From: a bacterium
GTDB lineage: Bacteria > Patescibacteriota > Patescibacteriia > Patescibacteriales > Patescibacteriaceae
DNA: 35,645 nt
Direction: 5' to 3'
Assembly: GCA_029570385.1 (NCBI GenBank)
Contig: JAKPXD010000014.1
Coordinates: 1 to 35,645, forward strand
The translations under genes were made by a program, and so were the position numbers. Below, in pieces: positions 1 to 35,645 of the stretch; the first letter of the stretch is position 1, and each line of letters begins with the position of its first letter. Below the pieces are notes generated by a model that saw only the letters and a program-made list of their open reading frames with translations, searched no databases and was not told the DNA's origin.

Positions 1-692
1 CCCGGCCCCATTGACGAACAGATGGTTACACTTTTGATATAAGTACCCTTAGCTGCCGACGGTTTATTCTTCTTAACAATTTCTATTAAAGACTGAAAAT
101 TATCGGCTAGTTGTTCAACACTAAAAGAAACCTTGCCAATAGCGACATGTAGATTGGCAGTATCGTCATTCTTAAAACTAACTTTACCTTTCTTTAATTC
201 AGTAACTGCCTTGGCTGGATCAGTCGTCACGGTTTCATTCTTGGGTGATGGCATCAAGCCGCGAGTGCCTAAAATCTTAGAAATAACCGCCAAATTGCGC
301 ATCAAAGCTGGTTCGGCCACCGCTACCTGAAAATCAGTCTTTTCAGTCTTGCGGATTTCTTCAATCAATTCATCGCCGCCGACCAAATCAGCACCAGCCT
401 CTCTAACAGCCGCCTCATTTTCCGGGCTAACAAACGCCGCCACCTTGACGGTCTTGCCAGTACCATGCGGTAAACTAACTGCTCCACGGATCTGCTGATC
501 GCCTTTGCGCGGATCAATACCGAGCCGCAAATGAACCTCCACCGAAGCGTCAAACTTGGTAACGCTGGTTTTTTTTACTAACTCCAACGCTTCAGCCAAA
601 ACATAGGTTTTAGTCTTATCAACCAGTTGACGGACAGCGGCTTGTGCCTTACCTTGTTTGGCAGTCTTGTTTTTCTGTACTTTCTTAGCCAT
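1..692 (-). CDS. rplA: 50S ribosomal protein L1 (3' end cut by window edge)
   Basis: L1 binds 23S rRNA at the L1 stalk, helps release deacylated tRNA from the E site, and in many bacteria represses its own operon. The frame begins MAKKVQKNKTAKQ at 692 and stays open for 230 codons to the left edge. It carries family segments such as LRLGIDPRKGDQQIRG, GTGKTVKVAAF and GLMPSPKNETVT. It ends in SSMGP, matching the usual (S)TMGPG.. tail, so only about five residues and the stop lie outside the window. It follows rplK after a 64 nt gap that holds a hairpin. No ribosome binding site is visible. It is the last gene seen of a secE-nusG-rplK-rplA unit. Identification is secure. Confidence 0.96.
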   Translation of the reverse strand, partial: MAKKVQKNKTAKQGKAQAAVRQLVDKTKTYVLAEALELVKKTSVTKFDASVEVHLRLGIDPRKGDQQIRGAVSLPHGTGKTVKVAAFVSPENEAAVREAGADLVGGDELIEEIRKTEKTDFQVAVAEPALMRNLAVISKILGTRGLMPSPKNETVTTDPAKAVTELKKGKVSFKNDDTANLHVAIGKVSFSVEQLADNFQSLIEIVKKNKPSAAKGTYIKSVTICSSMGP

Positions 693-701
693 ACGATTGT
701 G

Positions 702-736
702 GTGCGAGTGCTAGCTAACTACTAACTAGCTCCCAC
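702..736 (-). promoter_or_regulatory. Imperfect hairpin between rplK and rplA
   Basis: GTGCGAGTGCTAG at 702-714 faces CTAGCTCCCAC at 726-736. Four perfect bp (CTAG) flank the loop, followed by a two-base bulge and a second arm with one mismatch. It lies directly before the rplA start in the mRNA and could couple or limit rplA translation. No U tract follows, so it is not a typical terminator. The function is inferred. Confidence 0.35.
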
Positions 737-756
737 GATCCTATTTAATAAATTAA

Positions 757-1182
757 TTAATCTTTAATCTCAATACCCATTTGACGAGCGGTGCCGGCAA
801 TAATTTTCATCGCCGCCTCAACGTCACGGGCATTCAAATCGCTTATCTTAGTTTCGGCAATTTCTTGCAACTGAGCTGTCGTTAAACTGCCGACCTTTTC
901 TTTGAGCGCCTTACTGGAACCTTTGTTGATCTTAGCCGCCTTCTTGATTAATTCTGAGGCTGGCGCCGTTTTAGTAATAAAATCAAAGCTGCGATCAGCA
1001 TAGACAGTAATAACAACCGGTACGACATCGCCGATCTTATCACGAGTGGCGTCATTAAATTTACTGCAAAAATCAGCAATATTCAGACCGTGCTGGCCCA
1101 AGGCTGGACCGACCGGCGAGGCTGGATTAGCTTGACCGCCTTTAATCTGTAATTTTATCTGGGTAACTATTTTTTTAGCCAT
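757..1182 (-). CDS. rplK: 50S ribosomal protein L11
   Basis: L11 forms the GTPase-associated centre with 23S rRNA and L10 and takes part in factor-dependent GTP hydrolysis. The 141-residue product has the usual family length. The N-terminal domain has the [26 protein letters not shown] segment, split here as [14 protein letters not shown] and [12 protein letters not shown], with its proline-rich hinge. The C-terminal rRNA-binding domain ends in [10 protein letters not shown]. It lies between nusG (68 nt upstream) and rplA (64 nt downstream), the common nusG-rplK-rplA order. The leader between nusG and rplK contains a strong stem that may be the L1 feedback site. No Shine-Dalgarno sequence precedes the ATG. 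Confidence 0.98.
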
Positions 1183-1194
1183 ACATTTGTTTAA

Positions 1195-1235
1195 GTGGCG
1201 GTGAGCGGAGAAGCGTGCCGTTATCGGCCCGCCAC
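1195..1235 (-). promoter_or_regulatory. Stem-loop in the rplK leader, possible L1 operator
   Basis: A perfect 7 bp stem (GTGGCGG 1195-1201 with CCGCCAC 1229-1235) stacks directly on an inner 4 bp hairpin, GCCG-TTAT-CGGC at 1217-1228. A one-sided 15 nt bulge lies at 1202-1216. It sits about 12 nt before the rplK ATG. L1 is known to repress rplK-rplA mRNA through an rRNA-like stem with an asymmetric internal loop in this position. That this stem does the same is inference from location and shape only. Confidence 0.45.
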
Positions 1236-1249
1236 CAGCCTATCGGTAA

Positions 1250-1795
1250 TTAAAGCTTATTAATCTGTAAAAAATCTAATTCTACTGGGGTCTCGCGACC
1301 AAACATGGAAATCAATAATTTAACCTTGCCACGATTTTCATCAACCTCAGTGACCTTGCCCTCCAAATTTTTGAACGGACCATCAATAATCCGTACCGGC
1401 GAGCCGACTGACACATCAATCTTAAACTTCGGTTCATCAAGACCCATTCTCTTTTGTAATTCTTTGATCTCGGCTTCATCAATCGGAGTTGGCACAGTGC
1501 CAGTACCGACAAAACCGGTAACATTTGGCGTATTGCGAATAGAATACCAAGAATCGTCGGTTACAATCATTTCCACTAAAATATAACCAGGAAAAATCTT
1601 TTCCTCATAAACTTTGCGCTTACCGTTAACGATTTTAATTTTCTTTTCGGTCGGAATCATGACATTAAAAATCTTGTCTTCCATGTCCATCGATTCAATG
1701 CGCTGCTTAATATTCTGGGCAACATTTTCTTCATAGCCCGAATAAGTGTGCAGGACATACCAGCGCCGTCCTTGATTAAGAGTTTGTTTAGCCAT
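1250..1795 (-). CDS. nusG: Transcription termination/antitermination factor NusG
   Basis: NusG binds RNA polymerase and links it to Rho or to the leading ribosome. The N-terminal NGN domain is visible from RRWYVLHTYSGYEENVAQNI through KIFPGYILVEM to NTPNVTGFVGT (about residues 10-105). The KOW domain follows at about 128-181, with VGSPVRIIDGPFKNLEGKV and GRETPVELDF. The length of 181 is typical. It lies 22 nt downstream of secE and upstream of rplK. No ribosome binding site is seen, and translation probably follows secE. Confidence 0.98.
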   Translation of the reverse strand: MAKQTLNQGRRWYVLHTYSGYEENVAQNIKQRIESMDMEDKIFNVMIPTEKKIKIVNGKRKVYEEKIFPGYILVEMIVTDDSWYSIRNTPNVTGFVGTGTVPTPIDEAEIKELQKRMGLDEPKFKIDVSVGSPVRIIDGPFKNLEGKVTEVDENRGKVKLLISMFGRETPVELDFLQINKL

Positions 1796-1817
1796 AGGAA
1801 TGAACTAAAATTATTGA

Positions 1818-2003
1818 TTATTGCTTAATCAGCAACTTCAAGCCCGCCGCGAATAAAGCATCTATTCCGCCCAAAAAAATGGCGGTGCCCAAACTGATGC
1901 CAATGACTAGCAGGGTGTAGTTGTAGGTTTCTTTTTTGGTCGGCCAGGTGACCTTCTTAATTTCCGCCCAAGCTGAACGAAAATAAGCCGTAATTTTCTC
2001 CAT
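1818..2003 (-). CDS. secE: Preprotein translocase subunit SecE
   Basis: SecE clamps SecY in the Sec translocon at the inner membrane. The 61-residue product begins MEKITAYFRSAWAEIKKVTWPTKKE, whose amphipathic helix and KKVTWPT motif are diagnostic. One membrane helix follows, TYNYTLLVIGISLGTAIFLG. I chose the ATG at 2003: the longer frame to 2045 starts at TTG, adds a 14-residue extension unlike SecE and runs into the promoter region. The gene opens the secE-nusG-rplK-rplA unit and has a good sigma70-type promoter upstream at 2053-2082. Confidence 0.95.
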   Translation of the reverse strand: MEKITAYFRSAWAEIKKVTWPTKKETYNYTLLVIGISLGTAIFLGGIDALFAAGLKLLIKQ

Positions 2004-2050
2004 AAATCTTGTTTTTAAAAACAACCCTGGCGGGCGTTTTATCAATAGTT

Positions 2051-3430
2051 TTATTTTATCAAAAATGGCGCCGATTTGTCAACTGTAAGATCATCAATCA
2101 ATAACTTGCCGGAACCATTGGGATTATAACCGCCCTTAACTTCATCACCATCTGAATAACCATCGCCATCACTATCTGGATTTAAAAAATCAGTACTATA
2201 AATATTAAGCTCATCACTATCGCTCAAGCCATCATTATCTGAATCGTTTAATGAATGTTTAATATGTGGCATTATTGATGTTGGCGTGGTAGTAGAACTA
2301 CTATTATATTGATGAGCAGGTAATTTTTGAGCAAATCCACTTAAAAGCTCCATCAATGTTTTAGTTGTTGTTGGAACATCAATGCTAACCGGCTTATTAA
2401 AATCACTAAACGATATGGTTTGGCTAGTTTTCCATAAAACTTTTGTTTTGTCAGCTGTTTTAGTTATTACATCAAAAGAAATCTGCCTTGGCAATAAATC
2501 TTTCTGGCTAATCAATAATTTACCTGCCAACAATTCATGCTGGCCATAAATTTTTTCATATAACTTATCAGCTTCAATTGAAGTTAATTCTTTATTATTA
2601 ACAATTTTAACCAATTCAACTAGAAACAATTTTATACCTTCTGGATTAAGAATAAATTGATATTGATAATGTTTACCTCCATTACTCGTTTTATATGTTT
2701 TGGCATCAAGCAATTTACTATCTGTTATAGTTAAGATATTAGCTCGTTGTATGGCGGTTATTAATTTGCTTATCTGTTCTGGTGATAATTGGCTATTGGC
2801 TTGATTATTATCCGGCTCTTTTTTAAGTTTACTAGCCTGGATTTGTTGTTTTAATGTCTTGACATCCACTTTGAGCCACTGATCTTTTAGCGAGCTTAAA
2901 TCAAAAAAACCTAAATAAGGGACCGTGCTGAGCTTGGCATAAATAATTTGGTTGATAAATCTTGTTTCTAGGCCAAATGAAATATTCGCTGATGTTAAAG
3001 CATCAGTCTTAACCTCTAGGGCTAATAAAATTTGGGGGTCATTAATTTTTTGAATATCCATCAAACCATTAAATTTAACAACGGTTTGGCTATTTTTTTT
3101 ATCCTGATTCAGCGGAGCCATTAATGATAAATTGGCTTGGTTGGTTAAAGATTGTCCTAGATTGCCTTCGGTTTTAATTTCACCAGAATACTGCCAAGTT
3201 TTAACCTTAGATAAATTAATAAACATTTTCTTAATAATCCGCTCGGGCGATTGTGCATAAGCTTGATAGATAAAAAAACCGCCGACAGTAATTAAAATTA
3301 CCGCTATTAATAATATCAGCCAAATTTTTTTCTTACTTGATTGCTGATTTGACGATGCAGAGAAGGGGTGAGGCGAAATATTATTTGGATTATTTAATTC
3401 ATCCTGTTTAAACATTGACCAATCAGTCAT
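2051..3430 (-). CDS. Membrane-anchored protein with C-terminal calcium-binding (thrombospondin type 3-like) repeats
   Basis: I do not recognise the central part of this 459-residue protein. A short cytoplasmic N-terminus is followed by one membrane helix (about residues 35-58, KKIWLILLIAVILITVGGFF), so the bulk is probably extracytoplasmic. Residues of about 60-370 form a polar, beta-rich domain without a motif I can name. The C-terminal region holds two Asp-rich loops, DSDNDGLSDSDE and DSDGDGYSDGDE, the pattern of thrombospondin type 3 or EF-hand-like calcium sites often seen in Parcubacterial surface proteins. The last codons contain the secE promoter. The gene lies downstream of tRNA-Glu. 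The role is unknown; cell-surface binding or structure is plausible. Confidence 0.8.
   Translation of the reverse strand: MTDWSMFKQDELNNPNNISPHPFSASSNQQSSKKKIWLILLIAVILITVGGFFIYQAYAQSPERIIKKMFINLSKVKTWQYSGEIKTEGNLGQSLTNQANLSLMAPLNQDKKNSQTVVKFNGLMDIQKINDPQILLALEVKTDALTSANISFGLETRFINQIIYAKLSTVPYLGFFDLSSLKDQWLKVDVKTLKQQIQASKLKKEPDNNQANSQLSPEQISKLITAIQRANILTITDSKLLDAKTYKTSNGGKHYQYQFILNPEGIKLFLVELVKIVNNKELTSIEADKLYEKIYGQHELLAGKLLISQKDLLPRQISFDVITKTADKTKVLWKTSQTISFSDFNKPVSIDVPTTTKTLMELLSGFAQKLPAHQYNSSSTTTPTSIMPHIKHSLNDSDNDGLSDSDELNIYSTDFLNPDSDGDGYSDGDEVKGGYNPNGSGKLLIDDLTVDKSAPFLIK
2053..2082 (-). promoter_or_regulatory. Promoter for secE-nusG-rplK-rplA
   Basis: On the minus strand TTGACA (2077-2082) and TAAAAT (2053-2058) are 18 nt apart, about 50 nt before the secE ATG. 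The whole promoter lies inside the last codons of the upstream gene, whose stop is at 2051-2053. Confidence 0.7.
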
Positions 3431-3474
3431 ATGCTTTTTTGAAGATTAACTGATGATAAGTAATCAGTTTTTTG

Positions 3475-3546
3475 TACCACCACGGGGAATCGAACCCCGG
3501 TTGCATGGATGAGAACCATGTGTCCTAGCCGCTAGACGATGGTGGC
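3475..3546 (-). tRNA. tRNA-Glu (anticodon CTC)
   Basis: The minus strand folds as a full cloverleaf of 72 nt. The acceptor stem is GCCACCA/TGGTGGT, with the first pair G-U. The D arm is GTCTAGCGGCTAGGAC, and the T arm contains GGTTCGAATCC. The anticodon stem CATGG/CCATG carries the loop TTCTCAT, giving CTC. The discriminator base is A and CCA is not encoded. A promoter with an extended -10 precedes it. Confidence 0.96.
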
Positions 3547-3563
3547 GTTTATAATTCGCTAGT

Positions 3564-3592
3564 AATATACCAAAAACTTTTTGGCCTGTCTA
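3564..3592 (-). promoter_or_regulatory. Promoter of tRNA-Glu
   Basis: TAGACA (3587-3592), a 17 nt spacer and TATATT (3564-3569) lie on the minus strand. TGG directly before TATATT gives an extended -10. Transcription would start about 10-15 nt before the mature tRNA. Confidence 0.65.
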
Positions 3593-3597
3593 GTTCT

Positions 3598-4533
3598 TTA
3601 GGCTAAATATTCTCCCAAAACATCAGCTTGACCGATCAAAAAATCGTTGCCACTGACAGCCTGACGGCCAGCTAACTGCAAACGATTGATAATCAATGCT
3701 CCTTGACCGCTGCCAATGGCTAATTGACCATCAATTAAGCCGACTTTACCGGGATTGAGCCAACTTTGATCAGATACTGTTGCCTCAATGATTTTTAAAC
3801 GCTGATCGCGCCAAGTTGTCCAAGCGCCTGGCACCGGCTGCATCGCTCGCACCAATCTCTCAATTTCTAAGGCTGATTTATGCCAATCAATCTTGGCATC
3901 AGCGGTCGCTACCAAACCGACATAGCTAGCTTGGCTGTCATTTTGTTTTTGAGGAATCAATCGTCTTTCAATATACCCTATAAGGGTATCTGGTAAAATA
4001 TCAGCGGCGACTTGTCCGATTTTACTAGCTAAGCTGCCCATCGTTTCATCACTGGCTAAATTAATTTTGACTTGAGCAATAACTGGTCCGGCATCTAATT
4101 CTTTAACCAATTTCATTATGGAAATGCCGGTTTGTTGATCGCCGTTAATAATCGGCGCCGACAATACCCCGGCACCACGATATTTCGGCAGCAGTGAACC
4201 ATGAACATTGACCCAACCTTGCGGCGGTATCTCTAATAACGCTTGAGGAATTAATTGGCCATAAGCGATAACCACGACCATATCCGGCTTGATATTGACT
4301 AGCGCTGACTGCCAAGTTTTTAATTTTTCCGGCTGCCAAACCGTTAAGCCATTCTTTAGCGCCCAGACCTTAGTTGGCGGGGGAGTTAATTTGAGGCCGC
4401 GGCCGGCTGGTTGATCCGGTTGGGTTAATAGTCCTAAAACCTGAAAACGCTGATCATTAACTATCGCTTGAAAAGCCGGCACAGCTAATGATGGCGAACC
4501 GGCTAATAATATTTTAACCTTGGGACTAGCCAT
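3598..4533 (-). CDS. fmt: Methionyl-tRNA formyltransferase
   Basis: Fmt transfers a formyl group from 10-formyl-THF to initiator Met-tRNA. The N-terminal Rossmann-like transferase domain starts KVKILLAGSPSLAVPAFQAI. It carries the catalytic region VNVHGSLLPKYRGAGVLSAPIINGD, shown here as VNVHGSLLPKYRG plus GVLSAPIINGD, and the conserved Asp in KELDAGPVIAQ. The C-terminal OB-like domain runs from about residue 205 (KIDWHKSALEIERLVRAMQP). The length of 311 is typical. It starts 2 nt after the def stop, so def and fmt form one transcript, a common pairing because deformylase later removes the group that Fmt adds. Confidence 0.97.
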   Translation of the reverse strand: MASPKVKILLAGSPSLAVPAFQAIVNDQRFQVLGLLTQPDQPAGRGLKLTPPPTKVWALKNGLTVWQPEKLKTWQSALVNIKPDMVVVIAYGQLIPQALLEIPPQGWVNVHGSLLPKYRGAGVLSAPIINGDQQTGISIMKLVKELDAGPVIAQVKINLASDETMGSLASKIGQVAADILPDTLIGYIERRLIPQKQNDSQASYVGLVATADAKIDWHKSALEIERLVRAMQPVPGAWTTWRDQRLKIIEATVSDQSWLNPGKVGLIDGQLAIGSGQGALIINRLQLAGRQAVSGNDFLIGQADVLGEYLA

Positions 4534-4535
4534 GA

Positions 4536-5012
4536 TTACTGACTTAAATGATCAATGAATAGCACGCCGTCAAGATGATCAACCTCATGCTGAATTACTC
4601 GAGCTAAAGCACCTTTAGCCGGCAGATGGACTTCTTGTCCTAAATCATTGATATAGTGACAAATCAATTCTTTCGACCGCCGAACTGGTCCAAAAACGTT
4701 AGGCACCGACAAGCAGCCTTCTTCTTCAACTATGGTCGCCGAACTTAAATCGCTCAATACCGGATTAATCATCGGCCAGACACCCTCATCAGTATTAACA
4801 ACAATCAAACGCCAATTGCGGCCGATTTGCGGCGCCGCCAAACCGACACCATCTTTAACTAACATGGTCTTGGCCATATCAACCATTAATTCTTGAAACT
4901 TCTTATCTTGAAGCATAGCTAAATCAACCGTCTGAGCTACGCGGCGCAGACGGGAATCTGGATTAATGACGAGCCGCCGGACTCGGCCGCTGGAAATTTG
5001 CTTTTGATCCAT
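4536..5012 (-). CDS. def: Peptide deformylase
   Basis: Deformylase removes the N-formyl group from nascent proteins using an active-site metal. All three motifs are present in the 158-residue product: GVGLAAPQIG (motif 1), EEGCLSVP with the metal-ligand Cys (motif 2) and QHEVDHLDG with the HExxH-type ligands (motif 3). The gene is the first of the def-fmt pair. A TATAAC box ends 6 nt before the ATG, which would make the mRNA leaderless. This box overlaps a TATAAT on the opposite strand. Confidence 0.97.
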   Translation of the reverse strand: MDQKQISSGRVRRLVINPDSRLRRVAQTVDLAMLQDKKFQELMVDMAKTMLVKDGVGLAAPQIGRNWRLIVVNTDEGVWPMINPVLSDLSSATIVEEEGCLSVPNVFGPVRRSKELICHYINDLGQEVHLPAKGALARVIQHEVDHLDGVLFIDHLSQ

Positions 5013-5018
5013 AGCTTC

Positions 5019-5026
5019 GTTATAAT
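5019..5026. promoter_or_regulatory. Overlapping divergent -10 boxes
   Basis: TATAAC on the minus strand (5024-5019) ends 6 nt before the def ATG. TATAAT on the plus strand (5021-5026) points to the small gene at 5067. The two share four base pairs, so both polymerases could not occupy the site at once. No clear -35 is seen for either. Confidence 0.45.
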
Positions 5027-5066
5027 TTATAAATCTTTTATCTTAAAATTGTCTTATCTATTTACT

Positions 5067-5360
5067 ATGCCCCGCGATATCCGCCAATTTACCGATATCA
5101 GTCAATTAATCAAACGACCGCGGCCGATAATCAAGCCGACCGCTTATCCTTGGCAACAATTAGCTCTAGAAGTAATTGAGCGGCTGCGCATACCTAACTT
5201 CAAACGCAATTCAGTTTTTCAAGCTTGTCGGCAATTTCCTGAATCAGTTATTCGCCAAGCTGTTATTGACACTCAAGAACTCTGCCAACAAGGCTCACGT
5301 TGGCAATATTTTTTCAAAATTCTGGGCAATTATCGTCAAGACCAATTTAATCGGCGCTAG
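5067..5360 (+). CDS. Small conserved-looking protein of unknown function
   Basis: This is a 97-residue protein when started at the ATG at 5067 (MPRDIRQFTDISQL). An in-frame ATG at 4998 would add a hydrophobic stretch read through the promoter and is less likely. The product is basic, soluble and mostly helical, with KPTAYPWQQLALEVIERLRI followed by a C-terminal SRWQYFFKIL. I do not recognise a named family. The last 14 nt overlap the end of the convergent LigB-like gene. Regular amino acid composition and a -10 box about 40 nt upstream support it as a real gene. No ribosome binding site is visible. Confidence 0.65.
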   Translation: MPRDIRQFTDISQLIKRPRPIIKPTAYPWQQLALEVIERLRIPNFKRNSVFQACRQFPESVIRQAVIDTQELCQQGSRWQYFFKILGNYRQDQFNRR

Positions 5361-6147
5361 CCGGCTGCCATTGCCAAACCGCGCCGCCGACCCCAAAAGG
5401 CGCTTCATAGGCCAAATTCTGCCACGACCCCGGTTGTCCATTTAAAGCGGCCTGTAAAGTCAGATAGGCCAGCCAAGCACATTGGCCGGTTTCATTAGCT
5501 TTATCCATGGATAACTCCAAAAGAGCCTGGCTATCATTTTGCCGCAAAGCTTCTTGCAGTCGCTGGTCAAATTTATGGCCACGAGCTTGCAGACCGCTCG
5601 GCTGATTAGCTCCTAAACAATGAGCTAAATCACCAGAACCAATTAGCGCCGCTTTGCCTGGCCATTGCCGCAAAAATTCCCCCAACCGCCGACCGAATTC
5701 CGCCTGCCGCTCCGGCTGATTATCTATATAACCGATCGGCAAAATCGGCACGGTTTTTAAATCTTCACCTAATAACAGCAGTGGCACGGCTGTGCCATAA
5801 TCTAATTGTGGCTGGCTATAAAAACGCAATTGTTCGGTTTGTCCTAAAAAATTTTGTAATTCTTCAGCTAAACCTAAAGCGCCCGACCATTGTCCTTGGG
5901 TTAATAAATCGCCAAATAAACTTAAATCAACCTGATAATTCAAGCAAACATTGGCGTTCCACCAGTCTGGCCCGCTAGCGGCATGAGCGGAAATAATAAC
6001 TATCGCGTCCGGCTGAGTCGTCGCCAAATTCTTAGACAATAAGCTATAGGCCTCTAGCGTTTTCCCGAGCTGAGCCCGATGTTCTTTACCGATATTTGGC
6101 GCCAACAGCGGTGAGTGCGGCACTAGGCCGGCAAAAGCTAAAGCCAT
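5347..6147 (-). CDS. LigB-like protein (class III extradiol dioxygenase / MEMO superfamily)
   Basis: The 266 residues show the LigB fold pattern: GLVPHSPLLAP with His11, an IVIISAHAASG segment with the second His, and GSGDLAHCLG. A C-terminal YEAPFGVGG resembles the YEGPFGVGY tail of LigB proteins associated with AMMECR1. Classical members cleave catechols with Fe(II), but the AMMECR1-linked branch has no settled reaction, so I make no substrate claim. In related proteins the LigB part is fused or linked to AMMECR1 and a radical SAM protein; neither is present here. The gene is 4 nt downstream of the secreted protein ending at 6152, so the two may share a transcript. Confidence 0.8.
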   Translation of the reverse strand: MALAFAGLVPHSPLLAPNIGKEHRAQLGKTLEAYSLLSKNLATTQPDAIVIISAHAASGPDWWNANVCLNYQVDLSLFGDLLTQGQWSGALGLAEELQNFLGQTEQLRFYSQPQLDYGTAVPLLLLGEDLKTVPILPIGYIDNQPERQAEFGRRLGEFLRQWPGKAALIGSGDLAHCLGANQPSGLQARGHKFDQRLQEALRQNDSQALLELSMDKANETGQCAWLAYLTLQAALNGQPGSWQNLAYEAPFGVGGAVWQWQPASAD

Positions 6148-6151
6148 ATTA

Positions 6152-7699
6152 TTAAGGGTTGGTTGAGGTTGAGCTGGTCGTAGTGGCGGTTACTGTTGGC
6201 ACTAGGTTGTCTGGTGTTGGAATGACCATGGGTTGTCCATAGTCAGCGGGCAAATTATCTTCAATGATTGGCCCTTGATTATAAAGACTGAAGTGACGAG
6301 AACTAATAGTAATGATATTAGCCCAGCTATATCCTAAATGGTTAAATATCCGCTCGCTAGCAATCAGCCGCCGCTGGCCATGATCTAATAAATAAACATT
6401 AGGGTCGCTGTCCAACTTAATTAAGCTACCGTTATCCAGATTAACCGGATCAACCGTTTTATAAGCATCTAATTCTTTTTGGTCAGCTGGAATAATTCGC
6501 CGTTTAGCAAATTTAGCCGCCAGGGTTGCCCGATCTAGCAGCGGCGCCTTATTACCTTCTTCTACCCAATAAACGCCGCCAGTTTTCTTGTCTTGCAATA
6601 ATGCACCGGTCGGATAGGTCGAGGTGACCGTAATCGGAGTTGATTCCTTATAAGCAGCCAATTCCTCCCAGCTGCCTTTGATGACTTCTTGGCGATTGAA
6701 GCCCATCTTAGCGAAAGCCTGCTGACTGGTGAAGCCGCGGCGCTTATCGTCAACCAAGAGATAAACTGCTCCAGACGGTGCCTGGACTAAAGCATATTGC
6801 TGAAACTTAATCGGCGCGCCCTCTGGATAACTGTCTAAATCTTCCGGTCTAACAATCACGATCTTATTGGGATTAAACCGCGAAACTAAGGCGCCGCGAC
6901 TGGAGAATGGTCGTTTACGACCGGATTGAATTAAATAAACTGTCTCCTGACCGGCGGCTTGCAGCAAAGACCCATCTGGGTATACCTGAGTGAAATAGCG
7001 CTGCCAAATATTCCAAAAATTATAGTTTCCGTTATAGACGTGGGGGGTATAATTATAAAGCGCGGCGGTAGCCCGATTAGCCGGAACAACAATCATCGGA
7101 TCACGACCGGTATTAGTAATAGTATAAGTTTGGCCAACTTGATATCTATAATAACGAGGATTAACCATGTAATCATAGAACTGTAGCGCCGCCGCGTTAA
7201 CTTGTTTGCCAAAGCCACGCCAGCGTTCGCCGCAGGCAGCATTATCCGGACAGCCATAGCCGGTCGCCCAATCTAATTGGCTTTGTCGTGGTCCTTTGCT
7301 ATCAATCAAACTTTGTTCTTTTTGTAGCAGCACAATTAAAAAACGGGGATTGATTGCTACCTTGACGCACTTAATTTTAGCCTCTTCAATGTCCTGTGGG
7401 TTATTGACTTCAATGCCGCTACAATCATAGCTATTGACCGCGGCATTATAGATAATCTCAGCGGCGCTACGAACAACGCCATAATAATCAGTGGTTCGAT
7501 AAGTAGCCAAAAAACTGCCGCGATCTTCCAGAAAGTTTTGAATCTCTCCCAAATTCATAGCCGCGCTATCCATAATCTCCTGGTCGGTAATAATTAGATT
7601 GGGGTTAAAATCAGCCGCCTGAGCCCGGCCGCCGTTAACTAGCCAGCTACTGGCTATTAAACCGATAATTAACAAAACTTTGCTGGTCAATGATTTCAT
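6152..7699 (-). CDS. Secreted protein with four 60-residue repeats, possible cell-wall or surface protein
   Basis: The 515-residue product begins with a signal peptide (KVLLIIGLIASSWLVNG, cleavage likely after AQA near residue 28). Residues of about 30-245 form a globular domain with four Cys (YDCSGIE, IKCVKV, YGCPDNAACG) and many aromatic residues. It is lysozyme- or glycosidase-like in general character, but I cannot assign a family. From about 245 to 480 there are four related units, each with a GxLLQ or YALVQ start, a VYLL/VYWV strand and a basic (R)KRPF, KRRGF or QRRLI turn. A Thr/Ser-rich tail ends the protein. It lies 4 nt downstream of clpB. The function is unknown; an extracytoplasmic enzyme or adhesin is likely. 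Confidence 0.75.
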   Translation of the reverse strand: MKSLTSKVLLIIGLIASSWLVNGGRAQAADFNPNLIITDQEIMDSAAMNLGEIQNFLEDRGSFLATYRTTDYYGVVRSAAEIIYNAAVNSYDCSGIEVNNPQDIEEAKIKCVKVAINPRFLIVLLQKEQSLIDSKGPRQSQLDWATGYGCPDNAACGERWRGFGKQVNAAALQFYDYMVNPRYYRYQVGQTYTITNTGRDPMIVVPANRATAALYNYTPHVYNGNYNFWNIWQRYFTQVYPDGSLLQAAGQETVYLIQSGRKRPFSSRGALVSRFNPNKIVIVRPEDLDSYPEGAPIKFQQYALVQAPSGAVYLLVDDKRRGFTSQQAFAKMGFNRQEVIKGSWEELAAYKESTPITVTSTYPTGALLQDKKTGGVYWVEEGNKAPLLDRATLAAKFAKRRIIPADQKELDAYKTVDPVNLDNGSLIKLDSDPNVYLLDHGQRRLIASERIFNHLGYSWANIITISSRHFSLYNQGPIIEDNLPADYGQPMVIPTPDNLVPTVTATTTSSTSTNP

Positions 7700-7703
7700 G
7701 TGG

Positions 7704-10361
7704 TTAATCTTGATGATTTTTTAATTCAGCGCCGGTCTTAAAAATAATTTTATTACCTGACGATAAATCGGCATTAATCATATCTCCCTCTTTAATCTTG
7801 CCCTCAATTATTTGTAAAGCCAATTCATCTAATAATTGATTTTGGATAACTCGTTTCAGCGGCCGCGCGCCAAAGGTAATATCATAACCCTGGTCAGCCA
7901 AAAATCGTTTAACCTTGGCTGTCACCTTAAATTTAATACCCTTAATGGCTAAACGTCGGCTGACTTTCTGTAGTTCTAATTCAACAATATTACCTAGAGC
8001 TTCTCTGCTTAAACTCTTAAAAATAACAATTTCGTCAATCCGATTTAAGAATTCCAGCTTAAAATGCTGCTTGAGAATATTGTCAATCTTGTCTTTCATC
8101 TCGTCCTCGCGGATTTCAGCCAATTTCTTGGCATCACTACCATCATAAAAACCAATGGAATAATCCTTGATGACTTCATTACCTAGATTGGAAGTCATAA
8201 TAATGATGGTATTTTTAAAATTAATCACTCGGCCTTTAGCATCAGTCAGGCGACCATCGTCTAAAATTTGCAGCAAGATATTGAAAACCTCGGGGTGAGC
8301 CTTTTCGATTTCATCAAATAAAATTACGCTATAAGGGCGGCGACGCACCCGATCAATCAATTGGCTGCCATCGTCATAACCGATATAGCCGGCTGGCGCT
8401 CCCAAAATCTTAGAAACACTATGCTTTTCCATGAATTCACTCATGTCTAAACGAATCAAGGCATTCTCATCATCAAACATAAATTCAGCCAAAGTCTTGG
8501 CTAATTCGGTCTTACCAACACCGGTCGGACCGACGAATAGGAAAGAACCAATCGGCTTCTTTTCTTCACTAATACCAGCCCGTGACCGGCGAATAGCATT
8601 AGCCACCGCCACAATCGCTTCAACTTGTCCAACCACTCGAGCCTTAAGATAATCTTCAATTTTGGTTAATTTCTGAGCTTCGGTTTCCAGCATCCGAGCT
8701 ATGGGAATACCAGTCCAACGCGCCACCACTTTAGCAATATCTTCTTCGTCAACTTCTTCTTTTAAAATCCGCTGGCCGTTGCTCTGAATCTTTAGTAAAT
8801 TCTGCCGCTCCATTTCAATAGCTTTTTCTAAATCCGGAATCCGGCTATAACGAATCTCAGCGACTTTAGTTAAATCATCACCGCGCCGTTCAATAATTTC
8901 CGCCTGTGCCCGCAATTCATCAATATCTTTCTTGAATTGGCGAATCTTGGAGATGATTTCTTTCTCATTGGACCAATGCAGCTCCAATTGTTTGGCTTTT
9001 TCCTTTAAATTTTCCAAATCACGATTGACCTTACGGACTTTTTCTTTATTATCTTCTTTTAATAAGCCAGCTTTCATAATTTCTAAACGACGAATTTCTC
9101 TTTTTAAGCCGTCCAATTCGTCCGGCGAGGAATCAATCTCCATCCGCAAGCTCGAGGTGGCTTCATCAATTAAATCAACCGCTTTATCCGGCAAAAAACG
9201 ATCGGTAATATAGCGAGCCGATAGTTTGACTGCAGCAATCAAGGCATCATCAGTAATCCGCACACCGTGATGAACTTCATATTTTTCTTTAATACCACGC
9301 AAAATAGCGATAGCATCCTCAACACTCGGTTCTTCCACAAAAATTGGCTGGAAACGCCGTTCCAAGGCAGCGTCTTTTTCAATATATTTTTGATATTCTT
9401 TAGTGGTTGTGGCGCCGACCAATTTAATTTCACCGCGGGCCAATGCCGGCTTAAGCATATTGGAAGCGTCCATTGACCCCTCTGAGGCGCCAGCCCCAAC
9501 AATAGTATGAAGCTCATCAACAAATAAAATAACTTGACCGTTACTTTTCTGCACTTCTTTAATAACCGATTTAAGACGGTCTTCAAATTCGCCACGAAAC
9601 TTGGCGCCGGCAATTAAAGCGCCTAAATCTAAACTGACCAATTCTTTACCTTTTAATGTTTCCGGCACATCACCAGCGATAATTCGCTGAGCTAAACCTT
9701 CTACAATAGCCGTTTTACCCGTACCGGCTTCGCCGATTAGAACTGGATTATTCTTGGTCCGCCGTGACAAAACCTGCATAATACGGCGAATTTCCTCATC
9801 ACGACCAATTACCGGATCCAATTTTTTCTGACGAGCTAAATCGGTCAAATTAATAGCATATTTCTGTAAAATCCTGTACTTCTTTTCGGCATCAGTTGAT
9901 CCGGCCGCCTGTGAACCGCGTAACTCAATCAGGGCCTTAAGCAGGCCTTCATAACCCAAGCCGACTTTCAATAAAATCGATTGCGCCTTGGATTTGATGC
10001 CGACAATAGCTAATAGTAAATGCTCGGTGGCAATATATTCATCGTCTAAATTTTTCGCTTCTTTGCGGGCTCGTTCAATCACCATTGAGGCTTCAGCTGT
10101 GCCCTGAACCACGCCTTCGGCAACTTCAGCCCGATCGGATTTCGGCAACTTGTCCAGCTCAGCCTCCGTCTGACTAGCCACTAAATCTGGATCAATCTTT
10201 TGCGCTTCAATGATTGGGCGCACCAAACTCTCATCTTGCTGTAATAGGGCTAAAAGCAGATGCAGGGCGCCAATAAACTCCTGACCGAACTGCTGGGCAA
10301 CCATCTGAGCGTTAATAATAGCTTCTTGTGATTTTTGAGTAAATTTGTCTAACATGTCCAT
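7704..10361 (-). CDS. clpB: ClpB-type AAA+ disaggregase with a ClpP-loop-like IGF
   Basis: Hsp100 unfoldases thread aggregated proteins through a hexamer. The 885 residues show a Clp-N double repeat (about 1-145), AAA1 with Walker [10 protein letters not shown], Walker B LFVDELH and Arg fingers ALERRFQP, and a long coiled-coil middle domain (about 415-535). AAA2 follows with [26 protein letters not shown] and GARPLKR. N-terminus and middle-domain length are ClpB-like. However, YSIGF (I736-F738) sits after SNLG, exactly where ClpA has KSIGL and ClpC KYVGF, the ClpP docking loop; E. coli ClpB lacks it. So pairing with ClpP is possible. The promoter carries a CIRCE-type element, implying HrcA control. 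Start at 10361; Met3 is an alternative. Confidence 0.95.
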
Positions 10362-10390
10362 ATTATTTTATAGGCTACTAAGCTAATTAT

Positions 10391-10417
10391 TTAGCAGTCA
10401 CTTGTCTAGACTGCTAA
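10391..10417. promoter_or_regulatory. CIRCE-type HrcA operator (variant)
   Basis: The site is TTAGCAGTC (10391-10399), a 9 nt spacer and GACTGCTAA (10409-10417). The classical CIRCE is TTAGCACTC-N9-GAGTGCTAA. Here position 7 is changed in both arms, so the symmetry is kept. It covers the predicted transcription start of clpB. HrcA itself is not in the window. Confidence 0.9.
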
Positions 10418-10421
10418 AAAT

Positions 10422-10450
10422 AATATAACCGAGCCAACGTCGTCTGTCAA
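10422..10450 (-). promoter_or_regulatory. clpB promoter
   Basis: TTGACA (10445-10450), a 17 nt spacer and TATATT (10422-10427) lie on the minus strand. The start point would fall within the CIRCE element just downstream, the expected repression geometry. Confidence 0.85.
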
Positions 10451-10505
10451 GATTATAGCATAAAAATCGCCGAGCGAAAAATTAACCAATCAGTTATTGA
10501 CAACA

Positions 10506-10535
10506 ATGACAATTAAGGGTAGTTTGAAATAATAC
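10506..10535 (+). promoter_or_regulatory. Possible promoter for the hairpin-rich gene at 10576
   Basis: ATGACA (10506-10511), an 18 nt spacer and TAATAC (10530-10535). A perfect TTGACA at 10497-10502 has no -10 at the right distance. The site faces away from the clpB promoter. Confidence 0.35.
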
Positions 10536-10569
10536 TAGTGTACCTAAAAAATAAATACAATAAAAGGAG

Positions 10570-11141
10570 GAGATCATGGAAATATCCAAAAATCTCGCCG
10601 TTCAGATTGTGAATAGCGCCTGCCAGGACTTCGAGCAACTGGTTGCTCAACGGGTGGCGCTAAGTTCAAAAGCGAAAAAAATAGCCAGTCGGCTAAAAAT
10701 TTGGATGAAAATTAACAAAATAACCCTAGTTTTGTTATTTTTGTCCTTAATTAACTGTCTAATATTGGCCTTGTTTATCAACAAGGTGGGCAGACAAGCA
10801 TTTACACTGAGCATGAACATAACGCTCAGTGTAGTAATGGTAAATCTGGTTCCATTACTAGTAAATGTCTACCTGTCTGGCAAAGAAAAAGCCTGTAAAC
10901 AGGCACTCCAAATAATTGCCGCTGGGCGGCTCAGTTATATCAGGAGAATCATTAGCCGAGCTTTGTTGGCGCACATATGCGTCAACGAAGATGACGAAAC
11001 CGTAGAATACTGTTTCCAGCGATTGAAAGAAATTATCAGCGGCTTCTACGCTGATAATTTCGAATCTTCCTTAACCAAGGAAGAAATCGCCGCAATTAGA
11101 AGCTGGCTAGAAACCAGCTTCTCAGCCCGTCCTCGGGCTGA
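10570..11141 (+). repeat. Array of consecutive perfect hairpins spanning an entire gene
   Basis: Stem arms read by eye: 10570-10574/10592-10596 (encloses the ATG), 10596-10604/10610-10618 (one mismatch), 10633-10638/10643-10648, 10682-10686/10691-10695, 10698-10702/10709-10713, 10713-10720/10730-10737, 10756-10760/10792-10796 around 10769-10775/10780-10786, 10803-10812/10824-10833, 10832-10840/10852-10860, 10891-10895/10900-10904, 10918-10922/10926-10930, 10961-10973/10978-10990 (two G-U), 10996-11004/11008-11016 (one mismatch), 11029-11041/11049-11061 (13 bp perfect), 11065-11072/11077-11084, 11098-11106/11114-11122 and 11122-11129/11134-11141. Roughly half of the bases are in stems. Confidence 0.85.
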
Positions 11142-11145
11142 TTAA
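10576..11145 (+). CDS. Orphan two-helix membrane protein encoded by a hairpin-rich gene
   Basis: The 189-residue protein is not recognised. Residues 1-45 are helical and basic. Two membrane helices lie at about 47-68 (ITLVLLFLSLINCLILALFI) and 77-100 (LSMNITLSVVMVNLVPLLVN). A cytoplasmic-looking C-terminal domain contains RRIISRALLAHICV and an acidic DDETVEYCF. It has a strong ribosome binding site (AAAGGAGG at about 10563-10569), rare in this window, and its own terminator 15 nt after the stop. The coding sequence is almost a continuous run of short perfect inverted repeats, listed under the repeat feature. Protein sequence and frame look normal, so I take it as a translated gene. It lies between clpB and the alkylation-repair genes. 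A regulatory or stress role is a guess. Confidence 0.7.
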   Translation: MEISKNLAVQIVNSACQDFEQLVAQRVALSSKAKKIASRLKIWMKINKITLVLLFLSLINCLILALFINKVGRQAFTLSMNITLSVVMVNLVPLLVNVYLSGKEKACKQALQIIAAGRLSYIRRIISRALLAHICVNEDDETVEYCFQRLKEIISGFYADNFESSLTKEEIAAIRSWLETSFSARPRAD

Positions 11146-11160
11146 CCACAAACACTTTAT

Positions 11161-11190
11161 AAGGCCTCCCTAGGGAGGCCTTTTTATTTT
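11161..11190 (+). terminator. Rho-independent terminator of the hairpin-rich gene
   Basis: AAGGCCTCCC (11161-11170), loop TA and GGGAGGCCTT (11173-11182) form a perfect stem that runs into the T tract TTTTTATTTT. It separates the orphan gene from the ogt-alkD-wecG unit. Confidence 0.95.
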
Positions 11191-11209
11191 CTTAATAGCC
11201 AAAAAACGC

Positions 11210-11215
11210 TATAAT
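11210..11215 (+). promoter_or_regulatory. -10 box of the ogt unit
   Basis: A perfect TATAAT ends 7 nt before the ATG at 11223, so transcription would start at or within a base of the start codon. No good -35 is visible. Confidence 0.6.
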
Positions 11216-11222
11216 TATCTTA

Positions 11223-11552
11223 ATGAAAAAAATAATTCCGCCAATCACTCCTTTGGCCTCGCTAGTCTACTCGGTAACCCAGCAAATCCCTCGGGGACGC
11301 CTAAGTACTTACGGTGCCATTGCTCAAGCCATTGGTCGGCCACGGGCAGCTCGGGCGGTCGGCCAAGCTCTTAATCGCAATCCATATTGGCCAGTCGTGC
11401 CTTGCCAACGCGTCGTTGGCAGCACCGGCCAGTTAACTGGCTTTGCTACTGGCCTCAATAAAAAACGACAGCTCTTACAACAAGAGGGTATCGTTATTAA
11501 GAATAATTGCGTCACTGATCTGGCCCGAGTTTTTTATCAACCACATCTATGA
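11223..11552 (+). CDS. ogt: O6-alkylguanine-DNA alkyltransferase-like protein with a PCQRV active site
   Basis: The family transfers alkyl groups from O6-alkylguanine to an active-site Cys. The 109-residue product is only the DNA-binding/active-site domain, without the N-terminal domain of Ada or Ogt. GRLSTYGAIAQAIGRPRAARAVGQALNRNP is recognisable as GRLSTYGAIAQ plus ARAVGQALNRNP, the helix-turn-helix with the Arg finger. The active site reads VPCQRVVG: Cys61 is kept but the usual His of PCHRV is Gln62. The LLQQEG Glu region is kept. Alkyltransferase-like proteins instead lose the Cys, so this is neither standard form. The stop overlaps the start of the alkD-like gene by 4 nt, giving a DNA alkylation repair pair. 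A -10 box lies 7 nt before the ATG. Confidence 0.88.
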   Translation: MKKIIPPITPLASLVYSVTQQIPRGRLSTYGAIAQAIGRPRAARAVGQALNRNPYWPVVPCQRVVGSTGQLTGFATGLNKKRQLLQQEGIVIKNNCVTDLARVFYQPHL

Positions 11553-12292
11553 AAACGAATAAATCAGTTCAAAATAGCTACTCGGTTATTCGCCAAGCTC
11601 TACAAAAGCTAGCTAATCCAGCTAAAGCAGCGATTCTGGGCCGTTTTTTTAAAACTGGGCCAGGGGAATATGGTCAGGGCGATATCTTTTGGGGTATTAC
11701 AGTACCGGAACAGCGAACGGTTGCCAAGCGTTTCGCTAATTTGTCACTTGATATTATTAAAAAAATGCTAGCTGATCCAATTCATGAAGTTCGCCTAACA
11801 GCCGGCTTAATTTTGGTTGATCAATGCCGGCATAATCCGAGCCAACACCAAGACTATTTAGATTTTTATCTAAATAATATTGCTAGTTTTAATAATTGGG
11901 ATTTAATTGATTTAACTGCCCCTAAGATTATCGGTCAATATTTAGTTAATAATCAAAATAAAAAGCTCTTACTATTAAAAGAACTGCGCCGCAATGATAA
12001 TCTGTGGGCCAGGCGAGCGGCTATGGTGGCTAATTTAACTCTCATTAAACACGGCGACTACCGAACGGCTTTACGAATGGCACCTCAATATTTAAAAGAA
12101 CGCCACGATTTGCTCCACAAAGCTACTGGTTGGATTTTGCGAGAGGTGGGTAAGCGTAATCAAACAGCTTTACTGAATTTCTTAGACCACTGGGCTAGCC
12201 GTATGCCCAGAGTTATGTTAAGGTATAGCTTAGAAAAATTGCCGGCACCACTCCGACAAAAATATTTACAAATCCGTTATGTCAACCATTAA
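11549..12292 (+). CDS. AlkD-like DNA alkylation repair protein (HEAT-like repeats)
   Basis: AlkD-type glycosylases excise N3- and N7-alkylpurines without flipping the base. The 247-residue protein is all helical with ALK-repeat features: YGQGDIFWGITVPEQR, then HEVRLTAGLILV. FNNWDLIDLTAP places Trp117 and Asp121 at the spacing of the AlkD pair W109/D113. LWARRAAMVAN and a DLLHKATGWILREVGKR segment complete the family signature. It overlaps the upstream ogt-like gene by 4 nt and the glycosyltransferase by 14 nt, so translation is probably coupled. Family assignment is firm; actual substrates cannot be read from sequence. Confidence 0.9.
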   Translation: MKTNKSVQNSYSVIRQALQKLANPAKAAILGRFFKTGPGEYGQGDIFWGITVPEQRTVAKRFANLSLDIIKKMLADPIHEVRLTAGLILVDQCRHNPSQHQDYLDFYLNNIASFNNWDLIDLTAPKIIGQYLVNNQNKKLLLLKELRRNDNLWARRAAMVANLTLIKHGDYRTALRMAPQYLKERHDLLHKATGWILREVGKRNQTALLNFLDHWASRMPRVMLRYSLEKLPAPLRQKYLQIRYVNH

Positions 12293-13022
12293 AATATTAG
12301 GTGTCCGCTTGGACAATTTAACCGGCCAAGCATTACAACAACGTTTGGCGGTTTATTTAGCTAGCCAGCAAAATCATCTGATTGTTACAGTTAATCCAGA
12401 ATTTACGCTGGCTGCCCAAAAAAATCAAACCTTCAGCAATATCCTTAATCAAGCCGATTTATCTTTACCAGATGGCTTCGGTTTAAGTCTAGCCGCTTTA
12501 ACTTACGGCCAAAAATTAATCCGTCATACCGGTGCTGACTTAACGGCCGACTTATTAATTCAGGCTGAAAAGAATGGTTGGCCCATAGCGATTATTAATT
12601 GGCGTGGCGGGCTGTCGCCGGCGGCGATTCTACGGCCGGCTTTGTTGACTAAATTTCCTAAACTCCGTTGTCTAATTGAAGACTGCGGTCGCAATGGTTA
12701 TTTGGGCCAGCGACAACTATCACGATTAAACGATTTTCAACCACGATTGGTTTTCTGCTCATTAGGCGCGCCTTATCAGGAATACTTTTTAGCCAAACAT
12801 CAAACAACTTGGCCGAGTTGCCGCATTATGATTGGTATTGGCGGCAGCTTTGATTTTATCATCGGCCGTATCAAAAGAGCGCCCCAATTATGGCGGCGCT
12901 GCGGACTGGAGTGGCTATGGCGACTAATTCAGCAGCCTTGGCGTTGGCGGCGTATCTGGAATGCTGTTGCTGTTTTTAGCTGGCGATTTATAATCTGGCG
13001 CTATAAAAATAAAAACCGCTAA
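12279..13022 (+). CDS. WecG/TagA/CpsF family glycosyltransferase
   Basis: This family (GT26) adds N-acetylmannosamine or a related sugar to lipid-linked intermediates of surface polymers. The 247 residues contain VTVNPEFTLAAQ, SLPDGFGLSLAA, FCSLGAPYQEYF, IGIGGSFDFIIGRIKRAP and GLEWLWRLIQQPWRW, all family landmarks. The C-terminal Trp/Arg-rich segment probably binds the membrane. It overlaps the alkD-like gene by 14 nt, an unexpected partner for DNA repair that probably reflects only co-transcription. A terminator hairpin begins within the last codons. Confidence 0.92.
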   Translation: MSTIKILGVRLDNLTGQALQQRLAVYLASQQNHLIVTVNPEFTLAAQKNQTFSNILNQADLSLPDGFGLSLAALTYGQKLIRHTGADLTADLLIQAEKNGWPIAIINWRGGLSPAAILRPALLTKFPKLRCLIEDCGRNGYLGQRQLSRLNDFQPRLVFCSLGAPYQEYFLAKHQTTWPSCRIMIGIGGSFDFIIGRIKRAPQLWRRCGLEWLWRLIQQPWRWRRIWNAVAVFSWRFIIWRYKNKNR

Positions 13023-13041
13023 CGACTGATAGGGTTAGCGG
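13006..13041. terminator. Bidirectional terminator between wecG-like and the minus-strand orphan gene
   Basis: CCGCTAAC (13016-13023), a 10 nt loop and GTTAGCGG (13034-13041). For minus-strand transcripts the arm is followed by a good T tract (complement of 13006-13015). For plus-strand transcripts the tail TAAAGTTTT is weaker. The plus-strand gene's stop codon lies inside the first arm. Confidence 0.85.
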
Positions 13042-13076
13042 TAAAGTTTTGAGAATATGGAGAAAAGGTGAATGGA

Positions 13077-13469
13077 CTATTTAAGCCCATTCTTTTTGAT
13101 TTTGTCCCAAGCTAATCTGGTAATAGCTTGGGGTGGGCTGACCCGAAATACATGGCCAGTGTCCAGACTAAAGGTCTGGTAATACTGGCCATCATAAATG
13201 GCTACTAGGACAGTATTGTATGAAGAGCCAAGTTCTTCATACAAATCAATGATATTTTTAATAACAATCTCATTGTTACGAGATTGTATTTGGTTACGGT
13301 CAGTTAGTCCGGCACAATGGTGCGCCGTATACAGACCGCTACTGGTGCCATACCAGACTACATCTGGATAGCACCGTGACTGGTATTTAAAATTAACGCG
13401 ACCTGTTGACTGACCAGCTAACATTAAGCTGATAGTTAACAGGATTATTAATGTACAAATTCTGCTCAT
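13077..13469 (-). CDS. Orphan secreted protein encoded by a hairpin-rich gene
   Basis: I chose the ATG at 13469 because AAAGGAGG lies 8 nt upstream; the longer frame to 13532 would read through the promoter. The 130-residue product starts MSRICTLIILLTISLMLAGQS, a signal peptide with no lipobox Cys. The mature part has two Cys (SRCYPD and HHCAGL), a Tyr-rich middle and a basic C-terminus, WDKIKKNGLK. I recognise no family and it is not similar to the orphan protein at 10576. It has its own sigma70-type promoter and terminator. As in that gene, the coding sequence is a run of inverted repeats. Confidence in the reading frame is moderate to good, in the function none. Confidence 0.68.
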   Translation of the reverse strand: MSRICTLIILLTISLMLAGQSTGRVNFKYQSRCYPDVVWYGTSSGLYTAHHCAGLTDRNQIQSRNNEIVIKNIIDLYEELGSSYNTVLVAIYDGQYYQTFSLDTGHVFRVSPPQAITRLAWDKIKKNGLK

Positions 13470-13498
13470 TTTTTTAACCTCCTTTTTTTTGACAGAAT
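13084..13498 (-). repeat. Array of consecutive and nested hairpins spanning an entire gene
   Basis: Perfect stem arms: 13084-13089/13134-13139 around 13106-13114/13124-13132; 13152-13160/13184-13192 around 13163-13168/13174-13179; 13216-13226/13234-13244 (11 bp); 13264-13271/13280-13287; 13295-13299/13325-13329; 13344-13348/13371-13375 around 13353-13357/13363-13367; 13402-13407/13438-13443 around 13415-13419/13427-13431; 13459-13464/13493-13498, which encloses both the AGGAGG and the ATG. About 40 percent of the bases are in stems. Confidence 0.82.
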
Positions 13499-13504
13499 AA
13501 CCAT

Positions 13505-13532
13505 ATATTACTAAAACCAATAGTTTTGTCAA
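13505..13532 (-). promoter_or_regulatory. Promoter of the minus-strand hairpin-rich gene
   Basis: TTGACA (13527-13532), a 16 nt spacer and TAATAT (13505-13510). Its -35 is only 6 bp from the -35 of the divergent gltX promoter. Confidence 0.65.
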
Positions 13533-13538
13533 TTAAGT

Positions 13539-13567
13539 TTGCCAATGGTTAGTCAATTAGCTATAAT
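13539..13567 (+). promoter_or_regulatory. gltX promoter
   Basis: TTGCCA (13539-13544), a 17 nt spacer and TATAAT (13562-13567), about 33 nt before the gltX ATG. The greA promoter uses the same TTGCCA-17-TATAAT form. Confidence 0.85.
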
Positions 13568-13600
13568 TAACATAATGGTTATTAACCCTATTTATTCCCT

Positions 13601-15076
13601 ATGCCTGACGCTCGCTTGCGCTTAGCTCCATCACCAACCGGTTTTCTTCATCTAGGCAATTTACGCACTGCTATTTTTGGTTATTTAACCGCCAAGCAAC
13701 TCCGCGGCCATTTTATTTTACGAATTGAAGATACCGACAACAAGCGACGAGTCCAAGGAGCCGAAGATAGTTTGATTAAAGTACTGGCTCAACTTGGCAT
13801 TAAATTTGATGAAGGTCCGCATATTGGCGGCGGTTATGGCCCTTATGTCCAAACTGAACGCCTCGATATTTATCAACATTACGCCCAAAAACTAATTGAT
13901 AGCGGTAAAGCTTATTATTGCTTTTGTAGTCAAGAGCGCTTAGAAAAATTGCGCGCCGACCAAACGGCCAGTCATTTACCGCCGCGCTATGATCGAGCTT
14001 GCCGCAGACTCAGCGCCAAAGAGATCGCTCAGCGCTTAGCGGCTGGTGAAAAATATGTTATTCGACAAAAAATGCCAACCAAAGGCGAAATAACCGTCAT
14101 TGATGCTTTACGCGGCGCCATCACTTTTGCGGCCAGTGACCTTGATGATCAGGTTTTGATGAAGTCTAATGGCATTCCGACCTATCAACTGGCTAGCGTT
14201 ATTGATGATCACTTAATGGAAATCAGTCATGTTACCCGCGGGGCTGAGTGGCTGCCGTCTTTTCCTAAAAATATTCTACTTTATCAGGCTTTTGGCTGGA
14301 CACCACCCGAATTCATTCATCTACCACTAATACTTAATAAAGATGGCGGCAAACTGAGTAAACGCCAAGGCGATGTTTTTGTTGAACAGTTTTTGGACAA
14401 AGGCTATCTGCCGCTAGCTTTAATTAATTTCTGCGTTCTTTTGGGTTGGCATCCGCAAGGCGATCAAGAAATCTTCACTAGCTGGACCGACTTAATCAGC
14501 CAATTTGATTATCGTAAAATCAATAGCAGTCCGGCTATTTTTGACCTAGATAAACTCAATTTTCTTAATGGCTATCACTTACGCCAGCTGCCGACTGAAC
14601 AATTAGCTGAATTATTAATCCCATATTTAACAGAAAATCAGGCATTAACTACTGAAAAATTCAAAAAAGAATTTAATTTTAGCCTAAAAATAGCTAAACT
14701 ATATCAAGAGCGACTTAAAAATCTGAATGAAATCGGGGAGTTGAGTCGCAACCTATATCTGGATCAGCTTAATTATGACCCAGCTCTATTAGTTTGGAAA
14801 AAATCAACGCCAGCCGCCACTATTGAGGCCCTAAAAACGGTTATTAATTTTTTAAAAAATTATCCCCAAGCCGATTGGGAAACCGCTAAGCTACAGACAG
14901 CTACTATGGATTTTCTGCAAAAGAATAATTTATCTAACGGCGATCATCTCTGGCCTTGGCGAGTTGCCCTGAGTGGCCTGGCTGCCAGCCCCAGTCCATT
15001 TGAATTAGCTGACATTCTTGGTCAAACAGTAACTATCAAACGTCTACGACGCGCCCTGCAGTCTATGCAAGTTTAA
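13601..15076 (+). CDS. gltX: Glutamyl-tRNA synthetase
   Basis: This class I synthetase charges tRNA-Glu, and a non-discriminating form would also charge tRNA-Gln. The 491 residues start with RLAPSPTGFLHLGNLRTAIFGYL, seen as APSPTGFLHLGN (HIGH-type motif). KLSKRQGDV is the KMSKS-type loop. An LRIEDTDNKR segment and the helical anticodon domain (about 320-491) complete the fold. The length is typical. It is transcribed from its own promoter and followed 22 nt later by the M23 hydrolase. The same window encodes a tRNA-Glu(CTC). No gatCAB genes are visible here, so Gln-tRNA formation cannot be judged. Confidence 0.97.
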   Translation: MPDARLRLAPSPTGFLHLGNLRTAIFGYLTAKQLRGHFILRIEDTDNKRRVQGAEDSLIKVLAQLGIKFDEGPHIGGGYGPYVQTERLDIYQHYAQKLIDSGKAYYCFCSQERLEKLRADQTASHLPPRYDRACRRLSAKEIAQRLAAGEKYVIRQKMPTKGEITVIDALRGAITFAASDLDDQVLMKSNGIPTYQLASVIDDHLMEISHVTRGAEWLPSFPKNILLYQAFGWTPPEFIHLPLILNKDGGKLSKRQGDVFVEQFLDKGYLPLALINFCVLLGWHPQGDQEIFTSWTDLISQFDYRKINSSPAIFDLDKLNFLNGYHLRQLPTEQLAELLIPYLTENQALTTEKFKKEFNFSLKIAKLYQERLKNLNEIGELSRNLYLDQLNYDPALLVWKKSTPAATIEALKTVINFLKNYPQADWETAKLQTATMDFLQKNNLSNGDHLWPWRVALSGLAASPSPFELADILGQTVTIKRLRRALQSMQV

Positions 15077-15086
15077 TAAAAAATAG

Positions 15087-15092
15087 TATAAT
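15087..15092 (+). promoter_or_regulatory. -10 box before the M23 hydrolase
   Basis: A perfect TATAAT ends 6 nt before the ATG at 15099, with no clear -35. Use would give a leaderless mRNA; read-through from gltX is also possible. Confidence 0.5.
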
Positions 15093-15098
15093 TTAACC

Positions 15099-16361
15099 AT
15101 GAAAAACTGTCGCTATCAAAAAATATTATCAGGCAGCCTAATAATCATTAGTTTGTCTTTATTTTTATGCTTGGTTGCTTATCATCCACAGCCAGCGCGC
15201 GGCAGCTACGAAGACGAGGTTAATCAACTTAATAGCCAAATTAACGCTAAAAAAAACTCCCTAACCAAGCTGCGCGACCAACAACGCTATTATCAGCAAT
15301 TAGTGGCTGAAAAACAAAGTGAAAAAGCCACTCTCAATAACCAACTGACCATTCTGGATAGTAAAATCGCTGAAGCTGAATTAGATATACAGGGCACTGA
15401 GCTGGAAATGGAACAAACCAATTTAGAATTACGCAGCCTAGAGCTAGAAATTGCCGATAAAGACCAATCAATTGACCAAAATAAAACCAAGCTCGGTAAT
15501 CTGCTCAAAACCATTAATCAGCAGGGGAGCAAAAGCGCTCTGGAGATTATCTTATTAAACGATTCTTTTTCCGAATTCTTAAATGAAATCAAGTATCTTA
15601 ACGATATTAGTAGCGGTGTTCGCGATCAATTAGAAGATTTGCGGAAACTTAAAAATTCTCTGGAAGAACAACAAGCCGCCTTAGATATCAAGCATCAGCA
15701 ATTGGCTGAATTGCAAAAAGTTCTAGCTGACAAAAGAAATTCATTAGACCAAGAAAAACAAGATAAAAGCTTTATTCTCGAGCAGACTCAGCTGTCAGAA
15801 AGTCAGTATCAAAATCTGCTGGCGGCGGCGAAACAAGAACAGGCTCAAGCTAATGCTGAAATCAGTAGTTTGGAAAAAAGCGTCCGGCAAAAATTGGCCC
15901 TGATTGAAGCTAATAAACCTAAGACCAATCAAAAAAAATCTAGTAGCAATAGTTCATCCGGTCTAATTTGGCCAGTGCCAAAAAATTACGTTAGCACTTA
16001 TTTTCATGATCCAGAATATCCTTTCCGCTACCTTTTTGAGCACCCGGCCATTGATATCCGCGCCAGCCAAGGAACGGCCGTAGTGGCCGCCAGTAATGGC
16101 TATGTGGCCGCCGCTAAAGATGCCGGCATGGGTTATAGCTATATTATGATTGTTCACGATAATGGCCTAGCCACGGTTTACGGCCATATTTCTAGGATTG
16201 CCACTAAAGAAGACGCCTATGTGACCGCCGGCCAAGTGATTGGCTACAGCGGCGGCATGCCTGGCACGCCTGGTGCCGGTAAATTAACCACCGGACCGCA
16301 TTTGCATTTTGAAGTCCGTCTCAACGGCATTCCAGTTGATCCTTTAGCTTATCTACCTTAA
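15099..16361 (+). CDS. Murein hydrolase / activator with coiled coil and M23 peptidase domain
   Basis: EnvC-like proteins cut peptidoglycan cross-links or activate amidases during cell separation. The 420-residue product has an N-terminal signal or anchor (about residues 10-35). A long coiled coil follows (about 38-265, with many Glu, Gln, Lys and Leu), then a Ser-rich linker. The M23 domain covers about 290-420. The zinc ligands and catalytic residues look intact: HPAIDIRAS with the first His and Asp, YGHISRI, and the HLHFEVRLNG motif. A degenerate EnvC-type activator would lack them, so enzymatic activity is likely. It lies 5 nt upstream of the pseudopilin gene. Confidence 0.93.
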   Translation: MKNCRYQKILSGSLIIISLSLFLCLVAYHPQPARGSYEDEVNQLNSQINAKKNSLTKLRDQQRYYQQLVAEKQSEKATLNNQLTILDSKIAEAELDIQGTELEMEQTNLELRSLELEIADKDQSIDQNKTKLGNLLKTINQQGSKSALEIILLNDSFSEFLNEIKYLNDISSGVRDQLEDLRKLKNSLEEQQAALDIKHQQLAELQKVLADKRNSLDQEKQDKSFILEQTQLSESQYQNLLAAAKQEQAQANAEISSLEKSVRQKLALIEANKPKTNQKKSSSNSSSGLIWPVPKNYVSTYFHDPEYPFRYLFEHPAIDIRASQGTAVVAASNGYVAAAKDAGMGYSYIMIVHDNGLATVYGHISRIATKEDAYVTAGQVIGYSGGMPGTPGAGKLTTGPHLHFEVRLNGIPVDPLAYLP

Positions 16362-16366
16362 TCACC

Positions 16367-16939
16367 ATGACTTATCATCGTTCCAAGCCCGGATTTGGGC
16401 CGTTAGAAGCTATTTTAATCTTAAGCACCTTATTGCTGGTCATCAGTGCCGGCTTTACTTATTGGTCAATCAATCAAGCCAAACAGCGCGACCAAATTAG
16501 AATTGCCAATCTAAAAATAATCCAATCAGCTATCAATCAATATTTCAATCAATACCGTGAATTTCCAGCCGGTGATCATGATGTTGGCAATTGGGATTTG
16601 GGCTATCGTAATGCTAGCGATCAACGTTTTATCGCGCCATTAGTGGAAAAAGGATTTTTGCCGGCCAATTTTGCGGCTGATCCGATTTCTAAATATGATG
16701 AAAACAAGGGGATTGACTATACATTCCGCTATCAAGTCTACCAAGATGATGGTCAATATTGCCCACGTGGCCAAGGCCAATTTTATGTTCTAGGCATTCG
16801 CGATTTAGAAACTGACAGTGGCGGTTTAAATAATAAAGCTAGCCAATTTACCGGTAGCGGGTTCTTATGCAAAAATCGTAATTGGCAAGACGAATTTGAT
16901 TATGTGGTTGGCGCTTTTGCTAATCCAATAAAAAAATAA
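16367..16939 (+). CDS. Type IV pilin-like (pseudopilin) protein
   Basis: The 190-residue protein starts with a short basic leader and GFGPLEAILILSTLLLVISAGF. This is a class III signal with cleavage expected between Gly and Phe and the conserved Glu at mature position 5. A long N-terminal helix continues to about residue 65 (IRIANLKIIQSAINQYFNQYREFPAG), the GspG/PilA form. The globular part has two Cys that may form a disulfide. The GFGPLE sequence replaces the usual GFTLIE. It needs a prepilin peptidase encoded elsewhere. A terminator follows 37 nt after the stop. It is either a minor pilin or a secretion pseudopilin. Confidence 0.85.
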   Translation: MTYHRSKPGFGPLEAILILSTLLLVISAGFTYWSINQAKQRDQIRIANLKIIQSAINQYFNQYREFPAGDHDVGNWDLGYRNASDQRFIAPLVEKGFLPANFAADPISKYDENKGIDYTFRYQVYQDDGQYCPRGQGQFYVLGIRDLETDSGGLNNKASQFTGSGFLCKNRNWQDEFDYVVGAFANPIKK

Positions 16940-16976
16940 ATATTACCTAAAGGATAATTAAATAGAATCAATAAAG

Positions 16977-17002
16977 AATCGGCGATAGTTGCCGATTTTT
17001 TT
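16977..17002 (+). terminator. Terminator after the pseudopilin gene
   Basis: AATCGGC (16977-16983), a 7 nt loop and GCCGATT (16991-16997) run into seven T. On the minus strand the tail is CTTTATT, so some minus-strand termination is also possible. Confidence 0.9.
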
Positions 17003-17015
17003 ATTATAAGCTCAA

Positions 17016-17136
17016 AGCCGCTGCGGGGAGCGCTAGTCATAATGTCGCACAATACATCTTATACGACATAGTAGCTAGAGTGGCCCTGATCTGTTTCCTC
17101 TAGTGTGCTTTATGGGTAAGTCAAAACCATACCCAT
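17016..17136 (-). repeat. Series of hairpins in the otherwise empty region after the 49-residue gene
   Basis: Four stems follow each other: 17016-17022/17029-17034 (one bulge), 17042-17047/17064-17069 (ATGTCG/CGACAT), 17075-17080/17098-17103 (CTAGAG/CTCTAG) and 17112-17118/17130-17136 (ATGGGTA/TACCCAT, overlapping the end of the small gene). With the terminator at 16977 this fills the gap between 16939 and 17110. It could be a structured 3' UTR or small RNA. I recognise no known RNA family. Confidence 0.5.
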
Positions 17137-17259
17137 TAAATGCAGTTCTGGGCTGAAGAGTAATAAAATTTTGCAGAGCAATAGAAAAATACCGACCACT
17201 AAGATACAGAAAACGAGAACGGCTAAGAAGAAGACTAGCTTGAAGATTTGTTCATCCAT
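17110..17259 (-). CDS. Small single-pass membrane protein (49 residues)
   Basis: An ATG at 17259 opens a frame beginning MDEQIFKLVFFLAVLVFC and ending LHLMGMVLTYP before TAA. One strongly hydrophobic helix (about residues 6-36) is followed by SPELHLMGM. The start lies 24 nt after the ftsQ stop on the same strand, so it may be the last gene of lysS-serS-ftsQ. No ribosome binding site is seen, as for most genes here. I recognise no family. Its uniform hydrophobicity and position support it, but a 50-codon frame in A+T-rich DNA can arise by chance. Confidence 0.5.
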   Translation of the reverse strand: MDEQIFKLVFFLAVLVFCILVVGIFLLLCKILLLFSPELHLMGMVLTYP

Positions 17260-17283
17260 ATTATTTATTAAACTTATTATTTA

Positions 17284-18123
17284 TTATTGAAAAATAATCC
17301 GATCGCCGTAGCGCAAATCAATCACTTTGGCTTGACTCAACTGCTGGGCAAACTTGCTTTGGCCGACTTGCCATAGCCTTAATTGATTATCTAGGCTCTC
17401 TCGCATGGTCAGTTTGATAATTTGCTGATTATCTAAAACCGCCTGAATAGAGTTAGGCTCTTGCTGACTAAAAATAAAATTATGAGGTACTGAACCTAGC
17501 CAGTTGGTCTGACTAGCAATAATTAATGGCCAGAAATCGGGATTAATGGCTACTTGCCGCTCAGTCACTAAGGTGTCTCGGCTTTTAATCACCGGATAAA
17601 GCTTAGCACTAGCGGCGTTGGGCGATTCTTGCTTAACTACCCGTCCAAACCGATCAACCCAGTAATACCAGTTATTTTCTTGCCAGATTGCTACCACTGG
17701 CTCTTCTTCAATCTTAAGCGTCAACTTGTTCGGCCATTGCCGCTTTAGACGACAACTAACTAAATTATACTCTTGCAACGGACGGCAATATCGCTTACTT
17801 GAAGCTAACCAAAAATTACCTGACCAAAACTGCCAAACATGACCCTGAAGCGCTGTTTCCGACTGTTGACGCAGTATATTTGCATCTAAGAGCTGGGCGC
17901 CATCTATGGAAACGCTAGAAGCCCTAAAATAAGGTGAACCAAGTAGTCCATAAATTAGTCCGCCAATTAGGACAATGGCCGCTATCAACACGGCTCCCCG
18001 ACCGATTTTACGCCAATTAACCCCTTTGGGGCTGTTGGATATTCGCCGCGCCGGCAATGAAGCTGCCTTGGGGCGCTGATTTAAGAGAACAACACTTTTC
18101 TTGGGCTGAGGGCGAGCCTTCAT
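17284..18123 (-). CDS. ftsQ: FtsQ/DivIB-type cell division protein
   Basis: FtsQ/DivIB links early and late divisome proteins in the membrane. The 279 residues start with a basic cytoplasmic tail, then one membrane helix (about 42-64, GRGAVLIAAIVLIGGLIYGL). The POTRA domain follows with SPYFRASSVSIDGAQLLD. The beta domain contains VSCRLKRQWPNKLTLKIEEEPVVAIW and WVDRFGRVV. It is separated from the dcw cluster at 29713-35070 and instead follows serS by 6 nt, an arrangement that has presumably moved in this lineage. FtsQ proteins diverge fast, so the name rests on domain order more than identity. Confidence 0.82.
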   Translation of the reverse strand: MKARPQPKKSVVLLNQRPKAASLPARRISNSPKGVNWRKIGRGAVLIAAIVLIGGLIYGLLGSPYFRASSVSIDGAQLLDANILRQQSETALQGHVWQFWSGNFWLASSKRYCRPLQEYNLVSCRLKRQWPNKLTLKIEEEPVVAIWQENNWYYWVDRFGRVVKQESPNAASAKLYPVIKSRDTLVTERQVAINPDFWPLIIASQTNWLGSVPHNFIFSQQEPNSIQAVLDNQQIIKLTMRESLDNQLRLWQVGQSKFAQQLSQAKVIDLRYGDRIIFQ

Positions 18124-18129
18124 AATGCT

Positions 18130-19404
18130 TTAAGCAAAAAACATTGATGATAAATCTACTGGTATAAATGATTTAAGAATAGCTGGTAATTTAATCCGAC
18201 CATCGGCTTGCTGATGATTTTCTACAATAGCAATCATGGCGCGAGTCAAAGCTAATCCGGTTCCATTAAGAGTGTGAACTAAACCTTTTTGTCCATCGGC
18301 AGCTTGATACTTAATATCCAAACCACGAGCTTGATAATCGGTGCAATTAGACACTGATGTCATCTCCGCCCAGTCGCCAGCTTGGCCATCTTGATTGGGC
18401 TTGCCAGGCAGCCAAGCCTCCAAATCAAAAGTCCGAGCTGCTGGAGCGCCTAAATCAGCGGTACAATGGTCAATAACCCGAAACGGAATCTCCAAACCGC
18501 TAAAAATTTCTTTCTCAATCGCTAATAATAGCTGATGTTCCTGAGCACTATCTTCCGGCCGGCAATAGACGAACATTTCCACTTTATTAAATTGATGAAC
18601 ACGGAAAATACCTTTAGCAAACTTACTATAACTCCCCGCCTCGGTCCGAAAACACTGGGATAAAGCAGCATAACGCAATGGTAATTGCTCGCCCTTTAAA
18701 ATCTCGCCTTGGTGATACCCCCCTAGGGTAATTTCAGCTGTACCAATCAAACTCAAATCATTATTGGCAATATTATAAATCTGAGTCGATTCGCCGCGCG
18801 GATTATAACCCAAGCGCTCAATAATACTGGTTTTAGCCAGATCAGGAGTGGTCATCACTTGAAAACCATGTTTAGCGATAACGGACAGGGTATATTGAAT
18901 TAAAGCTAACTCTAACCAAACTAAATCATTGCTAGTATAATAGAATTTGGACCCGGTCACTTTAGCCGCTCGTTCAAAATCCAGCCACTGCCACTGCTCG
19001 GCCAAAGCTAGATGATCTTTAGGGGTAAAAGCCAATTCAACCGGTTGACCGTGTTCTTCGAGAACCGGATTATCCTCTTCATTTAAACTGCGAATTACTG
19101 CCGCATCAGTCTGATTGGGCACAGCCAATAATAAACTATCTAGTTGCTCAATAATTTTCGCTAGATTATCTTCGCCTTGTTTAATTGCTTCATTATTAGC
19201 CTTGATATCAGCCACCTGTTCCGGCGTTGGCTTTTGTTTAGACCAAGCATTGCGCTGGGAACGCTGAGCGTCCAATTCCTGTTGTAGATTGCGCCGCTGC
19301 TCATCAAGGCTGACTAAACGGTCAATATCAACATCAGCCAAACGATAGTGGCAATTTTCTTTAACTTCATCAATATTCTCACGGATATATTTTAGATCTA
19401 ACAT
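18130..19404 (-). CDS. serS: Seryl-tRNA synthetase
   Basis: This class II synthetase charges tRNA-Ser. The N-terminal tRNA-binding coiled-coil arm is at about 25-100, rich in Gln, Glu and Arg. The catalytic domain has motif 2 in CFRTEAGSYSKFAKGIFRVHQF (seen as FRTEAGSYSKFAKG and FRVHQF), TSVSNCTDYQARG, and motif 3 in LNGTGLALTRAMIAIVEN. The length of 424 is standard. It starts 4 nt after the lysS stop and is followed by ftsQ, so lysS-serS-ftsQ read as one transcript. Confidence 0.98.
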   Translation of the reverse strand: MLDLKYIRENIDEVKENCHYRLADVDIDRLVSLDEQRRNLQQELDAQRSQRNAWSKQKPTPEQVADIKANNEAIKQGEDNLAKIIEQLDSLLLAVPNQTDAAVIRSLNEEDNPVLEEHGQPVELAFTPKDHLALAEQWQWLDFERAAKVTGSKFYYTSNDLVWLELALIQYTLSVIAKHGFQVMTTPDLAKTSIIERLGYNPRGESTQIYNIANNDLSLIGTAEITLGGYHQGEILKGEQLPLRYAALSQCFRTEAGSYSKFAKGIFRVHQFNKVEMFVYCRPEDSAQEHQLLLAIEKEIFSGLEIPFRVIDHCTADLGAPAARTFDLEAWLPGKPNQDGQAGDWAEMTSVSNCTDYQARGLDIKYQAADGQKGLVHTLNGTGLALTRAMIAIVENHQQADGRIKLPAILKSFIPVDLSSMFFA

Positions 19405-19408
19405 AAAA

Positions 19409-20866
19409 TTATTGTTGCTTTGGTTTCATAAAAGGAAATAAGGTAACTTCTCGAAGCGGCTGACCAGCCAGGCAAGCAAATAAACGCTCGCCAAAACCGA
19501 AACCACATGTCGGCGGCATACCGTGCTCTAGCATTTCTACAAATTCCCAATCCGGCATCATCGCCTCATTATCACCGGCTTTCAGCAGTTTCTGCTGCTC
19601 CTCAAAACGCGCCCGCTGATCAACCGGATTATTAAGCTCGGAATAACCATTGCCGATTTCGGTACCAGCAATCAGAATCTGAAAACGCTCGGTCAACTCA
19701 GGATTATCCTGGCGAGCTTTAGCTAATGGTGAAATCAATTTGGGATGACCGATAACAAAAGCCGGGCCGGCAATGTTTTTGCGGCAATACTTCCACAAAG
19801 TATCAGTTAACCGTTCGCGATTATTACCATCATACTTTACTTCTAATTGGGCTAATTTATCACGCATCGCCTGCTCGCTAACCGCTAAAATATCAATGCC
19901 CGTCTGGCGCAAAATCTCCTGCTGATAATCAATCTCCGGCCACTCGCCGGCTAAATCAAAATCTAACCCTTTACTAGTGAACTTGGTGGTGCCAAAAACT
20001 TCTTGAGCTAGTGTTTGGTAAAGCTCTTTGGTTAATCTCATGCCATCGCGGTAATCAGCATAGGCCCAATAAAATTCCAAATTAGTGAATTCCTGCAGAT
20101 GATCAGGGCTACTGCCCTCATTGCGAAAAACCCGACCAATTTCAAAAGTCTTGTCAAAACCGGCAGCCATTAAGCGTTTCTGCCATAATTCGCCGACTGA
20201 AATACGCAAAAAAACATCAGTATCGTAATCTTGATGATAAGTCCTAAAAGGATTAGCCTCAGCCCCGCCAGTTGTTATTTCTAGGGTTGGTGTTTCCACT
20301 TCCAAAAAGTCGTGCTCCACCATAAAACGACGGGTCACCTGCCAAAATTTAGCTTTTTTGACAAATAGTTCGCGCAACTGATCATTAAATAATAAATCCA
20401 AATAACGCTTGCGCAAACGCTCATCATCATCTTGCAGACCGTGCCATTTCTCTGGTAGCGGCCGCAAAGCTTTGCTAATTAATTGCCAATCGGTCACCAG
20501 TAGACTATTTTGACCGGTGTGGGTGACAAAAACCGTGCCCGAGACAGCCACAAAATCAGCAATATCTATAATTTTTAAAAATTGCCTATATTTATCCCCT
20601 AATTCTTTTTTACTAAAAGCCAATTGAATAGTAGCCGTGCCGTCTTGCAAATTAGCAAAACTTAGATTACCGTGCTCACGTAAGGTGCGTAGCCGGCCGA
20701 CTAAGTAAACGGTCTCGCCGCTAGATAAATAGTGATCAAAATTGGCCAAAACTTGACCATTGGTTTGTTCGCGACGACAATGAGCCGGATAAGGATCAAT
20801 CCCGGCTTGGCGTAAATCGGCCAATCGCCCCAAGCGTTCCTGATATTCGCTAATTTTTTCAGCCAT
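19409..20866 (-). CDS. lysS: Lysyl-tRNA synthetase, class II
   Basis: It charges tRNA-Lys. The N-terminal OB-fold anticodon-binding domain covers about 1-145. The class II core follows with motif 2 in RVFRNEGSSPDHLQEFTNLEFYWAY (seen as FRNEGSSPDHLQEFTNLEFY), TEIGNGYSELNNPVDQ, and motif 3 in GFGFGERLFACLAG. The 485-residue length is normal. A 14 bp perfect hairpin ends only 6 nt before the ATG, and the T tract that would serve as its terminator tail runs directly into the start codon. No ribosome binding site exists, so initiation on this mRNA is unusual. Confidence 0.98.
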   Translation of the reverse strand: MAEKISEYQERLGRLADLRQAGIDPYPAHCRREQTNGQVLANFDHYLSSGETVYLVGRLRTLREHGNLSFANLQDGTATIQLAFSKKELGDKYRQFLKIIDIADFVAVSGTVFVTHTGQNSLLVTDWQLISKALRPLPEKWHGLQDDDERLRKRYLDLLFNDQLRELFVKKAKFWQVTRRFMVEHDFLEVETPTLEITTGGAEANPFRTYHQDYDTDVFLRISVGELWQKRLMAAGFDKTFEIGRVFRNEGSSPDHLQEFTNLEFYWAYADYRDGMRLTKELYQTLAQEVFGTTKFTSKGLDFDLAGEWPEIDYQQEILRQTGIDILAVSEQAMRDKLAQLEVKYDGNNRERLTDTLWKYCRKNIAGPAFVIGHPKLISPLAKARQDNPELTERFQILIAGTEIGNGYSELNNPVDQRARFEEQQKLLKAGDNEAMMPDWEFVEMLEHGMPPTCGFGFGERLFACLAGQPLREVTLFPFMKPKQQ

Positions 20867-20904
20867 AAAAACAATATAACCAGTAATTAAACTGGTTATA
20901 TTGT
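20867..20904 (-). terminator. Perfect 14 bp hairpin abutting the lysS start codon
   Basis: ACAATATAACCAGT (20871-20884) and ACTGGTTATATTGT (20891-20904) flank a 6 nt loop. On the minus strand the stem is followed by TTTT and then directly by ATG of lysS. It fits a terminator for pyrG, an attenuator for lysS, or both. The downstream arm includes TATATT, which could serve as a -10 for a leaderless lysS mRNA. Confidence 0.8.
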
Positions 20905-20935
20905 AGCTAATTTAGAGTGGGAAGTAAAGAAAAAT

Positions 20936-22609
20936 TTATTTTTTATTCTTCCAGCAAGCTTTAATGAACTCAATAAATAAAGGATGCGGATCTAGCGGTC
21001 GTGAAATATACTCCGGATGAAATTGCGTCCCGATAAAAAACGGATGATCCGTAATCTCAATTGCCTCCACAATCCGTCCGTCCGGCGAAGTGCCAGCAAT
21101 AGTCAAGCCGCCTTTCTCTAATATTTCCCGATAATCATTATTAAGTTCATAGCGATGGCGGTGACGTTCACTAACCACCTTAGTCTCAGGGCCAAATTTC
21201 TTGGCATAAACCTTAGCCAGATGCGTTCCAGGCACTAACTGGCACGGCCAGCCACCGAGGCGGATAGTGCCGCCGTATTGTCTTTTAGTTAATAATTCAG
21301 CTTGCCCGAGCATAATATTAATAACCGGATGCTTAGTCTTCGGATCAGCCTCTAAGCTATTAGCGCCTTTTAGGCCGCAAACATTACGAGCAAACTCAAC
21401 CACCGCCATTTGCATACCATAACACAAACCGAAGTAAGGTACCTTATGAGTGCGACAATATTCAATAGTCTTAATCTTACCCTCATGGCCACGACGACCC
21501 CAGCCCTGCGGCACAACAATACCATCATAACCCTTGAGAATGCCTACTCCTTTTTCTTCAACCTCTTCGGCACTCAGCCATCCTAACTGCGGCCGACAAT
21601 TATTAGCTACTCCAGCGTGTTTCAAGGCTTCAATAACACTAATATATGAATCAGTTAAACAGAAATCGCCTGAAGCGAAATACTTGCCGACTATACCGAT
21701 TTTAACCGTCTGCTGACCGCGCTTGGCTTCCTTGACTTTTTCTGACATCATTCGCCAAGCCGCCGAGTCATTGCACCTGGGCTTGAGGCCAAAATGTTTT
21801 AATATTTTAAATGACAAATGATTCTTTTCAAAATTGGCCGGCACATCATAGATTGAGTCAATATCCGGGGCGGCAATCACATCATCATTATGAATATTGC
21901 AATGGATAGCAATCTTTTTACGACGCAGTTCATCAATGGGCGTATCTGAGCGGGCGACAATAAAATCAGGCTGAATGCCGGCCGAATTAAGCGCCCGCAC
22001 TGCGTGCTGCGTTGGTTTGGTTTTCATCTCACCAATTTTATGGGGTACTGGTAAATAGCTGACCATTACAAACAAAACACTCTTAGGGTCCTGTAATTTC
22101 ATAATCCGAGCCGCCTCCAAAAAGAGCAAGTTCTCATATTCGCCAACTGTGCCGCCGATTTCAGTAATTATAATTTCCGCGCCAGTTTTTTTGACCGCCG
22201 CCTTGATCCGATCGCGCACTTCCATCGGAATATGGGGCACTACTTGAACACATTTGCCACCATAACCCAAATTGCGTTCACGCTCAATAACCGTCTGGTA
22301 AATTCGACCAGTGGTCATGTAGTTTTCTTTATAGATATTACCATTCAAAAATCGTTCATAATTGCCAATGTCCTGATCGGTTTCGTCGCCGTCCTCAGTC
22401 ACAAAGACTTCGCCGTGTTCAATCGGATTCATCGTGCCAGCGTCAACATTAATATAAGGATCAATCTTAATAGCGCTCACCTTATAACCACGATTAATCA
22501 AAATGCGACCGATAGAGGCCGCCGTAACCCCCTTGCCAACGCCAGACATTACGCCGCCAACTACAAAAATATATTTCGTCTTAATAGGGCGAGTTTTCTT
22601 TGAAATCAT
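20936..22609 (-). CDS. pyrG: CTP synthase
   Basis: CTP synthase aminates UTP using glutamine and ATP. The synthetase domain begins KYIFVVGGVMSGVGKGVTAASIG with the P-loop-like GVMSGVGKG, followed by KIDPYINVDAGTMNPIEHGEVFVTEDG (seen as DPYINVDAGTMNP and EHGEVFVTEDG). The class I glutamine amidotransferase domain (about 300-557) has PYFGLCYGMQM with the nucleophilic Cys and GTQFHPEYISRP with the catalytic His and Glu. The length of 557 is normal. It has an extended -10 promoter and is preceded by the greA terminator. A hairpin follows before lysS. Confidence 0.98.
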   Translation of the reverse strand: MISKKTRPIKTKYIFVVGGVMSGVGKGVTAASIGRILINRGYKVSAIKIDPYINVDAGTMNPIEHGEVFVTEDGDETDQDIGNYERFLNGNIYKENYMTTGRIYQTVIERERNLGYGGKCVQVVPHIPMEVRDRIKAAVKKTGAEIIITEIGGTVGEYENLLFLEAARIMKLQDPKSVLFVMVSYLPVPHKIGEMKTKPTQHAVRALNSAGIQPDFIVARSDTPIDELRRKKIAIHCNIHNDDVIAAPDIDSIYDVPANFEKNHLSFKILKHFGLKPRCNDSAAWRMMSEKVKEAKRGQQTVKIGIVGKYFASGDFCLTDSYISVIEALKHAGVANNCRPQLGWLSAEEVEEKGVGILKGYDGIVVPQGWGRRGHEGKIKTIEYCRTHKVPYFGLCYGMQMAVVEFARNVCGLKGANSLEADPKTKHPVINIMLGQAELLTKRQYGGTIRLGGWPCQLVPGTHLAKVYAKKFGPETKVVSERHRHRYELNNDYREILEKGGLTIAGTSPDGRIVEAIEITDHPFFIGTQFHPEYISRPLDPHPLFIEFIKACWKNKK

Positions 22610-22640
22610 ATCGCAAAATTAAATAATAATCCTTAGTTTG

Positions 22641-22648
22641 ATTATAGC
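22641..22648 (-). promoter_or_regulatory. pyrG -10 region
   Basis: TGCTATAAT on the minus strand is a perfect -10 (22641-22646) with the extended TG. It lies about 31 nt before the pyrG ATG. No clear -35 is seen. The box begins immediately after the T tract of the greA terminator. Confidence 0.6.
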
Positions 22649-22649
22649 A

Positions 22650-22685
22650 AAAACAAAACCGCCCAGCCAGTCTGACCAAGCGGTT
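22650..22685 (-). terminator. greA terminator
   Basis: AACCGC (22657-22662) pairs with GCGGTT (22680-22685), with further partial pairing inside, followed on the minus strand by TTTTGTTTTTG. Confidence 0.75.
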
Positions 22686-22708
22686 ATAAAATAAGCTGAT
22701 CCTAAAAA

Positions 22709-23164
22709 TTAATCAACGCTGACAATCTGATATTCAATCTCGCCGCGCGGCGTCTGAACCTTAACTTTATCGCCGGCAATATGACCCAAAAAGGCTTGAC
22801 CCAGAGGCGATTCATTAGAAATCTTACCGCTGAATGGATCGGCCTCATTAAAACTCACAATAGTAAATTCTTTAGTAGTTGACCCGCTCTTAGCTATTAA
22901 CCGCGAACCCATACCCACTTTGCCATTAGTCTGGCCATCAACCACAATTAAACTTTTTAATAAATTGGACAATTCCAAAATCCGGCCTTCATTAAAAGCC
23001 TGCGCTTCTTTAGCATCGCTATATTCAGCGTTCTCGCTTAAATCACCTAATTCTTTGGCCCGTTCAATCCGCTCGGCAATTTCTCGGCGCCGTTCGGTGC
23101 TTAATAGCTCTAATTCTTCAACTAATTTTTGATAACCATCACGGGAAATGATTTGTTCATTCAT
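22709..23164 (-). CDS. greA: Transcription elongation factor GreA
   Basis: GreA enters the RNA polymerase secondary channel and stimulates cleavage of backtracked RNA. I chose the ATG at 23164 (MNEQIISRDGYQKLVEEL). The longer frame to 23218 would start inside the leader hairpin. The 151-residue product has the N-terminal coiled coil (about 8-75) with the tip acidic pair in LGDLSENAEYSDAKEAQ, and a C-terminal FKBP-like domain with ESPLGQAFLGHIAGDKV. It is a single-gene unit with a strong promoter, a leader hairpin with a U-rich tail, and a terminator. Confidence 0.97.
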   Translation of the reverse strand: MNEQIISRDGYQKLVEELELLSTERRREIAERIERAKELGDLSENAEYSDAKEAQAFNEGRILELSNLLKSLIVVDGQTNGKVGMGSRLIAKSGSTTKEFTIVSFNEADPFSGKISNESPLGQAFLGHIAGDKVKVQTPRGEIEYQIVSVD

Positions 23165-23180
23165 AATTCTAAACACTTTT

Positions 23181-23208
23181 AATAAAAGACGCGAAATAAT
23201 ACTTCGCG
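23181..23208 (-). promoter_or_regulatory. Attenuator-like hairpin in the greA leader
   Basis: CGCGAA (23190-23195) and TTCGCG (23203-23208) with a 7 nt loop are followed on the minus strand by TCTTTTATT. The stem lies between the promoter and the start codon, so some transcripts could end there. Confidence 0.55.
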
Positions 23209-23226
23209 CCAAAAACAATAACGCCC

Positions 23227-23255
23227 ATTATATACTAAAAGCCAAAATTTGGCAA
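23227..23255 (-). promoter_or_regulatory. greA promoter
   Basis: TTGCCA (23250-23255), a 17 nt spacer and TATAAT (23227-23232). The -35 lies in a 13 nt inverted repeat (GCCAAA-TTTGGC around one base, 23241-23253) followed by TTTT. This could also weakly terminate the upstream repeat-protein transcript. Confidence 0.88.
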
Positions 23256-23288
23256 GTGTTCTTTTAATTATCTAGCCAACCCCCAACC

Positions 23289-26200
23289 TTAATCGTAATC
23301 TTTATTCTCAGCCTCAAGATAATATCCACCTTCTCTGTTATAAAGTTCTCCTAATTTGTTTTGGACTTTTTGGAGCGGGAAAACTTCTAAATCATTATTA
23401 TGGGGACCTTGAATAATTGTTTGGATGCCAGAAGATTGAGCATAATTATTCACAAAACGAGCAATATTATCGCTAATTTGCTGACCGTAATCTACGGAAT
23501 ACTCGGTATTGGCCTCAATATTATCAATAACCATAATCGGCTCACCGGTCGGGCTGTTTTCGCCGATAAATGTCCAGCAAACAACTACTGGAACATTCTT
23601 TTTTTCATCATAAACTACAATATTTTGTATGCCTAAATCAGTCACATAATCGGCAATTGGCGACTCAGCGCCATGATGGGCGCTATCAATACAAATACAG
23701 CATGGACAATAATTACCTAAATAAAGATCTTGCGTGCTGCGAGAAGCAATCGCTACTCTCATTTCTCGACCCTTTAATTTATTATCCGCTTCTCGGTCAT
23801 TAAAAATACTTTTAAGAGTGTCCTTGTCAGTATTATAATGATGCAACTCTTCACCAACCACCTCAACGCTTTCCTGCAATAGAGCATCGGCGCGATCTTG
23901 GCCTAAAATCGGAGCAATTAATTCCGCCAATTTAGCCTGATAGGTATCAAAAAATGCTTCAAATTCAATAAAATTAACCTTTAATTGAGCTATGTTTTTT
24001 TGTAATTGATCTTTTTCTTTAATTAAGCTGGCGCGATCTTTAATATTTTCCAAATTAGCCTCATTTTCGGCGCAAAGATCATAAAATTTAAAGATATTGT
24101 CCATCATTGATCGTAACCTAAAGATATCGCTTTGAATTCGGCTCCAAGCATTGACTGGTTTTAACTTATCAATTTTAGTCTGCAAACTAATAATCCCCTG
24201 ATTCATGCCCTGTTTTTTTTGTTCGTTAGGTTCATTCGCCATTCTAGCTTGTAATTCATTAATCTTCTGACGCAATTCGGCTTCTTCCGGATTAGAAATA
24301 AACGAAGCTTGTAATTCAGCCTTGTAATCAGTCAGCACATTGGTAATTGACGCTTTGTACCGATCCAAAGTTTCTTTAACGCGAATTATTGGTGTTTTTA
24401 TTTTGTCAGAGAATTTAACATCTTCTTGCTCGCCCAAAGTAAAATAAAGCTGTTCATTATAATTGAGCCATTGCTCAACATTAACTCCGCGCCTTGTTAA
24501 TTCATTTAAAATATCCGCATTGTTCCCAAACTCCGTTAAATGGTTTTGCATTAAACGCCTAAATTCTAACGATTGTTTATCTACATCGGGATGATCTTGA
24601 ATTATCTTTGTTTCCGCATCAAATAGCTCCTTAATCTCTTGTTGAGCAGTTGGATCAAATTGGTAATATTTCATGGCCAATCGAATACCATAGCGAGGAT
24701 TATCGTCAATAGCTTTAATTAAAAATGGATTACCCTTAAGGCTCTGCTCAATCTTTGTTAAGTTGTCTTCATAGCTAAAGAGATTAAGCAATAATTCTGC
24801 GGAATTAGCTAGATACTTCACTAAATTTGGTAATTGACTCTCTAGCTTTGTAAAAAAATCTGGATAAATATTTTTCATCCCAGAATAAAAATCTAAAGAA
24901 GATAAGTGAAATTTGTCTAAACAACCAATTATTGAATAACGTTGTCCGTCCTCAATAAGTCTTAAAGCTATATCTTGATTCAAACAACCGCTAATTTTAT
25001 CTAAATTGCGGGCGAATGAATAACCTTCTCCAGCCTCAATAAGCCTCAAGGCTATATCGTTATAGTCCAAGCCGCTAAATTTGCCTAAGTTATAAACGAC
25101 TGAACCACCTTCTCCAGCTTTAATAAGCCTGATGGCTATATCGTTATGATCCAGACCACTAAATTTATCTAGATTATCAGCAACTGAACTACCTTCTCTA
25201 GCCTCAATAAGTTTTAAAGCTATATCGTTATAGTCCAAGTTGCTAAATTTATCTAGGTTACGGGCCACTGAACCACCGTTGTCAGTCTCAATAAGTCTCA
25301 AGGCTATGTCGTTATGATTCAAACCGCTAAATTTGTCTAGGTTACAGATGATTGAATAACCTTCTCCGGCCTCCATAAGTCTCAAGGCTATGTCGTTATG
25401 ATTCAAACCGCTAAATTTGTCTAGGTTACGGGCGATTGAGTCACCCTTTCCGGCCTCAATTATTTTAAGAGCTATATCTTTATGATCTAGACCTCTAAAT
25501 TTATCTAGGTTACTAGCAACTGAATCACCGTATCCGGCATTAATTATTTGAATGGCTATATCGCTATGATCCAAACCGCTAAATTTGTCTAAATTATAAG
25601 CAACTGAACCACCATTGCCAGCTTCAATAAGTCTGAGAGCTATGTCTTTATGGCCTAGACCAGTAAATTTGTCTAGGTTACTAGCGACTGAACCACCATT
25701 GCCAGTCTCAATAAGTCTTAAAGCTATATCTTGATTCAAACAACCGCTAAATTTATCTAAATTACGGGTAATTGAATCACCATTTCCAGCCTCAATTATT
25801 TTAAGAGCTGTGTCTTTATGGTCTAGACCAGTAAATTTATCTAAATTACTGGCAACTGAATAACCTTCTCCAGCTTTAATAAGTCTGAGAGCTATATCGC
25901 TATGATCCAGACCGCTAAACTTATCTAGGTTATCAGCAACTGAACTACCTTCTCTAGCCTCAATAAGTTTTAAAGCTATGTCGTTATAGTCCAAGCCGCT
26001 AAATTTATCTAGGTTACTGGCGACTGAACCACCGTTGCCAGTCTCAATAAGTCTTAAGGCTATGTCTTGATTCAAACAACTGTTAAATTTATCTAAGTTA
26101 CGGGCGACTGAACCACCTTCTCCAGCCTCAATAAGCCTGATAGCTATATCGCTATGATCCAGACCACTAAATTTATCTAGATTATCAGCAACTGAACTAC

Positions 26201-26606
26201 CTTCTCTAGCCTCAATAAGTTTTAAAGCTATATCGTTATAGTCCAAGTTGCTAAATTTATCTAGGTTACTGGCGACTGAACCACCGTTGCCAGTCTCAAT
26301 AAGCCTTAAGGCTATGTCGTTATGATCTAAGCCGCTAAATTTGTCTAGGTTACGGGCGATTAAACGACCTTCTCCGGCTTCAATTATTTTAAGAGCTATG
26401 TCGTTATAATTCAGACCGCTAAATTTGTCTAGGTTGCTGACAACTGAATAACTTTCTCCAGCTTCAATAAGTCTGAGGGCTATGTCGTGGTGGTCCAAAT
26501 CAACGAATTCATTGGGATTAAAACCAACATCTTCAATAATCTGCAAAATCGCTTCTTGGTCATTAATTTTTTCCGCCAATGGTTGATTAATATTTTCTTT
26601 AATCAT
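23289..26606 (-). CDS. Giant repeat protein: nineteen 28-residue helical repeats, coiled coil, Cys-rich C-terminal domain
   Basis: The 1105-residue protein belongs to no family I recognise. After a 36-residue N-terminus, residues 37-568 are 19 gapless repeats of 28 residues, typically LDHNDIALRLIEAG, two or three variable residues, and SVASNLDKFSG. Each reads as helix, Gly-rich turn, helix. Residues of about 570-740 are helical, and 740-930 are coiled-coil-like (ELRQKINELQARMANEPNEQ). Residues of about 961-1105 form a compact domain with NYCPCCICIDSAHHG, VVVCWTFIGE and VIDNIEAN. No signal peptide or membrane helix is present, so it is cytoplasmic. It starts 7 nt after the membrane Clp ATPase and probably shares its transcript. 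A solenoid adaptor or binding protein is a reasonable guess; a recognition role is discussed in the findings. Confidence 0.85.
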   Translation of the reverse strand: MIKENINQPLAEKINDQEAILQIIEDVGFNPNEFVDLDHHDIALRLIEAGESYSVVSNLDKFSGLNYNDIALKIIEAGEGRLIARNLDKFSGLDHNDIALRLIETGNGGSVASNLDKFSNLDYNDIALKLIEAREGSSVADNLDKFSGLDHSDIAIRLIEAGEGGSVARNLDKFNSCLNQDIALRLIETGNGGSVASNLDKFSGLDYNDIALKLIEAREGSSVADNLDKFSGLDHSDIALRLIKAGEGYSVASNLDKFTGLDHKDTALKIIEAGNGDSITRNLDKFSGCLNQDIALRLIETGNGGSVASNLDKFTGLGHKDIALRLIEAGNGGSVAYNLDKFSGLDHSDIAIQIINAGYGDSVASNLDKFRGLDHKDIALKIIEAGKGDSIARNLDKFSGLNHNDIALRLMEAGEGYSIICNLDKFSGLNHNDIALRLIETDNGGSVARNLDKFSNLDYNDIALKLIEAREGSSVADNLDKFSGLDHNDIAIRLIKAGEGGSVVYNLGKFSGLDYNDIALRLIEAGEGYSFARNLDKISGCLNQDIALRLIEDGQRYSIIGCLDKFHLSSLDFYSGMKNIYPDFFTKLESQLPNLVKYLANSAELLLNLFSYEDNLTKIEQSLKGNPFLIKAIDDNPRYGIRLAMKYYQFDPTAQQEIKELFDAETKIIQDHPDVDKQSLEFRRLMQNHLTEFGNNADILNELTRRGVNVEQWLNYNEQLYFTLGEQEDVKFSDKIKTPIIRVKETLDRYKASITNVLTDYKAELQASFISNPEEAELRQKINELQARMANEPNEQKKQGMNQGIISLQTKIDKLKPVNAWSRIQSDIFRLRSMMDNIFKFYDLCAENEANLENIKDRASLIKEKDQLQKNIAQLKVNFIEFEAFFDTYQAKLAELIAPILGQDRADALLQESVEVVGEELHHYNTDKDTLKSIFNDREADNKLKGREMRVAIASRSTQDLYLGNYCPCCICIDSAHHGAESPIADYVTDLGIQNIVVYDEKKNVPVVVCWTFIGENSPTGEPIMVIDNIEANTEYSVDYGQQISDNIARFVNNYAQSSGIQTIIQGPHNNDLEVFPLQKVQNKLGELYNREGGYYLEAENKDYD
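24903..26498 (-). repeat. 19 tandem 84 bp coding repeats
   Basis: The period is exactly 84 bp with no indels. Some units are nearly identical in DNA: units 4, 7 and 16 (AREGSSVADNLDKF) differ by only a few bases. Blocks of three units (GNGGSVASN, AREGSSVADN, then a LDHSDI or LDHNDI unit) recur at units 3-5, 6-8 and 15-17. Units 6, 10 and 19 share the CLNQDIALRLIE start. Confidence 0.95.
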
Positions 26607-26613
26607 AAATCAA

Positions 26614-29352
26614 CTACAATTTAACTCCGGGAACTATCTCGACTTGGCCTTGATCATTAATTAAAACAGTGTCACGGCGTTTTAAAGTCTTCGCTAAAAG
26701 ATGTTCGGCCAAAGTGTTATTGATGGTATCTTGCAGTAAACGCTTCAGCGGCCGAGCGCCATATTCCGGATCAAAGCCGGCTTTAGCCAAATAAATTAAA
26801 CCCTGATCGCTAACCTGAAAATTAATATTCTTATCGGCCAATTGACGGCCGATTTTATTTAACTGCAATCGGGCAATTGCTTGCATATCTTCAATATTAA
26901 GCGGTCTAAAAACAATCACGCCGTCAAAACGATTAATCAATTCCGGCCGCATTACTTTAACTAATTCATTATCCATTACCCATTGGCGAATAGTACTAAG
27001 ATCAGCCCCAGCCTTGACTTGTTCACGAATATACAACGCTCCAGCATTAGAGGTGGCAATAATAATGGTATTACTGAAATCAATCGTTCGGCCTTGAGCA
27101 TCAGTTAGGCGGCCATCATCAAAAACTTGCAAAAATAAATTCAAAATATCAGGATGAGCTTTTTCCAATTCGTCTAACAAAACCAAACTAAATGGTTTTT
27201 GACGCACCGCCTCAGTTAGATAGCCAGTTTCACCATTGCCGCCGATCATCTTATTAACACTATCTGGTTGTTGATATTCACTCATATCCAGCCGAATCAT
27301 TGAATTTTCATCACCAAAATAAACTTCAGCCAATGTTTTAGCTAACTCAGTTTTACCGACACCGGTCGGACCTAAAAATAAAAAGTTAGCAATCGGTTTA
27401 CTAATATCCCGCAATTCCACCCGAGCCCGACGCAAGCTGGCCGCCACCATATCAACCGCCTCTTCTTGACCAATTAAACGCTGATGAATTGTTTCTTCTA
27501 AATTTAATAATAGCTCGCTTTCTTGCTGACCAACCTGTTGCATCGGCACACCAAAGGCTTGGCTAGCATAAGCTCGAACTACTTCATCACTAACGAGTCG
27601 TGGCGCAGCCTGTTTAGCAGCTTGTCGGGCTGATGCTTCCAGAACACTTAAAAAACGAGCTGGTTGTGCCGGGTCTGAAGCATAGCGCTGGCTGGCTAAT
27701 TTAGCCGTTTCTAAAGCGGCATAGGTAAAAATAACTCCTAACCGTCTTTCCCAATAACTCGCCCAACTTTCCGCAATGGTCATCATCTGTTGATTGTCTG
27801 GTTCAGCAATATCAATTTTGGCCAAATTAGCGCCAATGGCTCGTTTGGCTAAATGTTCTTGGTAATTAACTGGGTCAACGGTAGTTAAACACCGTAAGGC
27901 CCCGCGCTGCAGGGCGTTAGCCAAAATATCTGACAAATCCAAACTTTGTTCTTGACCGCTGGACAGGCCGGCAATTTTTTCAATCCCGTCAATAAATAAA
28001 ATTATATTACCCGCCTGATTAACTTCGGAAATAATTATAGCTAACTTACTCTGAGCTTCTTCTGGACCAGACCCACCTAATAAGGTTGCCAGATCAATCT
28101 CAACCAATCGTTTATCTTGTAAAAAAACCGGCACATCTTCAGCTACCATTAATTGGGCTAAACCGTAGGCTAATGATTTCTTACCCACCCCCTCCGGACC
28201 GACCAGAACCACACCCATTCGGCCGGCTGACCAAGCTTCTAAAATTTGATTAAGCTCAGTTGTCCGCGCTACGCAGAGTGGTAATTGGTTATTCTTGGCC
28301 GCTAAAGTCAAATCATAAGAATATTGATTTAAGAACGGTGTGGCCACGGCCGTATAAGCCCGATCCATATTGGAACCGGGTTTGAATTGCGCCGAATCTC
28401 TAATCTGTAAATAAGTTTTAGCTAAGCGACGGTTAATATGAAACCAGTTAGCCACATCACTGAACTTATCCTCTTTGGCGCCAGTATCATAAATAATTTC
28501 TTTAATTAGTTGACTTTGTTTAATCAACGGTGCCAAAAAATCAACCGTCAGCGGCACCTCACCCAAAGACCAAGCGCTAGCCACCCCCTGAATTATGGCT
28601 GACCTAACTTCAATTGATAAACTAATCGACTGAATTTTAAGCTTATCTTTAGTTTGATGCTTGTTCAGTTTATCGGCAATCGCCTTGCCATCTAAATTAA
28701 GCCTAAATAATAATGATTTAACCGTTGGATCAGCCAAGAGAACCTGAAACCAATGTTCGGCAGTAATCTGGCTATGGCCATGGCTAGCTGACAACAACAG
28801 TGCTCGTTCTAGACTGAAAATAACTTCCGCTGGTAATTGATTAATGAGATTTAATAAACGTTTTTTAGGTAATTGAAAAACAGCCAGCCAATCGGCTGGA
28901 GGCAATAATTGCTCGTCAATATCCAACTGCGGCAATTTAATTGTTTGTGTATTACGAATTAACCGATAAATTACCGCTAAAGTAAAAAATAACGACCAAG
29001 CGAACCAGCGTCTGGGCCAAATTGGCTTTAGCCACCAAGCCGCCTGTCCGATTTGTGTCCAATCAATAAACCAGTTGCTAGCTTGGCCAACCTGCCAAAT
29101 TAAAACAATCCAACCGCTTAATGCTAATAAATACAGCGCTAAATCTAAAATCAATAATATCCGCCGACCAAACTGTTTTTGCCCAATAGCGAACCACGAA
29201 GACGACCAATCAACAAACAGCCAATGGCTAGCACCAAACCAGCCAACGCCGTGACCGTGGCAAGTCGCGCAAGGTATGCCCTCAATATAACCGGCACCGT
29301 GACAAGAATCACAGACCAACCAGCCATTATTAACCTTACGGTTCTTGACCAT
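26614..29352 (-). CDS. Membrane-anchored Clp/Hsp100 ATPase with DnaJ-type zinc finger
   Basis: This 912-residue Clp family protein has an unusual N-terminus: two CxxCxGxG motifs (C14-C17 and C28-C31) as in DnaJ, then two membrane helices (about 64-88 and 113-131). A Clp-N-like helical domain follows at about 165-320. AAA1 has Walker A GPEGVGKKS (385-393), but Walker B is LFIDGIE (Asp455 kept, Glu replaced by Gly456), and the tandem Arg fingers of the ALERRFQP segment are missing (AIGANLAKI). AAA2 is intact: [28 protein letters not shown] and GARPLKR. No middle coiled coil and no IGF/IGL loop. It is presumably an unfoldase at the inner membrane. It overlaps the upstream Trp-rich membrane protein by 17 nt and precedes the repeat protein by 7 nt. 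Confidence 0.9.
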   Translation of the reverse strand: MVKNRKVNNGWLVCDSCHGAGYIEGIPCATCHGHGVGWFGASHWLFVDWSSSWFAIGQKQFGRRILLILDLALYLLALSGWIVLIWQVGQASNWFIDWTQIGQAAWWLKPIWPRRWFAWSLFFTLAVIYRLIRNTQTIKLPQLDIDEQLLPPADWLAVFQLPKKRLLNLINQLPAEVIFSLERALLLSASHGHSQITAEHWFQVLLADPTVKSLLFRLNLDGKAIADKLNKHQTKDKLKIQSISLSIEVRSAIIQGVASAWSLGEVPLTVDFLAPLIKQSQLIKEIIYDTGAKEDKFSDVANWFHINRRLAKTYLQIRDSAQFKPGSNMDRAYTAVATPFLNQYSYDLTLAAKNNQLPLCVARTTELNQILEAWSAGRMGVVLVGPEGVGKKSLAYGLAQLMVAEDVPVFLQDKRLVEIDLATLLGGSGPEEAQSKLAIIISEVNQAGNIILFIDGIEKIAGLSSGQEQSLDLSDILANALQRGALRCLTTVDPVNYQEHLAKRAIGANLAKIDIAEPDNQQMMTIAESWASYWERRLGVIFTYAALETAKLASQRYASDPAQPARFLSVLEASARQAAKQAAPRLVSDEVVRAYASQAFGVPMQQVGQQESELLLNLEETIHQRLIGQEEAVDMVAASLRRARVELRDISKPIANFLFLGPTGVGKTELAKTLAEVYFGDENSMIRLDMSEYQQPDSVNKMIGGNGETGYLTEAVRQKPFSLVLLDELEKAHPDILNLFLQVFDDGRLTDAQGRTIDFSNTIIIATSNAGALYIREQVKAGADLSTIRQWVMDNELVKVMRPELINRFDGVIVFRPLNIEDMQAIARLQLNKIGRQLADKNINFQVSDQGLIYLAKAGFDPEYGARPLKRLLQDTINNTLAEHLLAKTLKRRDTVLINDQGQVEIVPGVKL

Positions 29353-29683
29353 AATATAATATATACAAATAATAGAAGACCGCTACTGGAGCCGCCGGCC
29401 AAGCCATAATGGCCAACAAAGCGATCACCCAACAGACCAGCCAGATGGCTAAACGGAAGATAATCTGGATGATCCTCATCATGAAACTGATTAAAAAGCT
29501 GACAATATCGCGCTGGCCATACATTGGCACAAAAATATTTTTCAACCAAACCGCCAAAGCCAAACCGCGGCTAATCTTATTTAACCACGCCCACCAATAG
29601 CCAATCCAAATAAACCATCCTTGAGAATACCACCACCAAGGAAACCAGAATATTTCTTTAAAAATCCGCCAAACAATATACAT
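29336..29683 (-). CDS. Trp-rich membrane protein upstream of the membrane Clp ATPase
   Basis: The 115-residue protein starts MYIVWRIFKEIFWFPWWWYSQGW and has about ten Trp in its first third, an interfacial segment. NKISRGLALAVWLKNIFVPMYGQRD follows, seen as SRGLALAVWLKNIF and PMYGQRD. Two C-terminal membrane helices then lie in LISFMMRIIQIIFRLAIWL and VCWVIALLAIMAW. I recall similar proteins next to membrane Clp ATPases in Patescibacteria but know no function. The frame overlaps the Clp start by 17 nt, implying coupling. An extended -10 (TGCTATACT) ends 7 nt before the ATG, so the unit may be leaderless. An overlapping alternative frame at 29151-29549 is rejected. Confidence 0.85.
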   Translation of the reverse strand: MYIVWRIFKEIFWFPWWWYSQGWFIWIGYWWAWLNKISRGLALAVWLKNIFVPMYGQRDIVSFLISFMMRIIQIIFRLAIWLVCWVIALLAIMAWPAAPVAVFYYLYILYYGQEP

Positions 29684-29690
29684 ATTAAAT

Positions 29691-29699
29691 AGTATAGCA
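29691..29699 (-). promoter_or_regulatory. Extended -10 promoter of the membrane-Clp unit
   Basis: TGCTATACT lies on the minus strand, ending 7 nt before the start codon at 29683. No TTGACA-like -35 is seen, which an extended -10 can tolerate. Confidence 0.6.
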
Positions 29700-29712
29700 A
29701 AATAAACCTGTC

Positions 29713-31017
29713 TTAGCTATCTAACCAGCGGCTATCTTGGCGGACCAGCTGATTAGCGGCTGCAGCTGGATCCAATAATAATGCTTTAGTTATTCGTTCG
29801 ATGCGAGACCCCTGCGAACCTTTTAATAAAACAATCGCTCCGGCTGGGACAATCTCTCTGATTTTATCAGCGGCGGCTATTGAATCAGTAAAATAATCAA
29901 TCTGACCAGTCCAGCCACGCTGTCTGGCTTCCTGACCAATCATCTCAGCCAGTGGGCCAACCAAAACCAAACGGCCAATCGGTAATTGAGCGATAATCTG
30001 CCCGATGCGACGATGCTCAGCTGGGCCGTCAACCCCTAATTCTAGCATATCACCCAAAACAGCTACCCGCTGCTGGGCTGACAACGCTGGCCAGCGACCA
30101 AGAATATCTAAGGCTGCCGCTACGGCTGTCGGCGAAGCATTATATGAATCATCTAATAAAATCATGTCTTGATAACCGGCTAAAATGTTGAGCCGGCCTT
30201 TAGGCGAATGAAAATCGCCGAGAGCTTGAATAGCGGTTAATAAATCAATTTCTTGACTAATGCCGACGGCAATCGCCGCCAAAACCGAATAAACCACCGC
30301 CTCACTAATTATTCCCGGCAGAACTACCGCTACAGCGGCGGCTTGATAATTCAATTTAAAACGCAAGCCAGCTGATGATTGAATTGTCTTGTCGCCGGCT
30401 TGACCATAATTAAATTGCAGGTCCGTTGCTCTGACATCAGCTTGTGATCCAAAGCCATAGGTTATTATCTGGACCCGATTATTACAACTAGTCATTAAAC
30501 GAACCCGCTGATCGTCCGCATTAAGCACCGCCCAACCGGCTGACGGCAGGCTAACAATGAGCTTCCCTTTCTCCTGAGCAATTTTATCTTGATTACCGAA
30601 AAACTCCAAATGAGCTTGGCCAATAACGGTAATAATACCAATATTGGGCTGAACGATGGATAATAAATAATCCATATCGCCCGGATGATCAATTCCCATT
30701 TCTAAAACTAAAAATTCCGGATAGTTAGGATCGGTTTTTTGAATCAATCGCCAAGCTAAAAATAAAACTTTCAACCAGCCACCGATTGAGCGACCTGGCG
30801 ATTCTAACCCTAAAATGGTTAATGGCAGGCCAATCTCATTATTATAATTTTTAATATTGCCACGAACGCGATATTTTTTAGCTAGCACCAGCAATACCGC
30901 TTCCTTAGTCGTAGTTTTGCCGACGCTGCCGGTAATACCAATAATCTGTGGCTGATATTTATCAATCACCGCTCGAGCTAATCTTTTTAGCAAATAGCGA
31001 AGCAACTGACTAAGCAT
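29713..31017 (-). CDS. murF: UDP-N-acetylmuramoyl-tripeptide--D-alanyl-D-alanine ligase
   Basis: MurF adds D-Ala-D-Ala to the UDP-MurNAc tripeptide in the cytoplasm. The 434 residues show the Mur ligase P-loop ITGSVGKTTTKE, the NYNNEIGLPLTIL segment typical of MurF, LVLEMGIDHPGDM, the DDSYNASP central motif and AVLGDMLELG in the C-terminal domain. It is the last gene of the dcw unit seen here, 8 nt after the PBP gene. The usual followers (mraY, murD, ftsW, murG, murC) are not downstream; the membrane-Clp unit takes their place. Confidence 0.96.
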   Translation of the reverse strand: MLSQLLRYLLKRLARAVIDKYQPQIIGITGSVGKTTTKEAVLLVLAKKYRVRGNIKNYNNEIGLPLTILGLESPGRSIGGWLKVLFLAWRLIQKTDPNYPEFLVLEMGIDHPGDMDYLLSIVQPNIGIITVIGQAHLEFFGNQDKIAQEKGKLIVSLPSAGWAVLNADDQRVRLMTSCNNRVQIITYGFGSQADVRATDLQFNYGQAGDKTIQSSAGLRFKLNYQAAAVAVVLPGIISEAVVYSVLAAIAVGISQEIDLLTAIQALGDFHSPKGRLNILAGYQDMILLDDSYNASPTAVAAALDILGRWPALSAQQRVAVLGDMLELGVDGPAEHRRIGQIIAQLPIGRLVLVGPLAEMIGQEARQRGWTGQIDYFTDSIAAADKIREIVPAGAIVLLKGSQGSRIERITKALLLDPAAAANQLVRQDSRWLDS

Positions 31018-31025
31018 AAAAACAA

Positions 31026-33227
31026 TTATTTAGCCGGACGCTGCGCCGGCACCTGTTTATATTTTAGAATAAAATTGGCAATTTCGCCAAATAACGGCGC
31101 CGCTGAACTCTCGGCCCAGACAACGCCGCGTGGATGATCAATCCGAACCACCATCACAAAAATCGGGTCTTCCACTGGAGCATAGCCGGCAAATGAACCG
31201 ATATTAATATTAGCTAAATAGCCGCGACCATCTTTGCTGGGCACTTGAGCGGTGCCGGTCTTACCCGCTACATAATAACCGTCAACGCCGGCTTTTTTAC
31301 CATGACCATCTTCCACTACATTAACTAACATACCGCTAACGGTCCGCGCTGCCTGCGGGCTGATTACCTGTTCCACCACTTGAGGCTCGGCTTTGATTCG
31401 GCTGCCATCTGGCGCTACAATTTCCTCCACCAAATACGGCTTCATTAATTTGCCTTCATTGGCTAGAACGCCGAAAGCCATGGCCATTTGCAGAGTAGTC
31501 ACATTAATACCTTGACCAAAAGAAGCAGTAGCCGCATTAATTTCTTGACCGAATTTACGATATAAATTATTTAAATTACCGGATGATTCTGAATCTAACT
31601 CAATACCAGTCGGTTGGCCAAAACCAAATTTTTTTAAGCTATCGCGGAAAGTGTCAATTCCAAGACGATTAAGCACAAAAACCATGCCAGTATTTAAAGA
31701 ATCTTGTAAAACCCTAACCATATTAACGACTCCCCGTCCTTTAAAATCAGAATTATTAATCTTATTCTTGCCGACCATAACTGAACCGGCATCATTATAG
31801 GTAGTTTGCGGTGTCACCTTACCCTGATCTATGCCAATAGCCATAGTAATCGCCTTAAAGATCGACCCTGGTTCATAGGCTTCAAAAGTTGGCTGGTTAT
31901 TGAATTGCCGCAAATCTTTGACCGATTGAAAATTATTCGGATCAAAATCGGGCGCTGAACACATCGCCAAGATAGCTCCAGTCTTGGGATTAATAATAAT
32001 AACACTGCCGGAATCAGCCTGGTGTTTAGCCACAGTCGCCAGTAATTTGCTACAAGCAATATTTTGAATAGATCGATCAATCGTCAAAATTAAATCAGAG
32101 CCATTAGTCTGCTGTTGATAATCACGACCTTGTAAAATAGTAGCTTTATTAGCGCTACGCTCACCCTTCATTGACCCAGCCCGACCCATTAAAATATCGT
32201 CAAAAGCTCCCTCTAAGCCATATTGCCCTCGGCCAATTAAGTCATCATCATTCTCCAGCGACACAAAACCAAGCATATTGGCGCCAATATTCTTTTCCGG
32301 ATAATAACGATAATTACGGCCACTCTGCCCCAAACCATTGATCGTTATAGTCGTCGGTTTAGCTTGGCCGGCCGGCTGCCAAACAACTGTCTCGCCGCTA
32401 ATAGATAAATCGTCCGGCTTAACGGCGGCTTCGCCCTGTTGTCGACTTAAGACTTTAAAATAAATCTTTAAAATTTGTGCACTCTCCAATTTTTTGGCTA
32501 CTACTTCGTAAGGATCAGCGCCCTTATTTAATATATTTAAGTACTCCTTGACTTTAGCCTCTGATTTTTCTTTAATAGCTGTTTCACGCCGCATTTTAGA
32601 CATTTCCTGATAAAACGGATCGGCCAGTAACTCGGTTTGGCGCTTCAGGATTGCTTCTTTGGCAGCGGCTAATTCATCGGTACTGGAAGCGGCTGGTAAT
32701 TGATTTAATTGGTCATCCAACTGTTGCTTTAAGCGATCATTTTCAATTTTATCAATTTCCGCCAGAATCATCGGCTGATCAAAGCTCTCAAATAATATTT
32801 CGGCCAATTCTGACGGTTCTAAAATAATAGACAAAATCTGGTTGTTTTTAGATTGGGTCTCGGCTTGTTGCTGGCGTAATTTAGCTAAAGACTCTGTCTG
32901 CAAATCATTAGGCACAGCATAAAGAGTAAAAAATCGCCGATTAGTAGCAATCGGATAAAGCTCGCTGCCGGCAACCGCCGAATTATTGTGGACAAAAATC
33001 TGGCCGCGAGTCGGCGCTAACTGGACATTAAATTCATGCTGATCGCGCGCCTTGGTTAAATAATAATTATGTTTAATTAACTGCAACCAAAAAAGCCGAC
33101 CGATTATCACTAGGCCGACTAAAACAAAAGCCGCAAAAACAATATTAAAATTAGAATTAAGCCTCTTGCCAGACTGAACGACGCCAGAACGGTTACGCCG
33201 GCTAATCAGCCGTCCTGATTGAGCCAT
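31026..33227 (-). CDS. ftsI: FtsI/PBP2-type transpeptidase with a large coiled insertion
   Basis: Septal class B penicillin-binding protein that cross-links peptidoglycan. The 733 residues have one N-terminal membrane helix (about 28-50). The APTRGQIFVHNNS pedestal start is followed by the transpeptidase domain with SIFK (Ser455 nucleophile, Lys458), SLN (510-512) and KTG (656-658). Between about 115 and 265 lies a charged helical region with many Gln, Glu and Lys, longer than in standard FtsI and PBP2, which accounts for the large size. It follows ftsL by 6 nt, the classic dcw order. Assignment to the division rather than elongation enzyme rests on this context. Confidence 0.93.
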   Translation of the reverse strand: MAQSGRLISRRNRSGVVQSGKRLNSNFNIVFAAFVLVGLVIIGRLFWLQLIKHNYYLTKARDQHEFNVQLAPTRGQIFVHNNSAVAGSELYPIATNRRFFTLYAVPNDLQTESLAKLRQQQAETQSKNNQILSIILEPSELAEILFESFDQPMILAEIDKIENDRLKQQLDDQLNQLPAASSTDELAAAKEAILKRQTELLADPFYQEMSKMRRETAIKEKSEAKVKEYLNILNKGADPYEVVAKKLESAQILKIYFKVLSRQQGEAAVKPDDLSISGETVVWQPAGQAKPTTITINGLGQSGRNYRYYPEKNIGANMLGFVSLENDDDLIGRGQYGLEGAFDDILMGRAGSMKGERSANKATILQGRDYQQQTNGSDLILTIDRSIQNIACSKLLATVAKHQADSGSVIIINPKTGAILAMCSAPDFDPNNFQSVKDLRQFNNQPTFEAYEPGSIFKAITMAIGIDQGKVTPQTTYNDAGSVMVGKNKINNSDFKGRGVVNMVRVLQDSLNTGMVFVLNRLGIDTFRDSLKKFGFGQPTGIELDSESSGNLNNLYRKFGQEINAATASFGQGINVTTLQMAMAFGVLANEGKLMKPYLVEEIVAPDGSRIKAEPQVVEQVISPQAARTVSGMLVNVVEDGHGKKAGVDGYYVAGKTGTAQVPSKDGRGYLANINIGSFAGYAPVEDPIFVMVVRIDHPRGVVWAESSAAPLFGEIANFILKYKQVPAQRPAK

Positions 33228-33233
33228 AACTGC

Positions 33234-33581
33234 CTATTTTTTAGCCAATAAATCATCGGTTACCGCGTAAGGCAAGTGATCGACTGGCACCATACCCAGA
33301 CTCTGTACTCGGCTCCGCAAATAATCATAAGAACTGAGCAGAGCCACTTGTCCTTGCAGGTCAGCTTGTTGCTGGCGTAATTCAGTTAACTGGCTTTTGC
33401 AATCTCTAAGAGCAAATGATTTAGCCGCCAAATCATTGGCCACCACCAAATAAGACAAAACTAATACTGCTGTTCCCAGCCATAAACAACGATTAACCCG
33501 CTGCCAACTCCAACAACGTTTAGTCGATTTCTTGGTTTTAGAACAATTAGTAGAGACTAATTCTTGATTATTGACGGTCAT
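33234..33581 (-). CDS. ftsL: FtsL-like division protein
   Basis: The 115-residue bitopic protein has a basic cytoplasmic tail, one membrane helix (about 32-50, CLWLGTAVLVLSYLVVA) and a leucine-zipper-like coiled coil (CKSQLTELRQQQADLQGQVALL). A DYLRSRVQSLGMVPVDH segment typical of FtsL/DivIC proteins follows. Sequence identity in this family is low, but position between rsmH and the PBP gene is decisive. It would complex with FtsQ and FtsB. It lies 12 nt after rsmH. Confidence 0.88.
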   Translation of the reverse strand: MTVNNQELVSTNCSKTKKSTKRCWSWQRVNRCLWLGTAVLVLSYLVVANDLAAKSFALRDCKSQLTELRQQQADLQGQVALLSSYDYLRSRVQSLGMVPVDHLPYAVTDDLLAKK

Positions 33582-33593
33582 AAGGGGGGTTGA

Positions 33594-34541
33594 TTAAACA
33601 ATTTTTTGAGCAGCGCGCAACTTGGCGCTGCGTGATCGCGGGTTAGCCGCAATTTCGGCTGGACTAGCCATTACTGGATGGCGATAAATTATTTTTAAGC
33701 GTGCGTGGTGGCCGCATTGGCAGATAGGAAATTCGGGTGGACAGAGGCAGTCTCTACTCTCTCTTAAAAAAAACTGCTTAACTAGACGATCTTCCAAACT
33801 ATGGAAGCTAACTGCGGCAATGCGGCCGTTTAGGCACAACAAGCCAAGGGATTGATCAAGAATGGCTGATAAATTATCCAATTCTTGATTAGTGGCGATA
33901 CGCAGAGCCTGGAACAACTTAGTGGCTGGGTGCTGGCGACTTTTAGCTAGATATTTTGATGGCAGGGTTGTCTGGACTATTTCAACTAATTCCTGACTGT
34001 TAACAAAAGGCTGGCGGCTACGGCGACTAACAATCGCCTTAGCTAGCGGCCCGGCCCAGGGCTCTTCGCCATATTCACTGATAATTCGCCGCAATTTACT
34101 TTCGGTCCAATGATTAACAATCTCCGCAGTTGATAGCGGACTATCTGGACCAAAAGCCATATCCAAAGGTCCCGCCTGGTTAAAGGAGAAACCTCGGCTA
34201 CGATCAGCTAATTGAGCTGATGACAGACCTAAATCTAAAACCAAACCATTAAACGGCCCAGCAATCTGTCGTTCGGTTAAAGCTGCTGATAAATTGGCGA
34301 AATTATCATTAATCAAAAGAACATTACTCAATTTTTCTCGGGACAATTTTTCTTGCGCGGCGGCGATAGCTAGCGGATCAAGATCAAATCCGACCACTAA
34401 GCCTTTCGGCCCAACCGCTTTGGCTAAAGCCGCGGTATAACCGGCTCCACCCAAAGTGGCATCAATAAAACGTTGTCCTGGTTGTGGTTGTAAAACTGCT
34501 AAAACTTCTTCTAATAAAACTGGCTGATGCTGGTAATCCAT
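33594..34541 (-). CDS. rsmH: 16S rRNA (cytosine(1402)-N(4))-methyltransferase
   Basis: RsmH methylates C1402 of 16S rRNA with S-adenosylmethionine. The 315 residues contain HQPVLLEEVL, the SAM-binding FIDATLGGAGYTAAL, LDLGLSSAQLADRSRGFSF (seen as LDLGLSSAQL and DRSRGFSF), and AVSFHSLEDRLVKQFF with the SFHSLEDR signature. The C-terminus has a Cys cluster (CLCPPEFPICQCG). It starts 3 nt after the mraZ stop. Confidence 0.97.
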   Translation of the reverse strand: MDYQHQPVLLEEVLAVLQPQPGQRFIDATLGGAGYTAALAKAVGPKGLVVGFDLDPLAIAAAQEKLSREKLSNVLLINDNFANLSAALTERQIAGPFNGLVLDLGLSSAQLADRSRGFSFNQAGPLDMAFGPDSPLSTAEIVNHWTESKLRRIISEYGEEPWAGPLAKAIVSRRSRQPFVNSQELVEIVQTTLPSKYLAKSRQHPATKLFQALRIATNQELDNLSAILDQSLGLLCLNGRIAAVSFHSLEDRLVKQFFLRESRDCLCPPEFPICQCGHHARLKIIYRHPVMASPAEIAANPRSRSAKLRAAQKIV

Positions 34542-34544
34542 AGA

Positions 34545-34976
34545 TTACGACAAATCATCCAGTGATTCGGCAATTGAACCGCTCGTCTTGTCATTATTAG
34601 ACCGGTAAGCTTCCCAGCGGTCTTTGTCCCAAATTTCTAAACGATCGTAGAGACCGGCTATTACCGTCTGTTTGCGCAGACTGGCAAATTGGCGCAGATA
34701 CTCGGGCAGCACTACCCGTCCCTGCGCGTCACACTCTACTTCGCTGGCGCCAGACAGCATAAAACGGGCAAAGGCCCGCTGGTTAGCCTTGTTAAATGAC
34801 AATTGGCTCAATTTGCTAGAAACTAATTCCTCCCAAGCGGCTTTAGTATACAAAAACAGACAGTCGTCCAAGCCTTTGGTAACAACTGCCCCCTTTTTCA
34901 AATCGGCCCGGAACTTAGCCGGAATCGCTAAGCGGCCTTTCTCGTCTAAATTGTGTTGAAATTCGCCGATAAACAT
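34545..34976 (-). CDS. mraZ: MraZ transcriptional regulator
   Basis: MraZ is an AbrB-like DNA-binding protein that controls the dcw operon through repeats upstream of itself. I chose the ATG at 34976 (MFIGEFQHNLDEKGRLAIPAKFR), which gives 143 residues. The longer frame to 35024 would read through the operator. Two half domains are visible, each with the DxKGR/DxQGR pattern: DEKGRLAIPAKFR at the N-terminus and CDAQGRVVLPEYLR at about residue 85. It is the first gene of the mraZ-rsmH-ftsL-ftsI-murF unit. Three 10 bp boxes and a strong promoter lie just upstream, so autoregulation is very likely. Confidence 0.96.
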   Translation of the reverse strand: MFIGEFQHNLDEKGRLAIPAKFRADLKKGAVVTKGLDDCLFLYTKAAWEELVSSKLSQLSFNKANQRAFARFMLSGASEVECDAQGRVVLPEYLRQFASLRKQTVIAGLYDRLEIWDKDRWEAYRSNNDKTSGSIAESLDDLS

Positions 34977-35006
34977 TGTTTGGGAGTTAGGTAGCGGTAT
35001 TAAGTA

Positions 35007-35036
35007 TTCACCACTTTTCACCACTTTTCACCACAT
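35007..35036 (-). promoter_or_regulatory. Three 10 bp MraZ boxes
   Basis: On the minus strand ATGTGGTGAA, AAGTGGTGAA and AAGTGGTGAA follow head to tail with a 10 bp period. MraZ operators are direct repeats of TGGG/GTGG-type cores at one helical turn. They lie between the -10 box and the mraZ start, covering the transcription start region. Confidence 0.92.
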
Positions 35037-35041
35037 TGACC

Positions 35042-35070
35042 ATTATAGACTTTTTTAAAAAAGGCGTCAA
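35042..35070 (-). promoter_or_regulatory. dcw (mraZ) promoter
   Basis: TTGACG (35065-35070), a 17 nt spacer and TATAAT (35042-35047), directly followed by the MraZ boxes. Confidence 0.9.
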
Positions 35071-35122
35071 GTATTTGATCAATTAAAAATAATGGCTAAT
35101 TATAGATAAAAAAATTATAACC

Positions 35123-35143
35123 AAAAACACCCCGCTTGGGGTG
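35123..35143 (-). terminator. tsaB terminator
   Basis: CACCCC (35128-35133), loop GCTT and GGGGTG (35138-35143), with TTTTT next on the minus strand. It separates tsaB from the dcw promoter. Confidence 0.92.
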
Positions 35144-35198
35144 CTCTAAAATCAGCTGTGGAAAATTTGTGTTCAGCCCTGAATGGACCAAAAATAAC

Positions 35199-35576
35199 TT
35201 ATTTCGGCGACTTCTTGATGGTGATATTCGGCTGGCCGGAATATTCCGGCTCCACAATCTGATAACCATCGCTCTGCAACGGCTGGCCACTAGTCCCCGT
35301 CACTGGTAAACCCAAGGCATAGGCCAAAGCATTAGCCGTCACCACACCGATACGGAGCGATGTAAAACTGCCGCCCTGATTAGCCACTTGAATAGCGCTT
35401 AAATCCGACCACTCTAGCTGTTGTTCAGTTAATAACTCCGAGATACCCGGTAATAATTGCTCGGCCTGCTGGCGATCACCCGACCAATAACGCTCAATGA
35501 TTAACTTATCCGCCTGCTTGATGGCCACTCTGACGCCAGGTTGAGAAACGGTGTCAATAAATAATTGGTATTTCAT
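35199..35576 (-). CDS. tsaB: Short TsaB-like protein (tRNA threonylcarbamoyladenosine synthesis)
   Basis: TsaB partners with TsaD and TsaE to make t6A37 in ANN-decoding tRNAs. The 125-residue product starts MKYQLFIDTVSQPGVRVAI and contains LLPGISELLTEQQLEWSDLSAI, seen as ELLTEQQLEWSDLSAI, then QGGSFTSLRIGVVTANALAYAL. This is the GPGSFTGLRIG-type motif of the family with GG in place of GP. Usual TsaB proteins have about 220-230 residues, so the second ASKHA half is absent. The residual tail IVEPEYSGQPNITIKKSPK ends before a clear terminator, and I see no frame that would restore it. The retained half carries the TsaD dimer interface. TACAAT ends 6 nt before the ATG. Confidence 0.85.
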   Translation of the reverse strand: MKYQLFIDTVSQPGVRVAIKQADKLIIERYWSGDRQQAEQLLPGISELLTEQQLEWSDLSAIQVANQGGSFTSLRIGVVTANALAYALGLPVTGTSGQPLQSDGYQIVEPEYSGQPNITIKKSPK

Positions 35577-35582
35577 AATCTT

Positions 35583-35588
35583 ATTGTA
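35583..35588 (-). promoter_or_regulatory. -10-like box before tsaB
   Basis: TACAAT on the minus strand ends 6 nt before the tsaB ATG, suggesting a leaderless start. No clear -35 was found. The remaining DNA to 35645 holds a T-rich tract but no gene that I can support. Confidence 0.4.
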
Positions 35589-35645
35589 AGAAATTCATCA
35601 AAAAAAAGAAAGGCCCAGGTCTTATTCTTTCAGCGATTAGACTGA

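What the first reader, a model, noticed from the sequence alone, without database searches (positions are those of the whole stretch)
10570..11182. A whole gene written as consecutive perfect hairpins (orphan membrane protein)
From before the start codon to the terminator, the DNA is one local inverted repeat after another: at least 17 stems of 5-13 bp, many with 4 nt loops, adjacent or sharing an end base. Examples are a 13 bp perfect stem at 11029-11061, a 13 bp stem with two G-U pairs at 10961-10990 and a 10 bp stem at 10803-10833. Yet it encodes a plausible two-helix membrane protein. The imperfect pairs I found (10964/10987, 10969/10982, 10600/10614, 10802/10834) are all U-G in the sense RNA, which hints that structure is kept at the mRNA level. 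The neighbouring core genes do not look like this by eye. I know of no described gene class of this kind. Possible meanings: an mRNA built to resist decay or to be switched, a dsRNA-like decoy, DNA that must fold when single-stranded, or repeated template-switch correction of quasi-palindromes.
Basis: seen in the sequence. Interest (0 to 1): 0.93.

Follow-up and report, generated by a model that had tools for sequence, protein, structure and literature searches.

The report
Bacterial gene class built from hairpins
The gene really is a chain of RNA hairpins, and it is one of about 15-20 such genes in a tiny bacterial genome that also share an rRNA-type leader signal and a strong ribosome-binding site that ordinary genes there lack, which looks like an undescribed way of making messenger RNA.

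Summary
The 189-codon gene at 10576-11145 folds at -187 kcal/mol, against -117 +/- 7.6 for 500 shuffles keeping protein and codon usage (z = -9.2).

It is not alone. A whole-genome scan found 17 such genes in this 0.65-Mb genome, another being 13077-13469(-) in the window, and about 20 in a same-genus genome. All 11 with a reciprocal-best orthologue there stay hairpin-rich despite 22-72% protein identity. Relatives in other phyla are not hairpin-rich. The signal runs from just after the start codon to the terminator and is absent from divergent intergenic DNA.

The class has a second, independent mark. It carries a strong Shine-Dalgarno (>=6 nt: 13/19 hairpin-rich vs 5/537 other genes, p = 3e-18), a TTGACA promoter and a leader motif matching boxA, also found in the genus's 16S leader. 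Structure is maintained: relocating the observed substitutions destroys the fold (mean z -4.3 vs -0.3 in controls), although individual stems turn over with no excess of compensatory pairs.

Best explanation: selection for a locally folded mRNA, transcribed in rRNA-like (boxA/Nus) fashion and opened by a strong Shine-Dalgarno. What the folding is for (stability or storage most likely) is inferred. Function remains unproven.

The parts
10506..10533 (+). Promoter-like site (ATGACA - 16 nt - AATAAT); a TTGACA also lies just upstream, about 10498-10503
   Evidence: consensus scan, 10 of 12 matches; TTGACA within 150 nt in 11/15 hairpin vs 16/169 other transcription-unit-first genes of this genome
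10540..10551 (+). boxA-like leader motif GTACCTAAAAAA
   Evidence: motif found without supervision in leaders of hairpin genes; focal score 8.5, control leaders 99th percentile 6.3; same string in both same-genus orthologues; own genus 16S leader scores 7.5
10564..10570 (+). Strong Shine-Dalgarno AAGGAGG
   Evidence: 7-nt match to the complement of the 16S tail GGATCACCTCCTTTCT present in G000; SD >=6 in 13/19 hairpin genes, 5/537 others
10576..11145 (+). Hairpin-dense ORF, 189 aa, predicted all-helical membrane protein (two hydrophobic segments)
   Evidence: z = -9.2 vs 500 codon-preserving shuffles; orthologues in two same-genus genomes, next to the same MGMT-like gene
10703..10746 (+). Stem 10 bp enclosing a further 8 bp stem 10714-10736
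10803..10833 (+). Perfect 10 bp hairpin
10961..10990 (+). 13 bp hairpin with two G-U pairs
11029..11061 (+). Perfect 13 bp hairpin
11065..11084 (+). 8 bp hairpin, 4 nt loop
11098..11122 (+). 9 bp hairpin
11122..11141 (+). 8 bp hairpin, 4 nt loop, sharing its first base with the previous stem
11161..11190 (+). Intrinsic terminator (9 bp stem, T tail); the class signal falls to background 50-100 nt after the stop
13077..13469 (-). Second hairpin-dense gene of the window (130 aa, lipoprotein-like start), true start at codon 22 of the ORF 13077-13532
   Evidence: z = -8.1 vs 100 codon-preserving shuffles; SD AAGGAGGT at 13477-13484; promoter-like TTGACA-16-TAATAT 13532-13505

Best explanation
SHOWN: this is one member of a class of about 15-20 mostly single-gene transcription units, conserved within one genus, in which the whole ORF is under selection to fold into short local hairpins (base-pair span up to about 40 nt). 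The same genes carry a TTGACA promoter, often a boxA-like leader motif also found in the genus's own 16S leader, and a strong Shine-Dalgarno that most genes of these genomes lack. LIKELY: the selected object is the sense mRNA, because the signal is bounded by the transcript and the sense strand folds better than the antisense over the class. INFERRED mechanism: RNA polymerase is modified at boxA by NusB/S10, as on rRNA, which lets a hairpin-dense nascent RNA be made and folded without pausing or early termination. The folded body shields the message from single-strand nucleases and from unspecific ribosome entry. A strong Shine-Dalgarno in an unfolded leader is the one entry point. The result would be a stable, ribosome-independent message whose translation can be delayed or switched at the boxA/SD leader, as Nus factors do at E. 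coli suhB. Confidence by step: class exists and structure is maintained 0.93; acts at RNA level 0.8; boxA identity 0.65; stable or delayed message as the purpose 0.35.
For: Fold excess of the focal gene. Genome-wide outlier class: 17 of 567 genes at or below -1.6 against 1 of 505 genes around HppA homologues of many phyla. 11 of 11 reciprocal-best orthologues in G010 at or below -1.0, where 31 of 604 genes are; 5 of 5 in G011 hairpin-rich. Signal confined to ORF plus terminator; 0 of 68 divergent intergenic regions structured. Sense folds better than antisense: in G010, with genes chosen by their G000 score, mean difference -0.30 vs 0.006, p = 0.001. Relocating the substitutions between G010 and G011 weakens the fold: z -2.9 to -7.3 vs -0.32 +/- 0.88 in controls. 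dS 0.51-0.62 in four genes vs control median 0.95, dN/dS 0.17-0.33. SD >=6 with hairpins: p = 3e-18 and 2e-16 in two genomes; the same link inside one protein family in other genera, p = 0.0025. boxA-like motif found without supervision, score 208 vs 155-178 in control leaders, present in the G010 16S leader. NusB gene present. boxA close to an SD represses translation in E. coli suhB (PMC5725501).
Against: Individual stems are not conserved: single and double changes keep pairs no better than in control genes, and pairs kept are only mildly above permutation (mean z 1.55). boxA is clear in only about half of the class and weak in the second window gene. Rho was not found in any of 13 family genomes, so the classic anti-Rho reason for boxA does not apply. 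Codon usage of the class is near uniform, also at unpaired positions, which argues against high expression. No transcript, probing or half-life data exist here. Only five gene pairs were available for the substitution test, and its two directions are not independent.
Confidence: 0.4

Rival explanations
1. DNA-level mutation: template switching or quasi-palindrome correction keeps perfecting inverted repeats in poorly constrained genes, with no selected function.
For: Many stems are perfect and lineage-specific, often with changes clustered in one arm; stems turn over without excess compensation; both strands fold strongly; several of these genes evolve fast. PMC6649704 proposes such conversion for coding palindromes of nematomorph mitochondria.
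Against: Divergent intergenic DNA is not hairpin-rich; other fast-evolving orthologue pairs at 22-35% identity are not; sense beats antisense; the class is marked by SD, promoter and boxA, which such a process cannot explain; dS is lowered in four of five genes.
Confidence: 0.12
2. The hairpins throttle or pace translation: strong initiation at the SD is paired with slow elongation through hairpins and unfavourable codons, limiting the dose or aiding export and membrane insertion of accessory proteins.
For: Strong SD, near-uniform codon usage, many secreted, lipoprotein or membrane members including FlgD/T9-type tagged proteins.
Against: Several members are plain soluble enzymes (Nudix, DUF218); most exported proteins of the genome are not hairpin-rich; boxA is not explained.
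Confidence: 0.2
3. The folded mRNA is the ligand of an RNA-binding or RNA-processing system (RNase III, a ProQ-like chaperone, or evasion of an RNA-targeting defence), so double-stranded density itself is what counts.
For: No loop motif and no fixed stem positions, only overall density maintained.
Against: No such partner was identified here; not searched systematically.
Confidence: 0.15
4. The genes were imported from donors whose genes are naturally hairpin-dense.
For: HppA is closest to Bacteroidota among the hits listed (59% identity); codon usage is atypical; some carry T9-type tags.
Against: HppA homologues and T9SS-tagged genes of Bacteroidota are not hairpin-rich; orthologues sit at the same locus in the genus but have diverged to about 23% identity while staying hairpin-rich.
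Confidence: 0.03
5. Chance, a misread non-coding RNA, or contaminating contigs.
For: The outlier is one of many genes looked at.
Against: z = -9.2 with 0 of 500 shuffles; no Rfam family in the window except a tRNA; dN/dS 0.17-0.33 in orthologues with finite dS; same neighbour genes in two other genomes.
Confidence: 0.01

Closest known systems
boxA/Nus-factor regulated genes (rRNA operons; E. coli suhB; PMC5725501)
   Same: boxA-like element between promoter and SD, close to the SD as in suhB; same motif type in the 16S leader of the genus; NusB present
   Different: Here tied to hairpin-dense ORFs in a whole set of unrelated genes, in a family where Rho was not found; Nus binding untested
Genome-scale ordered RNA structure (GORS) of RNA viruses
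   Same: Pervasive coding-region structure maintained as a whole while individual stems drift
   Different: Cellular DNA-encoded genes, gene-by-gene rather than genome-wide, local span of about 40 nt; from general knowledge plus titles found
Coding palindromes of Nematomorpha mitochondrial genes (PMC6649704)
   Same: Perfect inverted repeats inside working protein-coding genes; gains and losses
   Different: There single long repeats up to 284 bp, all mitochondrial, with conversion suspected; here many short stems (5-13 bp), a marked subset of genes, intergenic DNA unaffected
ORF-wide mRNA structure tuning translation in E. coli operons (PMC5318159; abstract seen only)
   Same: ORF-wide units of secondary structure in bacterial mRNA
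   Different: There a graded property of ordinary operon genes; here a discrete outlier class with its own leader type

Membership tests
boxA/Nus antitermination target | boxA element in the transcribed leader, matching that of the organism's rRNA leader | tested here: met
   focal GTACCTAAAAAA 8.5 vs control leaders 99th percentile 6.3; G010 16S leader 7.5; unsupervised motif 208 vs null 155-178. Met for about half of the class; the focal one lacks the central CTTT of the consensus
boxA/Nus antitermination target | NusB (and partners) encoded | tested here: met
   NusB E = 3e-37 in G000; NusA, NusG, S10 not tested
boxA/Nus antitermination target | Protection from Rho-dependent termination | tested here: not met
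   no Rho above cut-off in 13 family genomes, no hit at all in the genus; the anti-Rho role cannot apply
boxA/Nus antitermination target | Nus complex bound to the transcript | not testable with these tools
   needs ChIP or reconstitution
GORS-like mRNA | Folding energy far beyond codon-preserving shuffles over the whole coding region | tested here: met
GORS-like mRNA | Structure on the RNA sense strand | tested here: met
   class-level sense excess p = 0.001 in G010; not visible for the focal gene alone
Conserved structured RNA (riboswitch or ncRNA type) | Fixed stems with compensatory changes, or an Rfam match | tested here: not met
   no excess compensation; no Rfam family in the window except a tRNA
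Quasi-palindrome / template-switch product | Also present in unconstrained non-coding DNA | tested here: not met
   0 of 68 divergent intergenic regions
Nematomorpha-type coding palindromes | Long perfect inverted repeats in genes | tested here: not met
   longest perfect arm in the focal gene is 13 bp

The most novel reading that the evidence does not exclude
A second class of messenger RNA exists in this bacterial lineage: rRNA-like messages, started with a boxA element, folded into a string of local hairpins and opened only at a strong Shine-Dalgarno, running beside the ordinary messages that lack a strong Shine-Dalgarno; genes entering the class acquire hairpins by synonymous change.
Probability: 0.45. 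Interest if true: 0.95.

Novelty: categorically new. Interest (0 to 1): 0.88.

Why it matters
It would mean that a bacterium runs two kinds of mRNA, told apart by sequence alone, and that selection can turn an ordinary gene (HppA, a Nudix enzyme) into a chain of hairpins without changing what it encodes. It makes testable, in a natural system, what ORF-wide structure does for stability and translation, and it gives a reason to look for rRNA-type antitermination on protein-coding genes. My literature searches found no described gene class of this kind; they cover only open-access papers.

Tried and rejected
Uniqueness of the gene: rejected by the whole-genome scan. Rfam structured RNA: no match but a tRNA in the window. 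Homologues by single-protein scan of genome contigs: none; profile search of 111 order genomes: real hits only in the genus, the best of the weak others (L007) being a pilin-like gene. Donor-lineage origin: rejected. Relaxed constraint as cause: rejected by many divergent non-hairpin genes. Neutral genome-wide mutation bias: rejected by intergenic DNA. Compensatory base changes: looked for, not in excess. Tetraloop motif or avoidance of terminator-like U tracts: none seen. Anti-Rho role of boxA: untenable, no Rho. Pfam and PDB sequence homology of the focal protein: nothing above cut-off. AlphaFold model: all-helical, mean pLDDT 71, pTM 0.47, too weak for a fold search.

Full report
OBSERVATION. 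The ORF 10576-11145(+) (189 aa) with its leader and terminator folds 13 standard deviations below dinucleotide shuffles and 9.2 below 500 shuffles that keep the protein and the codon usage; the best shuffle reached -141.9 against -187.2 kcal/mol. With the same kind of test no other gene among 24 of the window went beyond -4.5. What is unusual is not the number of helices of 5 bp or more (21, against 13-19 elsewhere) but their length: 11 of 7 bp or more, against 0-6.

IT IS A CLASS. I fetched the whole genome (654 kb, 31 contigs) and a same-genus genome G010 (700 kb) piece by piece and scored every ORF of 80 codons or more against codon-preserving shuffles. Seventeen of 567 genes in G000 lie at or below -1.6 in units of kcal/sqrt(nt) (mean -0.32, sd 0.55), with a gap below them; about 20 stand out in G010. 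They include Nudix enzymes, a DUF218 protein, an inositol-phosphatase-like protein, a membrane pyrophosphatase (HppA, named from its sequence and its homologues), FlgD/T9-tag secreted proteins, lipoprotein-like proteins and orphans. One more lies in the window, 13077-13469(-), z = -8.1. All 11 class genes of G000 with a reciprocal best hit have a partner at or below -1.0 in G010, where only 31 of 604 genes are; the five retrievable in G011 are also hairpin-rich. Many equally divergent gene pairs (22-35% identity) are not. The focal gene has about 23% protein identity to its orthologues and sits beside the same MGMT-like gene in all three genomes.

IT IS LINEAGE-SPECIFIC. Of 505 genes around 80 HppA homologues from many phyla, one reaches -1.6 and none -2, whereas the G000 HppA is at -3.6. 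T9SS-tagged loci of Bacteroidota and other genomes show no hairpin-rich gene (0 of 68). DUF218 homologues in other genera are ordinary.

IT ACTS ON THE TRANSCRIPT. Averaged over the 17 genes, structure starts just inside the ORF, is weak in the first 50 nt, strong through the body, and returns to background 50-100 nt past the stop. Divergent intergenic regions, free of terminators, are not structured (0 of 68). The excess saturates at base-pair spans of 30-60 nt, so the hairpins are local. The sense strand exceeds the antisense in folding: for the 11 orthologues in G010, selected only by their G000 score, the difference is -0.30 against 0.006 in controls, p = 0.001. The focal gene alone shows no such asymmetry.

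IT IS MAINTAINED, BUT STEM BY STEM IT DRIFTS. Between G010 and G011 (61-85% nt identity) compensatory double changes are not in excess and many stems are new in one lineage. Yet if the observed substitutions are dealt out at random within each gene (same codon position, same original base), the fold weakens by 2.9-7.3 sd (mean 4.25), against 0.32 +/- 0.88 in 25 control genes. dS is 0.51-0.62 in four of five genes (saturated in the fifth) against a control median of 0.95, and dN/dS is 0.17-0.33 where dS is finite. So the proteins are selected, synonymous sites are held back, and the quantity preserved is overall structure rather than particular stems.

A SECOND, INDEPENDENT MARK. Upstream of these genes stands a strong Shine-Dalgarno. 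Allowing for early alternative starts, SD of 6 nt or more occurs in 13 of 19 hairpin-rich genes (score <= -1.3) and 5 of 537 others in G000 (p = 3e-18), and 13 of 19 against 10 of 574 in G010 (p = 2e-16). The 16S tail with the anti-SD is present in G000. Among transcription-unit-first genes alone the contrast is 10/15 against 1/169 and 6/10 against 2/187; TTGACA within 150 nt is 11/15 against 16/169 and 5/10 against 21/187. In other genera of the order, among 12 genes of one protein family (FlgD/T9 tag), those with SD >= 6 are the hairpin-rich ones (p = 0.0025); one of them, L240, is cut by the locus edge, so its SD assignment is unsafe, and the sample is small.

A THIRD MARK. Motif discovery without supervision in 32 leaders gave GCTCCTTAACAA / TGTTCTTTAACA, score 208 against 155-178 in twelve control sets. 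This is the bacterial boxA (E. coli rrn TGCTCTTTAACA, from general knowledge). The 16S leader of G010 holds TGGACTTTAAAAAATA downstream of its TTGACA promoter; G011 has the same. The focal leader and those of both orthologues carry GTACCTAAAAAA (10540-10551 in the window), a weaker variant. NusB is encoded. About half of the class has a clear match; the second window gene does not.

MECHANISM. Shown: a marked gene class with maintained local folding of the ORF. Inferred: boxA recruits NusB/S10 to RNA polymerase so that hairpin-dense RNA is transcribed and folded as rRNA is; the body resists single-strand nucleases and unspecific ribosome entry; the open leader with its strong SD is the entry point and, as in E. 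coli suhB where boxA lies next to the SD and Nus factors repress translation (PMC5725501), a possible switch. The usual partner Rho was not found in 13 family genomes, so protection from Rho is not the reason. Near-uniform codon usage, also at unpaired positions, suggests modest expression. Throttled translation and binding of a double-strand-specific partner remain open.

NOVELTY. The closest published things are coding palindromes in nematomorph mitochondria (PMC6649704), GORS in RNA viruses, boxA-regulated genes (PMC5725501) and ORF-wide structure in E. coli operons (PMC5318159). None combines a discrete cellular gene set, ORF-wide hairpins, a separate SD class and an rRNA-type leader. The literature search was limited to open-access text.

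LIMITS. All structures are predictions. The class boundary is a threshold on a continuous score. G011 was only two-thirds retrievable; compensation and permutation tests rest on five gene pairs. Screening scores used as few as three shuffles per gene, so individual scores shift by a few tenths between calls. The lineage is unnamed; CPR is inferred.

Noticed in passing
window 13077-13469(-): A second hairpin-dense gene with an 8-nt SD; its start is 21 codons inside the longest ORF.
   Followed up: yes
window 23289-26606(-): The first 900 nt of this ORF fold 4.5 sd below codon-preserving shuffles, though the whole gene is not in the class (score -0.92).
   Followed up: no
G000:C31:477-1814; G010:C1:37943-39232, 84650-86011, 261134-262552, C5:50488-51909: FlgD/T9SS-type C-terminal sorting tags on secreted proteins in a very small genome; such tags are found across the order. 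Whether a matching secretion system exists was not checked.
   Followed up: partly
G000, G010, G011: The rho profile, which picks up ATP-synthase-like genes in the other genera of the family, finds nothing at all in these three genomes; the genus may lack F-type ATP synthase, while G000 carries a membrane pyrophosphatase.
   Followed up: no
G010:C4:112145 leader: SD GGAGGTGATCC is complementary over 11 nt to the 16S tail GGATCACCTCC, an unusually extended match.
   Followed up: no
G000:C1:14471-15361 and 15434-16198: Genus-specific inositol-phosphatase-like gene followed by a Nudix gene, both hairpin-rich; SuhB, the E. coli Nus-complex member, is of the inositol-monophosphatase family, so a link is conceivable but untested.
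   Followed up: no
G010:C2 minus strand, about 4363: Leader with TTGACA, TGTTCTTTAAAA and AAGGAGG in front of a short response-regulator-like ORF that is not hairpin-rich (z -0.1).
   Followed up: partly
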